In this document: piece after piece, positions 1 through 57,813 of the stretch
How positions within the stretch are numbered: the stretch's first letter is position 1
How the letters are laid out: the number at the start of each line of letters is the position of its first letter
NCBI RefSeq assembly: GCF_003382685.1
Contig: NZ_QLVG01000046.1
Coordinates: 1-57,813 of the forward strand
From: Halorussus litoreus
Lineage (GTDB): Archaea; Halobacteriota; Halobacteria; Halobacteriales; Haladaptataceae
Direction of reading: 5' to 3'
DNA: 57,813 bases
Translations under genes and position numbers: made by a program
Notes under the pieces: model-generated
Told to the model about the DNA's origin: nothing
Database searches by the model: none
The model's input: the letters and a program-made list of their open reading frames with translations, nothing else

Positions 1-1077
1 TCGCCGCCCGCGGAATCCGCGGGCGGCGACGCCACCGCCGACGGCGCGACTCCCGAGGTCCGCGTCGACGGCGCGGGCAACACCATCGCGGTCCGCGACT
101 CGGGCCGGGAGGGTCCTCACGTCGTCCTCAACACCCACATCGACACGGTGCCGCCGCACGTCGAGTTCTCGCGGGACGCATTGGAGGACGGTGGCGAGAT
201 CATCCGTGGCCGCGGATCGTGCGATGCGAAGGGGCCGCTGGCCGCGATGCTGGCGGCTTTCCTCGGCGTCGAGGTGGAGCGCGGCCGGGTCACGCTCGTG
301 GTCACGCCCGACGAGGAGACGAACTCGACGGGAGCCGCGGCGCTCGACTTCGAATCGCGGTCCGACCTCCGTCCCGCGCCGGACGCCGTGATTGTGGGGG
401 AACCGACGGAGTTGGACGTCTGCACCGCCGCGAAGGGGCGCTTTCAGGCCACGGTGACGGTCCGGGGCGCGAACGCCCACGCCGCGGAACCCGAGGCCGG
501 CGCGAACGCGGTCCGGGCGGCCGGCGACCTGCTGGCGGCGCTGGACTCCTTCGACGAGCGCGAGGGCGCGCCCGACCCGAGCGACGCGCTCGGCGCGCCG
601 ACGCTGGTCCCCACCACGGTCGAGGGCGGCACCGCCACGAATCAGGTGCCAGCAGAATGCTCGTTCGTGGTCGACCGCCGGAGCGTCCCGCCCGAGACCG
701 CAGAGGGGTTCCGGTCGGGGCTGCAGGACCATCTCCGCGAGCATCTATCGCCGGACGAGGGTGTCGAAGTCGGGACCGAGTTCGAAGTCGCCCTCGCCGA
801 GCGCGACACCCCGTTCCTCGCGGCGTTCGAGACGCCGCCGGATTCGCCGGTCGTGCGAGCGATGCGGGACGCGGGTGCCGGGCAGATGCGGCCCTTCGGG
901 GCCGCCACCGAGGCGTCGTACTTCGCGGAATTTGCGCCGACGGTGGTGTTCGGGCCCGGCGCGCTGGCCGACGAAGAGGGCGCGGTAGCCCACGCGCCCC
1001 GCGAGTACGTCCGGGTCTCGGAGGTCGAGCGCGCCGGGGGGATTCTGGAAACGGCGCTCGGCGAACTTTTGAGATAG
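1..1077 (+). CDS. dapE: M20-family deacylase, DapE-like (5' end missing)
   Basis: Zinc-dependent M20 amidohydrolase, most likely succinyl-diaminopimelate desuccinylase of the lysine/diaminopimelate pathway; the ArgE/LysK-type deacylases are the alternatives. The reading frame is open from base 1, so the N-terminus lies outside the window. Visible signatures are NTHIDTVPPH (first metal-binding His and catalytic Asp, about bases 130-160), GRGSCDAKGPLAA (second metal Asp), TPDEETNSTG (catalytic Glu pair), the dimerisation-domain motif ANAHAAEPEAGANAV, VDRRSVPPET, and ATEASYF near the C-terminus. The remaining 358 codons cover nearly the whole family length, so only about 40-60 residues are lost. 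The family call is certain; the substrate is inferred from similarity to haloarchaeal dapE products, and the dap neighbours that would confirm it are outside the window. Confidence 0.85.
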   Translation, partial: SPPAESAGGDATADGATPEVRVDGAGNTIAVRDSGREGPHVVLNTHIDTVPPHVEFSRDALEDGGEIIRGRGSCDAKGPLAAMLAAFLGVEVERGRVTLVVTPDEETNSTGAAALDFESRSDLRPAPDAVIVGEPTELDVCTAAKGRFQATVTVRGANAHAAEPEAGANAVRAAGDLLAALDSFDEREGAPDPSDALGAPTLVPTTVEGGTATNQVPAECSFVVDRRSVPPETAEGFRSGLQDHLREHLSPDEGVEVGTEFEVALAERDTPFLAAFETPPDSPVVRAMRDAGAGQMRPFGAATEASYFAEFAPTVVFGPGALADEEGAVAHAPREYVRVSEVERAGGILETALGELLR

Positions 1078-1223
1078 GCGCTGTTCGGTCGCGGTGTTGT
1101 GCAGGTGCGGTGCTGTGCAGTTGTGGTTTCTCCTGGGTTTCGGCAGAAGCCATCGTCTCCAGCACGAGATACTGGACGCGAACGTCGAGGCAGCGAGCTA
1201 TCGCACGAGCTTCGGAGCCGCCG

Positions 1224-2612
1224 TCAGCTCTCGTCGAGGAAGTCGACCATCTCGTCGGCGACGCCGGTGTAGTTCGCGGGCGTCAGCGCCATCAGTTCCT
1301 CGCGGGTCTCTTCGTCCACGTCGAGGTCAGCGAAGAGGTCGCGGAAGTCTTCGAGCGTCACGCGCTGGCCTCGCGAGAGGTCCTTCACGCGCTCGTAGGC
1401 GTCGTCGTGACCCTCGCGCCGGAGGATGGTCTGGACCGCCTCACCGATGACCTCCGGGGTCGCGTCGAGGTCCTCGGCCATCACCTGCTCGTTCGGGACG
1501 ACCTTCGAGAGGCCGTCACGGAGCTTGAGATACCCAAGCAGGCAGTAGGCGAAGGCGGCCCCGACGTTGCGCTTGACCGTCGAATCCGAGAGGTCACGCT
1601 GGAGCCGGGATTCGGTCAGGTAGTCCGCGAGGAAGATCAGATCCGAGTTTGCCTTCGAGAGGTTGCCCTCGCTGTTCTCGAAGTCGATGGGGTTGACCTT
1701 GTGGGGCATGGTCGACGACCCCGTCTCGCCCTCGGCGGCCTCCTGTCCGAGGTAGCGGTCGCTGACGTACCGCCACGCGTCCCGGTCGAGGTCGAGCAGG
1801 ACCTTGTTCGCGCCCCGGAGCGCATCGAACAGCTCCGCCAGGTCGTCGGAGGGGTTGACCTGCGTGGTCAGCGGAGCCTGCTCGACGCCCAGCCCTTCGA
1901 CGAACTCGCGGGCGAACGCCGGCCAGTCCACGTCGGGGTACGCCGCGACGTGGGCCGCGTAGGTGCCGGAAGCCCCCGCGAGCTTGCCCTGCAGTCCGTC
2001 GCGGGCCGTCTTCACGCGACCGATTGCGCGGCCGAGCCGCGAGGCGAACACCGCCATCTCCTTGCCGAAGGTGGTCGGGGTCGCGGGCTGGCCGTGGGTC
2101 CGCGCGAGCATCGGCACGTCCCGATGCTCGCGGGCGAGGTCGGCGAGCACGCCCCGAACCAGTTCGAGTTCGGGCAGGAGCACGTCCTCGACAGCTCCCT
2201 CGACGAGCAGGCGGTACGCGAGGTTGTTCACGTCCTCGCTCGTCAGCCCGAAGTGGATCCACGGGATGACGTGGCCGAGTTCCGGATCGGCGACGCGCTC
2301 GCGGACGAAGTACTCGACCGCCTTCACGTCGTGGTTGGTCGCCTCGTACTCGCCGTACCCCTCGGTCTCGATCTGCTTGACGAGTTCGGCGTCGGCGTCG
2401 TCGAACTCCTCGTAGAGGCTCCGGAGGTACTCGCGGTTCGACTCGCCGATTTCGAGCGGCGTGGCGTCGAGGTCGGCGAGCGCGAGCAGGTACTCTACTT
2501 CGACTCGCACGCGGGCGCGAACGAGCGCGGCTTCGCTGGCGTACGCCCGCAGGGGTTCGGTCCGCCCGGCGTACCGACCGTCGAGCGGCGTCACGGCGTC
2601 GAGAGGGTTCAT
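1224..2612 (-). CDS. purB: Adenylosuccinate lyase
   Basis: Fumarase/aspartase-superfamily lyase that splits SAICAR to AICAR and adenylosuccinate to AMP, both with release of fumarate, in purine synthesis. It begins MNPLDAVTPLDGRYAG, the usual PurB N-terminus. The frame is open 17 codons further upstream, but that extension is not family-like, so the start at 2612 was chosen. The superfamily signature SSTMPHKVNP (mobile loop with the catalytic Ser) is intact. TSEDVNNLAYR and THGQPATPTTFGKE are the other two conserved blocks. Length is 462 residues, normal for the family. It is divergent from purN-purH at 2781, so two purine genes share the 168-bp region between them. Confidence 0.96.
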   Translation of the reverse strand: MNPLDAVTPLDGRYAGRTEPLRAYASEAALVRARVRVEVEYLLALADLDATPLEIGESNREYLRSLYEEFDDADAELVKQIETEGYGEYEATNHDVKAVEYFVRERVADPELGHVIPWIHFGLTSEDVNNLAYRLLVEGAVEDVLLPELELVRGVLADLAREHRDVPMLARTHGQPATPTTFGKEMAVFASRLGRAIGRVKTARDGLQGKLAGASGTYAAHVAAYPDVDWPAFAREFVEGLGVEQAPLTTQVNPSDDLAELFDALRGANKVLLDLDRDAWRYVSDRYLGQEAAEGETGSSTMPHKVNPIDFENSEGNLSKANSDLIFLADYLTESRLQRDLSDSTVKRNVGAAFAYCLLGYLKLRDGLSKVVPNEQVMAEDLDATPEVIGEAVQTILRREGHDDAYERVKDLSRGQRVTLEDFRDLFADLDVDEETREELMALTPANYTGVADEMVDFLDES

Positions 2613-2780
2613 GCGCGTATCTGCCCGAGCGCGGGCAAAAAGCGTGTCGGTCGATACCTCCACGCTCTTGCATAGGTTTCGGCTTCTCCCGCAATCTCAA
2701 CACCATCTCTATACAGACTCGTGCACACATCTCGGCTCGCAACCGCAACTCCTTTTGCTCAGGCGAGCGCTCATGGAGAC

Positions 2781-4406
2781 ATGACCCGAATCGCCGGACT
2801 GGCTGGCAACCGCGGTCGAAACCTCGTGCACGTCGCCGACCTCGCGCCCGGCGGCGCGGAGCTTTCGGTCGTGCTGACCACCGACGACGACGCGCCCGCG
2901 CTCGACGCCGCGAGCGAGCGCGACATTCCGACCGAGGTCGTGGAACTGCGCGACGACGAGTCGCGGCGCGACCACGAGGCCCGCGTGCTCGACGCGCTCG
3001 CCGACTACGACTTCGATCTGGTCTGTCTCGACGGCTACATGCGCATCCTCTCGGACCGGTTCCTCGACGCAGCACCCACGACGCTGAACGTCCACCCCTC
3101 GCTGCTCCCGTCGTTCGCCGGCACGGACGCGTGGGGCGACGCGCTCGACGCGGGCGTGTCGGTAACCGGCTGTACGGTCCACGTGGTCACCGACGCGACC
3201 GACGATGCGGGGACCGTGGTCGAGGAGAAGGTCGACGCCGGACCGGTCGTGACCCAAGAGCCGGTCTCCGTCTACGAGGGCGACGACCGCGACTCGCTCA
3301 AAGAGCGCGTGCTCTACGAGGGCGAGTTCAAGGCCTACCCCCGCGCAGTGAAGTGGTTCGCCGAGGACCGCGTCGAAGTGGATCACGAAGCCGGCGAGGT
3401 CCGCATCGAGGGCGACACCGACGGTGCGTTCCCCGAGCGGCGCGTCGAAACGAGCGACCGCGCCGCCGAGTTGCGCTACGGCGAGAACCCCCATCAGGAC
3501 GCCGCGCTGTACGGCGACGCCACCTGCGAGGAGACCAGCGTGGTCGGCGCGCCCCAGCTGAACGAGGGCGCGAAGGGGATGGGCTACAACAACTACAACG
3601 ACGCGGACGCCGCGCTCAACCTCGTCAAGGAGTTCGACCGACCCGCCGCGGCGGTCATCAAGCACACGAACCCCGCGGGCTGTGCGACCGCGGATTCGCT
3701 CGCGGACGCCTACGACCGCGCGCTCTCGACCGACGCGAAGAGCGCGTTCGGCGGCATCGTCGCGCTGAACCGCGAGTGCGACGCGGCCACGGCCGAGCGC
3801 GTCGCCGACTCGTTCAAGGAGGTCGTGCTCGCGCCGGGCTACACCGACGACGCACTCGACGCGCTGTTCGAGAAGGGGAACCTGCGCGTGCTCGACGTTG
3901 GAGATGAGGACAGCTTTGCTGAGGTCTCCGAAAGCACGACCGAGAAGGATCTCGTCGGCGGAACCCTCGTCCAGGAGCGCGACCTGCAAGCGCCGACCCG
4001 CGAGGATCTGGAGGTCGTCACCGAGCGCGAGCCCACCGACGAGCAGTACGAGAGCCTCCTCTTCGCGTGGCGGACCATCAAGCACGTCAAATCCAACGCC
4101 ATCCTGTTCGCCGACGGTACGGAGACGGTCGGCGTAGGCGCTGGACAGGTCAGCCGCGTCGACGCGGTCGAGATCGCGAAGATGAAGGCCGAGAGCGACG
4201 CCGAGGGCAAGTCCGCCGAGGGCGCGGTGATGGCCTCGGACGCCTTTTTCCCGTTCCCCGACGCCATCGAGGCCGCGGCCGAGGCCGGAATCGAGGCCGT
4301 GATCCAGCCCGGCGGGTCGGTCAACGACGACGACGTGATCGAGGCCGCAGACGAGCACGACGTGGCGATGGTGTTCACCGGAACGCGGTGTTTCCGGCAC
4401 GACTGA
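2781..4406 (+). CDS. purH: PurN-PurH fusion: GAR transformylase plus AICAR transformylase, no IMP cyclohydrolase
   Basis: Bifunctional formyltransferase of 541 residues. Residues 1-190 are a PurN domain with NVHPSLLPSF (catalytic Asn103 and His105) and the Asp of TDATDDAG near 141. Residues 228-541 are the AICAR transformylase half of PurH, with LRYGENPHQ, GYNNYNDADAAL, IKHTNPAGC, KSAFGG and KHVKSNAI. The MGS-like IMP cyclohydrolase domain found at the N-terminus of bacterial PurH is absent and PurN takes its place. In archaea the missing step is normally done by PurO, which is not in this window. The frame is open from 2721, but the start at 2781 follows a GGAG at 2775 and gives the standard PurN beginning (MTRIAGLAGNRGRNL). 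It is divergent from purB. Confidence 0.95.
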   Translation: MTRIAGLAGNRGRNLVHVADLAPGGAELSVVLTTDDDAPALDAASERDIPTEVVELRDDESRRDHEARVLDALADYDFDLVCLDGYMRILSDRFLDAAPTTLNVHPSLLPSFAGTDAWGDALDAGVSVTGCTVHVVTDATDDAGTVVEEKVDAGPVVTQEPVSVYEGDDRDSLKERVLYEGEFKAYPRAVKWFAEDRVEVDHEAGEVRIEGDTDGAFPERRVETSDRAAELRYGENPHQDAALYGDATCEETSVVGAPQLNEGAKGMGYNNYNDADAALNLVKEFDRPAAAVIKHTNPAGCATADSLADAYDRALSTDAKSAFGGIVALNRECDAATAERVADSFKEVVLAPGYTDDALDALFEKGNLRVLDVGDEDSFAEVSESTTEKDLVGGTLVQERDLQAPTREDLEVVTEREPTDEQYESLLFAWRTIKHVKSNAILFADGTETVGVGAGQVSRVDAVEIAKMKAESDAEGKSAEGAVMASDAFFPFPDAIEAAAEAGIEAVIQPGGSVNDDDVIEAADEHDVAMVFTGTRCFRHD

Positions 4407-4511
4407 GCGCAGGAACCGAGGTCTCTCGTCTTCTTCCGCCACCGCCTGCTATCGGTTTTCCGAGCGAGCGGAGGACGAGATTCAAGTACGACCGGGACCT
4501 ACCCCTCTCCG

Positions 4512-5069
4512 ATGGGACTCCGAGACGACACGCGCGTCACGCTACTGCTCGCGGGGCTCGTGCTCTCGCTGTTCGCGCTCGTCGGCGTCGTGGCGTTCGG
4601 CATGCTGGCGGTAGTCTCTGCTGTGCTGGCACCGCCCGCGGGGACGCCGCTGCTGGTCGCGCTGCTGAACGCGGTGGTCCCGTACGCGCTGGCCGGCGCG
4701 TTCTTCGGGATGCTCTCGCTGCTCTTGCTGATCTGGACCACCGCCGCCGCGGTCCGCCGGGCGTCGATGCCCCGCAGCGAGCGACTGGCGAGTCTCGCGC
4801 GGACCGCCGAGCGTCACTCCTCGGAGGCCCGCGAACTGGGGCTCGCAGAACGGTTCGAGCCGACGACCGAGGAGCGCATCGAGGCGCTCAAAGCCGAGTA
4901 CGTCGACGGCGAAATCACGGAGTACGAGTACGAGCAGCGCTTGCAGCGGTTGTTGCGCGAGGCGGATGTCCGGAGCGGGTTCGAGAGCGTGACCGACGAC
5001 CACGTTCAGCGCGAACTCGACCGACTCCGGGGCGAGCGCGACCGGGGCGAGTCCGAATTCGAGCGATAG
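4512..5069 (+). CDS. Two-helix membrane protein with C-terminal SHOCT-like domain
   Basis: A 185-residue protein with two strong hydrophobic segments (about residues 10-40 and 50-78), a charged cytoplasmic stretch, and a short amphipathic module around residues 118-145 (RIEALKAEYVDGEITEYEYE) that matches the SHOCT pattern: short helices with a conserved G-E-I-x-x-x-E/Q-Y/F core. SHOCT modules are widespread on prokaryotic membrane proteins and have no assigned biochemical function. A TATA-like TTCAAGTAC lies about 25-30 nt before the start, which suggests a nearly leaderless transcript. It stands alone between purN-purH and a repeat-bearing gap. A second SHOCT protein is at 37452-37976. Confidence 0.8.
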   Translation: MGLRDDTRVTLLLAGLVLSLFALVGVVAFGMLAVVSAVLAPPAGTPLLVALLNAVVPYALAGAFFGMLSLLLLIWTTAAAVRRASMPRSERLASLARTAERHSSEARELGLAERFEPTTEERIEALKAEYVDGEITEYEYEQRLQRLLREADVRSGFESVTDDHVQRELDRLRGERDRGESEFER

Positions 5070-5149
5070 CACCCTTTGTGATGTTGTTTCTCCTCCTTCG
5101 GGACGTTCCGAGTTTGCTACTGCTTCCTACTCCTTCGAGTCGTCCGAGC

Positions 5150-5270
5150 TAGCTACTGCTTGAGCCTCGGCGTGACCGCACGGCACCGCCACCGCACCGC
5201 GACAGCAACCACACCGCGCCCCGTGCCTCCCCGCGGCGTTCGCGCCTGACGGCGCTCACGCCGCGCGTCC
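5150..5270 (+). repeat. Family A palindromic repeat, single arm
   Basis: The gene-poor stretch 5070-5419 contains one arm of a dispersed repeat that occurs as facing arm pairs at 19817-20085 and 27290-27725. The core here is GAGCCTCGGCGTGACCGCA (about 5162-5180), preceded by AGCTAGCTACTGCTT. The same wording is read on the minus strand near 19905-19935 and 27487-27510, and on the plus strand near 27567. The remainder of the gap shows C-rich sequence with no coding pattern. Confidence 0.7.
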
Positions 5271-5419
5271 CGTTGTTTGTTTCACGGCGAGCGACTCGTG
5301 GTCGGAAGGACCGTGGCGAAGTCGGCGGGGTCGCGTCCACCGAACCGAAGTCCCATCCCATCACCGGCGGTCCCGAACGAGGAAGAACTAAGTCCGGACT
5401 GTCTGAACCACCGGCTACA

Positions 5420-5659
5420 GTGTCCTCCAACTACCGAACCGACGTTCTGAAGATCGCCCTCGGCCTCGCGGTGATGAGCTTCCCGCTGTACACGACCGCG
5501 AAACACCTGCTCATCACCTTCTCCTCGAACTGGACGAAACTTGGCGAGACCGGCACCCTCGGGGCCGCCTTCGCCCTGCTCCTGTTTCTGCTCGGCGCGA
5601 GCGCGGTCGCTCACGGGCTCTTCACCGGTATCGAGCGCGCGGTGCGGGCAGAGCGATAG
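5420..5659 (+). CDS. Small two-helix membrane protein, GTG start
   Basis: A hypothetical protein of 79 residues. The frame is open from 5273, but the upstream part is low-complexity, rich in Gly, Arg and Pro, and unlike a protein. The GTG at 5420 gives SSNYRTDVLKIALGLAVMS followed by two hydrophobic segments (about residues 10-30 and 44-70) and a short basic tail. It sits 91 bp before the folate gene on the same strand. No named family is recognised. Confidence 0.7.
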   Translation: MSSNYRTDVLKIALGLAVMSFPLYTTAKHLLITFSSNWTKLGETGTLGAAFALLLFLLGASAVAHGLFTGIERAVRAER

Positions 5660-5750
5660 CCGGGGCGACGGGAACAGCGCGAGCGCCGAGGGACCGCCGG
5701 CGAGGTCCGACTCCGACACGCTAAAGCACGCCGCGCTAATTCTCGGACAC

Positions 5751-8255
5751 ATGGACTTCCACGAGGCGGCGAACTTCCTGTTCGACCTCCGCCGGTATCG
5801 TCCCAAACCGGGGACGGAGTCGACCGCGAAGCTGCTCGCCCACCTCGACGACCCGCACGAGGGGGTCGAGTACGTACAGGTCGCGGGGTCGAACGGGAAG
5901 GGCTCGACCGCCCGGATGACCGAGCGCGCGCTCCGGGAGGCGGGCCTCGACGTGGGGCTGTTCACCTCGCCGCACTTCGACGACGTGCGCGAGCGCGTCC
6001 GGGTGAACGGCCGGAAAGTGCCGAAGGCCGCCATCACAGAGTACGCCGAGTCGATCCACGAGTACGTCGAGAAGCGCGCGACCGACGGCGAAGCGCCGAC
6101 CTTCTTCGAGGTGATGACCGGCCTCGCGCTCTGGCAGTTCGGCCGCGAGGACGTGGACGTGGCCGTTCTCGAAGTCGGCATCGGCGGGAAGTACGACGCG
6201 ACCAGCGTGGTCGACCCCGTCGCGAGCGCGGTCACCAGCGTCACGCTCGAACACACCGGCATCATCGGCGACACCATCGCGGAGATCGCCACCGACAAGG
6301 CCCACGTCGCGCCCGCCGACGCCCCGCTCGTGACCGCGACCACGGGGGACGCGCTGGAGGCTGTACGAGCGCACGCCGGACGGGTCGTCCGAGTCGACGA
6401 CACAGACGAGGCCGAAGACGGCGACGCCGACCGAGCGGACGTGCGGGTCGCCTACGAGGGCAAGACCAACCACACCGAGGCCGCGGTCGCGCTGTCCGGC
6501 CCCGACTGGTCGGTCGACGCGCGGATTCCCCTGCTCGGTGAGTATCAGGCCCGGAACGCGGGCGTGGCGGCCGCGCTCGCCCGGCAGGTCGGCGAACTCG
6601 CCGACCTGCCGGGCGAGCGCGACCGCGTGAGCGTGGACTCGGAGACGCTGGCCCGCGGGCTCCGGAAGGCCGACTGGCCGGGCCGCTTCGAGGTGATGGG
6701 GACCGACCCCATCGTGGCGCTCGACGGCGCGCACAACCCCGGCGCGTGCGAAGCGCTCGCGGACACGGTCGCGGAGTTCGACGGCGAGTACGACGACCTC
6801 CACCTCGTCTTCGGCGCGAAACACGACAAGGACCTCCGTGGGATGGCCGCCGCGCTGCCGACCCCCGACCGCGTGGTCGCCTGTCAGGCGGACATCCGTG
6901 GCGCGGAGGACGAAGCGGTCGTCGCCCGCGCGTTCGCGGAGGCGGGCGCGGGCGAGGTGCTCACCCGCAACGCGGTCGCCGGCGCGCTGGAGAACGCCCT
7001 CGACGCTGCGAGCGAGGACGACCTCGTGCTGGTCGCGGGGTCGCTGTTCGCGGTCGCGGAGGCCCGGCGGCGGTGGACTCGCGCCGAGATTCCCAAGCGC
7101 GTCGAGGACGTCGACGACGCCCGCGAGACGCTCGAAGACGCGGACGTGACCGACCCCGGCGTCTGGCGGATGCGCGGCAAGGCGGTCCACCGCGTGCTCA
7201 AGACCCGCGTGCAGGTCCGGCAGGCCCGCTACCTCAAGGAGGAGATGCTGAGCCTCGGCGGGGAGTGTGCGCTCTCGGGCGTCAACGAGCAAGACGAGGA
7301 GACCGTCGACGTGGTGCTGATGGGCACCCTCGCGCAGTTCAAGCGCCTCGCCGAGAAGCTCGACGGCCAGCCGTACGGCCTCTCGGTGTTCGCCGACGAC
7401 GTGCGCGGGGCGCTCGACATCCGAACCGAAACGGAGCGTCGGGGCTACCCGTGGGAGGACGGCACCGCCGTCATGGGCGTGCTGAACGTCACGCCCGACT
7501 CGTTCCACGACGGCGGCGAGTACGACCGCGTCGAGGACGCGGTCGGGCGCGCCGAGGAGATGGTCGCGGCCGGCGCGGACCTCGTCGACGTGGGCGGCGA
7601 GAGCACCCGCCCGGGCGCGGACGAGATCTCGGTCGAGGAAGAGATCGACCGCGTGGTCCCCGTGATCGAGCGGATCGCCGACCTCCCGGCGCTCGTCTCG
7701 GTCGACACCCGGAAGGCCGCGGTCGCGCGCGCCGCACTGGAGGCGGGCGCAGACATCCTGAACGATGTGTCGGGCCTCGAAGACCCCGAGATGCGGTTCG
7801 TCGCCGCCGAGTACGACGTGCCGCTCGTCGTGATGCACAGCATCGACGCGCCCGTGGTTCCGGGCCGGGACGTCCACTACGACGACGTGGTCGAGGACGT
7901 GATCGACGAACTCGAAGAGCGCGTCCTGCTGGCCGAGAAGGCCGGCCTCGACCGCGAGCAGATAATCGTCGACCCCGGACTCGGCTTCGGCAAGGCGAGC
8001 AGCGAGAGCTTCGAGTTGCTGGGCCGAACCGACGAGTTTCACGCGCTGGACTGCCCGGTCCTCATCGGCCACTCCCACAAGTCCATGTTCGGCCTGATCG
8101 GCGAGGACGAGGACCGCTCGGCGGCCACGGTCGCCGGGACCGCCATCGCGGCCGAGCGCGGTGCGGACATCGTTCGGGTCCACGACGTGGAAGAGAACGT
8201 GGCGGCGGTTCGGGCGGTCGAGGCGGTCGACGGCGTCGAAGAGTTCGACGCGTAG
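5751..8255 (+). CDS. folCP: FolC / DHFR-like linker / FolP trifunctional folate protein
   Basis: An 834-residue fusion. Residues 1 to about 430 are a Mur-ligase-like dihydrofolate/folylpolyglutamate synthase (P-loop AGSNGKGST at 45-53; LEHTGIIGDTI; DGAHNPGA). About 574-834 is dihydropteroate synthase, with VMGVLNVTPDSFHDGG (pterin and Mg site), DVGGESTRPGA and DPGLGFGK. The segment between them (about 466-570; GVWRMRGKAVHRVLKTRVQ onward) corresponds to the linker of haloarchaeal FolC-FolP proteins. Published work showed that this linker class complements loss of dihydrofolate reductase, with the Helicobacter homologue being a flavoprotein. One chain may therefore carry three consecutive folate steps. 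The start ATG at 5751 begins at the conserved MDFHEAANFLFDLRRY, with a TATA-like GCTAAAGC about 30 nt upstream. Confidence 0.95.
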   Translation: MDFHEAANFLFDLRRYRPKPGTESTAKLLAHLDDPHEGVEYVQVAGSNGKGSTARMTERALREAGLDVGLFTSPHFDDVRERVRVNGRKVPKAAITEYAESIHEYVEKRATDGEAPTFFEVMTGLALWQFGREDVDVAVLEVGIGGKYDATSVVDPVASAVTSVTLEHTGIIGDTIAEIATDKAHVAPADAPLVTATTGDALEAVRAHAGRVVRVDDTDEAEDGDADRADVRVAYEGKTNHTEAAVALSGPDWSVDARIPLLGEYQARNAGVAAALARQVGELADLPGERDRVSVDSETLARGLRKADWPGRFEVMGTDPIVALDGAHNPGACEALADTVAEFDGEYDDLHLVFGAKHDKDLRGMAAALPTPDRVVACQADIRGAEDEAVVARAFAEAGAGEVLTRNAVAGALENALDAASEDDLVLVAGSLFAVAEARRRWTRAEIPKRVEDVDDARETLEDADVTDPGVWRMRGKAVHRVLKTRVQVRQARYLKEEMLSLGGECALSGVNEQDEETVDVVLMGTLAQFKRLAEKLDGQPYGLSVFADDVRGALDIRTETERRGYPWEDGTAVMGVLNVTPDSFHDGGEYDRVEDAVGRAEEMVAAGADLVDVGGESTRPGADEISVEEEIDRVVPVIERIADLPALVSVDTRKAAVARAALEAGADILNDVSGLEDPEMRFVAAEYDVPLVVMHSIDAPVVPGRDVHYDDVVEDVIDELEERVLLAEKAGLDREQIIVDPGLGFGKASSESFELLGRTDEFHALDCPVLIGHSHKSMFGLIGEDEDRSAATVAGTAIAAERGADIVRVHDVEENVAAVRAVEAVDGVEEFDA

Positions 8256-8324
8256 CGATTCGTCGTCCTCCGAAGTCGCGAACTATTCCGAAACGAATAC
8301 GTTCCTCCTATTTTTGTTGGAAGT

Positions 8325-9476
8325 ATGAATAGTCGTGGGTGGCTGATAGCCACCACGATGCTGGTCCTCGTACTCGCAGCCCTCCACGGAATCAGCGGCA
8401 CGGACTCCGGAGTTACCGACCCGGGGGTCACTGTCGAAGCCTGCGAGTCGCTCCCCGACTACGACTACGAGCGGCTGGTCGTCCGCGTCGAGGAGATAAA
8501 GGGGATGGAGTTGGAGCGGAACGTGTCCATCTGCGTCGAGCAAACGGCAGGCGGAATCGACACGACGCCGAACCGGGGAAGGTTCGCCTACGTCGGGAAA
8601 CCCGGACTCTCGTTTTTCGGCCTCGACGCGGCGACCAACTCTGGACAGCGGTCGTCACTGGGGTACACGGAGTTCTCCCCGGACGGTGGGGCGATAGAGA
8701 TCTTTCTCGCAAACGAAAGCGTGGTCGAAAACGTCCCGTGGATCTCCTACGAGGCACTGCTCGTCCACGAGCTCAGCCACGCGGTGGAACTCCCGCCACC
8801 GACTGCTAGTAACGCGAGCACGGATGGGCGCATGGTCGGACCGCGGACGACCGACGAACTGCTCGCCCGACAGGCCGTCTCCAACGGCGTTGCGATGTAC
8901 GTCGCCGACTTTTACGTCGAACGGTACGGCGGTCACCTGAACGTCTCGGCGCTGGACGTGGGCCACCAGAACTGGAAGCGCCGGGTGAGCCAGTCGGTGT
9001 ACCACGCAGGCTTCCTGTACAGCGAACAGACGGACTGGCGAACTGTTCCGGGACCTGGACGGGTGAACTCGACTGCACAGCTTCTCCACCCCGGCGAGAC
9101 GACGAACGCAACCGGCTTTCCCCTGCGCCCGAAGCTGTCGATGGATTCGCTCAACCACGTCCGTACCGACCGTGTCGGAGAACTGTTCCTCCGAGAGACG
9201 TTCGAGAGCAGGGGTGTCGATGCCGAACGCGCGGCCGCCGCGGCTGGCGGCTGGACGAACGACAGGATGGACTACTATCGAGCAAATGGATCGAGTGTCG
9301 TAACGTGGCACGTGACATGGCAGAACGCGAGCGAACGGGCCGAGTTCGTGGAGACGTACGACGAGGGTTACGACTACGAACGAGTCGACGCACTCCGGGA
9401 CGTGGATTGCAGAGCACCGGGGCGATATCTCATCACGGCGGACAAGTCGGTGACTGTCGTGGCGTGCACCAGTTGA
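8325..9476 (+). CDS. Secreted or membrane-anchored HEXXH zinc-protease-like protein
   Basis: A 383-residue protein with an N-terminal hydrophobic helix (residues 6-24), either a Sec signal or an anchor, followed by an extracellular-type domain. At about residue 147 it has LLVHELSHAVE, the HEXXH zincin motif, in a context (HELSHxVE) typical of metallopeptidases. The third ligand is not obvious; an Asp or Glu in the segment DELLARQAVSNGVAMY is a candidate. Four Cys residues (two in the N-terminal third, two near the C-terminus) may form disulfides. No established family could be named. The motif is seen in the sequence; the protease function is inferred. The start has GGAAG 5 nt upstream and GAATACG about 30 nt upstream. 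Confidence 0.75.
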   Translation: MNSRGWLIATTMLVLVLAALHGISGTDSGVTDPGVTVEACESLPDYDYERLVVRVEEIKGMELERNVSICVEQTAGGIDTTPNRGRFAYVGKPGLSFFGLDAATNSGQRSSLGYTEFSPDGGAIEIFLANESVVENVPWISYEALLVHELSHAVELPPPTASNASTDGRMVGPRTTDELLARQAVSNGVAMYVADFYVERYGGHLNVSALDVGHQNWKRRVSQSVYHAGFLYSEQTDWRTVPGPGRVNSTAQLLHPGETTNATGFPLRPKLSMDSLNHVRTDRVGELFLRETFESRGVDAERAAAAAGGWTNDRMDYYRANGSSVVTWHVTWQNASERAEFVETYDEGYDYERVDALRDVDCRAPGRYLITADKSVTVVACTS

Positions 9477-9595
9477 CGGTAGCCGTCGACGAACCGAAGC
9501 AGCTCGAATAGTAAACTACCCTACACTCTTTCACCGCGGGCCGCGGGTCTCCGTGTAGAACGCGTCCGAGCCAGACTACAGACCCGGTCTATCCA

Positions 9596-10735
9596 TCACA
9601 GAAGCACGACCAGCAGCACAACCAGCGCGACGACAGCAAGGACGACGCCCGCAACCGCGGCGGGTTCGACCCAGCTCATCCGCTCTTCCGCGTCGCGGTA
9701 GGCGTCCAGATATGTTTCCAGTACCTCGCGCTCGTCGTATTCGGCGAAGTTCTCGTTGCCGTCCAGCCGCTCCATGTCGGCGGCCGCGACGAGGGCGTCG
9801 GTGAGTTCCTGCTCGCTGGTCGTCCGAAACGCGCGCTCTTCCTGCTCGACCAACTCGTGAGCGCTCGATCCGACGTGATACTCGACCACGCCCGCACAGC
9901 CGCAGGCGAGCGCCCGGAGCATGTCGGTCGGGAACGCCTCGCGGCGGGCGGTCTGGGCGTAGACGTGCGCGCCCTTGAACGCCGCGAGCCGGTCGTCGAG
10001 CGGTCGGTCGCCGACGAAGGTCACCCGGTCGTCGATGCGGAGGTCCCGGACCTGTCGCTCGTAGGTGTCGCGCTCGGGGCCGTCGCCGATGACGACCGCA
10101 GACCAGTCCCGGTCGCGGAGTTCCGCCAGCGCGAGCAGCAGGCTCTCCAGATTGGCGTCCTCGTCGAGGTGCCGGGAGTAGACCACGTCCGCCACGTCGC
10201 GGGGCTCGGCCGCCCGGATGGCGTCGAGGTCGACGCCGTTGGGGACGACCCGGACCGCCTCGCCGTCGGCACCGAGTTCCCGGACGCGAGTCTTGACGGT
10301 TTCGGAGGGGGCGAGCACGAGGTCCGGGAGCGTAGCCGCGAGCCGCCACGTCGGATCGTTGGCGTCCCCGGCGTCGGGCGACTCGTACCAGTCCACGACG
10401 AGCGGGGCGCGGAGGAACACGCTGGCGGCCTTCGCGGCGAGCACGTGGACGGGGACTGCGGCAGTAGCTTGAATCACGTCGGGGTCGGCTGCCCGGAGCG
10501 CTCCGGGAAGCGCGAGGGCGAACCGCCGGGACTCGCCGGAAGCCTCCTCGGTGACCCGCCGGTAGGTCACGTCGTTCTGCTCGAACGTCTCGTGGTCGCC
10601 CTCCCACCATTGCGCACAGCAGACGACCACGTCGTGGTTCCGCCGGGCGAGCCCCTCGGCGGTCCGTCGGAGCCGTCGCGTTACTCCCGTCTCGCGGTGT
10701 TGGGCCACCGTCTCCGAGACGAACGCGACGCGCAT
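9596..10735 (-). CDS. GT4-type glycosyltransferase with C-terminal membrane anchor
   Basis: A 379-residue GT-B-fold glycosyltransferase. The N-terminal domain starts MRVAFVSETVAQHRETGVTR, with the acceptor-side glycine-containing loop. The inter-domain region has APSETVKTRV and VVPNGVDLD, and the C-terminal donor-binding domain has AVVIGDGPERDTY, VTFVGDRP and REAFPTDMLRALACGC (EX7E-like nucleotide-sugar site). The last 25 residues are a single hydrophobic helix (AAVAGVVLAVVALVVLL), an unusual tail anchor that would hold the enzyme at the membrane. The long upstream open frame is a non-coding extension; 10735 was chosen because GT4 proteins begin at this strand. The probable role is glycan or glycolipid synthesis; donor and acceptor are unknown. 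Confidence 0.88.
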   Translation of the reverse strand: MRVAFVSETVAQHRETGVTRRLRRTAEGLARRNHDVVVCCAQWWEGDHETFEQNDVTYRRVTEEASGESRRFALALPGALRAADPDVIQATAAVPVHVLAAKAASVFLRAPLVVDWYESPDAGDANDPTWRLAATLPDLVLAPSETVKTRVRELGADGEAVRVVPNGVDLDAIRAAEPRDVADVVYSRHLDEDANLESLLLALAELRDRDWSAVVIGDGPERDTYERQVRDLRIDDRVTFVGDRPLDDRLAAFKGAHVYAQTARREAFPTDMLRALACGCAGVVEYHVGSSAHELVEQEERAFRTTSEQELTDALVAAADMERLDGNENFAEYDEREVLETYLDAYRDAEERMSWVEPAAVAGVVLAVVALVVLLVVLL

Positions 10736-10860
10736 ACGAACCGCCACGAAGCGGTCCCCTAAAAACCCAACTCTTCTCCGTGAGGCTGCCACGACCTCTG
10801 AGGGCGCGAGGCGGTACTGCGCCGTTCGCCGACGCAAGGCGGTACTGCCGCATTCGGTGA

Positions 10861-10908
10861 CGCGCGGGGATGCCGCGCCGGTCAGAACCGGCGCGGCACC
10901 CCCGCGCG
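10861..10908. repeat. 48-bp near-perfect palindrome (possible terminator hairpin)
   Basis: Arms 10861-10882 and 10887-10908 (22 nt each) pair with one A/C mismatch (10870/10899) around a 4-nt centre CAGA. It begins 3 bp past the stop of the minus-strand gene at 10912, so it would fold at the end of that transcript. It belongs by size to the palindrome class seen elsewhere in this window. The upstream 10790-10860 also has a short direct repeat (GGCGGTACTGC twice). Confidence 0.85.
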
Positions 10909-10911
10909 AAC

Positions 10912-11475
10912 TCAATCGTTGAGTTCGAGAATGAAGTCCGGCGCTGCCCGGTTCGCGCGGCGTCGCCACCGTCGGAGGTCGTAAGTGTGACCCACCGCAG
11001 TCACGCCGAACGCGGTGACCACGAGGAGGGCACACTCCAGTCCCGAGAGCAGTGCGAAGGGGTACATGCCAGCCCAGGCTATCGACAGCACGAGGAGGCT
11101 CACCCCGGCGATAGCGAGGTAGAGCCGGTGCCACGGCACCGACGCCTGCGGGTCGCTCGCGAGCTGGAGGTCGAGCTGGGCCGCCCGTTCGGTCGGGTGC
11201 ACCACGCTCCGGTCGGTGTCGTACCGGAGGACCCCCGCCGACTCCAGCTTGGGCAGGTGGGTCTGGTGGAGCGCGCTGTACACCGACTTGCGCTGGCTTG
11301 AAGAGACCTCCGAGACGGTCGCGTCGTTCTCCCACGCCGCTACCTGCTCGGCGAGTTCGCCGAGCTCCACCGGTCCCCCGTACCGCTGGAGGTAGTAGAG
11401 GACGTACCGGCGACGGAGGTTCTTGACGGCGTGGAACACCTCCTTCCGGGACGGACGCGTCGTCTTGGAAGCCAT
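10912..11475 (-). CDS. DUF7344-type winged-helix membrane protein
   Basis: A 187-residue haloarchaeal protein. The N-terminal half (RKEVFHAVKNLRRRYVLYYL, LAEQVAAWEND, SVYSALHQTHLPKLESAGV, VVHPTERA) is the winged-helix pattern of the DUF7344 family, and it is followed by two hydrophobic helices (about residues 115-160) and a basic tail. This layout suggests a membrane-tethered DNA-binding protein; no target is known. The frame is open to 11559, but the Met at 11475 (MASKTTRPSRKEVF) fits the family start. The gene is followed immediately by a 48-bp palindrome. Confidence 0.82.
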   Translation of the reverse strand: MASKTTRPSRKEVFHAVKNLRRRYVLYYLQRYGGPVELGELAEQVAAWENDATVSEVSSSQRKSVYSALHQTHLPKLESAGVLRYDTDRSVVHPTERAAQLDLQLASDPQASVPWHRLYLAIAGVSLLVLSIAWAGMYPFALLSGLECALLVVTAFGVTAVGHTYDLRRWRRRANRAAPDFILELND

Positions 11476-11906
11476 CTCGGAGCATAGGGATGAGAGTCGC
11501 GCTGATAAACCGATTCGAACGTTCACCCTCACCTTGGAACAGTTCACGATTTCAACCAAAAATTGTGCCGTCGCCCGCAGGGGAAACTCACCCGTTCTAG
11601 GGCGAGTCGCACCGTCTCCGAGTCGCCGGCTTCGCGGTGATTACCGCGCCACCACCGGACGCTTGGCGTGCGGATCGCGGGACCTCACGTTTTCACTCGG
11701 CAAACCACACGCGTAGATCGCTGGACCGGTCGAGAACCACCAGTTACGAGGGTTCCATCTCCGGTTTCGGAGGGAGGGTAGTCCGGAGGCTCACGAAGAC
11801 CGAGACGTGGCGCCCGGCCTCTCACCTCGACAGACGAGACGCTGGCGGTGCACAGCAAGCTTCCGATGCCCAAAGGGATATGACGGTCGGATTGCAACCC
11901 TGTGGC
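11476..11906. other. Gene-free gap with promoters of both flanking genes
   Basis: This 431-bp divergent spacer holds the AT-rich promoter area of the minus gene (about 11530-11570) and, before the plus gene, AAAGGGATATGAC at about 11873-11885, a TATA-like box 25-30 nt ahead of the chosen start at 11907. A small hairpin CGCGGTGATTACCGCG lies near 11635. Open frames through it have no protein-like composition. Confidence 0.5.
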
Positions 11907-13739
11907 ATGTCGACCTACGATTTCGAGCGGTATCTCAACGTGCGGGCCGCGAACCGGCCGTCGTTCGGCCCGGACGGCGACCGACTCTCCTTCTTGATGG
12001 ACACCACGGGCGTCTCGCAGGTGTGGCGGCTCGACGAGCCCGGCGCGTGGCCCCGACAGCTCACCTTCGAGGCCGAGTCCGTGAGCTTCGCGTCGTGGTC
12101 GCCCGAGCGCGACGAACTCGTCTTCGGGATGGACGAGGGCGGCGACGAGCGCACCCAACTGTTCCGGCTCGACGGCGACGGCGAGACCGTCACCCCGCTC
12201 ACCGACACGCCGGAGGCCATCCACTACTGGGGTGGGTGGAACTCCGACGGGTCGGCGTTCGCCTTCGCGTCGAACCGCCGAGAAGAGTCGGTGTTCGACG
12301 TGTACGTCCAGGCCCGCGACGAGCGGGGCGACGACGCCGAACTGGTCCACGAGGGCGACGGCTGGCTCTCGGTCGTCGGCTGGAGCCCGGACGACCGCTA
12401 CCTCGCCGTCCGGGAGGCCCACTCCGGGTTCGACAACGACGGGTACGTGCTCGACCTCGAAACCGGTGATTTCGAACACCTCACGCCCCACCAAGAGGAC
12501 GCCCGCTACGCCCAGATACACTGGGGTCCGGACGGCGACGCGCTCTACCTGACGACCGACCGGGACGCCGACACCAAGTACCTCGGTCGGCTCGACATCG
12601 ACACCGGCGAGATCGACGTGGTCGAGGACGGCGGCGAGTGGAACGTCGAGAGCCTCCGACTCGACGAGGACACCGGCCGGTTCGTCTACGGCCGGAACGT
12701 CGAGGGCTACACCGAGTTGACGGTCGGGGAACTCACCGGGGCGACCAGCTACCGAACGCTCTCGGAGCCCGACCTGCCGCGGGGCGTCGCGGGCGGCGCG
12801 TCGTTCGACGACGACGCCGAGCGGCTCGCCGTCGCCGCCGCGGGGAGCACCGAGAACTGGAACGTCCACGTGGTCGACGCCGAGACTGGCGAGACCGAGC
12901 GCTGGACCGACGCGGCGACAGCGGGACTGCCCAAGGAGTCGTTCGTCGAGCCCCGGCTGGTTCACTACGAGACGTTCGACGGCCGTGAAATTCCGGCGTT
13001 CTTCTCGGTGCCCGACGAGGCGACGCGCCGGTCGGCCGCGTCGGAGGCCGGGGACGGCGGAGTGCCCGTCATCGTCGACATCCACGGCGGCCCCGAGAGC
13101 CAGCGCCGACCCTCGTTCCGCGCGACCAAGCAGTACTTCCTGAACCGGGGCTACGCCGTCTTCGAGCCGAACGTCCGCGGGTCGGCGGGCTACGGCAAGG
13201 CGTACACCCACCTCGACGACGTGGCAAAGCGGATGGACTCGGTGGCGGACCTGCAGGCCGGCGTCGAGTGGCTCCACGACCAGAGCGCGGTCGACCCCGA
13301 CCGGATCGTCGCGCTGGGCGGGTCGTACGGCGGCTTCATGGTGCTCGCGGCGCTGACGGAGTACCCCGACCTCTGGGCCGCGGGCGTCGACGTCGTGGGC
13401 ATCGCCAACTTCGTCACGTTCCTCGAGAACACCGGCGACTGGCGGCGCGAGCACCGCGAGGCCGAGTACGGCTCGTTGGCCGAGGATCGAGAGTTCCTCG
13501 ACTCCATCAGCCCCATCAACAACGTCGAGAACGTCTCTGCGCCCCTGATGGTGCTCCACGGCGCGAACGATCCCCGCGTGCCCGTGGGCGAGGCCGAGCA
13601 GATCGCCGACGAGGTCGCCGACCACGGCGTGCCGGTCGAGAAGCTGATCTTCGACGACGAGGGCCACGGCTTCTCGAAGTTGGAGAACCGCATCGAGGCG
13701 TACACCGCAGTCGCGGACTTCCTCGACGAGCACGTCTGA
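11907..13739 (+). CDS. S9-family prolyl-oligopeptidase-like serine peptidase
   Basis: A 610-residue protein with an N-terminal beta-propeller (about 1-370, repeated WSPERDELVFG, WSPDDRYLAV, WGPDGDALYL blades) and a C-terminal alpha/beta-hydrolase domain. The catalytic triad is visible: Ser in LGGSYGGFM (about 472), Asp in HGANDPRVP (about 554), His in DEGHGF (about 586); DIHGGPESQ is the oxyanion-hole motif. It likely degrades oligopeptides in the cytoplasm (acylaminoacyl-peptidase-like); no signal peptide is present. The frame is open far upstream, but the start at 11907 lies about 25 nt after a TATA-like GGGATATGA, which supports a leaderless message. The stop region is tandemly duplicated. 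Confidence 0.93.
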   Translation: MSTYDFERYLNVRAANRPSFGPDGDRLSFLMDTTGVSQVWRLDEPGAWPRQLTFEAESVSFASWSPERDELVFGMDEGGDERTQLFRLDGDGETVTPLTDTPEAIHYWGGWNSDGSAFAFASNRREESVFDVYVQARDERGDDAELVHEGDGWLSVVGWSPDDRYLAVREAHSGFDNDGYVLDLETGDFEHLTPHQEDARYAQIHWGPDGDALYLTTDRDADTKYLGRLDIDTGEIDVVEDGGEWNVESLRLDEDTGRFVYGRNVEGYTELTVGELTGATSYRTLSEPDLPRGVAGGASFDDDAERLAVAAAGSTENWNVHVVDAETGETERWTDAATAGLPKESFVEPRLVHYETFDGREIPAFFSVPDEATRRSAASEAGDGGVPVIVDIHGGPESQRRPSFRATKQYFLNRGYAVFEPNVRGSAGYGKAYTHLDDVAKRMDSVADLQAGVEWLHDQSAVDPDRIVALGGSYGGFMVLAALTEYPDLWAAGVDVVGIANFVTFLENTGDWRREHREAEYGSLAEDREFLDSISPINNVENVSAPLMVLHGANDPRVPVGEAEQIADEVADHGVPVEKLIFDDEGHGFSKLENRIEAYTAVADFLDEHV

Positions 13740-13760
13740 GTCGTCGTCGAGCACGTCTGA
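13719..13760. repeat. 21-bp tandem duplication across a stop codon
   Basis: GAGCACGTCTGA at 13728-13739 (which contains the stop of the S9 peptidase) recurs at 13749-13760, an offset of exactly 21 bp, with similar flanks (TCGACGAG / TCGTCGAG). The period keeps the reading frame, so the duplicated stop would act as a back-up. Confidence 0.75.
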
Positions 13761-13876
13761 ATCGCGGGACGGCAGTGCTGTTAGCCCGGACCTAACGTCC
13801 GTGACGGGCCGCCCCGTACCACGGTAGCGCGACCTTACTTCGTCCCACCGGCGCGATCCACTCTCCAACCGGTGCG

Positions 13877-13919
13877 GCGGGCGGCCCGACACCGGTGGCC
13901 ACCGGTGTGGGCCGCCCGC
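13877..13919. repeat. 43-bp palindrome with one bulged base
   Basis: The left arm 13877-13898 pairs with 13899-13919 with no loop; a single G (13888) is bulged. The centre is ACACCGGTGG facing CCACCGGTGT. It lies in the 359-bp gap between the S9 peptidase and the ABC exporter, about 140 bp after the stop. It might terminate transcription, but no T-run follows directly. Confidence 0.8.
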
Positions 13920-13957
13920 TCTACGTCCGGGGATTCTCGGTTGGTTCCGCGACTCAC

Positions 13958-14077
13958 CTTTTAAATCGGTCGCGCGTTTGCGGAGTCGGCAAAGGCGCGG
14001 GGGTTTTTACGGACGCGTCGGTCGTCGTTACGGTCGATGATGCGACGCACCGTCTGCGAGTGGAAACCCCTAAATCG
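13958..14077 (+). promoter_or_regulatory. Two TATA-like boxes ahead of the ABC exporter
   Basis: CTTTTAAATC at 13958-13967 is a strong haloarchaeal TATA box about 130 nt upstream. CCTAAATCG at about 14069-14077 is a second one about 25 nt before the GTG start. The rest of the 13740-14098 gap holds only the 43-bp palindrome and the duplicated stop. Which box is used cannot be told from sequence. Confidence 0.5.
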
Positions 14078-14086
14078 TAAGGAAAC

Positions 14087-14093
14087 GGAGGAG
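14087..14093 (+). promoter_or_regulatory. Shine-Dalgarno that fixes a GTG start
   Basis: GGAGGAG ends 5 nt before GTG at 14099. Strong ribosome-binding sites are uncommon in this window, and this one settles the non-ATG start of the ABC ATPase. Confidence 0.8.
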
Positions 14094-14098
14094 TTAGC

Positions 14099-15052
14099 GT
14101 GACTGCAATCGAGACGACCGACCTTACCAAGCGGTTCGGCGACGACGTACTCGCTGTCGAGTCGCTCGATCTCACCGTCGAGGAGGGCGAGATATTCGGC
14201 TTCCTCGGCCCGAACGGGGCCGGAAAGTCGACGACCATCAACCTCCTGCTCGACTTCATCCGGCCGAGCGAGGGATCTGCGACCGTGCTGGGCTACGACG
14301 CCCAGCGCGAGACCCAGGCCATCCGCGACCGGGTGGGCGTGCTGCCGGAGGGCGCGACCCTCTACGACCGGCTGACCGCGCGCGAACACGTCGAGTGGGT
14401 CGCCGAGACGAAAGGCGTCGACGACGACCCGGATGCCATCCTCGACCGAGTGGGACTCGACGAGGACGACCGCCAGCGCCGCGCGGGCGGTTACTCGAAG
14501 GGAATGGGCCAGCGCCTCGGCCTCGGGATGGCGCTGGTCGGCGACCCTGACCTGCTCGTCCTCGACGAGCCGTCGTCCGGGCTCGACCCCAACGGCATCC
14601 AGGAGATGCGCGAGCTCATCCGCGAGGAGGCCGAGCGCGGGACGACCGTGTTCTTCTCCAGCCACATCCTGCCGCAGGTCGAGGCGGTCTGCGACCGGGT
14701 GGGCATCATGAACGCGGGCCGGCTGGTCGCCGAGGACACCATCGCGGGCCTGCGCGAGTCGGCGGGCGGCCAGAGCGAGGTCTCGGCGACGGTCGAGACG
14801 GTTCCTGAGGACCTCGACCTCACGGCGGTCTCGGGCGTGGAAGATGCGACCGTCGACGGCTCGACGATCACCGCGGTCTGTTCGACCCCGTCCGCGAAGA
14901 TGGCCGCGCTCGAACACGTCCACGAGCGGACTCCGGTGCTCGACATCCACTCCGAGGACGCGTCGCTCGAGGACCTGTTCAACCGGTACACCGGCGACGA
15001 GGTCGAACAGCCCGATTCCTCCGAGGCGGAGTCTGCGGAGGTGGTGGCGTGA
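14099..15052 (+). CDS. ABC transporter ATP-binding protein (ABC-2 exporter type)
   Basis: A 317-residue ATPase with Walker A GPNGAGKST (about 38-46), a Q-loop-equivalent region VGVLPEGATLYDRLT, signature YSKGMGQRL (a common variant of LSGGQ in ABC-2 exporters), Walker B LLVLDEPSSGLD and the H-loop SSHIL. The C-terminal 70 residues are the regulatory extension of this subfamily. It overlaps the permease start by 4 nt (GTGA), so the two are co-translated. It energises export of an unknown substrate, possibly a drug, lipid or peptide. Confidence 0.93.
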   Translation: MTAIETTDLTKRFGDDVLAVESLDLTVEEGEIFGFLGPNGAGKSTTINLLLDFIRPSEGSATVLGYDAQRETQAIRDRVGVLPEGATLYDRLTAREHVEWVAETKGVDDDPDAILDRVGLDEDDRQRRAGGYSKGMGQRLGLGMALVGDPDLLVLDEPSSGLDPNGIQEMRELIREEAERGTTVFFSSHILPQVEAVCDRVGIMNAGRLVAEDTIAGLRESAGGQSEVSATVETVPEDLDLTAVSGVEDATVDGSTITAVCSTPSAKMAALEHVHERTPVLDIHSEDASLEDLFNRYTGDEVEQPDSSEAESAEVVA

Positions 15053-15882
15053 GCCTCGCCGCGGTCGTCCGGAAGGACTTCAGGGACGTGCGCCGGGCGA
15101 AGCTGCTGTGGTTCGTCGGCGGCATCTACACCCTGTTCGCGGTGCTCTTTTTCTACGTCGGGAGCACGAACGAGAACCCCGACGTGCTGGTCCAGCTGTG
15201 GAACATGTCCGGGCTGGCCATCCTGTTCATCCCGCTGGTCGCGCTGGTGGCCGCCTACCTCGCCATCGCCGGCGAGCGCGAGTCGGGCAGCATCAAGTAC
15301 CTGCTGTCGATTCCGAACCGGCGAAGCGACGTGGTGTTCGGCAAGTTCCTCTCACGGGCCGCGCTGGTCTGTGGCGCTATCGTGCTGGCGTTCGGTGCCG
15401 GTGCCGTGCTGACGGCCGCGCTCTACCCCGCGCTGGAGTTCGCCACGTTCACACGAGTCGTCGCGCTCGTGCTGTACTTCGCGCTGGCGTACGTCGCGGT
15501 CGCGGTCGGCATCTCGGCGATGACCGCCACGCGCTCGCGGTCGATGGCGGGAGCCATCGGCTACTTCTTCGTGTTCAACGTGCTCTGGATCCAGGGCTCG
15601 GCGTTCTCCGTCGTGGGCGCGCTCCGGTTCGTGTTCGAGGACACGCTGGGCATCGAACTCGCCCAGAACACGGAGCTGTTCGTCCAGAGCCTGAGCCCGG
15701 CGACCGCGTATCTCCAGTCGCTTCGGCTCGCGTTCCCCGACGGCTACCGGGACATCCCGCCGGCCGACCCCTCGACGCCGTTCTACCTCCAGCCGGAGTT
15801 CATGCTGGTCATCCTCGCGGCGTGGATCGTCCTGCCGCTGCTGGCCGGCTTCCTGTCGTTCCGGCGGGCCGACATCGGATAG
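15049..15882 (+). CDS. ABC-2-type permease
   Basis: A 277-residue permease with six hydrophobic segments, beginning SLAAVVRKDFRDVRRAK (the amphipathic N-terminus of ABC-2 permeases) and containing AGERESGSIKYLLSIPNRR, the conserved cytoplasmic ERE/SG coupling segment. The GTG start at 15049 overlaps the stop of the ATPase. The last codons (ADIG) and stop are included in a 32-bp tandem duplication. Confidence 0.92.
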   Translation: MSLAAVVRKDFRDVRRAKLLWFVGGIYTLFAVLFFYVGSTNENPDVLVQLWNMSGLAILFIPLVALVAAYLAIAGERESGSIKYLLSIPNRRSDVVFGKFLSRAALVCGAIVLAFGAGAVLTAALYPALEFATFTRVVALVLYFALAYVAVAVGISAMTATRSRSMAGAIGYFFVFNVLWIQGSAFSVVGALRFVFEDTLGIELAQNTELFVQSLSPATAYLQSLRLAFPDGYRDIPPADPSTPFYLQPEFMLVILAAWIVLPLLAGFLSFRRADIG

Positions 15883-15932
15883 CGCAGTCGGACAGTGGGT
15901 CCGACATCGGGTAGCGCAGTCGGACAGCGGGT
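15869..15932. repeat. 32-bp tandem duplication across a stop codon
   Basis: CCGACATCGG followed by TAGCGCAGTCGGACAG occurs at 15869 and again at 15901, period 32 bp, with 3 differences. The first copy contains the last codons and stop of the permease; the second lies in the spacer before the Nudix gene. Confidence 0.8.
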
Positions 15933-15971
15933 AACGGAACTATCTTCTTTCTCTCCCGCGAAGCCCGGCTC

Positions 15972-16526
15972 GTGACCGTCACGGAACGCTCGCGGGAGGC
16001 CGTCGCCGACGCGCTCGACCGCCTCGACGCCGCGTACGGCGACTTCGAACTGGTCGAGAAAACGTGGCACCACTCTCCGGACGCCTACAAGGGCGTCCGC
16101 GAGCGATTCGAGGCCGGAACGCTCGGCGGCGCGGGCGTCTGGACTACCGACGAGCGCGGGCGGGTCCTGCTGGTGCGCCACGAGGGCGACGACGCGTGGA
16201 GCGACCCCGGTGGCAAGCAGGAGCCCGGCGAGCGCTTCGAGGAGACTGCGCGGCGCGAAACTCGCGAGGAGACCGGCATCGAGGTCGAGCTCTCGGGCGT
16301 CAGGCAGGCACACCGCGTGACCATTCGCCCGAACGAGAGCGACCGTCCACCCGTCCACCGCCTCATCGTGCTCTTCGACGGGGAGTACGTCTCGGGCGAG
16401 ACTCGCCCGCGGGAGGGCGAAATCGCCGAGGTCCGCTGGTGGGCCGAGTGCCCGGCCGAACTGCTGTACCCAGAGCTGGCCGAGTTCCCGATTCCAGGCG
16501 AGTCCGACTCCGGCGAACAGAGGTAA
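15972..16526 (+). CDS. Nudix hydrolase
   Basis: A 184-residue Nudix protein. The Nudix box is complete: GGKQEPGERFEETARR then ETREETG (about residues 80-102; Gx5Ex7REUxEExGU), which coordinates the divalent metal and catalyses pyrophosphate cleavage. About 75 residues precede the box, including WHHSPDAYKGV, and PAELLYPELAEF follows it. The substrate (oxidised nucleotide, NDP-sugar or ADP-ribose) cannot be predicted. The start is GTG at 15972, with ACTATCTT about 28 nt upstream as a likely TATA element. Confidence 0.88.
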   Translation: MTVTERSREAVADALDRLDAAYGDFELVEKTWHHSPDAYKGVRERFEAGTLGGAGVWTTDERGRVLLVRHEGDDAWSDPGGKQEPGERFEETARRETREETGIEVELSGVRQAHRVTIRPNESDRPPVHRLIVLFDGEYVSGETRPREGEIAEVRWWAECPAELLYPELAEFPIPGESDSGEQR

Positions 16527-16551
16527 GTCGCTCGCAGGCGTACGTTCTCCC

Positions 16552-17016
16552 GTGACATTACGCGAGAGCGAACCGACCGAGAGCATCGCGGAAACCGCAG
16601 AGCAGGCCGTCGAGAACCTCCGGGAGGAGGAAGGGCCGAAGACTCACTCGCCGACGTTCAGGCTGGCCCGCCTGCTGTACGGCGGCGTGCTGGCGTTCAT
16701 CGCGGTGGACAACCTCCGGAACAACGACCAGATGGTCGGCTACGCCGAGAGCAAGGGCGCGCCGATGGCCGACCTGTCGGTGCCGGCGATTAGCGGGAGC
16801 CTGCTGTTCGGCGGACTGGGCATCGCGCTCTGGAAGCTCCCGCGGGCGGCCGCGGGCGCGGCGGCAACGTTCTTCGTCTCCATCACGCCGGTGATGCACG
16901 ACTTCTGGGCGGTCGAGGACGAGGAGGAGAAACAGCAACAGCAGATCCACTTCCTGAAGAACGCCGCGTTGCTCGGCTCGGCGCTGGCGTTCCTCCGCAT
17001 CGGCGAGGACGACTAG
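16552..17016 (+). CDS. DoxX-family membrane protein
   Basis: A 154-residue protein with an acidic N-terminus followed by four hydrophobic segments. LARLLYGGVLAFIAVDNLRN and YAESKGAPMADLSVPAISG match the DoxX pattern (R-x-x-x-G near the start, then the G-x-P loop). DoxX-like proteins are small quinone/redox-associated membrane proteins of uncertain role. The GTG start at 16552 is 25 bp after the Nudix stop, so the two may be co-transcribed. Confidence 0.8.
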   Translation: MTLRESEPTESIAETAEQAVENLREEEGPKTHSPTFRLARLLYGGVLAFIAVDNLRNNDQMVGYAESKGAPMADLSVPAISGSLLFGGLGIALWKLPRAAAGAAATFFVSITPVMHDFWAVEDEEEKQQQQIHFLKNAALLGSALAFLRIGEDD

Positions 17017-17148
17017 GACGCGTTCGGAGTTCTGTTTTCGTCTGTGGTGGTGTCTCGTTCATTCGATTGGAGATTCCAACCATTCCGAGAGCTGGAATCG
17101 AAGAACCCGGCGCGCGTGAGCAGTGCGCGGCGCGGAGCTTCGCTCCGC

Positions 17149-17193
17149 GAACCGCTCGTTCGAGGCGGTGGAACCGCCTCGAACGAGCGGTTC
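17149..17193. repeat. 45-bp perfect palindrome between convergent genes
   Basis: Arms 17149-17169 and 17173-17193 (21 bp, no mismatch) flank a 3-nt centre GGA. It lies between the stops of two converging genes (17016 plus, 17269 minus), where a two-way terminator would be expected. A smaller hairpin CGGAGCTTCGCTCCG precedes it (about 17133-17147). Confidence 0.88.
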
Positions 17194-17268
17194 CTTTGTT
17201 CAGAATCGTCGCTGTAACGGTCGCTCAATTGAGAGCGTGAACTCGTCACTACCCCGCTGTTGTGTCGG

Positions 17269-17565
17269 TCAGAACTCGAATATCGATAGGCGTGGCCAAA
17301 CCGTGACGAGAAGGAGCAACAGGAGATTCACAAGCAGCATTCCGAGAACGACAAGCAGTACTTGCGCAATCCAGCGGGTGCTATTCTGCTGGAATCGACC
17401 TCGTTCCTCCAGTACCTGCATGCCCTTCTTGTACACACCGACGATGAGCAAGATGGCGAGAGCATACATCACGGCCTCAATAGCGAACGCACGAAGCGAG
17501 GGATAGGGACCAAATAGCGGAAGCACGGATAACAGATACGACGAGGTATGAAAAGTATTTGTCAT
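17269..17565 (-). CDS. Small two-helix membrane protein, AT-richer
   Basis: A 98-residue hypothetical protein with hydrophobic helices at about 30-48 and 66-92, separated by a basic amphipathic loop (YKKGMQVLEERGRFQQNS). Codon choice is less GC-biased than in its neighbours, so it may be acquired or fast-evolving. No family is recognised. An AT-rich promoter-like region follows on its 5' side (17566-17660). Confidence 0.6.
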   Translation of the reverse strand: MTNTFHTSSYLLSVLPLFGPYPSLRAFAIEAVMYALAILLIVGVYKKGMQVLEERGRFQQNSTRWIAQVLLVVLGMLLVNLLLLLLVTVWPRLSIFEF

Positions 17566-17660
17566 CTATCCACTGCTCAATTCACACCACGAATTGAGCA
17601 AAACCACCGAGTCAATTACGCACTCAAAACTGGATAAAGAAGACGTATTACCAACTACTG

Positions 17661-18710
17661 TTAGATAACCCCGGTCGTCTCCGCGGCCTCGACCGCCGCG
17701 GGCTCGCTCATCCCGTTGCCCAGAATCGTGTAGCGGTCCCTGATCTCGTGGGCCGAGGTCAGCGCCGCGACGACCGTCGCGTCGTCGATGCCCAACTCCT
17801 CGGCGGTGGTCGGGGCACCGATGGTGCCGAGCGCGCGCCGGACGCCCTGCCAGTTGCCGCCGTGGAGGTACTCCGCGACGATGGTGCCCACGCCGACCTG
17901 ATGGCCGTGGAGCGCGGCGTCTGGGACCAAGCGGTCGAGCTGGTGGCTGAACAGGTGCTCGGCGCCGCTGGCGGGCCGAGAGGAGTCCGCGATGGACATC
18001 GCGACGCCCGAGGAGACCAGTGCCTTCACGACGACCCACGCCGACTCCTCCAGTCCCTGCTTGATGGAGTCGGCGTTGTCGACCAGCATCTCGGCGGTCA
18101 TCTCCGCGAGCGCTGCCGAGTAGTGCGAGTACTCGACGTTCTGGAGCCGGTTGGCGAGCCGCCAGTCCTTGACCGCGGTGTAGTTGCTGATGATGTCCGC
18201 ACAGCCTGCGGTCGTGAGCCGCCACGGCGCGTCGGCGAGGATCTCGGTGTCCGCCACGACCGCGAGCGGCGGTTCGGCGGCGACGCTGTGGCGAGTGTCG
18301 CCCTCCGGCACCGACCCGCGGCCGGAGACGATGCCGTCGTGGCTCGCCGCGGTCGGCACCGAGACGAAGCCGGTTTCGAGTTCGTGGCTCGCCATCTTCG
18401 CGATGTCGATGGCCTTCCCGCCGCCGACGCCGACGAGGTAGCCCGCTTCGGCTTCGCGGGCCACGCCGATGACGCGCTGGACCGCCTCGAACGTCGCCTC
18501 CTCGATCTCGACCACCGCGGGGTCGTCGCCCGCCGCCTCGAAGTCGGCCGCCACGCGGTCGGCCGCCACCTCGCGGGGCGTCGGGCTGGTGACCACCAGT
18601 GGACGCCCCTGGAGGTGGAGTTCGGCGACCGCCTCGACGGTCCGGTCGAGGACGCCGTGGCCGACCACTACGTTCCGGGGGAGCCGGATCCACGTCGACT
18701 TGTCGAACAT
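17661..18710 (-). CDS. egsA: sn-Glycerol-1-phosphate dehydrogenase
   Basis: Zn-dependent NAD(P)H enzyme that reduces dihydroxyacetone phosphate to sn-glycerol-1-phosphate, the archaeal lipid backbone. At 349 residues it is typical in length. Dinucleotide-binding GVGGGKAIDIAK (about 94-105), SVPTAASHDGI, the metal-binding region ASGAEHLFSH and HGHQVGVGTI are all present. The start at 18710 (MFDKSTWIRLPRNVVVG) is the haloarchaeal form; the open frame runs 9 codons further without family support. GTAAACTGTTTT about 30-40 nt upstream is promoter-like. Confidence 0.97.
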   Translation of the reverse strand: MFDKSTWIRLPRNVVVGHGVLDRTVEAVAELHLQGRPLVVTSPTPREVAADRVAADFEAAGDDPAVVEIEEATFEAVQRVIGVAREAEAGYLVGVGGGKAIDIAKMASHELETGFVSVPTAASHDGIVSGRGSVPEGDTRHSVAAEPPLAVVADTEILADAPWRLTTAGCADIISNYTAVKDWRLANRLQNVEYSHYSAALAEMTAEMLVDNADSIKQGLEESAWVVVKALVSSGVAMSIADSSRPASGAEHLFSHQLDRLVPDAALHGHQVGVGTIVAEYLHGGNWQGVRRALGTIGAPTTAEELGIDDATVVAALTSAHEIRDRYTILGNGMSEPAAVEAAETTGVI

Positions 18711-18783
18711 ACCTGCTACTCTCTCGCGGGCGGGCAAAACAGTTTACCTCTGCTGTCCCGGCGTCGAATCCTTCGATACACCG

Positions 18784-19467
18784 CTACTCCGGCCGCGTCC
18801 CGCGCGAGGAACCCCACCCGGCGTCGTTCGAGCGCTGGGTCGGCCGGAGCGCGTGGCGGACGGCCAGCAGATGCTTGGCGAACACCGCACAGGCGAGTAT
18901 CGCGCCGCCGACGATTGCGCTGGGCGAGAAACCAACCACGGGTGCGACCGAGTCCGCGACCATCCAGGTCGGCAGGTAGACGACGCCGGTGACGACGAGC
19001 AGCCACGCGGTCGCTCCGGCAGCCTCCAGCACGGCCAACCCGATGGTCGCGCGCTGGACCACGGTGGCGAGCGGTCGCCGCCCGCGGACCGCGTTGTCCG
19101 CGACGGTGTGGCGGACCACCAGCGCGACGGCGAGCCCCAATCCCGCGCTCACGACGCCCGCGAGGCCGCCGCCGAGCCACTGCACCGCCCCTAGCCAGCC
19201 GACCCAGAGCGCGGCCCCGCCGAGCGCCAGCCCCGCGACGGCGCGGGTCGGAACCGGGCGACCCCAGCCGTTGACCGTGACGTGGACCAAAAGCGCCTCG
19301 ATCAGCATTCCGGCCGCGAGCGCGACGACGCCGACCGCGGCGTCGGCCGAGATAGGCGCGGCGTCGCTCACCAGTCCGAGCCAGACCGACAGCGCCGTGA
19401 CCTCCACCGCGGTCAGCAGAAGGACACCGACCCCGCGGACGGTCGCCCGGATGGTTTCGCGGATCAT
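18784..19467 (-). CDS. Multi-pass membrane protein of unknown function
   Basis: A 227-residue protein with six hydrophobic segments rich in Ala, Gly and Val, beginning MIRETIRATVRGVGVLLLT. The 29 codons upstream of this Met are open but polar and unlike a membrane protein N-terminus, so 19467 was chosen. It lies 73 bp upstream of egsA on the same strand and could share its transcript. No family is recognised. Confidence 0.65.
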   Translation of the reverse strand: MIRETIRATVRGVGVLLLTAVEVTALSVWLGLVSDAAPISADAAVGVVALAAGMLIEALLVHVTVNGWGRPVPTRAVAGLALGGAALWVGWLGAVQWLGGGLAGVVSAGLGLAVALVVRHTVADNAVRGRRPLATVVQRATIGLAVLEAAGATAWLLVVTGVVYLPTWMVADSVAPVVGFSPSAIVGGAILACAVFAKHLLAVRHALRPTQRSNDAGWGSSRGTRPE

Positions 19468-19816
19468 CGTCGGCCCTGCGAGAAGAACGTTCGACCACGA
19501 CGCAGCACTGACATGGGCCGGTGTACGTCGGACGGGGTGTTTGTTATCACCCACCTGTAACCAGTAGTAGGTCCCTGAAAACGGTTCTACACCGCGATTA
19601 ACTGGGTTTTCGGCCGGTCTTGGGAATAATATATATAATTTTGTATATTTTCCAGCATTCGGCGAGGTGACGACGCTTTCGGGACGACGAGACGGTCGAC
19701 TCCTAGCTGTGTAATGAGGTGTATCCTCGTCCAGCGCGATACATTCCGCCTTCCATCCGGCGCGCTACATTTCCACTTTCCATCCGGCGCGTGCTGGCGC
19801 GGCCTCCGTGCCGCGC

Positions 19817-20085
19817 CAAAACGCGCGAGGGACGAGCATCGCAGGCCGCAGGCCGAGAAGCGCAGGCGGCTGGGGAGGTTCGAGGCCCGCGGTCGCGGTG
19901 CTGATGCGGTCACGCCGAGGCGCAAGCAGTAGCTATCTCAACACTGTCCTCCAATCCGAGAATCATGAAGCTAGCTACTGCCGATGCACATGAGTCGCCG
20001 CAGCCTCACACCTCCCCAGCCTCCTCCTTCGCTCCCTTCGGTCGCGTCAGTCGTCCCTCGCGCGCGTTGCTCGCGCGCGCCAGAT
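19817..20085. repeat. Family A palindromic repeat, two facing arms
   Basis: This is the main content of the 732-bp gap 19468-20199. The left arm reads CGAGGGACGAG (19827), AGGCGGCTGGGGAGG (19863) and GCGGTCACGCCGAGGCGCAAG (to about 19928). After a spacer of about 45 bp the complementary wording returns: AGCTAGCTACTGC (19971), CCTCCCCAGCC (about 20010) and CGTCCCTCGCGCG (about 20050). The same architecture exists at 27290-27725 and a single arm at 5150. Upstream, 19620-19650 is a very AT-rich patch (ATATATATAA), and 19745-19800 has a direct repeat of TTCCATCCGGCGCG. No coding potential is seen. Confidence 0.72.
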
Positions 20086-20199
20086 ACCTAAAATAGCCTC
20101 TACAGAGTAGACTCGATTGATTTCCACAGGCCAGAGCCAAATCCGAACGTCCTCGACAGAACAACACCGAACTCAAACGGTCACGAAGAACGTTTCAGT

Positions 20200-21189
20200 T
20201 CACAACGTATCGAGAACACCCAGAACGCGCTCCTCGGCGTCCCGGCCCGGGTCGTGCTCGCTGCCGTCGCGGTCGCTGTCGAGGTGGTCGGCCACCGTGG
20301 CCTCCATCGCCTCGTCGAGTGGCGTGGAGTCCCAGCCGAGCGAGGCCAGTTTGTCCGTGTCCAACAGATGCGGGTAGCCCCGATACAGCGGGAAGTCCGT
20401 GGGCGCGAGTTCCGCCGCGGCGAGTTCCCGCTCGACTGCGTGGACGATTTCGACATCAGTATCCAATGCCTCGGCGATCAACTCGACCATCTCGTCGATG
20501 GTCACCGCGCAGCGGTCCCCGACGTTGTACGCCTCGCCGGGCGTCCCCTCCTCGGCGACGACCCGGAGCGCGCTCGCCACGTCGGCCGCGTACGCGCGGT
20601 GCCAGAGGCTGTCGCCGTCGCCGGGCACGACCACTCGGTCGTAGTTCGCCACGCGGTCGATCCAGTAGTCGAGGCGTTCGGTGTAGTCGTAGGGGCCGTA
20701 GACGACGCAGGGGCGGACACTGTAGGCGTTCACGCCGCGCTCGCCCGCCGCGAAGACCGCGCGGTCGCCCTCGGCCTTCCGATTGCCGTACGTCTCGTGA
20801 GAGTCGTCGGTCGCCTGCTCGCGCGTGCAGGGCCGCAGTTCCGTCTCGTCCTCGCGCTTGGGGATGTCGTCTGCGGCGTACGCCGAGCCGCTGGAGACGT
20901 ACACGTACGCGTCGACCTCGGAGAAAATCTCGGTCGCGGCCCGGACCTCCCGGGGCGCGTACGCCACGCAGTCGAACACCGCGTCAGGGTCGACCGACCG
21001 CTCGGCAGCCTCCAGCGCCGATTCGTTGGTCCGGTCGCCCTCGACGTGGGCAACTCCGTCCTCCTCCGCGAAGGGGTTCTCGTGGCTCCCGCGGTTGAAG
21101 ATGGTCACGTCGTAGTCGTGGTCGAGCAGTTCCCCGACGAGGTGGCGACCGATGAAGCGCGTGCCGCCGATGACGAGCGCCGAGTCCAT
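20200..21189 (-). CDS. NAD-dependent epimerase/dehydratase (extended SDR)
   Basis: A 329-residue extended SDR. The N-terminal nucleotide-binding motif is VIGGTRFIGRHLV (GxxxxxGR, the form in mRNA-binding/CSP41-type and UDP-sugar epimerase-like proteins). VSSGSAYA and ETYGNRKAEGD provide the Ser and the YxxxK (YGNRK) catalytic pair, and VRPCVVYGPYDYTERLDYW is the sugar-binding region. It most likely acts on a nucleotide sugar. The frame is open to 21381, but the Met at 21189 (MDSALVIGGT) puts the Rossmann strand at the start. It is divergent from the GNAT gene at 21415. Confidence 0.88.
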   Translation of the reverse strand: MDSALVIGGTRFIGRHLVGELLDHDYDVTIFNRGSHENPFAEEDGVAHVEGDRTNESALEAAERSVDPDAVFDCVAYAPREVRAATEIFSEVDAYVYVSSGSAYAADDIPKREDETELRPCTREQATDDSHETYGNRKAEGDRAVFAAGERGVNAYSVRPCVVYGPYDYTERLDYWIDRVANYDRVVVPGDGDSLWHRAYAADVASALRVVAEEGTPGEAYNVGDRCAVTIDEMVELIAEALDTDVEIVHAVERELAAAELAPTDFPLYRGYPHLLDTDKLASLGWDSTPLDEAMEATVADHLDSDRDGSEHDPGRDAEERVLGVLDTL

Positions 21190-21414
21190 GTCCGGGAGGA
21201 TGGCCGTCCGGTAGGAAAACGCTACCGAAGGCGAACCGAAACGAATCCGAGGACGGACTTCGATGGGGTCGAATGTATCGAGCGTCCACTCTTCCGACCA
21301 GTTCCGGACGGACAGTTTACGGTTCCAAATTTCTCCGTACGAGCGTCCACTTTTCGACCGCTTTTCGCGAAGCGGGTACAACGCTTATGGGGGAGAACGT
21401 GGTACGAGGTGTGC

Positions 21415-22173
21415 ATGGGTCAGAGCAAAGCCGAGTCCGACGGCATCGAAATCCGGAAAGCCGAACGGAGCGACGCCGACGGCATCCGGGACGTCGCCCT
21501 CCAGTCGCTCCGGTCCTCCTACGACGAAATCCTCGATGACGACGAGATCGAGCAGGCCGTCGAAGGGTGGTACGGCGACGACGCGTTGGAGGTGGAACTC
21601 GACGAAGAGGGGTTGGCGTATTTCGTCGCGGTGGCCGGCGACGAGGTCGTGGGCTTCTCGCAGAACCTCGTCGCGGACGGCACCGGAACCATCCTGTGGC
21701 TCCACGTCGACCCGGACAACCGCGACCAGCACGTCGGGACCACGCTGCTGAACCACACGCAGGCGGCCCTCTCCGAGCGCGGGGTCGACCGCATCGCGGC
21801 CGAGGTCCTGACTGCCAACGAGCGGGGCTGCAGCTTCTACGAGGCCAACGGCTTCGAGAAGACCGGCGAGCGCGAGAAGCAGATCGGCGACCAGACTCAC
21901 GTCGAGAACGTGTACGTCCACGAGGGTCGAGTCGTCTACGAACCTCGCGAGTTCGAGGGCAACAACCTCTACGTCAACTGGGCCGAGAGCGAGCGCGGCT
22001 CGGACGCCCCGTTCTACGCGGCGTACGCCGACGAGGACGGGGAGGACCTCTGGGGCTGGTTCTGCTCGAACTGCGAGAGCTTCGACACGGTGATGGATTC
22101 GATGGAGCGACTGGAGTGCAACGACTGTGGCAACCAGAAGAAGCCGGTGCGGTGGGACGCATCGTACCTGTAG
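21415..22173 (+). CDS. GNAT acetyltransferase fused to a C-terminal zinc ribbon
   Basis: A 252-residue protein. Residues 10 to about 160 are a GNAT domain (IEIRKAERSDADGIRDVA; acetyl-CoA loop LWLHVDPDNRDQHVGTTLL; SFYEANGFEKTGE). Residues 165-252 form a second domain (YVNWAESERG, DLWGWFCSNCESFDTVMD, LECNDCGNQKKPVRWD) with two CxxC pairs 19 residues apart that should bind zinc; this is the haloarchaeal DUF5816-like module. It probably acetylates a protein or small-molecule amine, with the ribbon recognising the partner; neither is known. The start at 21415 is about 30 nt after the TATA-like GCTTATGGG. Confidence 0.85.
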   Translation: MGQSKAESDGIEIRKAERSDADGIRDVALQSLRSSYDEILDDDEIEQAVEGWYGDDALEVELDEEGLAYFVAVAGDEVVGFSQNLVADGTGTILWLHVDPDNRDQHVGTTLLNHTQAALSERGVDRIAAEVLTANERGCSFYEANGFEKTGEREKQIGDQTHVENVYVHEGRVVYEPREFEGNNLYVNWAESERGSDAPFYAAYADEDGEDLWGWFCSNCESFDTVMDSMERLECNDCGNQKKPVRWDASYL

Positions 22174-22243
22174 CGTCACTCGGTCGTACAGCTCTCAGTG
22201 CAGAAAGCGAAGGACTCGATCAAAATACAGAAAACGTGATCGG

Positions 22244-25200
22244 TTAGTCCGCCCCGCTCCGGACCGCAGCGCCGCACTCCTCGGTCGCAGTCGCCCGGGG
22301 CGGCGGCGAGTTCCGCACGTCCTCGCGACCTTCCTCGGTCACGGCGCGCTCGTAGGCTTCAGGCACCACCTTCACGAACGACGACAGCGCGGCCTCCCAG
22401 TCGGCCAGCAGTTCCGCCGCGCGGTCGCTGTCGGTGTAGGCCGCGTGGTTCTCGACCAACCGGCGGAGGACGCGCTCGTCGCGCTCGGAGAGGTCGGCGG
22501 AGAGGTCGACCATGCCGGGATTAACCGTCTCATCGAAGTCGCCATTCTCGTCGAACACGTACGCTACGCCGCCGGACATCCCGGCCGCGAAGTTCTTGCC
22601 GGTGTCGCCAAGCACCGCGACGACTCCGCCGGTCATGTACTCGCAGCCGTGGTCGCCGACGCCCTCGACGACCGCCTGCACGCCGGAGTTGCGCACCGCG
22701 AACCGCTCGCCCGCGACGCCGTTGACGTACGCCTCGCCGTCGGTCGCGCCGTACAGCGCGACGTTGCCGACGACGACGTTCTCGGTCGGGTCGTAGGCGG
22801 CCACTTCCGGGGTCTCGACTGTGATCCGGCCGCCAGAGAGCCCCTTGCCGAGGTAGTCGTTCGCTGCCCCGGTGAGCCGGAAGTCGACGCCCGACTGGAG
22901 GAAGGCCCCGAAGCTCTGGCCCGCGGTCCCGCGGAACGAGCAGGTGACGGCGTCGTCGGGCAGGCCGGACTCGCCGTACGCCTCGGAGATGCGGCCCGAC
23001 AGCATCGCGCCGACCGCCCTGTCCTCGTTGCCGACTTCGGACTCGATCTGGACCGGTTCGGCGGCTTCGATTGCCGGCTCGGCCGCGTCGATCAACTCCC
23101 GGTCGAGGTGATCGTCGACCTCGTGGGTCTGTTCGCGAGTCTTGGTGCGCTGGGGGCCCGCCGCCGGGTCGTGGTCGCCGGGCTCGGCAATGACTCCGGA
23201 GAGGTCGAGGTCGCGTGCCCGCGGGTGGTCGGTGTCGCGCTGGTCGAGGCAGTCGACGCGGCCGACCATCTCCTCAACCGTCTCGAAGCCGAGTTCGGCC
23301 ATGATCTCGCGGAGTTCCTGGGCGATGAACGTCACGTAGTTGACGACGTGGTCGGGCTCACCGGGGAAGCGGTTCCGGAGGTCCTCGTCCTGGGTCGCCA
23401 CGCCGACCGGGCAGTTGTTGGTGTGACAGATGCGGGCCATCACGCAGCCCGAACTCACGAGGCTGGCGGTGCCGAACACGTACTCCTCCGCGCCGAGCAG
23501 CGCCGCGACTGCCACGTCCCGGCCGGTCTTTAGCCCGCCGTCGACGCTCACGCGGATGCGCGAGCGCAGGCCGGTCTCCCGGAGCATCTGGTTGGCCTCA
23601 GCGAGGCCGAGTTCCCACGGCAGGCCCGCGTGCTTGATGGAGGTCTTCGGGCTCGCGCCGGTGCCGCCCGAATGGCCCGACACGTGGACCACGTCGGCGT
23701 TGGCCTTCGCGACTCCCGCCGCGATGGTGCCGATGCCGTCTTCGGAGACCAGCTTGACGTTCACGTCGGCGTCGGGGTTCGCGCACTTCAGGTCGTGGAC
23801 CAACTGCTTGAGGTCCTCGATGGAGTAGATGTCGTGCTGGGGCGGCGGCGAGATGAGCCCGACCCCCGGCGTGGCGTACCTGACGTGGGCGATCATCTCG
23901 TTTACCTTCCGGCCCGGCAGGTGGCCGCCCTCGCCGGGCTTCGAACCCTGGGCCATCTTGATCTGGACCTCGTCGGCGCTGGCGAGGTACGCGCTCGTGA
24001 CACCGAATCGGCCCGAGGCGACCTGCTTGACGTTGCACTCGCGCTCGGTGTCGAACCGCTCGGGGGGTTCGCCCCCCTCGCCCGTATTCGACTTCGCGCC
24101 GAGGCGGTTCATCGCGACCGCGTTGTTCTCGTGGGCCTCGGGCGACAGCGAGCCGAGGCTCATCGCGGCGGTCGAGAACCGCTCGACGATGGACTCGACC
24201 GACTCGACTGCTTCGATAGGGACCGACTCGCGGTCCTCGGCGTCGAATTCGAGCAGCCCGCGAAGCGTCTGGAGGTTGCCGTTCTGGTCGTCGATGGCTT
24301 CCGAGAACTCCCCGAACGTGTCGTAGTCGCCCTGCCGGACCGCGCGCTGGAGCGTACCGACCGTCTCGGGGTTCCACTGATGGCGGCGGCCGTTCGTCCG
24401 GTTCTCGAACTCGCCCTGCCGTTCGGGCTCGGGGGCGTCTTCGCCGTCCCCGCCGCTCTCGCCGTCCTCCCCTCGACCGAAGGCTTTCGCGTGACGCTCG
24501 CGCAGGTCGGCCGCCACGCCGTCGATGTCGACGCCCTCGGTGCGGGCGGGCGTGCCCTCGAAGTACTCCTCAACGAACTCCGAGTCGAGGCCGACCGCCT
24601 CGAAGATCTGCGCGCCGCGGTAGCTCTCGACCGTCGAGATGCCCATCTTCGCCATCACCTTCTGGAGGCCGTCTTCTACCGCGGCGACGTAGGCGTCGAT
24701 GGCGTCGGACTCGTCTGCCCCATCGGGACCGGACACGACATCCGCGATGCTCTCGAACGCCAGCGTGGGGTTGACCGCGCCCGCGCCGTAGCCCACGAGA
24801 CACGAGAGGTGGTGGACCGTCCGCGGGTCGCCGGACTCGACGACCAGTCCCGCGTGGTTGCGCAGCCCCTTGCGGACGAGGTGGTGGTGGACCGCGGCGG
24901 TCGCGAGCAGGCTCGGGACGGCGAGTCGGTCGGGGCCCACCTGCCGGTCCGAGAGGACGACGATCTCCGCGCCGGACTCGACCGCCTCGGCGGTCTCGCG
25001 GCGCACGCGCCTGACGGCGGTGTCGAGGTCGGGCGAGGACGAGGGTGAGGACGCCGACGCGTCGGCGTCCTCACCCTCGTCCGCAGCGGCTGGAGCGGGA
25101 TACGTCAGGTCCACTGTCGCGGTCGGGATCTCGTCCTGCTCGCGCACCGCGGCCAGCCGGGCGTCGGTCAGCACCGGCGAGTCGAGTACGAGCTGGCGCG

Positions 25201-27058
25201 CGTGGTCGGGCGACTCGGCGAGCAGGTTGCGCTGGCAGCCCAGCCGGGTTTCGAGACTGGTGACACAATCCTCGCGGAGGTAGTCGATTGGCGGGTTCGA
25301 CACCTGCGCGAACAGCTGCTTGAAGTACGAGAAAAGCGGCCGATCGAACTCCGAGAGCACCGACAGCGGCGTGTCGTCGCCCATCGACCCGACGGGGTCC
25401 TTGCCCGCGGTCGACATCGGTTCGAGCAGTTCGTCGAGTTCGTCGCGGGTGTAGCCGAACGCGGCCTGTCGTTCGCGGAGGCTGGCGTCGACGCGCGCGT
25501 CGACGCCAGCCTCCGCGCGGGGTGCTTCATTCGTCGCAGCGCCGAGTTCGACCTGCTGGTCGTCGACCCACTCGCCGTACGTCTCGTCGGTCAAGTCCTC
25601 GAACACCTCGGAGTCGGGGACGACGCGGCCTTCTTCGGGGTCCGCGAGGAAGAGCTGGCCGGGTTCGAGCCGGCCGCGCTCGACCACGTTCTCCTCCGGG
25701 AGGTCGAGCGCGCCGGCCTCGCTCGCCATCACGAGCCGGTCGTCGTCGGTCACGTCGTACCGGCAGGGCCGGAGCCCGTTGCGGTCGAGCACCGCGCCGA
25801 CGCGCTCGCCGTCGGTCGCGGCCACCAGCGCGGGGCCGTCCCACGGTTCGAGCAGCGAGGCGTGGAAGTCGTAGAAGTCCCTGCGGTCGTCGTCCATCCG
25901 GTCGTCCTTGCGCCATGCTTCGGGCACCATCATCCGGAGCGCGTGCGGGAGGTCCCGGCCGCCCCGCATCAGGAGTTCGAGCGCGTTGTCGACCGCGGCG
26001 GTGTCGCTGCCCTCCGGGTCGGCGACGATGGGGGTGAGCCGCTCGGTCGGGAAGCGGTCGCTGTCGAGGTCGTTCTCGCGGGTCCGCATCCAGTTGACGT
26101 TCCCCCGGATGGTGTTGAACTCCCCGTTGTGGACCACGTTGCGGTACGGGTGCGCGAGGTGCCACGCGCCGAGCGTGTTGGTCGAGAACCGGGCGTGGAC
26201 CATGGCGAACGTCGTTTCGAGCCGGTCGTCCCGGAGGTCCGGGAAGTACACCGGGAGCTGTGGGCCGGTCAGCAGGCCCTTGTAGACGACCGTCTGGCGG
26301 TCGAGCGAGACGACGTAGAACCGGTCCGCGCCCGCGAGGTCGACCGACGAGACGGTGCGTTCGAGCGCGCGCCGGGCGACGTACAGCCGGCTGTCGAACG
26401 CCTCCGGGGTCGAGGTGTCCTTCTCCCCGGAGTCTGCGTCTGCTCTCCCGTCGTCCTCGTCACCCCCAGCCCTGACGAAGCACTGCCAGATGGCCGGTTC
26501 GGAGTCGAGCGCGGTCGCCCCCAGATCTGCGTCGCCGGTGGGCACCTCCCGCCAGTGGAACAGGTCGAGGCCCTCCTCGTCGAACAGGTTCTCCGCGAGC
26601 GACTGGATTCGCTCGCGGGCCTGCTCGTCCGTCGGAAAGAAGACGGTGCCCACCGCGTACTCGTCGGGGTCCGGGAACTGCCCCTCGATCTCCTCGCGCA
26701 CTTCGTCGACGAAGAATTCGTGGGGCTTCTGGAGCAACACGCCCGCGCCGTCGCCGGTGTTCTCCTCCGCGCCGGTCGTACCGCGGTGTTCGAGGTTCTC
26801 AAGCAAGTCGAGGCCGTCCGCGAGCACGTCGTGGCCGCCGTTCCCGCCGGACGAGTCCGACGACGTGCGCGAACCGTCGGTTCGCTCACCCCCGCCGAGG
26901 TCCATCACGACACCGACGCCGCAGTTCGCGCGATAGTCGTCCGTGTCCGCGAGGAGGTCGTCGGCGTCGCGCGACTGTGGCTTCCGGCCATCGGCGGGGT
27001 TATGGCCGCCCTCGGGGTCGGGGTCCCCCGAGTCCGACTGCTTTGGATACTCTGACAT
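22244..27058 (-). CDS. gltB: Glutamate synthase large subunit (GOGAT)
   Basis: A 1604-residue glutamine:2-oxoglutarate amidotransferase. The nucleophile is Cys46 in RANCGVGVV, so a 45-residue acidic propeptide must be removed. The class-II amidase domain runs to about residue 430 (GNVNWMRTRE, NGLRPCRYDVTDD), followed by the central domain. The FMN/2-oxoglutarate domain has LGAKSNTGEGGE, KMAQGSKPGEGGHLPG and GGTGASP, the 3Fe-4S cysteines are in CVMARICHTNNCPVG, and the C-terminal GXGXG beta-helix is at about 1390-1560. No gltD is adjacent, so it may be ferredoxin-dependent. Ser/Gly/Asp-rich loops interrupt the core at about residues 55-80, 510-530 and 650-675; two of these are encoded by 44-46-bp perfect palindromes. 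Confidence 0.97.
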   Translation of the reverse strand: MSEYPKQSDSGDPDPEGGHNPADGRKPQSRDADDLLADTDDYRANCGVGVVMDLGGGERTDGSRTSSDSSGGNGGHDVLADGLDLLENLEHRGTTGAEENTGDGAGVLLQKPHEFFVDEVREEIEGQFPDPDEYAVGTVFFPTDEQARERIQSLAENLFDEEGLDLFHWREVPTGDADLGATALDSEPAIWQCFVRAGGDEDDGRADADSGEKDTSTPEAFDSRLYVARRALERTVSSVDLAGADRFYVVSLDRQTVVYKGLLTGPQLPVYFPDLRDDRLETTFAMVHARFSTNTLGAWHLAHPYRNVVHNGEFNTIRGNVNWMRTRENDLDSDRFPTERLTPIVADPEGSDTAAVDNALELLMRGGRDLPHALRMMVPEAWRKDDRMDDDRRDFYDFHASLLEPWDGPALVAATDGERVGAVLDRNGLRPCRYDVTDDDRLVMASEAGALDLPEENVVERGRLEPGQLFLADPEEGRVVPDSEVFEDLTDETYGEWVDDQQVELGAATNEAPRAEAGVDARVDASLRERQAAFGYTRDELDELLEPMSTAGKDPVGSMGDDTPLSVLSEFDRPLFSYFKQLFAQVSNPPIDYLREDCVTSLETRLGCQRNLLAESPDHARQLVLDSPVLTDARLAAVREQDEIPTATVDLTYPAPAAADEGEDADASASSPSSSPDLDTAVRRVRRETAEAVESGAEIVVLSDRQVGPDRLAVPSLLATAAVHHHLVRKGLRNHAGLVVESGDPRTVHHLSCLVGYGAGAVNPTLAFESIADVVSGPDGADESDAIDAYVAAVEDGLQKVMAKMGISTVESYRGAQIFEAVGLDSEFVEEYFEGTPARTEGVDIDGVAADLRERHAKAFGRGEDGESGGDGEDAPEPERQGEFENRTNGRRHQWNPETVGTLQRAVRQGDYDTFGEFSEAIDDQNGNLQTLRGLLEFDAEDRESVPIEAVESVESIVERFSTAAMSLGSLSPEAHENNAVAMNRLGAKSNTGEGGEPPERFDTERECNVKQVASGRFGVTSAYLASADEVQIKMAQGSKPGEGGHLPGRKVNEMIAHVRYATPGVGLISPPPQHDIYSIEDLKQLVHDLKCANPDADVNVKLVSEDGIGTIAAGVAKANADVVHVSGHSGGTGASPKTSIKHAGLPWELGLAEANQMLRETGLRSRIRVSVDGGLKTGRDVAVAALLGAEEYVFGTASLVSSGCVMARICHTNNCPVGVATQDEDLRNRFPGEPDHVVNYVTFIAQELREIMAELGFETVEEMVGRVDCLDQRDTDHPRARDLDLSGVIAEPGDHDPAAGPQRTKTREQTHEVDDHLDRELIDAAEPAIEAAEPVQIESEVGNEDRAVGAMLSGRISEAYGESGLPDDAVTCSFRGTAGQSFGAFLQSGVDFRLTGAANDYLGKGLSGGRITVETPEVAAYDPTENVVVGNVALYGATDGEAYVNGVAGERFAVRNSGVQAVVEGVGDHGCEYMTGGVVAVLGDTGKNFAAGMSGGVAYVFDENGDFDETVNPGMVDLSADLSERDERVLRRLVENHAAYTDSDRAAELLADWEAALSSFVKVVPEAYERAVTEEGREDVRNSPPPRATATEECGAAVRSGAD
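25037..25082. repeat. 46-bp perfect palindrome inside gltB
   Basis: 23-bp arms with no loop and no mismatch, centred between 25059 and 25060 (GACGCCGACG facing CGTCGGCGTC). It is read through in frame as an Asp/Glu-then-Ala/Ser linker (DEGEDADASASSPS) at about residue 665 of GltB. Confidence 0.95.
25474..25517. repeat. 44-bp perfect palindrome inside gltB
   Basis: 22-bp arms with no loop and no mismatch, centred between 25495 and 25496 (GTCGACGCG facing CGCGTCGAC). It is translated as AEAGVDARVDASLRE, about residues 514-528 of GltB, only 0.4 kb from the other palindrome in this gene and unrelated to it in sequence. Confidence 0.95.
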
Positions 27059-27076
27059 ACGCTAACTCTGAGCAAG

Positions 27077-27087
27077 AGATTATAAGA
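27077..27087 (-). promoter_or_regulatory. TATA box of gltB
   Basis: On the minus strand CTCTTATAATCTC is centred about 25 nt before the gltB ATG (27058). That spacing puts transcription start at or next to the start codon, so the mRNA should be leaderless. Confidence 0.75.
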
Positions 27088-27289
27088 GGCTACCCCTGAA
27101 TGACTAAGGGTTTGTTAATGCCAAATAAGGCTCCTATTACGTTCCAGTAGGGTATTAGCACTGCTGCGGAGAGGCGGCACCACTCTCAGGGCGTCTGCGC
27201 CGCAGTGATACGAAAACACGCCAAGGAAGGTTAGGTCGCTCCGAATCGACGTTTGCTCGAATGTTGATTTCATAAACGTCGGCGCGCGA

Positions 27290-27725
27290 GTAACGCGCGT
27301 GAGGGACGAGTAGCGTGGTTCGAAAATCGGAGATTTTCGTCATCCCAGAAATCTCCGATTTCTGGAGACAGTGGAGCGAAGCGACCGAGGCTTGCGAGAC
27401 GCTTCGCGTCTCGCTGATCTGCGAACTACGTTCGCAGACAACGCAGGCGGCTGGGGAGGTTCGAGGTGCTGTGCTGTGCGGTTGCGGTCACGCCGAGGCG
27501 CAAGCGATAGCTAGCTTCACGATCTCGTTCGTTTCTGTCGTACGATTCACTGGGCGACCTACTGTTTGAGCCTCGGCGTGACCGCACCGCGACCGCGGGC
27601 CTCACGCCTCCCCAGCCACCTGCGCGTCTCGGTCTCCGGTCTGCGGCCCTCGTCCACCGTCGGAGCAACGCTCCCACGAGCCTGCGCTCGGTTCCCTCGC
27701 GCAGACGCCAGCGCGCGCCGGTCAG
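27290..27725. repeat. Family A palindromic repeat, two facing arms, with extra hairpins
   Basis: It fills most of the 767-bp gap 27059-27825. The left arm has CGTGAGGGACGAGTAG (27298), AGGCGGCTGGGGAGG (27448) and GCGGTCACGCCGAGGCGCAAG (27485). After about 60 bp of AT-richer spacer the mirror arm reads TTGAGCCTCGGCGTGACCGC (27566) and CCTCCCCAGCC (27607). Inside the left half are short hairpins: GAAATCTCCGATTTC (27349), GCGAGACGCTTCGCGTCTCGC (about 27395) and CTGCGAACTACGTTCGCAG (about 27420). No protein-like frame exists. Confidence 0.72.
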
Positions 27726-27825
27726 CAGGTGAAACAAGCGTCTCCGAACGAGTGAGGAGCCAGTCCGACCTAAGAGACGTGAAAAACAACCCGTGGGAAC
27801 AGAACGAAACCAGAAGCGGCAGACC

Positions 27826-28902
27826 CTACCCCTGCCACTCCAGCACCGTCGCGGCCCACGTGTAGCCGGTCCCCGCGGCGAGGAAACAGATCACGTCGCC
27901 CGACTCCACCAAGCCTCGGTCGAGCGCTTCGTCGAGCGCCAGAATCTGGTCGACGCTCTGGACGTGGCCGTACTCGTCGAGGTAGTAATTTTCGGCGTCG
28001 AGTTCCTCGACCAGCAGGTCGTGGAACGACCGCTTCATGTGGGTCAGCGCCACGAAGTCCAGGTCCTCGCGGTCGTAGCCCGACCGCGCGAGCGCGTCGT
28101 CGGCCACGTCGAGGAAGTTCGGCAGGCTCACGTCAGCGAGGCGTTCTTTCATCCCCTCGGGGTCGGGTACGTCGAGCGAGTGCAGGCCCTGCTCGACCGT
28201 GTGGTGGCTCGGCGGGTTTCTGGACCCGCCCGCGGGCATCACCACGTCCTCGGAGAAGCTGCCGTCCGTGATGGCGGCGCTCTCGCGGACCGTGGCGCGA
28301 GTGCGGGACTCGTCGAGATTCCGTTCCGCGTCGCCCGGCTCTCGCTCCAGCACCATCGCGCACGCCCCGCTGCCGAAGTTGAACATGAACGACGAGTCCT
28401 GGTTCGAGTAGTCCACGAGGTCCTCCTCGCGGCTGGCCGAAACGAGTAACGCGGTCTCGGGCGCGTCAGCGAGGAGTTGGGCCTTGGCCTGCCGGATGGC
28501 CAGCGGCGCGCCCGCGCAGAGCGCGTAGCTCTCGACCGCGAACGCGTCATCGGCACCCAGTCGCTCGGCGACGTTCGCCGCCGCGCTCCACACCACGAAG
28601 TCCTTGAACTCCGAGCCGTGGTAGAGTACGAGGTCCACCTTTTCGGGCGCGAGGTCGGCGTCCGCGAGCGCGTCCTCAGCGGCTTTCACGCACATGTCCG
28701 TGGCGTGGTCGGCGTCAGACCCCGTCTGACGGGAATCGGCGTCGGGGGGACAGACTCGCTTCTCGCGGACGCCCATCTTCTCGACCACGACCTCCTCGGG
28801 GAGTCCGCTCTCGGCGGCGATCTCCTCGCCGGTGAGGACCTCCTCCGGGACGTAGGTGCCGTAGCCGGTGAGTCCGACGGTGGATTCGGTCTGCTCGGTC
28901 AT
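27826..28902 (-). CDS. Ketoacyl-synthase-III-like thiolase-fold enzyme
   Basis: A 358-residue FabH-type protein. The nucleophile Cys129 is in SYALCAGAPL, and the catalytic His is in VALTHMKRSF (about 283). The FabH Asn position appears as His in EYGHVQSVDQ (by eye). LAAGTGYTWAATVLEW is the C-terminal Gly-rich strand. Archaeal lipids need no fatty-acid chain, so a housekeeping FabH role is unlikely; claisen-type condensation or acyl transfer on a CoA or ACP substrate is the family chemistry. It is last in line after livM (215 bp away, with a repeat remnant between), and its start has GGGAGGA about 7 nt upstream. A link to the substrate imported by the liv system is inferred from position. Confidence 0.85.
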   Translation of the reverse strand: MTEQTESTVGLTGYGTYVPEEVLTGEEIAAESGLPEEVVVEKMGVREKRVCPPDADSRQTGSDADHATDMCVKAAEDALADADLAPEKVDLVLYHGSEFKDFVVWSAAANVAERLGADDAFAVESYALCAGAPLAIRQAKAQLLADAPETALLVSASREEDLVDYSNQDSSFMFNFGSGACAMVLEREPGDAERNLDESRTRATVRESAAITDGSFSEDVVMPAGGSRNPPSHHTVEQGLHSLDVPDPEGMKERLADVSLPNFLDVADDALARSGYDREDLDFVALTHMKRSFHDLLVEELDAENYYLDEYGHVQSVDQILALDEALDRGLVESGDVICFLAAGTGYTWAATVLEWQG

Positions 28903-29000
28903 CTAGCGTCCTCCCTTCGTTCCGGATTCTCCTGACTCCTTCGTCTGCGCGTGAACGTGGGAGTTGGAGCGACCAGCAGAACGGACGCGGTGACGTTTCC

Positions 29001-29125
29001 GAAAGCCCCCGCCCGAGGTGGTCTGTGTCACCGAGCACATCCTCGTGGATAGTGACACGGGCCGTTCCCCGGTCGAAAGGAAGACCGAGCGCGTCCCGGT
29101 GGTCGGCCCCACCGGCGTCACTTCC
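29001..29125. repeat. 27-bp tandem repeat, four units, with unfilled family B site
   Basis: GAAAGCC plus CCCGCCCG (29008-29015) plus AGGTGG, then four 27-bp units starting at 29018, 29045, 29072 and 29099. The unit pattern is GTGGA-N6-CAC-N-GAGCGC, degenerate here. The last unit runs into the 3' end of livM (stop at 29118). The flank matches 32278-32418 except that the roughly 110-bp insertion found there is missing. Confidence 0.75.
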
Positions 29126-30491
29126 CGTCACCTCGCAGTCGCGCGGCGATCTGCTCGCCGACCGGACCGCCCAGCTTGTCCCGGACCGTGCCGAGCAGTC
29201 CGTTCGGCACGAACAGGACGAACAGCACGAATATCGCGCCGATGTACAGCTCGGCGTGGCCGTTCAGGAACGTGTCGATGGCCTGCCCGACCGTCAGCCC
29301 GTTGTACAGCTCGGTCGCCATCGTCGCGTCGCCGAGGTGTTCGCGGAGATACGGGAGCAGGCCGCCGCCCTGGCCGGCCTTCGAGAGGAACTCCGTCACC
29401 GTCTCGTCGAACAGCCAGCCGTACAGCGGGCCGGCGAGAGTGCCGAAGCCACCGATGATGGAGGCCAGCAATGCGTCGCCGGTCACGAGGAAGTAGAACG
29501 TGTTCTCCGGGGACACCGACCGCTGGAACCCGGCGAACAGCCCGCCCGCGACCGCGGCGAAAAAGGCGCTGACCGCGAACGCGCCGAGCTTGTACCAGAA
29601 GGTGGCGTAGCCCACCGCCTTCGCGCGCTCCTCGTTCTCGCGGATGGCGACCAGCACCTTCCCGAACGGCGAGTGGACGATGCGCTGCATCGCGAAGTAA
29701 CAGATCAGCACCACGAGGCCGATCATGTAGTACGACACCTCGGCCTGATTGAACGAGAGGACGCCCAGCAGGCCCTCGACGCTATCGCCCGCCAGTTGGC
29801 CGATGGCGAGGTTGAGCGAGTCGATTCCCGGCACGCCGATGCTGAACGGGTCGGTCCGCTCCAGCACCGCGGGGCCGTCGCTCGGGTTGCTCGCCAGGTA
29901 GTCCCACTCGCGGACGAACACGTACAGCACCTGCGCGAAGCCCAGCGTGATCATCGCGAAGTAGACGCCGGTCAGCCGGAACGACACCGCGCCGATGAGT
30001 ATCGCCAGCACGACCGCCAGCAGTCCGCCGAGCACCAGCAGGTAGACGAACGACGTGTCCGGCGCGAGCAGCGGGATCTTCCCGTTGGCCGCGAGGATGA
30101 CGAAGTACGCCCCTGCGCCGTAGAACGCAGTGTGGCCGAACGAGAGGTAGCCCGTGTAGCCGCTGATGAAGTCGAACGACATGGCGAACAGGCCGAAGTA
30201 GAACACGACGATCATGGTCTCGACCCGCGGCAGCAGCGCCACCATCTCCGAACTCATCGGCGAGTTCACCAGTACCGAGTAGATGCCGGGGTAGGCCGCG
30301 AGCGCGAGCACGACCAGCAGGTGAGCGAACTGCTCGCGGGCGTAGCGGATCGGCCACGAGGTCGCGGATTCGGTTCCGCTTCCCTCGTCGGTATCGGTGG
30401 CTGCCCCAGTTCCGGCGGCCGAATCGGCCTCCGCATTGGCGTCGGTTTCGGCGGGCCCGTCGGCCCCCGAATCGGGCGTTTCTGCGCTAAT
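29118..30491 (-). CDS. livM: Branched-chain amino-acid-type ABC permease LivM, probable ATT start
   Basis: Inner permease of the liv-type importer, about 457 residues. FDFISGYTGYLSFGHTAFYG and GLFAMSFDF are the LivM core, and the coupling loop is RENEERAKAVGY. The first ATG/GTG/TTG-type start in frame is a GTG at 30311, which would cut into the first membrane helix (HLLVVLALAAYPGIY). The frame is coding-like for 60 further codons (acidic Asp/Ala/Thr linker, then SWPIRYAREQFAHLL) back to an ATT at 30491, whose last base is the first base of the livH stop (ATTAG). Translational coupling with an ATT start is the simplest reading. The 3' end overlaps a 27-bp repeat unit. Confidence 0.82.
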   Translation of the reverse strand: MSAETPDSGADGPAETDANAEADSAAGTGAATDTDEGSGTESATSWPIRYAREQFAHLLVVLALAAYPGIYSVLVNSPMSSEMVALLPRVETMIVVFYFGLFAMSFDFISGYTGYLSFGHTAFYGAGAYFVILAANGKIPLLAPDTSFVYLLVLGGLLAVVLAILIGAVSFRLTGVYFAMITLGFAQVLYVFVREWDYLASNPSDGPAVLERTDPFSIGVPGIDSLNLAIGQLAGDSVEGLLGVLSFNQAEVSYYMIGLVVLICYFAMQRIVHSPFGKVLVAIRENEERAKAVGYATFWYKLGAFAVSAFFAAVAGGLFAGFQRSVSPENTFYFLVTGDALLASIIGGFGTLAGPLYGWLFDETVTEFLSKAGQGGGLLPYLREHLGDATMATELYNGLTVGQAIDTFLNGHAELYIGAIFVLFVLFVPNGLLGTVRDKLGGPVGEQIAARLRGDGK

Positions 30492-31497
30492 GGCCGCCCA
30501 CCTCCTCGACGCCGAACAGGCCCTGCGGACGCAGGACGAGCATCACCACGAGCAACAGGAAGATGGTCATCTCGGGCAGGCCCGCGAACCGGATCTCGTT
30601 GACGAACCACCACGTCATCACGGCGTCGGTCATGCCGACGATGACCGCGGCGACGACCGTTCCTCGGAAGGTGCCGAGGCCGCCGATGATGACCACGACG
30701 AACGCGGGGAGCAGGGCGTCTGCCGCCAGTGGGACGCTCGCGCCCCACGTCGACTCCCACATCAGCAGGGTCCCGGCCGCGCCCGCGACGCCCGCGCCGA
30801 GTGCGAAGACGACCGTGAACACCCGGCGCACGTCGATGCCGAGCGCTTCGGTCATCTCGGCGTCCTCGCTCCCGGCCCGGATTATCATGCCGTACCGCGT
30901 CCGGGTGAGGAACGCCCACAGCGTCGCGACCGTGAGCACGCCGAACCCGATCTCGAACAGGTCGAGCCCCGGCACCGAGACGAGCCCGAGGTCGACCGAC
31001 TGTTCGAGGAAGTACGGCTTGGTCCCCTGGGCGGCGACCCAGTCGCTGGTGGGCTGCATCCCGTAGAACAGCACCACGATGCGGATCAGTTCGTCGAGGA
31101 TGAGCGTCAGTCCGAACGTGAGCAGGATCTGGTACAGCGGCGGCCGGTCGTACAGCCGCCGGACCAGCCCGATCTCGACGATTCCGCCCAGTCCCGCGAG
31201 CAGTGCGAACGACGCCGCGAGCGCGACGAAGAAGAAGACGATTCGTGCGCCTGCGCCGGTGGCGCTGCCGACCAGCGTCACCATCACGAGGCCGCCCAGA
31301 TACGCGCCGATCATCGTCATCGAGCCGTGGGCGAAGTTGAGCACGCCCATCAGGCCGAAGATGAGCGTGAGCCCGCTGGCGATCATCACGTACAGCCCGG
31401 CCTTCGCCAGCCCGTCGACGAGGACGGCCGCGAGGTTCTCCGGGCGCAGGAACTGTCCGAGCGCGTCCACGAATCCGGCGAGTACGATGCTCATCAT
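30487..31497 (-). CDS. livH: Branched-chain amino-acid-type ABC permease LivH
   Basis: A 336-residue permease with eight hydrophobic segments; GLTLIFGLMGVLNFAHGSMTMIGAY is the LivH N-terminal signature (first 20: GLTLIFGLMGVLNFAHGSMT), the coupling loop is RAGSEDAEMTEALGIDVRRV, and VVVIIGGLGTFRGT follows. The start at 31497 overlaps the livF stop by 4 nt (ATGA), and its own stop abuts the presumed livM start, so livF-livH-livM are translationally coupled. Confidence 0.94.
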   Translation of the reverse strand: MMSIVLAGFVDALGQFLRPENLAAVLVDGLAKAGLYVMIASGLTLIFGLMGVLNFAHGSMTMIGAYLGGLVMVTLVGSATGAGARIVFFFVALAASFALLAGLGGIVEIGLVRRLYDRPPLYQILLTFGLTLILDELIRIVVLFYGMQPTSDWVAAQGTKPYFLEQSVDLGLVSVPGLDLFEIGFGVLTVATLWAFLTRTRYGMIIRAGSEDAEMTEALGIDVRRVFTVVFALGAGVAGAAGTLLMWESTWGASVPLAADALLPAFVVVIIGGLGTFRGTVVAAVIVGMTDAVMTWWFVNEIRFAGLPEMTIFLLLVVMLVLRPQGLFGVEEVGGH

Positions 31498-32192
31498 GCG
31501 CTGAGATACCTCCTGAGTCGTTCGTCGTCGGCCGAGGTCTCGTCGGCGTCGCCCGACTCGACCACCTGCCCGTTGTCGAGCACGTAGAACCGGTCGGCCA
31601 GGTCCAGCGCCAGCGGCAGGTTCTGCTCGACCACGAGCAGGGTGGTGTCCTCGGCGGCGTCCGCGAGCGCTTCTGCGACTCGCTTGACGATCTGTGGCGC
31701 GAGCCCCTCGCTCGGTTCGTCGACGAGCAGCAGGTCGTTGTCGCCGACCAGGCCGCGCGCCAGCGCGAGCATCTGCTGTTGGCCGCCGGAGAGCGTCCCG
31801 GCGTCCTTTCCCGCGAACTCCCGGAGGTCCGGGAACGTCCCGAAGGCGTCCTCGACCGCCGCGTCGGCGTCGCCGTCGTCGGGCACCGCGACCCGGACGT
31901 TCTCCTCGACCGACAACTGGGTGAAGATGCGTCGCTCCTCGGGGATCCAACCGACGCCCCGGTCGGCGACCTCGTGGGTCTTCAGCCCGGTCACGTCCTC
32001 GCCGCGGAAGCGGACGCTGCCCTCGCGGGGCGGGGTCAACTGGAGCACGGTCCGGAGCGTGGTCGTTTTTCCAACGCCGTTTCGGCCCACGAGCGCGACG
32101 ACCTCGCCCTCCGCGACGTCGAGCGAGACGCCTTCGAGGATGTGGCTCTCGCCGTAGTAGGTGTGGGCGTCCTCGACTTCGAGAAGTGTCAT
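31494..32192 (-). CDS. livF: Branched-chain amino-acid-type ABC ATPase LivF
   Basis: A 232-residue ATPase: Walker A VGRNGVGKTTTL (about 36-47), WIPEERRIFTQLSVEENV (LivF-specific Q-loop region), signature TLSGGQQQMLALARG, Walker B LLLVDEPSEGLAP, H-loop VEQN. It is 232 residues long, standard for LivF. The ATG at 32192 follows the 478-bp non-coding block that separates it from livG. Confidence 0.94.
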   Translation of the reverse strand: MTLLEVEDAHTYYGESHILEGVSLDVAEGEVVALVGRNGVGKTTTLRTVLQLTPPREGSVRFRGEDVTGLKTHEVADRGVGWIPEERRIFTQLSVEENVRVAVPDDGDADAAVEDAFGTFPDLREFAGKDAGTLSGGQQQMLALARGLVGDNDLLLVDEPSEGLAPQIVKRVAEALADAAEDTTLLVVEQNLPLALDLADRFYVLDNGQVVESGDADETSADDERLRRYLSA

Positions 32193-32277
32193 ATTGAGTC
32201 CTCCTTTAAGTACATCTTTCCGGCCAGGTTCGAAAAGTCGCCGGTGGGTGTCGTTGGCCTGCTGGGGTGGCGTTGTA

Positions 32278-32414
32278 GAAAGCCCCCGCCCGCTCGCGGT
32301 CGCTCTGCGGGATATCTCGCGCCCGCAGAACTGCGGGCGCGAGATAGTAGCCGCGCAGAGGCGACCACGGGCCTGCGGCCCGCGAGCCGGCGGCCCCTTT
32401 CAGTCCCGCCCGAG
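32278..32414. repeat. Family B non-coding insertion, filled copy
   Basis: An approximately 112-bp insert (32293-32404) flanked by direct repeats CCCGCCCG at 32285-32292 and 32405-32412. Its ends read CTCGCGG and CCCCTTTCAGT. A 34-bp hairpin, arms 32313-32328 and 32331-32346 (16 bp) with loop AA, lies inside. A related longer insert is at 39413-39593 in the opposite direction, and the unfilled arrangement is at 29001. There is no coding capacity. Confidence 0.75.
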
Positions 32415-32657
32415 GTGGAGTGAGTCACGGAGCGCTCGCCCGTGGAATGGACCACCGGGCGCTCCTTCGTGGACCGTTCCACCGAGCGCTTCCCGTTGGA
32501 AAATGACACGGGGCGCTTCCCGGTGGAAAGATGCACGGAGCGCACGCCGGTGGACCGTTCCACCGAGCGCTTCCCGTTGGAAAATGACACGGGGCGCTTC
32601 CCGGTGGAAAGATGCACGGAGCGCACGCCGGTGGACCGTTCCACCGAGCGCGACCCG
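32415..32657. repeat. 27-bp tandem repeat, nine units
   Basis: Nine consecutive 27-bp units start at 32415 and every 27 bp to 32631. The unit pattern is GTGGA-N6-CAC-S-GRGCGC-N5. The three units at 32469-32549 are duplicated exactly at 32550-32630 (81 bp). Some units fold on themselves (CGGTGGA-CCGT-TCCACCG). The array ends 13 bp before the livG stop. 32193-32277 upstream shows nothing recognisable. The period is a multiple of 3, so frames stay open on both strands without implying a protein. Confidence 0.9.
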
Positions 32658-32670
32658 CGGGTCGCCGCGG

Positions 32671-33504
32671 TCACGCCGACCCCTCCTCGGTCGCGCTCCC
32701 GTTTCCGGTCTCGTCGGCGGGCGAGTCGGCGTCCGAATCCGCGCCGAGGCTGCCCGGTTCGTAGCCGCCGAGATACGCCTCCTGGACCGCGGGGTCGCCC
32801 CGAACCTCGTCCGGGGAGCCCTCGGCGATGACCGAGCCCTGGTTCAGCACCACCACGTGGTCCGAGACGTTCATCACGATGTCCATGTTGTGCTCGACCA
32901 GCAGCACGGCGTGGTCGGTCGCCACGTCCTCGATGAGGTCGATGATGCGGTCGACGCTCTCCGAGGAGACGCCAGCGTTGGGCTCGTCCAGCAGGAGCAC
33001 GTCCGGCTCGCCGGCGAGCGCGATGCCGACCTCCAACTGGCGCTTCGCGCCGTGGCTCAGGCTCTCGGCCGGCGTGTGAGCCTCCTCGGCGAGGTCCACG
33101 CGGTCGAGGATGCGGTGGGCCTCCTCGACGTGACGCTCGAAGGCACCGGCGTTGCGCCAGAGCTTCCAGCCGTCGTCGCTGGCGGCCTGCGCGGCGATGC
33201 GGACGTTCTCCAGCACCGTGCTCGTCGGGAACACGTTCGTTATCTGGTACGACCGATGGAGGCCGTAGTCCGCCGTCTCGTACGGCGTGGCGTCGGTCAC
33301 GTCGCGCCACCCGTCGCCGTCGCGCACCTCGATGGTGCCCTCGGTCGGTGTGAGCACGCCCGTGAGCAGGTCGAAGAACGTGGTCTTGCCCGCGCCGTTC
33401 GGGCCGATGAGCGAGCAGAGTTCGTCCGAGTCGAGCGCCAGATCGACGTCGTCGACGGCGGTCAGGCCGCCGAACTGCTTGGTCAGCCCCGAAGTTCGCA
33501 ACAT
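32671..33504 (-). CDS. livG: Branched-chain amino-acid-type ABC ATPase LivG
   Basis: A 277-residue ATPase: GGLTAVDDVDLAL, Walker A GPNGAGKTTFFDLLTGVL (LivG-type), LHRSYQITNVFPTSTVLENV, signature SLSHGAKRQLEVGIALA (LivG uses SHGxxRxLE), Walker B VLLLDEPNAGVS, H-loop VEHN. The C-terminal 35 residues are an acidic, Ser/Gly-rich haloarchaeal tail. The start is 3 bp after the livJ stop. The operon is interrupted downstream by a repeat block before livF. Confidence 0.94.
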   Translation of the reverse strand: MLRTSGLTKQFGGLTAVDDVDLALDSDELCSLIGPNGAGKTTFFDLLTGVLTPTEGTIEVRDGDGWRDVTDATPYETADYGLHRSYQITNVFPTSTVLENVRIAAQAASDDGWKLWRNAGAFERHVEEAHRILDRVDLAEEAHTPAESLSHGAKRQLEVGIALAGEPDVLLLDEPNAGVSSESVDRIIDLIEDVATDHAVLLVEHNMDIVMNVSDHVVVLNQGSVIAEGSPDEVRGDPAVQEAYLGGYEPGSLGADSDADSPADETGNGSATEEGSA

Positions 33505-33507
33505 GGC

Positions 33508-34953
33508 CTACAGCGAGCAGTCGACACCGTCGGCGGGCACCGTGGTGTTGTCCTTCGAGATGGTCGCCAGCGGCTCGCTGGGCATCACGGCGGCGTCCCA
33601 GCTGTCGGCCCACTCGTCGCTGGTGGGGACGACGTCGGCCACGGTCATCGCCGACCGAGCCTGGTTGTCGTACTCCTGGAACGTGTAGCCGCCTTCGCCT
33701 TTCGGGGTCTCGGTGACCGTCATCCCGCGGAGGGCGTTCGCGATGTCCGCGCCCTCCGTCGACCCGCTCTCGGTGACCGCCTGCGCGATGGCCGAGGCGG
33801 CCGTGAAGCAGCCCGAGGTGAACAGGTCGGGCACGACGCCGTACGTGCTGGTGTACGTCTCGACGAACTCGTTGTTGATCTCGTTGTCGTACTGGTTCCA
33901 GTGGTAGCGAGTTGTGAACGGCCCCATCTTGGCGTCGGCGATGTCCTCGCGGGTGAAGTCCTCGCCCAGCGCGTTCACGAGCGTCTGGCCGACCGCGGCG
34001 TTGGTGATCTGGGTCGCGAAGCCGCCGAACATCCGGTAGTCGTAGTCGCCGTTGAGGAACGACGTGAACAGGTTCGGCAGGGTCGCGACGGTGAATCCGC
34101 CGACGATTCCCTCCGCGCCCGCGTCCTGGGCGTTCTGGAGCAGGCCCTCCCACTCGGCGTAGCCCTGCGGGACGAACCGCTCGCCCACGATTTCGACGCC
34201 CTCGCTCTCGAGGACCTCGCGGTAGTTGTTGACCACCGCCTGTCCGAACGAGTAGTCCGCGCCGAACAGGTAGACCTTGGAGACGTCGGTCTCCCGCGCG
34301 ACGTATCGACCGCCCGAGCGAGCGTCCATCGCGGTGTTCTCGCTCGCGCGGAAGATCATCTCGCCGCAGGTCTCGGAGCTACCGGTGGTCGTGGCCGACG
34401 CGGCCGGCCCGACCATGTACGGCACCTGTGCTTGCTTGGCGACCGTCTGGATGACCCGGTCGGCTGCCCCGGACGAGGCGCAGCCGTACAGCATGTCGAC
34501 GCCGTCGTTCTGCACGAGGTCGGTCGCCAGTTGCTGGGCCGTGTCGGCCGAGAACTGGCTGTCCCGGACGACCAGTTCGTAGTCGACGTCGCCGACCGAG
34601 ATGGTCTGGGTCCCCGTGTTCGAGTCCGCGATGGGGTCGGTGCCGGCCTTGTGGGCCAGCCCGGAGTAGAACCCCCAGAGGCCCTGCTGGCCGTAGTACT
34701 GGAGGTCGCCAGACACGGGCTGGAGCACGCCGATCTTCACCGTTCCCGAGACGTCCGTCTGCGCCGTCGTCTGCGCCGTAGTTTCGGTCATGCCCTCGTC
34801 AGTGGTTTCGGCCGCCGTCGTCGTCGTGTCGCCGGCTGTAGTCGTCGTATCCTGTTCGCTCTCGCCGCCGCCCATACACCCGGCGAGACCCGCCGCTCCG
34901 GTCGCACCGAGCGCTGCGAGCCATCGCCGTCGTGAGACGTTCTCGTCCGCCAT
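33508..34953 (-). CDS. livJ: Substrate-binding lipoprotein of the liv-type importer
   Basis: A 481-residue periplasmic-binding-type protein. The N-terminus carries a Tat signal (SRRRWLAALGATGAAGLAG) with lipobox Cys26 (LAGC), then a Thr/Glu-rich linker and a class-I binding domain starting VKIGVLQPVSGDLQYYGQQG. GCASSGAADRVIQTVAKQAQ, FGADYSFGQAVVNNYREVL and the C-terminal YTFQEYDNQARSAM fit the LivJ/amide-binding group. The ligand may be branched-chain amino acids, but amides, urea and aromatic acids are carried by close relatives. It is the first gene of the minus-strand operon, divergent from the SDR at 35113. Confidence 0.92.
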   Translation of the reverse strand: MADENVSRRRWLAALGATGAAGLAGCMGGGESEQDTTTTAGDTTTTAAETTDEGMTETTAQTTAQTDVSGTVKIGVLQPVSGDLQYYGQQGLWGFYSGLAHKAGTDPIADSNTGTQTISVGDVDYELVVRDSQFSADTAQQLATDLVQNDGVDMLYGCASSGAADRVIQTVAKQAQVPYMVGPAASATTTGSSETCGEMIFRASENTAMDARSGGRYVARETDVSKVYLFGADYSFGQAVVNNYREVLESEGVEIVGERFVPQGYAEWEGLLQNAQDAGAEGIVGGFTVATLPNLFTSFLNGDYDYRMFGGFATQITNAAVGQTLVNALGEDFTREDIADAKMGPFTTRYHWNQYDNEINNEFVETYTSTYGVVPDLFTSGCFTAASAIAQAVTESGSTEGADIANALRGMTVTETPKGEGGYTFQEYDNQARSAMTVADVVPTSDEWADSWDAAVMPSEPLATISKDNTTVPADGVDCSL

Positions 34954-34992
34954 GACTACTAACTACGTTACTTCTATCGGGCAAATACTGCG

Positions 34993-35077
34993 GGGTTAAC
35001 ATGTGAACGACCGAGCGATTCGCAGGGGTGCCCCTTCAGTTCACCGCGACGCTTCCCCACCGTTCACACGTTAACCC
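34993..35077. promoter_or_regulatory. Inverted 16-bp repeat pair in the livJ/SDR divergent promoter
   Basis: GGGTTAACATGTGAAC at 34993-35008 and GTTCACACGTTAACCC at 35062-35077 are inverted copies with one difference. They lie about 40 nt from livJ and about 36 nt from the SDR start, one per gene. Each contains GTTAAC. The arrangement suits one regulator controlling both directions; no regulator gene is adjacent. Confidence 0.6.
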
Positions 35078-35112
35078 TCGGTTTTTCACGCGCCGGGCGA
35101 GTCAAAACGGAT

Positions 35113-35997
35113 ATGACCGACGAGAGTACATCCGCCGACCGCGGAGAAGTCACGCCGCCCGAGTTCGATCCCGAAGACGCGCTCGTCCTCGACGACGACC
35201 GGTTCGCGCCCGAGAACGTCGCGCTCGTGACCGGCGCGGCCTCGGGCATCGGCCGCGCGACCGCGCTCGTGCTCGCGGAGAACGGCCTGACCGTGGTCGG
35301 GACCGACGTGGACGAGGAGGGCCTCGCCGGAACCGCGGAGAAAGCCGACGAGTTCGACGTTCCGGGAACCGTCGAGACGGTCGCGGGTGACCTCCGGGAA
35401 GACGTGCCGGGAATCGTCGAGAGTGCGGCCGAACACGGCCGAATCACCTACCTTGCGAACGTCGCGGGGATGCAGCACATCGACCCCATCGAGGAGTTCC
35501 CGATGGACGCCTACGACGCGATGCAGGACGTGATGGTTCGTGCTCCCGTCGAGCTATCGAAGCACTGTCTTCCGCGGATGCGCGAGGCCGGATTCGGCTG
35601 CGTCGGCAACATGGCGTCGGTCCACGGCCACTACGTCACCAGCGACAAGGTCGCGTACAACGTGGCGAAGTTCGGCCTCCGCGGGCTAACCCAGTCCATC
35701 GCCGCGGAGAGCCGGGGCGACACCGAAGCGGAGGGCAACGTTCGTGCGTTCTCGATCAGCACGGGGTACGTGAAGACCCCGCTCGTGACCGACCAGATTC
35801 CCGACACCGCCGAGCAGCGCGGCGTCTCGGTCCAGGAGGTCGTCGAGGACGTGATGCTCGGCCAGTCGCGTACCACGGAGATGATGACGCCCGTGGAGGT
35901 CGCGAACCTGTTCGCGTTCGGCTTCTCCGAGCACGCCAGCCACCTGAACGGCGGCGACCTGCGGTTCGACGACGGGATGACGCTGACCTACGAGTAG
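35113..35997 (+). CDS. SDR oxidoreductase, 3-hydroxybutyrate-dehydrogenase-like
   Basis: A 294-residue classical SDR. After a 35-residue acidic N-terminal extension comes LVTGAASGIGRATA (NAD(P) loop), LANVAGMQHI in place of NNAG, the catalytic Ser in NMASVHGHYV, and the YxxxK pair in YNVAKFGLRG. STGYVKTPLVTDQIPDTAEQ closely follows the C-terminal pattern of D-3-hydroxybutyrate dehydrogenases. It would interconvert a 3-hydroxyacid and 3-ketoacid. Divergent expression from the liv operon and the KAS-III-like enzyme at its end hint at a short-chain acid or amino-acid degradation route; this is inference. Confidence 0.82.
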   Translation: MTDESTSADRGEVTPPEFDPEDALVLDDDRFAPENVALVTGAASGIGRATALVLAENGLTVVGTDVDEEGLAGTAEKADEFDVPGTVETVAGDLREDVPGIVESAAEHGRITYLANVAGMQHIDPIEEFPMDAYDAMQDVMVRAPVELSKHCLPRMREAGFGCVGNMASVHGHYVTSDKVAYNVAKFGLRGLTQSIAAESRGDTEAEGNVRAFSISTGYVKTPLVTDQIPDTAEQRGVSVQEVVEDVMLGQSRTTEMMTPVEVANLFAFGFSEHASHLNGGDLRFDDGMTLTYE

Positions 35998-36077
35998 TCG
36001 CCCCGGATAGCAGAGCGGTACGCGCCCGGACTCGAATCGACAGAAGGCGTCACGAATACTCGGAAATTTCTCGGAGG

Positions 36078-36087
36078 TTTTATTAAG
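36078..36087 (+). promoter_or_regulatory. TATA box of the DAACS symporter
   Basis: TTTTATTAAG centred about 31 nt before the ATG at 36114, preceded by a purine-rich GGAGG as a possible BRE; a short leader with GAGGG 5 nt before the ATG follows. Confidence 0.65.
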
Positions 36088-36113
36088 TTCTTCAAGAGAC
36101 GTTCGAGGGAACA

Positions 36114-37421
36114 ATGGCAACGAATGGCGCGAGAGGGTACTGGCAGCGCTACCGTTCGATTCCCATCGTCTACCGCATCGGTGTGGCGTTCGTTCTCGGG
36201 TCGCTGTTCGGGCTGGTCGTCGGCGAGCCCGCGACCCAGCTCCAGCCCGTCGGTGACCTGTTCGTCCAGTTGTTGAGCATGCTCATCATCCCCATCATCG
36301 TGTTCACGCTCGTGATGGGTGCCCGTCGGCTCTCGCCGAGCAACCTCGGAAAGCTCGGCGGACAGGTCGTGATACTGTACGCGATTACGTCCGCGTTCGC
36401 GGTCACCATCGGGCTCGCCGTGGCGAACCTCATCAATCCCGGCAGCGGGCTGGAACTCGGCGACGCCGAGGCCCAGACCGCAGAGGCCCCCGACATCGTG
36501 GAGGTAATCCTCGGCATCGTCCCGTCGAACCCGATCGACGCGATGGCGTCGGGCGACGTGCTCCCGACCATCTTCTTCGTGGTCGTGTTCGGGATCGCGC
36601 TCGCGCTCGTCGAGCAGGAGACCGACAGCGACGACATCCGCAACGGCGTGAAGGCGTTCTACGACCTCGCGGAGGCCGGCGCGGAGGCGATGTTCAAGGT
36701 CGTCTGGGGCGTGATGGAGTACGGCGTCATCGGCGTGTTCGCGCTGATGGCGTCCGTCTTCGGCGAAGCGGGCGTCGACGCGATCGTCCCGTTCGCGCTC
36801 CTCATCGCGACGCTCGCGCTCGCGGTGACGGCCCACATCGTCATCGTCCACCTCGGGGGCATCATCGCGCTGCTGGTCGGCGAGTCACCCCGGGGCTTCC
36901 TCGTCGGCGGCAAGGACGCGCTCATCACCTCGCTCTCGATCCGCTCGTCGAGCGGGACGCTCCCGGTGACGATGACCGACGCCGACGAGAACCTCCACAT
37001 CGAGGAGGAGGTGTACAGCTTCTCGCTGCCGCTCGGCGCGACCATCAACATGGACGGCACCGCGCTGTATCAGGGCGTTGCCGCCATCTTCGCCGCGAAC
37101 CTCGTCGGCGTCCAGCTCGGGCTGGCCGAGCAGTTCACCGTCGTCGCGGTCGCGGTGCTGGCGAGCGTCGGCGCGGCCGGCGTCCCCGGGACGGGGCTCA
37201 TCATGCTGACCCTCGTGCTGACCCAGCTCGGGCTCCCCCTGGAGGTCGTCGGCTTCGTCGCCGGCGTCGACCCCATCCTCGACCGGTTGCGCACCATGAC
37301 CAACATCAGCGGCGACCTCGCGGTGACGACCCTCGTCGCGAAGTGGAACGACGCGGTCGACTTCACCAGCGGAACGTGGGTCGGCGAGAGCGGTGAGACG
37401 CCGGCTCCCGCGGACGACTGA
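36114..37421 (+). CDS. Dicarboxylate/amino-acid:cation symporter (DAACS/SDF)
   Basis: A 435-residue GltPh-type transporter. Hairpin HP1 carries SIRSSSGTLPVTMTDA (serine-rich motif, here SSSGTLP), TM7 carries LGATINMDGTALYQG (NMDGT cation/substrate motif), and HP2 has AAGVPGTGLIM. The TM8 segment DPILDRLRTMTNISGD contains the Asp and Asn that contact the substrate; absence of the Arg seen in glutamate/aspartate carriers cannot be judged with certainty. It imports glutamate, aspartate, C4-dicarboxylates or neutral amino acids with Na+. It follows the SDR on the same strand at 116 bp but has its own promoter. Confidence 0.93.
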   Translation: MATNGARGYWQRYRSIPIVYRIGVAFVLGSLFGLVVGEPATQLQPVGDLFVQLLSMLIIPIIVFTLVMGARRLSPSNLGKLGGQVVILYAITSAFAVTIGLAVANLINPGSGLELGDAEAQTAEAPDIVEVILGIVPSNPIDAMASGDVLPTIFFVVVFGIALALVEQETDSDDIRNGVKAFYDLAEAGAEAMFKVVWGVMEYGVIGVFALMASVFGEAGVDAIVPFALLIATLALAVTAHIVIVHLGGIIALLVGESPRGFLVGGKDALITSLSIRSSSGTLPVTMTDADENLHIEEEVYSFSLPLGATINMDGTALYQGVAAIFAANLVGVQLGLAEQFTVVAVAVLASVGAAGVPGTGLIMLTLVLTQLGLPLEVVGFVAGVDPILDRLRTMTNISGDLAVTTLVAKWNDAVDFTSGTWVGESGETPAPADD

Positions 37422-37451
37422 CGCTCGGGGCTCGGTTCTCGGGCTCCCGAA

Positions 37452-37976
37452 TCAGCTTCCTCTTCTCGACGTTTCGTCCGAAGCGCGCTCAGCGTGCTCT
37501 CCGCCCGTCTCAGTGCCCGACGCCGACCCGCGAGCGTGGTCTTCTACGTCCTCCAGCGTCTCGGTTTCGAGCAGTCGCTCGACCTTGCGCTCGAACTGCT
37601 CGTCGGTGAGTTCCCCGCGGGCGTAGCGAGTCCGGAGCGTCTCCAGCGCGTCCCTGTTGTCGGTCGTCGGTTTCGCGTCAGGGGTCTCCTCCGTCTCGTC
37701 GCCGGAATTGGCGTCGCCCCACCACGCGCCGGGATGGCCTCGCCAGCCTTCGTCGGCCTGCCAGTCCTCGTCGGCGTCCCAGTTCTCTTCTTCCCATTCC
37801 TCGTCATCGCCGAACAACGTCGACACGGTCGGGATCAGCACCATGTATCCGAACAGCATGAACCAGATCCACCAGTCGAAGCCCGCGATGAGCGCGAGTA
37901 TCCAGGTCCCGGTGACGAACGTAGAGACGATCTGGATGGCGTTCTCCCGTCCGCGTTCGAGCGCAGTCTCGGCCAT
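37452..37976 (-). CDS. Two-helix membrane protein with SHOCT domain
   Basis: A 174-residue protein. N-terminal hydrophobic segments at about 20-36 and 38-52 are followed by a very acidic, Trp-rich linker (about 55-95) and a SHOCT module at about 108-138 (LETLRTRYARGELTDEQFER). The tail is Ser/Thr/Glu rich. Same architecture as the protein at 4512-5069. Function is unknown. Confidence 0.8.
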   Translation of the reverse strand: MAETALERGRENAIQIVSTFVTGTWILALIAGFDWWIWFMLFGYMVLIPTVSTLFGDDEEWEEENWDADEDWQADEGWRGHPGAWWGDANSGDETEETPDAKPTTDNRDALETLRTRYARGELTDEQFERKVERLLETETLEDVEDHARGSASGTETGGEHAERASDETSRRGS

Positions 37977-38048
37977 GCGGTTCCGTGCGCCCCGGACCGA
38001 AAAATAACTTGACGGTTCGCGCTCATTAGCCAGCTAACTCGAAAGTCG

Positions 38049-39221
38049 TCAGGCAGCTAACTCCATCTCGCGCCGGACGCCCCACAGCAGGACCGCTCCG
38101 CAGGCCGCGAGCACCGCGAGCACGCCCCAGCCGACGCCGTAGCCCGCGGTGTCGGCGACGTAGCCGAACGCCGGCGGGGCGAGCAGGCCGCCGACGTTGA
38201 TGGCAGTCTGGCCGCCCGCGGTCGCGCCGCCGAGGTCCTCGCTCGCCACGAGGTCGCCCATGCAGGAGTAGTAGACGCCGGTCATCCCGAGCACCGTCGC
38301 GCCGAGTCCGGCGAACGCGACGCTCGCGGCCGGGAGCGAGGTCGCCCCGACCGCGAGCCAGCCGAACAGGACGGCCGAGCCGCCGAGTTGGACCAGCGAC
38401 ACCGTGGCCGCGCCGCCCACGTCCTCGATGCGGTCTGCCAGCGAGCCAGCGGCCACGCGGCCCGCGCTCCCGGTCGCCTGCGTTGCCGCGAGCACGAGTC
38501 CGCCCGCGGCCGCGCTCGCGCCCACCGCGTCCTCGACGTAGAGGATGAGGTAGCCCAGCAGCGAGAAGATGGTCGCGCCCACGAACAGCCCGGCCGCGAC
38601 GAGCAGGAGGTACGCCCGGTCGTCGGCCAGCCCCGAGAAGTCGGGGAGTTCCCATTCGCCGGAGCCGCCGGTGCCGGTGTAGGTCACCCGGAACGCGAGC
38701 GCGTAGCCGACCGCGACGACGGCGATAACCCAGAAGCCGAGCCGCCACGCGAACGCGGCCGCGACGCCCGTGACCACCAGCGAGGCCGCGCCGGAGCCCG
38801 CGGTGACCCCGAGCTGTTTGACGCCCATCGCGAGGTTCTCCCGACCGCGGGGTGCCGTCGCGACGACGCCTTTGTTCGAGGCCGGCATCGCCGAGGCGTA
38901 GGCCGCTCCGAGCAGGACGCCCGCGCCGAGCAACAAGAGGTAGGTCGGCGCGAGCGAGACGGCGACCGCGCCGCCGGCGAGCGCGAACAGGCTGGCGATC
39001 ATCACGGTGCGCTCGCCGAACCCGTCGACTGCCGCACCGCTCGGGAACAGGTTGAGGGTGTAGCCCAGCAGCGCCGCGGTCAGGAACACCCCGACCAGCG
39101 CCCGCGAGAGGCCGAAGTCCGCGCGGACGAACGAGGTCGCCGCGAAGATGCTGTAGTAGCACAGGCTCGCGGCGGTCTGCCAGCCCGCGATGACCAGCAC
39201 CGGCTTCCAGCCACGCTCCAC
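38049..39221 (-). CDS. MFS transporter
   Basis: A 390-residue major-facilitator protein with 12 hydrophobic segments. Between TM2 and TM3 the loop reads GAAVDGFGERTVM (the MFS motif-A position), and the second half has GSLADRIEDVGG at the equivalent place. The open frame reaches 39383, but that upstream part is translated 27-bp repeat sequence. The GTG at 39221 (ERGWKPVLVIAGWQTAAS) begins right before TM1 and was chosen. The substrate is unknown; the best-known relatives transport sugars or organic acids (nitrate/cyanate-like architecture). Confidence 0.85.
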   Translation of the reverse strand: MERGWKPVLVIAGWQTAASLCYYSIFAATSFVRADFGLSRALVGVFLTAALLGYTLNLFPSGAAVDGFGERTVMIASLFALAGGAVAVSLAPTYLLLLGAGVLLGAAYASAMPASNKGVVATAPRGRENLAMGVKQLGVTAGSGAASLVVTGVAAAFAWRLGFWVIAVVAVGYALAFRVTYTGTGGSGEWELPDFSGLADDRAYLLLVAAGLFVGATIFSLLGYLILYVEDAVGASAAAGGLVLAATQATGSAGRVAAGSLADRIEDVGGAATVSLVQLGGSAVLFGWLAVGATSLPAASVAFAGLGATVLGMTGVYYSCMGDLVASEDLGGATAGGQTAINVGGLLAPPAFGYVADTAGYGVGWGVLAVLAACGAVLLWGVRREMELAA

Positions 39222-39321
39222 GCTAGCGCCCCGAACCGTCGGTCGCGTCGCTCGCTCGCTCCGGAACCATTCGGCTCGGACTGGCCGTGGCTCGGGGTTA
39301 AGCCTACCGCCTCCGGCAGTT

Positions 39322-39402
39322 TGGGGTGCGCTCGGTGTCCCATTCCACCGGCGAAAGCTTTGTGACCTATTCCACCGGCGCACGCCTCGTGACCTAACCC
39401 AC
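39322..39402 (-). repeat. 27-bp tandem repeat, three degenerate units
   Basis: Read on the minus strand, units start at 39402, 39375 and 39348: GTGGG-TTAGGT-CAC, GTGGA-ATAGGT-CAC, GTGGA-ATGGGA-CAC. They have the same 27-bp period and pattern as at 32415 and 29018. They lie in the 487-bp gap 39222-39708 upstream of the MFS gene. Confidence 0.8.
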
Positions 39403-39608
39403 CTCGGATGGGACTGAAAGGGGCCGCCCGCTCGCGTTCACTTCAGTCGTCTCTGCGCGGCCACTATTTCGTGCGCGCGGTTTGCGCCGATATGTCGCTG
39501 AGCGACCGTCACGTGAGCGAAGCGAACGTGACCTCGGCAGTCGCAGCCCGCGCAGGAGCGCAGCGACGAGCAGGACCGTCTTCCGGCGGCGAGCGGGCGG
39601 GGGCTTTC
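39403..39608. repeat. Family B non-coding insertion, longer filled copy
   Basis: Inverted relative to 32278. CGGATGGG (39405-39412) and CGGGCGGG (39594-39601) are the imperfect flanking direct repeats, and the insert of about 181 bp between them begins ACTGAAAGGGGCC and ends GGCGAG. The interior has short hairpins (GTCACGT ... ACGTGAC near 39510). The outer GGGGGCTTTC (39599-39608) equals the GAAAGCCCCC flank of the other two loci. 39609-39708 shows nothing further. Confidence 0.7.
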
Positions 39609-39708
39609 TAAACGTAATTCGCACTAACTCTCACAGCGACGCAGGAGTGAACCGAAACGGACCTCAGACCCGAATCGACGGGAACTACTCGACGCGTACT
39701 CCGATGAG

Positions 39709-40413
39709 TTACTCCTCCAGCTCCTCCATCGCCTCGACGACCCGCTCGATCATCTTCTGCTGGCCGCGCCGCAAGTTCTTCGACACCGCGGGCTTGGACA
39801 CGTCGAACTCGTCGGCGAGGTGGCCCAGCGTCGCGCCGCGCGGACTCTCGAAGTAGCCGTCCGAGACGGCCGTCTCCAGCGTCTCGCGCTCCACGTCCGA
39901 GAGGTCCCGACAGCCCTCGATGAGCGTCATCGCGGCCCCGGCGTTCTGGACGAAGTCCTGCATTTCGGGCAGCTCCGTGTTGGTGCGGTCGAGCACGTCG
40001 TACTCGTTGTCCCGCTCCAGTTCCGACAGGGTGGTGTCGGCGTCCGTGCGGTCGTCGAAGCCCACGTGCCAGATCTCGCTCCCGGCCTCGATGTGGAAGG
40101 GGCCGGTGATGTAGCCGTCGTTGTCCCGGATGGTCGCCATCGCGTCGGTCTCGGCGATGACCGTCCGGATGTGGGCCACGTCGCCCCGCCGGGTCAGCAG
40201 GTCGAAGTCGTGCATGTTCGAATGGTCGCGCAGGGCTGCGAGCCCGTTCGACACCGCCTCGCGGTCGCCGCCCTCGACCAGCATCCGGGTCTCTAACTCG
40301 CGGTCGACCTGGTCGAAGTCCCACTGGATGGCCGAGAAGCCCACCTCGTGGTCGTCGGTCGTGTCGATGAAGGGGCAGTCGTACTGCTCCACGTCGAGGG
40401 TCGTGTCTATCAT
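39709..40413 (-). CDS. HTH-10 (bacterio-opsin-activator type) transcription regulator
   Basis: A 234-residue haloarchaeal regulator. The N-terminal two thirds is an alpha/beta sensing region typical of this family, lacking recognisable PAS/GAF hallmarks (AIQWDFDQVDRELETRM; FHIEAGSEIWHVGFDDRTD). The C-terminal HTH-10 domain contains LSDVERETLETAVSDGYFES and TLGHLADEFDVSKPAVSKNL, the helix-turn-helix. The start at 40413 (MIDTTLDVEQYDCPF) fits; the open frame begins 9 codons earlier. Targets are unknown; divergent from the aldo/keto reductase at 40556, which is a candidate. Confidence 0.88.
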   Translation of the reverse strand: MIDTTLDVEQYDCPFIDTTDDHEVGFSAIQWDFDQVDRELETRMLVEGGDREAVSNGLAALRDHSNMHDFDLLTRRGDVAHIRTVIAETDAMATIRDNDGYITGPFHIEAGSEIWHVGFDDRTDADTTLSELERDNEYDVLDRTNTELPEMQDFVQNAGAAMTLIEGCRDLSDVERETLETAVSDGYFESPRGATLGHLADEFDVSKPAVSKNLRRGQQKMIERVVEAMEELEE

Positions 40414-40555
40414 GGTCCTGCCCTTGCTATCGAAGCACATACGGTAGCTTCCTTAAAAGCGTTTTCTTCGGTTCCGGCGAACGTTGCCGCGCAAACCACT
40501 CGATTCGGCCGTTGCCAAAACGTCTTTCCACGCGCTGGCCCAACGCTCACACGTT

Positions 40556-41389
40556 ATGAGCCAACGCGAAACCGCCGCCCACAGCGACTCGCTTGACGGC
40601 ATACCCCGACTCGGACTCGGAACGTGGCAGAACGCCGACCGCGACCAGTGCGCCGAGAGCGTCCGGCGAGCGCTGGAGATGGGGTATCGCCACGTCGACA
40701 CCGCGCAGGCGTACGACAACGAGGCGTCGGTCGGCGAGGGCATCGCTGCGGCCGACGTGGACCGCGAGGACGTGTTCCTCGCGACGAAGGTCTGGACCCA
40801 AAATCTCGCGCACGACGACGTGATCGAGACGACGAAGGAGAGCCTCGACGCGCTGGGGGTCGACGCCGTGGACCTGCTGTACGTCCACTGGCCCGCGGGC
40901 GCGTACGACCCCGAGGAGACGCTCGCGGCGTTCGACCAGTTGCACGACGACGGGCTGATCCGGAACGCCGGCGTCTCGAACTTCGAGCCCGAGCAGCTCG
41001 ACGCGGCCCAAGACATCCTCGACGCCCCGCTGTTCGCCAATCAGGTCGAGATGCATCCGCTGCTTCCCCAGCACGAACTCGTGGAGTACGGGCGGGACCA
41101 CGACGTGACCCTCGTGGCGTACTCGCCGCTGGCCCGCGGGAAGGTGTTCGACGTACCCGAGATCCGCGACGTGGCCGACAAGCACGACGCCTCGCCCGCG
41201 CAGGTCAGCATCGCGTGGCTGCTCCAGCGCGACGGCGTGGCCGCAATTCCGAAGGCTACCGGCGAGGACCACATCCGCGACAACTGGGGCGCACTGCGTC
41301 TCGACCTCGACGACGAGGACGTCGAGACAATCGAGAGCATCGACGAGCGCGACCGGCAGGTGGACCCGGAGTTCGGACCGTGGGACTGA
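40556..41389 (+). CDS. Aldo/keto reductase
   Basis: A 277-residue AKR. The catalytic tetrad is visible: Asp and Tyr in HVDTAQAYDNE (about 40-50), Lys in LATKVW (about 75), His in LYVHWP (about 107). The second half has FANQVEMHPLLPQ and AIPKATGEDHIRDN (NADPH 2'-phosphate contact). Similar to 2,5-diketogluconate-reductase-like AKRs. It reduces aldehydes or ketones with NADPH; the substrate is unknown. The start at 40556 begins SQRETAAHSDSLDGIPRLG, where the conserved PRLGLGTW follows. Confidence 0.9.
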   Translation: MSQRETAAHSDSLDGIPRLGLGTWQNADRDQCAESVRRALEMGYRHVDTAQAYDNEASVGEGIAAADVDREDVFLATKVWTQNLAHDDVIETTKESLDALGVDAVDLLYVHWPAGAYDPEETLAAFDQLHDDGLIRNAGVSNFEPEQLDAAQDILDAPLFANQVEMHPLLPQHELVEYGRDHDVTLVAYSPLARGKVFDVPEIRDVADKHDASPAQVSIAWLLQRDGVAAIPKATGEDHIRDNWGALRLDLDDEDVETIESIDERDRQVDPEFGPWD

Positions 41390-41489
41390 ACTCGCCATTG
41401 CGACGCGGATACTGACGGCGTGCGACCCCGCGCGAGGACGGCCGCAACCCCGAAACTTCATAACGGTCGTAACGTATGAAAAAGCGTAG

Positions 41490-42233
41490 ATGCACGGCGG
41501 AACCAGTGGCACCGGCATCGCCGGAGCAGTCCAGTACGACCTGAAGCAACTGCACGAGAGCTGGATGGCGCTGTTCTTCCCGCGCCAGCGCGCGAGTCAG
41601 ACCGGCGTCCTCGGCAAGTGGGAGCCCTCGACGACCACCGGTACGGTCGCGTATCGGACGTGGAGCGTGGTCGGCACCGCGGTCGTCGCGCTGCTGTACC
41701 CGCTCGCGCTGTTCGGGTTCGCGGCGCGGTACTACACCCGGAGGATCGACGGCACTGCGACCCGACTCGGCGTGGTCGGCGTGGTCGTGCTCTCGCTGAT
41801 CGCGTGGGGCGCGCTGACCGCGCTCGCGCACTTCCGGTTCTCGACGAACGGCTTCCTCGCGGTCGGGGCCGCGGGCGGGGTCGCGACGGTCTCGGCCGCG
41901 ATCGCGTACGTCACGGGCACCCGCGGCGGGCGCGCGAGCACGGTCCTGCTGGCGTACCCGTTCGCGATGACGGCCGTCTTCCTCCCGCCGGTGGTCGCGG
42001 CGCTGTACTCGCCGACGCTGTCGGACGTCATCTTCCCGAACAGCTACTCGCTGGCGGTCTGGCTGCTCGACAACCCGCTCGACCTCTGGGGAATCAACAC
42101 GTTCCTGCGCGAGCAGTTCACCCTCGAAGGCGCGAACTACGTCGCGATGTGGTTCGGCCTGTCGGTCCCCGTCGGCTGGTTCCTCGGGCTGCTGGTGACG
42201 CTCGCGGACGTCGTGCGGCCGAAAGGGGAGTAG
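41490..42233 (+). CDS. Haloarchaeal multi-pass membrane protein
   Basis: A 247-residue protein with a 45-residue soluble N-terminus (YDLKQLHESWMALFFPRQR) followed by about five hydrophobic segments. The family is unknown to me. TATA-like TTCATAACGG lies about 25-30 nt before the ATG. A 63-residue membrane protein follows 71 bp downstream. Confidence 0.72.
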   Translation: MHGGTSGTGIAGAVQYDLKQLHESWMALFFPRQRASQTGVLGKWEPSTTTGTVAYRTWSVVGTAVVALLYPLALFGFAARYYTRRIDGTATRLGVVGVVVLSLIAWGALTALAHFRFSTNGFLAVGAAGGVATVSAAIAYVTGTRGGRASTVLLAYPFAMTAVFLPPVVAALYSPTLSDVIFPNSYSLAVWLLDNPLDLWGINTFLREQFTLEGANYVAMWFGLSVPVGWFLGLLVTLADVVRPKGE

Positions 42234-42304
42234 CCGAACGAGGAATCCCAGAAGCGGGAGTCGGTAGCACAACTGTTTTGTCGGTTTCGTCCCCATCACC
42301 GCGC

Positions 42305-42496
42305 ATGGAGTTCAGTTTACCCGTGACCGCCGGTGCGCTGGTTGGCCTCGTCGCGCTCGGCACGGCCGGGCTCGTCGGGATGGACGTGATGGCGACGAAC
42401 ACAGTGTTGATGATGGTCGCGCCGTCGATGCTAGCGTTCGGCGCGATAGCGCTGTTCCTCGGGGTCAAGCACGGCGAGTACCGGGCGACGAGGTAG
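42305..42496 (+). CDS. 63-residue two-helix membrane protein (DUF7333-like)
   Basis: MEFSLPVTAGALVGLVALG followed by a second hydrophobic helix around 35-53 and the polar tail KHGEYRATR. Small haloarchaeal proteins of this type are conserved and annotated as DUF7333. The frame is open far upstream (shadow of the gene before), so the start rests on the fit of the protein and its GC-rich third positions. No function is known. Confidence 0.65.
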   Translation: MEFSLPVTAGALVGLVALGTAGLVGMDVMATNTVLMMVAPSMLAFGAIALFLGVKHGEYRATR

Positions 42497-42587
42497 AGGC
42501 AGGCGAGAGAGAAACGATTCGGAGAGAAGACAGTCGAAAGCGTCGGTGGACAGGAAACGAATTCGCGGCGTTCGACGAACTATCGCG

Positions 42588-43556
42588 TTACCCGGTCAGG
42601 CCCATCGCTTCGATCTGTTCCTGATACCGATTTCGAATGGTGACTTCGGTGACTTGGGCCACCTCGGCGACCTCGCGCTGGGTCTTCTTCTCGTTGCACA
42701 GCAGCGACGCGGCGTAGATCGCGGCGGCGGCGTAGCCGGTCGGCGACTTCCCGGAGAGCATCCCCTGCTCGGCGGAGGTCTCGATGATCTCGTTGGCCTT
42801 GGCCTGTACCTCCTCGGGGAGGTCGAGTTCCGAGCAGAACCGCGGGACGTACTTCGTCGGGTCGACGGGTTTCATCTCCAGTCCGAGCTCCTGGGAGATG
42901 TAGCGGTACGTGCGGCCGATCTCCTTGCGCTCGACGCGTGAGACGCCCGCGACCTCCTCCAGCGAGCGCGGGATGCCCTCCTTCCGGCAGGCGGCGTACA
43001 GCGTCGCGGTCGCGACGCCCTCGATAGAGCGCCCGCGGATGAGGTCCTCCTTCAAGGCCCGCCGGTAGATGACCGACGCGACCTCCCGTACCGACCGCGG
43101 AACGCCGAGCCCGGACGCCATGCGGTCGGACTCCGAGAGCGCGAACTGGAGGTTGCGCTCGCCCGCGTCCTTGGTCCGGATGCGGTTCTGCCACTTGCGC
43201 AACCGATTCATCTGGGTGCGCTTCTCGGAGGAGAGCGACTGGCCGTAGGCGTCCTTGTCCTTCCAGTCGATGGTGGTCGTCAGCCCCTTGTCGTGCATCG
43301 TGTTCGTCGTCGGGGCCCCCACGCGGCTCTTGTTCTGGCGTTCCTGGTGGTTGAACGCGCGCCACTCGGGCCCGCGGTCGATGTTCTCCTGTTCGAGCAC
43401 GAGACCGCACTCCTCGCAGGTGAGTTCGGTTCCATCCGCGCTCTTCGCGAGCTTGGTCGACTCGCACTCGGGACACTGCTGGCTCTCGCCTCGCTTCTGC
43501 TCCTGTTTTTGCTCTGACCCGTTCTCTTGTTCTTGCCGCCGACGAGTTCTCTCCAC
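42588..43556 (-). CDS. tfb: Transcription initiation factor TFB
   Basis: A 322-residue TFIIB homologue that bridges TBP and RNA polymerase at promoters. The N-terminal zinc ribbon is CPEC (28-31) and CEEC (47-50). The B-finger/linker region includes [11 protein letters not shown], followed by two cyclin repeats (about 120-215 and 220-315) with the C-terminal helix-turn-helix [18 protein letters not shown] that reads the BRE. Haloarchaea have several TFBs; which paralogue this is cannot be told. The upstream Gln/Lys/Glu-rich 24 residues are typical. Confidence 0.96.
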
Positions 43557-43915
43557 GATAGGTAGCTAGGTGAGCAAACGGGTATAACACTTGTCCGTCG
43601 GAACATCGAAAACATCCAACCAAAACGCGTCGGAATCATTAAGCATCCCGCAGGCACGACAACGATAGCGAAGAGACAGTTCGGCAAGGTCCGTCGCGTA
43701 GGCCCGGTCAACCGTCCGGTCGCGTGCGCACAGTTATCAGTCCGGGCACCTCCCAGCTACTCCATCGCGAGCGAAGCGAGCGGACCAAGGAACCCTCGCC
43801 GGAGGACCAAAGCGGCGAAGCCGCTTCGTCCCGACGGAGGGGTTGACGCCGTGTTTTCCATGACCGTTTTCCAAGGCAGGGAGCGCCTACGGCGCTCTCG
43901 ACCGCTGGAAACGTT
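43557..43915. other. Gap with TFB promoter, a quasi-palindrome and a terminator-like hairpin
   Basis: GTGTTATACC on the minus strand (43581-43590) is a TATA box about 30 nt before the TFB start. 43791-43844 is an imperfect palindrome of about 54 bp: inner arms AAGCGGC (43810-43816) and GCCGCTT (43820-43826), outer AACCC...GGGGTT. GAGCGCC-TAC-GGCGCTC (43881-43897) lies 19 bp after the stop of the PP-loop gene and could end its transcript. Nothing coding is seen. Confidence 0.6.
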
Positions 43916-44887
43916 TCACATGTAACCGAGATCGCGCAGGCGCTCCATCAGGTCCTCCTTGTCCTGGGCGCGGCCCGCGCGCTCGGTGGTGTCTTCGAGG
44001 TTCTGGAGCCACGCCGGCTCCTCGTCGGACTTCTCGGTGCTGACCTCACTGCCGAGCGACCGGAACCCGGCGAAGTACTTCGGGCTGACCGGGATATCGT
44101 CCTGCGTGAGACCGTTCGGCAGGTCGTCGTCGGACTGCGGGACGTAGCCGTCGTCGGGGTAGTCCTCGACGGTGTCCGGGACGACGAAGCCCCAGAAGGC
44201 GTCCCAGACCGCGCGCTCGTCGAACTGGAGGATCGGCTGGACGCGGTCGTGGGGCGGGTAGATGTCGGGGTCGTGGCGCGGGCTGAAGAACGTCTCGTCC
44301 GCGCGGGCCTCCTGCTCGTCCCAGCGCACGCCCGAGATGATGCCGTCGATGTCGAGTTCCTCGATGGTGTCGTTGAGCGCGACCGTCTTGAGGAGGTGGT
44401 TGCCGACGTACGTGTCGAGTAGGAACGGGAACGTGTCCTCCTCGTACTCCAGAATCTCGCGCACGTGGTGCTGGTTGTGCTCGTTCAGGGCGTCGATGGG
44501 GATGTCGTCGCCGGGTCCGAGGTCGTTCGCCTCGGCGTAGTCGCCCACGTCGTCGTTGCTGGCGTAGACGACGTCGAGGTCCCACTCGTCCTCCCACTTG
44601 GCGACGAAGTCGTGGATCTCGTCGAAGTGCTGGAAGTGGTCGATGAACACCGCGGTCGGGGTCGGGAGGTCGAACTTCTCGGCGACCTCCTTGATGAAGT
44701 ACAGCGTGAGCGTCGAGTCCTTCCCGCCGGTCCACATCACGGCGGGGTTCTCGTACTCTTCGAGACCCTTTCGGGTGACCTCGATTGCCTTCTCGATCTT
44801 GTGCTCGATGGACGGGTAGTCCTCGGGGCTCTCGCCTTCGCCGTCGCTATAGTCGACGTCGACGTAGTTCGGGAAGTCTTCGGGCAT
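43916..44887 (-). CDS. PP-loop adenylating protein of the PAPS-reductase/CysD family
   Basis: A 323-residue protein. The PP-loop motif TGGKDST (53-59) binds ATP for adenylation. VFIDHFQHFDEIHDFV and GVRWDEQEARADETFFSPRHD follow, and QPILQFDERAVWDAFWGF resembles the C-terminal region of the CysD subunit of sulfate adenylyltransferase. No ECGLH redox motif is present, so it is not a PAPS reductase. CysN is not adjacent, so the sulfate-activation role is doubtful; tRNA or cofactor thiolation/adenylation is also possible. An AT-rich 18-bp palindrome sits directly before its start. Confidence 0.85.
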   Translation of the reverse strand: MPEDFPNYVDVDYSDGEGESPEDYPSIEHKIEKAIEVTRKGLEEYENPAVMWTGGKDSTLTLYFIKEVAEKFDLPTPTAVFIDHFQHFDEIHDFVAKWEDEWDLDVVYASNDDVGDYAEANDLGPGDDIPIDALNEHNQHHVREILEYEEDTFPFLLDTYVGNHLLKTVALNDTIEELDIDGIISGVRWDEQEARADETFFSPRHDPDIYPPHDRVQPILQFDERAVWDAFWGFVVPDTVEDYPDDGYVPQSDDDLPNGLTQDDIPVSPKYFAGFRSLGSEVSTEKSDEEPAWLQNLEDTTERAGRAQDKEDLMERLRDLGYM

Positions 44888-44892
44888 CGTTC

Positions 44893-44910
44893 GTAATTAT
44901 ATCTAATTAC
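44893..44910. promoter_or_regulatory. 18-bp operator-like palindrome at the PP-loop gene start
   Basis: GTAATTA-TATC-TAATTAC, 7-bp arms, located 6-23 nt before the ATG at 44887. In a leaderless haloarchaeal promoter this covers the TATA-to-start interval, so a protein bound here would block transcription. The remainder of the 329-bp gap 44888-45216 holds the 40-bp palindrome below and no believable gene. Confidence 0.6.
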
Positions 44911-45155
44911 AGGGCTAAAGTGCTTTTCGGCTCTCCATCGTGACAGGATGCAAGAACCGGTCCGTAGGCGGCGTTTACCGCCGTTTCGCACGCTATCTGT
45001 TACCACACCAATGCGCTATTCGACCAGCCGAGAGCGGCAGCGAAGGCCACACCCACCCCATCGCAGCGAGCCGAAGGCTCGCGCACGAGCGGTCGTACCG
45101 CGCGCGAACGAACGTGAGCGCGCGGCCTTTTTTGGTCCAGATTTTTTCGAGGAGC

Positions 45156-45195
45156 GGTGTGCAGGGGTGCGCCGTCCGGCGCACCCCTGCACACC
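45156..45195. repeat. 40-bp perfect palindrome flanked by homopolymer runs
   Basis: 19-bp arms 45156-45174 and 45177-45195 with a TC centre, no mismatch. T-runs precede it (45128-45133, 45143-45148) and an A-run follows (45203-45208). It lies 22 bp beyond the stop of the minus-strand gene at 45217. Confidence 0.9.
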
Positions 45196-45202
45196 CGACG
45201 AA

Positions 45203-45211
45203 GAAAAAAGG
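45203..45211 (-). terminator. T-run terminator of the 45217-45798 gene
   Basis: On the minus strand, a run of six T (45208-45203) starts 9 nt after the stop, the usual signal for archaeal intrinsic termination, and it is backed by the 40-bp hairpin and further T-runs downstream. Confidence 0.6.
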
Positions 45212-45216
45212 TGGTC

Positions 45217-45798
45217 TTAGATGAACTCGTTGTCCCGCCAGTCGACGCCGCTCGACGACGACCCGCCGGAGTTGGGCCCCTCCACGACCTCGATGGAGGC
45301 CGGGCGGTCCTCGCCCTCCACGATGCGGGTGGCCTGTAGCTCGCCGTCGACCTCGCTGATGGCGGTGAGCGTCCCCTTCTCCGCCTGTCGCGCGAGCTCG
45401 CAGAGCACGAGGAACATCGGGTACTGGACCGCGGTGTTCTGGAGCACGGTCTCGCGGTCGCCCTTGAACGCCGCGACCTCGATGAGCTCGCCCAGCGGCT
45501 CCTCGTCTTCGTCGATCTCCTCTACGTCGTCACCCCACCGCGGCCCTTCCCGGCGCTTCTGTTCCTCCTCGGTGTACACCCGGGTCTCGGAGATGCTGGC
45601 CTTCAGCTGAGCGGTCGGCGTGTACTTGCTGATGGTCTCGTCGTCCGACACCGCGCTGATGATGAGCGTGTTCTTGCGCCGGGTGATGTCCACGCTGGCG
45701 ATCTCGGGCGGGAGGTCCGGGTCCTCCTCGAAGTAGTCGTAAACGGTTTCGAGCGGCAGTTCGAGCGTCGAGTGAAGTCGATATACTTGCCCCGTCAT
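45217..45798 (-). CDS. Haloarchaeal DUF7110-like protein
   Basis: A 193-residue soluble acidic protein beginning MTGQVYRLHSTLELPLETVY. Conserved-looking segments are IASVDITRRKNTLIISAV, FKGDRETVLQNTAVQYPMFL and CELARQAEKGTLTAIS. It is recognisable as a haloarchaeal conserved family (DUF7110) with no known role. The start is uncertain: a Met 14 codons upstream (45840) lies 26 nt from a strong TATA box CATATATG (45861-45868), which would make a leaderless 207-residue form; 45798 was kept because relatives start MTG. Confidence 0.75.
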   Translation of the reverse strand: MTGQVYRLHSTLELPLETVYDYFEEDPDLPPEIASVDITRRKNTLIISAVSDDETISKYTPTAQLKASISETRVYTEEEQKRREGPRWGDDVEEIDEDEEPLGELIEVAAFKGDRETVLQNTAVQYPMFLVLCELARQAEKGTLTAISEVDGELQATRIVEGEDRPASIEVVEGPNSGGSSSSGVDWRDNEFI

Positions 45799-45860
45799 TT
45801 GTGATTTCCACGCAGGTTCCCGGCTAGCGATACGGTCCACGGTACTGTAGGCGGTCCAAA

Positions 45861-45868
45861 CATATATG
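45861..45868 (-). promoter_or_regulatory. TATA box CATATATG
   Basis: Centred about 25 nt before the alternative Met at 45840 and about 66 nt before the preferred start at 45798; it predicts transcription start near 45838-45840. Confidence 0.6.
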
Positions 45869-45909
45869 GGCTGTTCTTTTGGTCCGAGTTTCGGTGGTCG
45901 AAACGACTG

Positions 45910-46251
45910 TCAGGCCGACAGGGTGTCGGCCAGTTCGCCGCGTTCGTCGAGTTCGGCCAGCACGTCGCTCCCGCCGACGAACTCGCCGTCGACGAACGTC
46001 TGCGGGATGGTCTCCCACCCGCTGTGGTCTTCGAGCGCCTCGCGGTGCTCGTCGAGCGCGTCGAGTACGTCTACGGTCTCGTAGTCGTCGCGGTGGTGCT
46101 GGATGAGTTCGAGCGCCTTCTGCGAGTAGCCACACTGGGGCATCAGCTCGTTGCCCTTCATGAACAGGACCACGTCGTTGTCCGCGATGGCGGAATCGAC
46201 GCGCTCGCGGACTTGCTCCGCCGACAGGTCGCTTTCGGGCTGGAACGTCAT
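45910..46251 (-). CDS. Monothiol glutaredoxin (Grx4/Grx5 type)
   Basis: A 113-residue glutaredoxin. The active site is PQCGYSQKALELI (Cys40, CGYS, a variant of the CGFS of Fe-S-cluster-carrying monothiol glutaredoxins), with GWETIPQTFVDGEFVGGSDVL (cis-Pro TIPQ and the GG-D glutathione-binding turn). About 20 residues precede the fold. The likely role is transfer of a 2Fe-2S cluster rather than disulfide reduction. The start at 46251 (MTFQPESDLS) was chosen over the longer frame. Confidence 0.92.
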   Translation of the reverse strand: MTFQPESDLSAEQVRERVDSAIADNDVVLFMKGNELMPQCGYSQKALELIQHHRDDYETVDVLDALDEHREALEDHSGWETIPQTFVDGEFVGGSDVLAELDERGELADTLSA

Positions 46252-46314
46252 ACCCTGCAGTACGGTGTCGGCCCGCAAAGAAGTTGCGTTACCTTCTGCC
46301 CGCAACGCGCCGTT

Positions 46315-46375
46315 ACTCGTGGTCGCCCACCTGCCACTTGCCGTCGCCCATCTGCCATCACTCGTCGTTGCCCAC
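46315..46375. repeat. Short tandem repeat overlapping the 3' end of gfcR
   Basis: Two adjacent 21-bp units (46315-46335, 46336-46356; ACTCGTGGTCGCCCACCTGCC-like, 4 differences) and a third partial unit at 46360-46375 (ACTCGTCGTTGCCCAC) that encodes the end of GfcR. It looks like duplication of the gene's 3' end into the spacer. Confidence 0.65.
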
Positions 46376-47005
46376 GCGGACCACGTTGATGAGCGAGTGG
46401 ACCGGGACGCCCTCGACCTCGTCGACGCCCTGCTTGTCCACGAGGACGCAGCACGCGACCGGGTTGCCCCCCTCCTCGCGGATGGCAGTGACAGTCTCGG
46501 TCATCGTGGTCCCGCTGGTGATCGTATCGTCGACCACGTAGCACTCCCGGTCGCGGATCTGGGCGAAGTTCCGCGAGAAGGTGCCGCCCAACTCGTCGAT
46601 GTCGCCCTCCTCCCACTGGTGTTTGCTCGGCGCGTACGTCCCGAGGTCGGTGTCGAGTTCGCGCGCGACCGAGGTGGCAAGCGGCGCGCCCGCCTTCTCG
46701 ATGCCGATGGTGAGGTCGACCTCTTCGCCCTGCTTGCCCAACAGGTCGGCCATCGCCGCGGCCGCGTGGGTGAGGCGGGTGCTGTCCCGGCCGAGTGCCG
46801 ACCAGTCGACGTGGATGTCGTGCGGGCCGCCCGAGGGCTCGGGGCGAGGTGCCCCGGCCGCAGGCTCCGCGCCGGCACCGCTACGATCGACCAGCCAGCT
46901 CGCTGTCTCCCGCGAGACGTTGAGTTCGTCGGCAATCTCCCCTTTCGACAGCCCCTGCTCGGCGAGCTGGGCCGCGCTTTCGATGAGGTCGTCTACGTTC
47001 TTCAT
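46358..47005 (-). CDS. gfcR: GfcR, orotate-phosphoribosyltransferase-like transcription regulator
   Basis: A 215-residue protein with an N-terminal helix-turn-helix (about 1-42; GLSKGEIADELNVSRETASWL) joined by a Pro/Gly linker to a type-I PRTase fold. The PRPP-binding motif CYVVDDTITSGTT is at about 155-167 and SKHQWEEG is the flexible-loop region. Once annotated as PyrE2, this family is known in Haloferax as GfcR, an activator of sugar-uptake and glycolytic genes. It overlaps the glucose dehydrogenase gene by 4 nt (ATGA), so regulator and enzyme are translated together. No orotate-pathway gene is nearby. Confidence 0.93.
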   Translation of the reverse strand: MKNVDDLIESAAQLAEQGLSKGEIADELNVSRETASWLVDRSGAGAEPAAGAPRPEPSGGPHDIHVDWSALGRDSTRLTHAAAAMADLLGKQGEEVDLTIGIEKAGAPLATSVARELDTDLGTYAPSKHQWEEGDIDELGGTFSRNFAQIRDRECYVVDDTITSGTTMTETVTAIREEGGNPVACCVLVDKQGVDEVEGVPVHSLINVVRVGNDE

Positions 47006-48135
47006 GTTCCCGAGAGTTGTACCGCCGTCTTTATTGCCGTTTCGTCGTGGCGAGACTGCGATTCGTCGCTGGCCGACCCGGCTTGCGTATCGTCCCCGAA
47101 CGCCGCCTCGAACTCGTCGAGGCCGTACACGCCGGTCACGAGGTCGGCGAGGAGCCGCTTCGGAAGCTCGCCCAGCGTCTCGATTGCGGCCTCGAAGTGG
47201 CTCACGTTGGAGTTGACGCTGCCCACGAGCGCCTTGTTCGTCATCACGAGTTCCTCGTGGAAGTGGCCGCCGTCGACCTCGAACGTCCACGAGTCGGGCA
47301 CGCCGAGCAGGGCCGCGACCCCGTTCGGCGCGAGCGCGTCGACGCACTCGACGGCGTGTTTCGCGTGGCCGGTCGCCTCGTACACGAGGTCCATCGGCTC
47401 GTGAGCGTCCGGAATCTCCGGCACCGGCGTTCGTCGCGAGTCGAGGTACGTCGCGCCGAGCGCCTCCACGAAGTCGATGGTGGGGTCGGGCCGGTCGCGC
47501 CGCCCGAGACAGTAGAGACGGTCGTACTCCCGCGCGTCGAGCATCGCGAGCGTGAGCAGGCCGAGGCTCCCGTTGCCGAGGACGAGGGCGGACTCTGGCT
47601 CCCAGTCGAACGCCGACCGCGAGGCCGAGGCGTGTTCGAGGGCCTTCTCGGCGATGCTGGCGGGTTCGAGGAGGAACCCCCACTCCGTGAGGTCGTCGGG
47701 AACGGGGACGAGGTACTCGGCCGGGCTGGTGAAGTACTCGGCCATGAACCCATGCGCGCCGTCGATGCCGCGCTCGACGCACGCGTCGGGCGGAGCCATG
47801 TCGGGTTCCCCACGCGCGAAGTATTCGTTCGTATCCGCGGCCGAAGCGTCGGTCCCCGCGGCCGGGGGTCCGCGCACCGTTGGCGCGACCACGTCCCCCT
47901 CCTCGAAAGTGGTGCCGTTGGCCTCGGCGACTACGCCGACCGCCTCGTGGCCGAGCACGAGGCGGTCCTCGCCCGGCGGGAACCCGCCGTGGCTCCCTGC
48001 GAGGACTTCGCGGTCGGTCCCGTCCACGCCCACGCGGAGCGTTCGGACCAGCACCTCGCCGGGCCCGGGGTCGGGCCGCGGCAACTCGGCGATCTCCGGC
48101 GAGGACTCACCGCGCCGCACGACGATTGCGTCCAT
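47002..48135 (-). CDS. gdh: Glucose 1-dehydrogenase (MDR, zinc)
   Basis: A 377-residue medium-chain dehydrogenase that oxidises glucose to gluconolactone, the entry to the semi-phosphorylative Entner-Doudoroff route of haloarchaea. Zinc ligands match Haloferax mediterranei GlcDH: Asp38 (VGVDGTDRE), His63 and Glu64 (LGHEAVG), and the later Glu in LLEPASIAEKAL. The dinucleotide loop is LVLGNGSLGLL, followed by GRRDRPD, whose Arg pair favours NADP+. NSNVSHFEAA is the family's C-terminal signature. The C-terminus is a polar tail. It overlaps gfcR downstream. Confidence 0.95.
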   Translation of the reverse strand: MDAIVVRRGESSPEIAELPRPDPGPGEVLVRTLRVGVDGTDREVLAGSHGGFPPGEDRLVLGHEAVGVVAEANGTTFEEGDVVAPTVRGPPAAGTDASAADTNEYFARGEPDMAPPDACVERGIDGAHGFMAEYFTSPAEYLVPVPDDLTEWGFLLEPASIAEKALEHASASRSAFDWEPESALVLGNGSLGLLTLAMLDAREYDRLYCLGRRDRPDPTIDFVEALGATYLDSRRTPVPEIPDAHEPMDLVYEATGHAKHAVECVDALAPNGVAALLGVPDSWTFEVDGGHFHEELVMTNKALVGSVNSNVSHFEAAIETLGELPKRLLADLVTGVYGLDEFEAAFGDDTQAGSASDESQSRHDETAIKTAVQLSGT

Positions 48136-48160
48136 GCCCGCGGCTACGGCGAGCAGGACT

Positions 48161-48172
48161 AAAAGTATTTAT
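48161..48172 (-). promoter_or_regulatory. TATA region of gdh-gfcR
   Basis: Minus-strand AATAAATACTTTT is centred about 30 nt before the gdh ATG at 48135. Just upstream, GATATAGAAT extends the AT-rich stretch. It would drive the two-gene transcript. Confidence 0.6.
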
Positions 48173-48278
48173 TCTATATCGAGTAAACTTCACAAACGAT
48201 GGGGCTGGCGACCGTCGAGTCCCGAGTTCCGAGCCCCGAGCCCCGAGCCCCGGCGGGCTAGGCCCAGCCCTCGACTCA

Positions 48279-49259
48279 CTACGTCCAAAGGTCGTACAGG
48301 TCGTCGCGGATCGGGTCGGAGACGAACTCGTCGGCGAGTGCGACGCCGAAACCGCGGGTTTCGGCGTCGCACTCGCCCGCTTCCGCGACCGCGCCGACCT
48401 CGCTCGCGGGGATGTCTTCGGCAGCGAGCGCGGCGAGCGCGTCGTCCGCGGCGTCCTCCGGGACGGTGGCTACCAGCGCGCCGGAGCCGAAGATGGCAAG
48501 CGGGTCCACGCCCATCACATCGCAGAGTTCGGCGGTCTCCTCGCGGATCGGTACCGAATCCCGGTCGATTTCGAGGCAGACACCCGAGGCGGTCGCCACC
48601 TCCACGAGGCCGTTCAGCAGACCGCCCTCGGTCGGGTCGTGCATCGCGGTCGCGTACTCGCGGAGCACGGCCGCCTCGGGCGCGACGCTGATGTCGCCGA
48701 AGAACGACTCCGCGCGGTCGAGCAGGTCGGCCGAGAGCCCCAGTTCCTCGCGGAAGTCGGTCGCCAGTATCGCGGTGCCTTCGATCCCCGCGCCCTTCGT
48801 GAGCAGCACGCGGTCGCCGGGTTCGGCCCCGCCGGTCGGCACGAACTCGTCTGCCAGCCCCATCGCGGTCAGCGACACCATCGGGCGCTCCAGCGCCGGG
48901 GTGTACTCCGAGTGTCCCCCGACGATGGCGACCCCCAGCGCTTGCGCTTCCTCGTCCATCTGGCGGGTGAGCACGTCCAGCGTCTCCGGGTCGTCGTCGG
49001 GCAGGAAGACGACGTTCGTGAGCCATCTGGGGTCGGCACCCGAGGCCGCCACGTCGTTGCACGCGACGTTGACCGCGAGCGTGCCGAGGCGCTCGCGCGC
49101 CAGCGAGAGCGGGTCGGAACTCGCGACGAGCAGCTGGTCGCCGACCCGCATCGCCGCGGCGTCCTCGCCGTATCGCGGTCCCATCACTACGTCGTCGTCG
49201 TGCGCGCCCGTCCGCGAGAGCACCTGCGCGAGCGCGTCGCGGTCGAGTTTCCCGATCAT
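48279..49259 (-). CDS. AIR-synthase-like / HypE-like ATP-binding protein
   Basis: A 326-residue member of the PurM/SelD/HypE/ThiL superfamily: VMGPRYGEDAAAM (ATP/Mg-binding N-terminal strand), LAVNVACNDVAASGADPRWL, VGGHSEYTP, LLTKGAGIEGTAILATD, MHDPTEGGLLNGLVEVA (ATP site), FGSGALVATVP. Closest in layout to HypE, but no terminal Cys and no other hyp genes are present, so the hydrogenase role is unsupported. The C-terminal segment around residue 301 (GECDAETRGFGVALADE) is encoded by a 45-bp palindrome. ATATTTAC about 30 nt before the start is the likely TATA box. Confidence 0.88.
   Translation of the reverse strand: MIGKLDRDALAQVLSRTGAHDDDVVMGPRYGEDAAAMRVGDQLLVASSDPLSLARERLGTLAVNVACNDVAASGADPRWLTNVVFLPDDDPETLDVLTRQMDEEAQALGVAIVGGHSEYTPALERPMVSLTAMGLADEFVPTGGAEPGDRVLLTKGAGIEGTAILATDFREELGLSADLLDRAESFFGDISVAPEAAVLREYATAMHDPTEGGLLNGLVEVATASGVCLEIDRDSVPIREETAELCDVMGVDPLAIFGSGALVATVPEDAADDALAALAAEDIPASEVGAVAEAGECDAETRGFGVALADEFVSDPIRDDLYDLWT
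48333..48377. repeat. 45-bp perfect palindrome inside the AIRS/HypE-like gene
   Basis: 21-bp arms 48333-48353 and 48357-48377 with no mismatch around the centre GCG. It is read in frame near the C-terminus of the protein, in a loop region past the last conserved motif. Confidence 0.95.
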
Positions 49260-49380
49260 ACTCGTCCCTCGGTGGTCGGTGGCCGTAAATATCGGTGTCT
49301 TCGCGTTGGACGGGGCGGGTTCGGATAGGCCGAACCCGCGGAGCAGAGAACCTTAGTGGCGCGCCGCCGAAGCGCCGGAC

Positions 49381-50778
49381 ATGACCGAAGTCATCGTCGC
49401 CGGCGGAGGACTCGCCGGACTCGTCGCTGCGCGCCGCCTCGCGGACGCGGGTGCGGACGTCCGCCTGTACGAGCGCCACCGAGACCTCGGTGGCCGGGTC
49501 CGGTCGCTCCGCCGGGACGGCTACGTCCTCGACCGCGGATTTCAGGTGCTGTTCACCGCCTACCCTGCGGCCCGGCGCGAACTCGACTTCGCGGCGTTGG
49601 ACCTCCGGCAGTTCAAGCCCGGCGCGATGGTCGCCAGACCGGGCCGCCGGTCGACGCTGTCCGACCCGTTCCGGGACCTCGACGCCGCGCTCGAAACCGT
49701 GCTGAACCGCGACGTGACCCTCCGAGACAAGCTCGAAGTGTGGCGACTCCGCCGCGAACTCGCCGACAAATCGATTCAGGACATCGTCCGCGGCGAGGAC
49801 GCCACGACCCGCGAGTCCCTCCGTGACCGGGGCTTTTCCGAGCAGTTCCTGACCAACTTCGCGGAGCCGTTCTACGGCGGCATCACGCTCGACCGGAGTC
49901 TGAACACCTCGCGGAAGGCGTTCGAGTTCGCCTTCAAGATGCTGACCGTCGGCGAGATCGCGGTCCCCGCCCGCGGAATGGGTGCAATCGCCGAACAGTT
50001 GGCCGACCGCGCCCGCGAATCTGGGGCCGACCTCCGGACCGCCGAAACCGTGACTGACCTCAGCGCGACGGTGGAGACTTCGCGAAACCCCGCGAGCGAC
50101 GGTGGGAGTAGCAGGGGCGGCGACGGCGGAGGCAACGAAATCGTAGGCGTAGACGGCGGAGCCGAGGTCACCGTCGAAATCGGGCGGGAGACGACCACCG
50201 CCGACGCCGTCGTGGTCGCCACCGACCCGAAGCAGGCCCGCGAGCTGACCACCGTGAAGTCCATCCCGACCGAGGCGAACGGCTGCGTGACCCAGTACCT
50301 CGCGTTCGACGGGCCACCACTCGACGCCGGGAAGCGACTCCTGCTGAACGCGGGCGAGTCCGGCGGGGCCACCGAGGCCACCGAGTCCGGCCAGGTCACC
50401 GAACCCGCCCCGAACCACGTCGCACAGCTGTCGGCGGTCGCGCCCGAGTACGCGCCCGACGACCGGAACCTCCTGAGCGCGACGTATCTCGGCGTGCCCG
50501 ACGCGCCGGACGAGGACCTCGTGGCGCGGACGGCCCGGACCCTCGACTCGTGGTACCCCGAGCGTCACATCGACCTCGACCACCGCCACACCAGCCGAAT
50601 CGAGTTCGCGCAGTTCGCCCAGCCACCGGGCATCCACGACCGCCTGCCGGACGTTCGCGCGCCCGACGGCCCGGTCTACCTCGCGGGCGAGTACACCGAG
50701 GCCTCCTCGCTGAACGCCGCGATGGAGAGCGGTCGGGCGGCGGCGAAGGCTGTCGCAGAGGATCTGGGTCTGGCGTAG
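49381..50778 (+). CDS. FAD-dependent amine-oxidase/phytoene-desaturase-like protein
   Basis: A 465-residue flavoprotein. The N-terminal FAD site is VIVAGGGLAGLVAARRLADAG, then YERHRDLGGRVRS (ribityl/adenine contact) and the GGxGGR-like second motif. The C-terminal FAD motif is VYLAGEYTEASSLNAAMESG. AEPFYGGITLDRSLNTSRK is the conserved cap segment of this haloarchaeal group. A Gly/Ser/Asp-rich low-complexity insertion (about 232-258, NPASDGGSSRGGDGGG) interrupts the substrate domain. It probably oxidises or isomerises an isoprenoid or amine; the substrate is unknown. Divergent from the AIRS-like gene. Confidence 0.85.
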   Translation: MTEVIVAGGGLAGLVAARRLADAGADVRLYERHRDLGGRVRSLRRDGYVLDRGFQVLFTAYPAARRELDFAALDLRQFKPGAMVARPGRRSTLSDPFRDLDAALETVLNRDVTLRDKLEVWRLRRELADKSIQDIVRGEDATTRESLRDRGFSEQFLTNFAEPFYGGITLDRSLNTSRKAFEFAFKMLTVGEIAVPARGMGAIAEQLADRARESGADLRTAETVTDLSATVETSRNPASDGGSSRGGDGGGNEIVGVDGGAEVTVEIGRETTTADAVVVATDPKQARELTTVKSIPTEANGCVTQYLAFDGPPLDAGKRLLLNAGESGGATEATESGQVTEPAPNHVAQLSAVAPEYAPDDRNLLSATYLGVPDAPDEDLVARTARTLDSWYPERHIDLDHRHTSRIEFAQFAQPPGIHDRLPDVRAPDGPVYLAGEYTEASSLNAAMESGRAAAKAVAEDLGLA

Positions 50779-50803
50779 GCCGGAATCCGTCCCGGTTCGG
50801 TAG

Positions 50804-51061
50804 TCGACGCTCGCTTCTGCTCTGGCGCGTCGGCTGCGATTTTCAACTGGCGCATCGGCCGCGATTTTCAACTCCCTCGCGCTCGACGACCTCCGGGCGC
50901 GCACTGCCGAGTACACCGACGACGGCCGGCCCGTCACCGACGACGGCCGGCCCGTCACCGACCACGACAGCTACGCGCTGGTCGACCTCGTGGACGCGCT
51001 CCGGTCGCGGGGGTACCGTGACGCTGGAAATCCGGGGACGCCGGTGTTCGTCCGGGCGTAG
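50804..51061 (+). pseudogene. Open remnant without start codon, ending 8 bp from the next gene
   Basis: An 85-codon frame between an in-frame TAG (50801) and TAG (51059). It has haloarchaeal composition in its second half: LALDDLRARTAEY, then VTDHDSYALVDLVDALRSRGY and GTPVFVRA. No ATG or GTG begins it. Its first part contains a 25-bp tandem duplication (50824-50848 and 50849-50873) and its middle a perfect 21-bp duplication (50915-50935, 50936-50956, coding TDDGRPV twice). It reads as the C-terminal remains of a gene, or a gene with an unrecognised start; no family is known to me. Confidence 0.45.
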
Positions 51062-51068
51062 CGTCCCG

Positions 51069-52250
51069 TTACGACGAGGTCGAAGACGAGTCGTCGGACC
51101 CGTCCTCGTCGCCGAGGTCGCCGAGGTCGCGCTCGCCCAGCGACGGCGCGGCGTCCACGTCCGGGCTGAGCCGTTCGCCGTGGAGCAGGTCGGTCACGAC
51201 GATGCGGACCGCCTGAATCACCAGCACGAAGAACAGCGGGAGCAGGAAGAAGCCGTACCAGCCGAACAGCATCGGGCCGAGGATGTACGCGAACATCATG
51301 ATGCCGACGTGGATGTCGTTGCCCGAGATGTACGGCTGGAGGAACGTCTGTGGCAGGATGTCGAGGGCGAGAAACGACACAACCAGCAGGCCGATGGGGT
51401 AGATCATCGCCGGACCGCCCTGCTGGGAAGCGATCCACGCGAGATACGCGACCAGCGGGACGTAGACGACTTTCCCCACCACGAGTGGGATGAGGCTGGT
51501 GATTCCGGTCAGCAGGGCGAGCAGGACGGCGAACGGGATGGACAGGGCTGGCGGCGCGAGGAAGTTGAAGCCGTAGTAGACCACGGCCGCGAGCACGGAC
51601 ATGACGAGCACGAACAGCACGTTCCCGAAGAATACCGTCTCTAGCTCGTCGTCCACGGCGTAGGCGTAGGCGTGGCCGGCCGACCCCTCGGGAGCCATCT
51701 CGTCGCGGAACCACGCCGCGATGCGGTCGTCGTCGCGGAGCAGGAAGTAGCTCAGCCCGAACGCCAGCGAGAGCACGATGAGGACGTTCAGCACCGTCCC
51801 GAGCGCGGATATGGCGGCGGTCGCCACCTGCCGAATCCGCCCCGTGTCGGCCGACTGAAGCTCCGACGGGTCGTTCAGGAGCGTCTCCACGAAGTTCTGC
51901 TGGGGCGCGCTGAGACTCTCGATGTTCAGCAAGGACGAGAGCAGTCCGGTTCCGGGGATCCCCGACAGCGACGACACGTCGCGTAGCCCCGCCAGCACGA
52001 CGTAGACGACTATCAGGAGTATCGGGATCACGAAGCCCGCCAGCGTCAGTCCGGCCGCTATCCCGTCGGTGTCGACGTACTCGCTGACGCGGTTGCAGAC
52101 GGGTCGCGCGGCGTAGTAGAAGAACACGCCGAGCACGAACATCCCCACGAACGAGTAGCCGACGAAGGCGACTCCCGCGCCGAGCGCGAGGACGTAGAGC
52201 CACCATGCGACTCGATTTCGGTCGTAGTCGATGAACTCGTTCCAGTTCAC
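51069..52250 (-). CDS. AI-2E-family (PerM-like) membrane permease
   Basis: A 393-residue protein with about eight hydrophobic segments in the AI-2E family pattern: two N-terminal helix pairs, a long extracellular/soluble segment (about 115-165), and the C-terminal core LTGITSLIPLVVGKVVYVPL (P-x-x-G), then PYISGNDIHVGIMMFAYILG. The tail is Asp/Ser rich. Family members export small molecules or act as Na+/H+ antiporters; the substrate here is open. Its start is 13 bp after the stop of the SDR at 52264, so they are probably co-transcribed. Confidence 0.88.
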   Translation of the reverse strand: MNWNEFIDYDRNRVAWWLYVLALGAGVAFVGYSFVGMFVLGVFFYYAARPVCNRVSEYVDTDGIAAGLTLAGFVIPILLIVVYVVLAGLRDVSSLSGIPGTGLLSSLLNIESLSAPQQNFVETLLNDPSELQSADTGRIRQVATAAISALGTVLNVLIVLSLAFGLSYFLLRDDDRIAAWFRDEMAPEGSAGHAYAYAVDDELETVFFGNVLFVLVMSVLAAVVYYGFNFLAPPALSIPFAVLLALLTGITSLIPLVVGKVVYVPLVAYLAWIASQQGGPAMIYPIGLLVVSFLALDILPQTFLQPYISGNDIHVGIMMFAYILGPMLFGWYGFFLLPLFFVLVIQAVRIVVTDLLHGERLSPDVDAAPSLGERDLGDLGDEDGSDDSSSTSS

Positions 52251-52263
52251 GGATGAAAACTCC

Positions 52264-53076
52264 TCATATCGCGGTCGCGCCCGCGGCGACGGGCAAGGCG
52301 ATGCCGGTGACGAATCGGGCGTCGTCGCTCGACAGCCACATGAACGCGGCGCTCACGTCCTCCGGTTGGACGATCTCGCCGAGCACGTTGTCCGGTCCGG
52401 ACTGCTCGGCGACTTCGGCCATCTCCTCGCCGATGGACTCGACGATGCCGCCGGTCATGGGCGTGTCCACGGCGGTCGGACAGACCGCGTTGACCGTCAC
52501 GTCGTGCTGGGCCAGCTCCATCGCGAGCGTCTTCGTGAGCCCCAGCACGCCGTGCTTCGCGGCGGTGTAGTGGCCCAGCCCCGGCGAGGCGACCAGCCCG
52601 GCGGTCGAGGAGGTGTTGACGATGCGCCCGCCCTCGCCGCGGTCGACCATGTGCCCGCCGACGTGCTTCGCGCAGAGCCACATCCCCTTGAGATTCACGT
52701 CGAGCGCGTGGTCCCACGTCTCCTCGTCGAGATCCATGAGGCCCGACACGGGCGCGACCCCGGCGTTGTTGGCGAGTACGTCGATGCGCCCGAACTCCGC
52801 CAGCGCGTGCTCGACGCCCGCCTCGACTTCGGCCTCCTCGGAGACGTCCATCTGGACGCCGAGCGCCCGCGAGCCTCGCTCCTCGACCAATCGGGTCGTC
52901 TCGTCCAACTCGGTTTCGTCGCCCAGCTCGTAGGTGGACTCGTCGGTGGTCTCGCAGATGTCTGCACACACCACGTCCGCGCCGTTCTCGGCGTACCGCA
53001 ACGCGTGCGAGCGTCCCTGCCCGCGCGCGGCCCCGGTGACGAACGCCACCTGTCCGTCGAAGTCGTACTCCGCCAT
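52264..53076 (-). CDS. SDR oxidoreductase of the mycofactocin-coupled type
   Basis: A 270-residue classical SDR. The cofactor motif is VTGAARGQGRSHALRYAENG; the GxARGQGR-H wording is the mark of mycofactocin-dependent SDRs, whose NAD is non-exchangeable. DICETTDESTYELGDETEL is the insertion that follows beta-2 in that group. NNAGVAPVSG, the catalytic Ser in NTSSTAGLVAS, and YTAAKHG (YxxxK) complete it. It would oxidise an alcohol, passing electrons to mycofactocin; none of the mft biosynthesis genes is in this window. Confidence 0.88.
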   Translation of the reverse strand: MAEYDFDGQVAFVTGAARGQGRSHALRYAENGADVVCADICETTDESTYELGDETELDETTRLVEERGSRALGVQMDVSEEAEVEAGVEHALAEFGRIDVLANNAGVAPVSGLMDLDEETWDHALDVNLKGMWLCAKHVGGHMVDRGEGGRIVNTSSTAGLVASPGLGHYTAAKHGVLGLTKTLAMELAQHDVTVNAVCPTAVDTPMTGGIVESIGEEMAEVAEQSGPDNVLGEIVQPEDVSAAFMWLSSDDARFVTGIALPVAAGATAI

Positions 53077-53161
53077 GTTCCGAAGGAGGGACGACAGCGA
53101 GCGGTAAAACGCTGTTCGCCGTCTCGACGTCGGAGTGGACGAGAAAATTCGCCAAAAGTCG

Positions 53162-53557
53162 CTAGAATGCGAATACCCACTTCGGAATGGTGAGTGAAAT
53201 GACGTTTAGACTGTCGAGGATTATCAACGTGATGAGTATTATCACGAGAATCTTCTGCAGGTTGGTTAGTAGGTTCTCGGTGTCTTCGCTCGTGATGAAC
53301 TCGGTTGCCCGGGTCAGTCCGTAATCGACCACCGCAAAGCACTCGTCGATCACACCGAAGACGGACATACAAATTCCTTTCAGAGTCCGATTTATCTGGT
53401 TGACCGCGAGGGCGAACACCAGTACCTGCGCGAGAAGAACTGTAAGCGAGTTACGGGGACCCCAGTAGCTCCGCTCCCCGACGTGGAGAACGATTTCTTT
53501 TTGCCGGATTTCGAGACCCAGCCGTGGCCGACGGTCGGCCGATTGTCCTTCTCTCAT
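53162..53557 (-). CDS. AT-rich hypothetical membrane protein
   Basis: A 131-residue protein with hydrophobic segments at about 37-55 and 100-125 and possibly one at 60-80. Codons are clearly more AT-rich than neighbouring genes (many ATT, ATC, AAT, TTA-type choices), like the AT-rich flank 53558-53720, which suggests a transferred piece. No family is recognised. A TATA-like GATAAGTAG lies about 25-30 nt before the Met at 53557. Confidence 0.6.
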   Translation of the reverse strand: MREGQSADRRPRLGLEIRQKEIVLHVGERSYWGPRNSLTVLLAQVLVFALAVNQINRTLKGICMSVFGVIDECFAVVDYGLTRATEFITSEDTENLLTNLQKILVIILITLIILDSLNVISLTIPKWVFAF

Positions 53558-53872
53558 CCATGTACAGTTCTATTCTCCCATCTACTTATCTCTATTTTTA
53601 GATAATGATATCTCATACAACGGATAATCTATGATAATGACTTAGTATTCTGGAAGTATGCTCGGAGCCTCCGCAGTGTATTCCTCCAATCTGATGGAGA
53701 TTTACGCCGCGCCAACAGAGATGTGTGGCGGAGCGTAATTTCGGAACGTCACCTGTATCGCCACTTTCGCTGGCTATACGCATATTGTCGAAATCGGCTT
53801 CCGTGCTTTCCGAAAATTGGTGGTGTGTCGATTCGCCGCACCCCCTAAACCGCCACGTCCCCTACTTTTCAT
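53558..53872. other. AT-rich gene-free stretch
   Basis: 315 bp, much more AT-rich than the window average near 53575-53650 (TCTATTTTTAGATAATGATA). It contains the promoter of the minus gene and, at about 53860-53866 just before the plus gene, ACTTTTCATATG. No gene or repeat is recognised. Confidence 0.55.
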
Positions 53873-54415
53873 ATGGTCAACGCCTTCTGGCTGGACCGCG
53901 ACGTGGACCAGACCGCGCGCTGGCTCGTGGACAGCCACGTCCTCTCCTCGATCTTCGAGAACGCGATGGTGCTGACCACCGCGGTCCAGCTGAACGGCTA
54001 CGCCGAGGGCGACCCCGAGACGCGCGAGGACCTCTACTTCACTCATCCGGACCACCCGCTCACGCGGTGGGCCGCGGCCCACCACGACAACTGGCTGTCC
54101 CTCCGGTCGTACACCCAAGCCGCCCACGAGGAGTGGAAGCACCGATGGGACCACCCGCCGGAGAAGGTCCACGGGAGCTGGGCCACCGTCGAGTCGCTGG
54201 ACAGCCAGGCCGTCGCGGCGCTCGACTGGCCGGGCGAACCGACCGATCCGCTGCAGGTGACCGACGGCTGGCACGCCGACGACTACGTTGAGGCCTACCG
54301 GCTCTACTACGCCAACGAGAAACGCGACCTGTTCGAGTGGTCGGGCGGCCGGTCGTCGCCGCCGTGGCTGGACGAGTACCGCCGCGATTCGCGGCCCGGC
54401 GTGGAATCGTCGTAA
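53873..54415 (+). CDS. Conserved protein with phage-type HPxxxW...NW...EEWxHR pattern
   Basis: A 180-residue soluble protein. VDSHVLSSIFENAMVLTTAVQLNG then THPDHPLTRWAAAHHDNWL, YTQAAHEEWKHRWDHPPEKV and HGSW resemble, by pattern only, a small family found in phages and bacteria (K-H-V-x-K-M-I-x-E-x-A-Q near the start, then HPCxxW, N-W-x-W, E-Y-x-H-R, K-x-H). That family has no settled function to my knowledge. His, Trp and Glu residues are strongly spaced, which suggests an active site or metal site. It stands alone after an AT-rich stretch. Confidence 0.7.
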   Translation: MVNAFWLDRDVDQTARWLVDSHVLSSIFENAMVLTTAVQLNGYAEGDPETREDLYFTHPDHPLTRWAAAHHDNWLSLRSYTQAAHEEWKHRWDHPPEKVHGSWATVESLDSQAVAALDWPGEPTDPLQVTDGWHADDYVEAYRLYYANEKRDLFEWSGGRSSPPWLDEYRRDSRPGVESS

Positions 54416-54451
54416 TCTCTGCAGTGATGGAATTGCCGGCCAGCCGGCCGG

Positions 54452-54901
54452 TCAGTCGTCCGCCGAGACGCCGACAGCCCCACCGTCGCGTCGGAGCGCC
54501 GCCGTCCCGGCAGCGACGGCGTAGAGGCCGACGACGCCGAGGCCCGCGCCAGCAATCGCGGTGGCGACGACGCTCGTCAGGGGCGTCGGCGGATACGGTG
54601 AGAGGGTGCCGTCCACCCCCGTGAGTACCATCGCGGCGACGAACCACGCTCCCGCGGGAACGGCGAGGCGGGCATTCTCCCGAACGACCGACTCCACGTC
54701 CATCATCGCGGGTGGTGTCGTCTTCGACGCGAGCGAGACGCCGCGGACCGTCACGTAGAGGGTAGCCATCACTGTCCCGGCGGTGCGAACCGGGCCACCG
54801 ATATTCTGGAACTCGACGATCCAGGCGAGCAGGTTCCAGAACAGCAGTATCGCGGCGACCGGGACGGATTCGACGACCAATCTGGATGGCTGGAGGGACA
54901 T
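54452..54901 (-). CDS. Four-helix membrane protein
   Basis: A 149-residue hypothetical protein: hydrophobic segments at about 8-30, 38-56, 80-98 and 108-133, with a basic/Asp-rich tail. MSLQPSRLVVESVPVAA begins directly before the first helix. No family is recognised. It converges with the gene ending at 54415. Confidence 0.65.
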   Translation of the reverse strand: MSLQPSRLVVESVPVAAILLFWNLLAWIVEFQNIGGPVRTAGTVMATLYVTVRGVSLASKTTPPAMMDVESVVRENARLAVPAGAWFVAAMVLTGVDGTLSPYPPTPLTSVVATAIAGAGLGVVGLYAVAAGTAALRRDGGAVGVSADD

Positions 54902-55000
54902 ACCACATCGCTCTCACCAATCCATCTTAAAGGTCCGTCACCCGTGATCAGCAGTGCGGACGGCCGCCGAGCCTTTGTTCGCCTCCGTCGTCGTTCGGCC

Positions 55001-56380
55001 GTGCAGCTGCTCGTCTCGGCCCACGACTTCTATCCCGACCCCGGCTCCGGCGGGACGGGCCGGTACGTCCACGAGACGGCCCGACGGCTCGCCGACCGGG
55101 GCCACGACGTGTCAGTGCTCACGCGCCGCCGCGGGGACGTGCCATTGCGCGAGACGGTCGCGGGCGTCCAGGTCGCGCGCTACGACTTCTCGATTGCAGA
55201 CCAGCCCGCGCCGACCATCGCCGCCCAGTCGCCCGCCGCGATTCGGGCGGTCCGTGACCACCTCGATGCCCTACCAGCGCCGGACCTCGTGAGCTTTCAG
55301 GGCACCGTCACCGACCCGCTGGTCGACCTGCTCGTGAACGACGACGTTCCTCGTAGCGCGACGGTCCACAGCCCGTGGCCCACCGAGTACCGCATCCGGG
55401 CGAGTCACGAGTCGGGCGTGTCGGTCGCGCGCCGGGAACTCAACGCCATGCTCCGCGAGCGCGTCGAGCGGTGGACTCTCGACCGGTGCGACCACGCGAC
55501 GACGCTCAGCGAGTTCATGGCCGAGACGTTGCGGGACGTTCACGGCCCGGTAGTCGACACAGAAGTAGTCCCCGGCGGCGTGGATGCCGAGCGCTACCGG
55601 CCGGACGCGGGGGTCTACGAGCCGATGGCGGTGAGAAGGGGACGTGAGCAGGCAGCGGGGAAGGGACGTGAGTGTACGTCCGCCGTCGAACTCGACGGCA
55701 GACGCGCCGATGGCGGAGCCAGCGCGCACGGCGAGGCCAACATTGACTGCGGGACCAGCCCGCCCGACAGTCCCCGCGACGGCGAGCGAGTCGCCGACGG
55801 AACTTCCGTCGGCGACTCGCTCGCCTTCCTGACGGTCCGCCGACTCTCGCCGCGGATGGGCCACGACCTGCTCCTCCGGGCGTTTGCCCGAGTCGCAACT
55901 GACCACCCGGATGCCCAACTCTACGTCGCGGGGGACGGCCCGCTCCGCGGGGACCTGGAGCGAATGGCGGCCGACCTCGGAATCGCGGACCGGGTGACCT
56001 TCCTCGGCTACGTTCCCGACGAAGATCTGCCGAGCGCCTACGCTACCGCGGACTGCTTCGTCCTGCCGACCCGCCGGTTGGAGGGGTTCGGCCTCGCCAC
56101 GCTGGAAGCGCTCGCCTCCGGCACGCCGGTCGTCGCCACCCCGGTCGGCGGTACGACTGAGATTCTGGCCGGACTCCGTGGGGACGACCGGGTTCCGGCC
56201 GAGATGGTCGTCCCGTCGTTCGGCGCGAGCGCGCTCGCCGACCGGCTGGCCGCGTGGGCCGACCTCGCACCCGCCGAGCGCGCGGCCGCGGGGCGTGCGT
56301 GCCGCGAGCACGCCCGCGAGAACTTCTCGTGGGAACGGGCCGCCGATGCCCTCGCGGAGCAGTATGCGACCCTGATCTGA
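55001..56380 (+). CDS. GT4-family glycosyltransferase with an inter-domain insertion
   Basis: A 459-residue GT-B enzyme. The GTG at 55001 opens directly into QLLVSAHDFYPDPGSGGTGR (acceptor-domain strand and glycine loop); the frame upstream is open but Arg-rich and non-homologous. ATTLSEFMAETL, VVPGGVDAERYRP, FLTVRRLSPRMGHDLLLRAF and RRLEGFGLATLEALASGTPV (EX7E) form the donor side. Between YRPDAG and FLTVRRL there is an insertion of about 60 residues (Gly, Arg, Glu, Asp and Ala rich) not expected in GT4 proteins; it ends in a segment encoded by a 45-bp palindrome. Converges with another glycosyltransferase 33 bp away. Confidence 0.88.
   Translation: MQLLVSAHDFYPDPGSGGTGRYVHETARRLADRGHDVSVLTRRRGDVPLRETVAGVQVARYDFSIADQPAPTIAAQSPAAIRAVRDHLDALPAPDLVSFQGTVTDPLVDLLVNDDVPRSATVHSPWPTEYRIRASHESGVSVARRELNAMLRERVERWTLDRCDHATTLSEFMAETLRDVHGPVVDTEVVPGGVDAERYRPDAGVYEPMAVRRGREQAAGKGRECTSAVELDGRRADGGASAHGEANIDCGTSPPDSPRDGERVADGTSVGDSLAFLTVRRLSPRMGHDLLLRAFARVATDHPDAQLYVAGDGPLRGDLERMAADLGIADRVTFLGYVPDEDLPSAYATADCFVLPTRRLEGFGLATLEALASGTPVVATPVGGTTEILAGLRGDDRVPAEMVVPSFGASALADRLAAWADLAPAERAAAGRACREHARENFSWERAADALAEQYATLI
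55781..55825. repeat. 45-bp perfect palindrome inside the glycosyltransferase gene
   Basis: 22-bp arms 55781-55802 and 55804-55825 with no mismatch around a single C. It is read as GERVADGTSVGDSLA at the end of the insertion between the two Rossmann domains. Confidence 0.95.
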
Positions 56381-56413
56381 TCGACTCCAAGTTGTGCTCC
56401 GAACCGTCGAAAA

Positions 56414-57631
56414 TCAGTCGCTGCCCGCCGGTCGCTCGGCCGGCGTCTCCGCGACGGCGAACGGGACCTCCGCGGTCGGCCGGTCGAGCGCTTCGGCGAC
56501 GATCCCCCGAATCTGTCGCTGGAAGCGCCGCCGACCGAACCGCCTGCGGATCGCTTGGGGGCCGAACGGCCGCCGGAGGTCGCGCTGGAGCGCGGGGTCG
56601 GCCATCACCGCGACGATCTTGTCTGCGGCGTCCCCGACGCTCCCGTAGAGCAGTCGCTCGCGGTCGTTCACGATGGCGTGCTGACCGCCCTCGTCGGGGA
56701 CGAACGGGATCGCCCCGCCCGCCGCGAGCTCGGCGACCGCCATCCCGAAGTGCTCGTACTCCTTGCCGTGGATGCCGTACCGGTGGTTGCAGATGCGCTC
56801 GACCAGTTCCTCGCGGGGGAGTTCGCCTTCGAGATGGACGTACTCGCGGTCCGCGGCCATCCCCTCGACCTCCGCGCGGTACGCCTCGTCGACGGTCGGG
56901 CCGACGACGTGGAGGTGGGTGTCCTGGCCCCGCTCGCGGACGCCCGCGGTGATCTCGATCAGTTCTACGATGCGCTTGCTCCGCTCGATGCGGCCCACGG
57001 TCACGATGCCGTCCTCGCGGTCGGCCCACGCGCGGTCCTCGAACTCTCGGGTGTCGACCGGCGGGTGGAGGACCTGCGGGCGGACGCCGTAGGCGTCCTC
57101 GACCACGTCGGCGGTCCACGCCGAGTTAGCCAGCAGCGCGTTCTGGTGGATCTCCTCGCGGTCGACCGCTGCGGCCTGCGTGGCCAGCCGCTCGTAGAGC
57201 GAGTCCTCCTCGACCGTCGGGTGGAAGATGTGTTCGCGCTCGTCGAGGCCCACGGTCCAGTCGAACGGGAAGTGGACGTACTGGACCGCGTCGGGGCCGA
57301 GGCCGAGTTCGTTGATCGTGCTGACCAGCAGGTCGAAGTCGTCGCGCCGCCGCCGGGCGTACCGCCCGAGCAGGGCGTTCTGGAGCACGTAGTACTTCAG
57401 TCCGAACCGCCGGTTGAGCCACGGCGCGAGGTGGCCCGCGCGCTCGACCGTCAGCGCGTCGGCGTCCACGTCGGTGTCGAAGTAGTCGTCGAGTTCGTCG
57501 AGGTCGGGGTGGGTCAGCGTGAGCAACGTCACGTCGTGGTCGGTCTGCAAGGCCTCGATGACGTTCATCGCGACCGCCTCGCCACCCCCCTTCGACATGA
57601 GATTCATGTGGACGACTGCGATTTCCCCCAT
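56414..57631 (-). CDS. GT4-family glycosyltransferase, ALG2/ALG11-like
   Basis: A 405-residue GT-B enzyme beginning IAVVHMNLMSKGGGEAVAMN (GGGE acceptor loop as in ALG2/ALG11-type mannosyltransferases). VQYVHFPFDWTVG, LHPPVDTREFED, VTVGRIERSKRIVELIEI and KEYEHFGMAVAELAAGG (EHFGMxxxE, the EX7E-type donor site) are clear. The likely role is glycan or lipid-linked oligosaccharide assembly on the cytoplasmic side. The start at 57631 was chosen over a Met 10 codons upstream because the Rossmann strand begins immediately. The upstream 57632-57813 shows no further gene. Confidence 0.88.
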   Translation of the reverse strand: MGEIAVVHMNLMSKGGGEAVAMNVIEALQTDHDVTLLTLTHPDLDELDDYFDTDVDADALTVERAGHLAPWLNRRFGLKYYVLQNALLGRYARRRRDDFDLLVSTINELGLGPDAVQYVHFPFDWTVGLDEREHIFHPTVEEDSLYERLATQAAAVDREEIHQNALLANSAWTADVVEDAYGVRPQVLHPPVDTREFEDRAWADREDGIVTVGRIERSKRIVELIEITAGVRERGQDTHLHVVGPTVDEAYRAEVEGMAADREYVHLEGELPREELVERICNHRYGIHGKEYEHFGMAVAELAAGGAIPFVPDEGGQHAIVNDRERLLYGSVGDAADKIVAVMADPALQRDLRRPFGPQAIRRRFGRRRFQRQIRGIVAEALDRPTAEVPFAVAETPAERPAGSD

Positions 57632-57813
57632 CGTATCGTTCTCCTGTGAGGAGGTCGCCACCGCTGAAGTTAGGCGTATTGGGCGGAGGTGGACACGTCA
57701 CCGACGGAGGACGAGTCCGACTTAAGCTGACAAACGTATTGTCGATAGGTGATGGATATGGGTGAATACGGTAGGTGACGCCACCGGCGAGTACGGCGGC
57801 CCGGCGCACCGCC

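Follow-up and report, generated by a model that had tools for sequence, protein, structure and literature searches.

The window (the whole 57,813-nucleotide stretch analysed here) lies on contig C27 of a 3.84-Mb Halorussus genome (Halobacteriales) and contains three related intergenic sites, the features of which are as follows:

27826–28902, minus strand: beta-ketoacyl-ACP-synthase-III-like gene, one border of locus 1
28903–29117, no strand: intergenic region of locus 1 (gene calls and Pfam)
29001–29015, plus strand: hairpin-less copy of the repeat, 5' arm GAAAGCCCCCGCCCG, 3' arm missing (sequence; same state in congener G066)
29016–29115, plus strand: degenerate 27-bp units after the hairpin-less copy (sequence)
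29118–30311, minus strand: branched-chain amino-acid ABC permease gene, other border of locus 1
32278–32401, plus strand: complete hairpin with type I interior, GAAAG-CCC-CCGCCCGCTCGC ... GCGAGCCGGCGG-CCC-CTTTC (covariance model R1)
32402–32411, plus strand: conserved unpaired tail AGTCCCGCCC (copy alignment)
32412–32651, plus strand: 27-bp tandem array of locus 2 (tandem-repeat analysis)
39416–39608, minus strand: second hairpin copy, its loop containing a nested palindromic module (covariance model R1)
39406–39415, minus strand: tail AGTCCCATCC of the second hairpin copy (sequence)
39335–39403, minus strand: 27-bp array behind the second hairpin copy (TRF)

Read to the base, positions 29001–29021 are GAAAGCCCCCGCCCGAGGTGG, that is GAAAGCC, the 8-mer CCCGCCCG and AGGTGG. 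At 32278 the same left 8-mer (32285–32292) is followed by a 112-bp insert (32293–32404) that ends in CCCCTTTCAGT, a right 8-mer (32405–32412) and AGGTGG, and on the minus strand a left 8-mer (39601–39594), a 181-bp insert (39593–39413) with the same CCCCTTTCAGT end and an imperfect right 8-mer, CCCATCCG (39412–39405), are present. An earlier note had described this geometry exactly, including the common insert end and the imperfect 8-mer, and had taken 29001 for the unfilled site of a MITE-like insertion with an 8-bp target duplication. The three-site pattern is not due to chance, since this genome has 23 occurrences of GAAAGCCCCCGCCCG and 26 of CCCCTTTCAGTCC but none of the reversed control patterns.

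Alignment of the Halorussus copies gave the layout GAAAG-CCC-CCG[stem..stem]CGG-CCC-CTTTC-AGTCC(C)[A/G]CCC, after which 27-bp tandem units begin. GAAAGCC and CCCGCCCG together form one side of a hairpin, its 5' arm. GAAAG base-pairs with CTTTC, two invariant CCC triplets lie opposite each other, and CCG together with some nine variable bases is complementary to the 3' arm, whose end is CGG; the arms comprise ~17 pairs and show covariation. Since GAAAG and the downstream 27-bp units recur across copies (the 27-bp lag signal downstream of the tails has z = 9.9 in Halorussus), they are parts of the element and not host flank. The median hairpin length is 118 bp in Halorussus and 112 bp in other genera (about 105–125 bp overall). 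Interiors are of several kinds: the Halorussus type GGTCGCT..ATATC..GATA..GCGACC is likewise structured, a second type, ACTCGCTGCGCTCCTCG..GCGGTGCTTACGTCG, has identical ends (both types are present in congeners G066 and G074), and minimal stems (GAAAGCCCCCGGCCCCTTTCAGTCC) occur. Model R1 scores the 32278–32401 copy at 108 bits (E 5.5e-24, a rough value, as are all E-values from this model) and the 39416–39608 copy at 52.7 bits with a 133-nt insertion; the 181-bp relative is thus the same hairpin plus a nested palindromic module that is found again elsewhere, for example at G000:C29:33612–33817 (G000 is the present genome).

The sequence that follows the tail varies, being 27-bp tandem units in Halorussus and an inverted second copy in Haloarcula. 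The array of locus 2 includes a perfect 81-bp (3 × 27) tandem repeat at 32469–32651 (2.3 units, 100% identity), which is a recent tandem duplication. Four loci of the haloarchaeal MAG QS_1_68_20 (L070, L093, L146 and L152) have a different downstream array (GTGCCGGCTACCTTC...) whose period is again 27 bp, and a widespread palindromic module, CCTCCCCAGCCGA[CT]T...CATCCCTCGC (L063, L067, L151 and L157), often stands where 27-bp units or an inverted copy would otherwise follow the tail. On the other side, the 30 bp 5' of every head (e.g., 28971–29000 and 32248–32277) carry a purine at every third base (−29, −26 ... −5); about 70–99% of copies have a purine at most such positions, in Halorussus and in other genera, and the pattern is non-coding. 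This 3-bp periodicity had hinted at an opposite-strand reading frame, an idea that was dropped on finding no consistently open frame, unrelated translations, and hairpin lengths that are not multiples of three. Head plus leader can also stand in tandem (L361 in G377 and L362 in G395; G377 has five heads at 45-bp spacing), and similar double heads at 72–75-bp spacing are found on contigs C4, C32 and C35 of the present genome.

The pairing of the arms is directly visible in their variation. Positions 12–13 pair in 81–93% of copies (33–66% with partners shuffled), and in other genera (104 copies) the pairing frequency at positions 12, 13 and 20 is 78–85% (33–34% shuffled), with 46–47 double changes each; compensatory changes affect 17 of the 36 consensus pairs in a 20-copy Halorussus alignment. 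The left and right 8-mers, by comparison, agree at 5.57 of 8 positions in Halorussus (5.52 after shuffling right sides between copies) and at 4.72 of 8 in other genera (4.73 shuffled). Among 70 Halorussus copies the left 8-mer is CCCGCCCG in 44, the right in 9 and both in 6, where independence predicts about 5.7; such perfect pairs (6/70 in Halorussus and 1/104 in other genera) match the expectation from two separate consensus sequences. The two 8-mers of a copy are no more alike than 8-mers of random copies, so there is no target duplication. The 8-mer is half of the element's own stem and not an insertion footprint; on aligning copies it proves to belong to a longer repeat consensus, an outcome that the earlier note had itself set against its reading. 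In 34 symmetric doublets, many of them from Haloarcula, flanking direct repeats were not above chance, and the 4-bp CTAG border of the Haloarcula copies is palindromic, so that a target duplication and a terminal repeat are indistinguishable there.

Comparison of orthologous loci among Halorussus species bears on the history of 29001. Locus 1 is hairpin-less in the present genome and in congener G066, carries the complete hairpin in G156, G108 and G041, and is reduced to a region of just 0–39 bp from which the element is absent in G090, G118, G058, G074 and G097. Since orthologues are full, hairpin-less or absent, locus 1 did not in general start out hairpin-less, as far as one genome per species allows its ancestral state to be inferred. 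In almost every congener whose region could be aligned, the element of locus 2, flanked by two ATP-binding genes of a branched-chain amino-acid ABC transporter, is found at the identical place and in the identical orientation; the exceptions are G017 (missing), G130 (short stem) and G074 (other interior type).

Haloarcula shows hairpin loss at closer range. Its full unit is symmetric: a CTAG[CG]A.. leader, ACAGCCA|GAAAGCCCC, hairpin, tail and a ~25-bp spacer are followed by an inverted half consisting of inverted tail, hairpin, GGGGCTTTC|TGGCTGT and ..CTAG, and the doublets have inverted ends ACAGCCAGAAAGCCCC. CTAG is rare in the Haloarcula set (0.97 per kb vs. 3.1 expected from base composition), and it lies 25–75 bp outside the head at 13 of 28 left ends and in a similar window at 15 of 22 right ends (chance, about 4%). 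At Haloarcula locus D, G300 and G377 have a right hairpin with stem CGAACCGTTCG, G386 retains a 10-nt stump of it (CGAACCGTTC), and G396 is without it (GAAAG|TCCCGCCC), while the left hairpin is common to G396 and G386. Other hairpin-less junctions read GAAAGCCCC|ACCCG, GAAAGCCC|ACCCG and GAAAGCCCC|GACCCG, and both hairpins are gone at two Haloarcula sites. The differing junctions and the stump therefore point to deletion at short C-rich or AG repeats (microhomology) and not to one fixed empty target. Orthologous Haloarcula hairpins are often unrelated despite flanking genes about 81–95% identical; for 13 of 16 of them the best non-orthologous G300 hairpin was at least equally similar, a comparison of one or two orthologues with about 40 other copies that favours the latter. 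Because hairpins at orthologous sites often differ, we infer that they are also gained or exchanged between copies, i.e., that they turn over.

The repeat is abundant, patchy in its distribution and confined to intergenic DNA. The covariance model, which scored up to 150 candidates per genome, gave at least 63 matches here, and the 17 congeners had 0 (G017), 1, 7, 10, 10, 32 ... 107 and at least 149 (G124); G017, with no copy, is 99% complete. The exact 16-nt tail CGGCCCCTTTCAGTCC occurs, scattered across the order, in 153 of the 392 Halobacteriales genomes (55 of the 95 genera), and plasmids also carry copies. By gene calls from our own codon-usage script, all 53 Halorussus copies examined lie strictly between genes, and 39 of 52 have, on their 5' (head) side, the start of a gene that is transcribed away from the repeat. 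A replication-strand bias was considered and dropped, as the full hit lists of G066 and G074 mix both strands. Phage records gave no match to the repeat, and the eight matches to the 16-mer in IMG/VR, all without a hairpin, look like chance. No Rfam model matched. A literature search by motif and for haloarchaeal REP or MITE elements, most subscription papers being outside its reach, found no described counterpart, so that this is a major and apparently unnamed Halobacteriales family, which may have been named earlier.

Several known systems resemble it in part. The SMR-A elements of Haloquadratum walsbyi (HqIRS42/43/55) are about 110 bp long with inverted repeats and no duplication, reach 54 copies, target the near-terminal palindromes of PATEs or IS605-type transposons, and form three families without sequence similarity to one another; transposase-free PATEs in Haloquadratum lose their core by repeat-mediated deletion, and how such repeats move was termed enigmatic (PMC3119063). 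By description, the present repeat is like SMR-A in its ~110-bp size, inverted-repeat arms, tens of copies, position in the arm of a palindrome (in Haloarcula), and lack of target duplication and transposase; it is unlike SMR-A in occurring in many genera and in its invariant GAAAG/CTTTC arms, AGTCC(C)[A/G]CCC tail and many interior types. Like PATEs it is transposase-free and palindromic, without target duplication, and loses its core through repeats to leave a terminal-only copy; however, it showed no conserved terminal oligonucleotide in common with an IS605-type transposon at the ten Y1 loci inspected, and its Haloarcula copies are CTAG-bordered with inverted ends, whereas PATEs have near-terminal palindromes and lack terminal inverted repeats. 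Bacterial REP/BIME/REPIN elements are likewise short palindromes between genes, occur singly or as inverted pairs, and have a high and variable copy number. Streptococcus pneumoniae BOX elements, apparently unrelated in sequence and from an unrelated host, are also modular, with fixed ends, a variable middle and tandem sub-units.

How, then, should 29001 be read? The geometry of 29001 and 32278 does suit a MITE-like insertion into a target of which 29001 would be the untouched form, but the random agreement of the two 8-mers, the covariation of the left one with the 3' stem arm, the recurrence of GAAAG and the downstream units, and hairpin-less junctions that vary between copies make this very improbable. 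What stands of the MITE-like description is that the element is short, non-coding, multi-copy, gene-free and probably mobile. Movement as a REP/REPIN element by a RAYT-type Y1 (HUH) transposase would fit its palindromic, intergenic, single or inverted-doublet arrangement and yet is extremely improbable. REP tags at the hairpin foot are GTAG or CGTC (PMC3733652), neither of which is found there, where the conserved tags are GAAAG and CTTTCAGTCC. PF01797, the Y1 family and the only transposase family searched for, had no match in six element-bearing Halorussus genomes (G000, G041, G108, G156, G130 and G090, with 32–105 model copies each), and no transposase gene with the matching ends that the earlier note had suggested looking for was found. 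The roughly 1.5 kb around each of ten Y1 genes examined lacked the tail motif; at two of these loci (L294 in G066 and L297 in G171) the left end of an IS605-type element, GCGAAAGCCCACCCCTTTAGGGGTGGGATGAAGC, loosely resembles head plus inverted tail (GAAAGCCCACCCCTT). Tails in this genome have a head, in some cases of variant form, within about 330 bp upstream, and a large transposase-bearing interior was not seen.

An SMR-A-like insertion without duplication is unlikely. Here the hairpin would invade one arm of a palindrome belonging to the host (GAAAGCCCCACCCG..CGGGTGGGGCTTTC in Haloarcula), and 29001 would be an arm that was never entered. Size, inverted repeats, lack of duplication and palindromic targets all have precedent in Haloquadratum (PMC3119063); our hairpins are about as long and constant in arm position, the Haloarcula hairpin does sit in a palindrome arm (a palindrome that might be a PATE), and gains happen, since orthologous-site hairpins are often unrelated. 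Against it, the invariant GAAAG pairs with CTTTC of the supposed insert in every copy and the supposed host arm covaries, while the stump and the sister-species data show losses. The hairpin might instead be a functional cis element or non-coding RNA (a regulator, insulator, or mRNA-end or processing structure) under selection, 29001 being a decayed copy. The exclusively intergenic position and head orientation, the retention of locus 2 in nearly all congeners, and the compensatory changes with invariant internal loops would agree with this, but copy numbers that run from none to at least 149 within one genus, patchiness across the order, replaceable interiors and the lack of an Rfam match render it rather improbable. 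The repeat is probably not generally needed, given that G017 lacks the whole family; some copies may have a selected RNA or regulatory role, with compensatory changes, invariant internal loops and retention at locus 2 in its favour.

Our preferred reading is that 29001–29021 is quite probably a copy, with its core deleted, of a palindromic and gene-free haloarchaeal repeat and not an empty landing site. The intact unit comprises a conserved 5' arm (GAAAG, the invariant CCC, and CCG plus variable stem), a variable interior of one or more hairpins, a complementary arm ending CGG-CCC-CTTTC, and the unpaired tail AGTCC(C)[A/G]CCC. Because CCCGCCCG in the 5' arm and CCC[A/G]CCCG in the tail form a pair of short direct repeats that bracket a strong hairpin, the hairpin should be deletable: slipped replication or short-repeat recombination could remove it together with one repeat and leave an apparently unfilled site. 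The loss at 29001 itself presumably went through the 8-mer. Two points weigh against deletion here: the two hairpin-less species could also preserve an older state, and gains must occur too because orthologous hairpins differ, so that a single hairpin-less site could be a true acceptor. Since copies also acquire new hairpins or swap them with one another, the family acts like a small mobile repeat without a transposase; copies would move by a trans-acting activity. A more speculative possibility, to which we give little weight, is a hairpin-cassette system, in which an unchanging palindromic arm (GAAAGCCC|CACCC, with CTAG borders in Haloarcula) would act as acceptor for interchangeable hairpins, and an activity on folded single-stranded DNA would remove and restore or swap them time and again.

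Recurrent deletion at short repeats can thus mimic an empty insertion site, and the Haloarcula and Halorussus orthologous series make the gain and loss of hairpins in transposase-free repeats directly testable. If the hairpin-cassette system were true, the DNA just upstream of promoters would be rewritten in these organisms.
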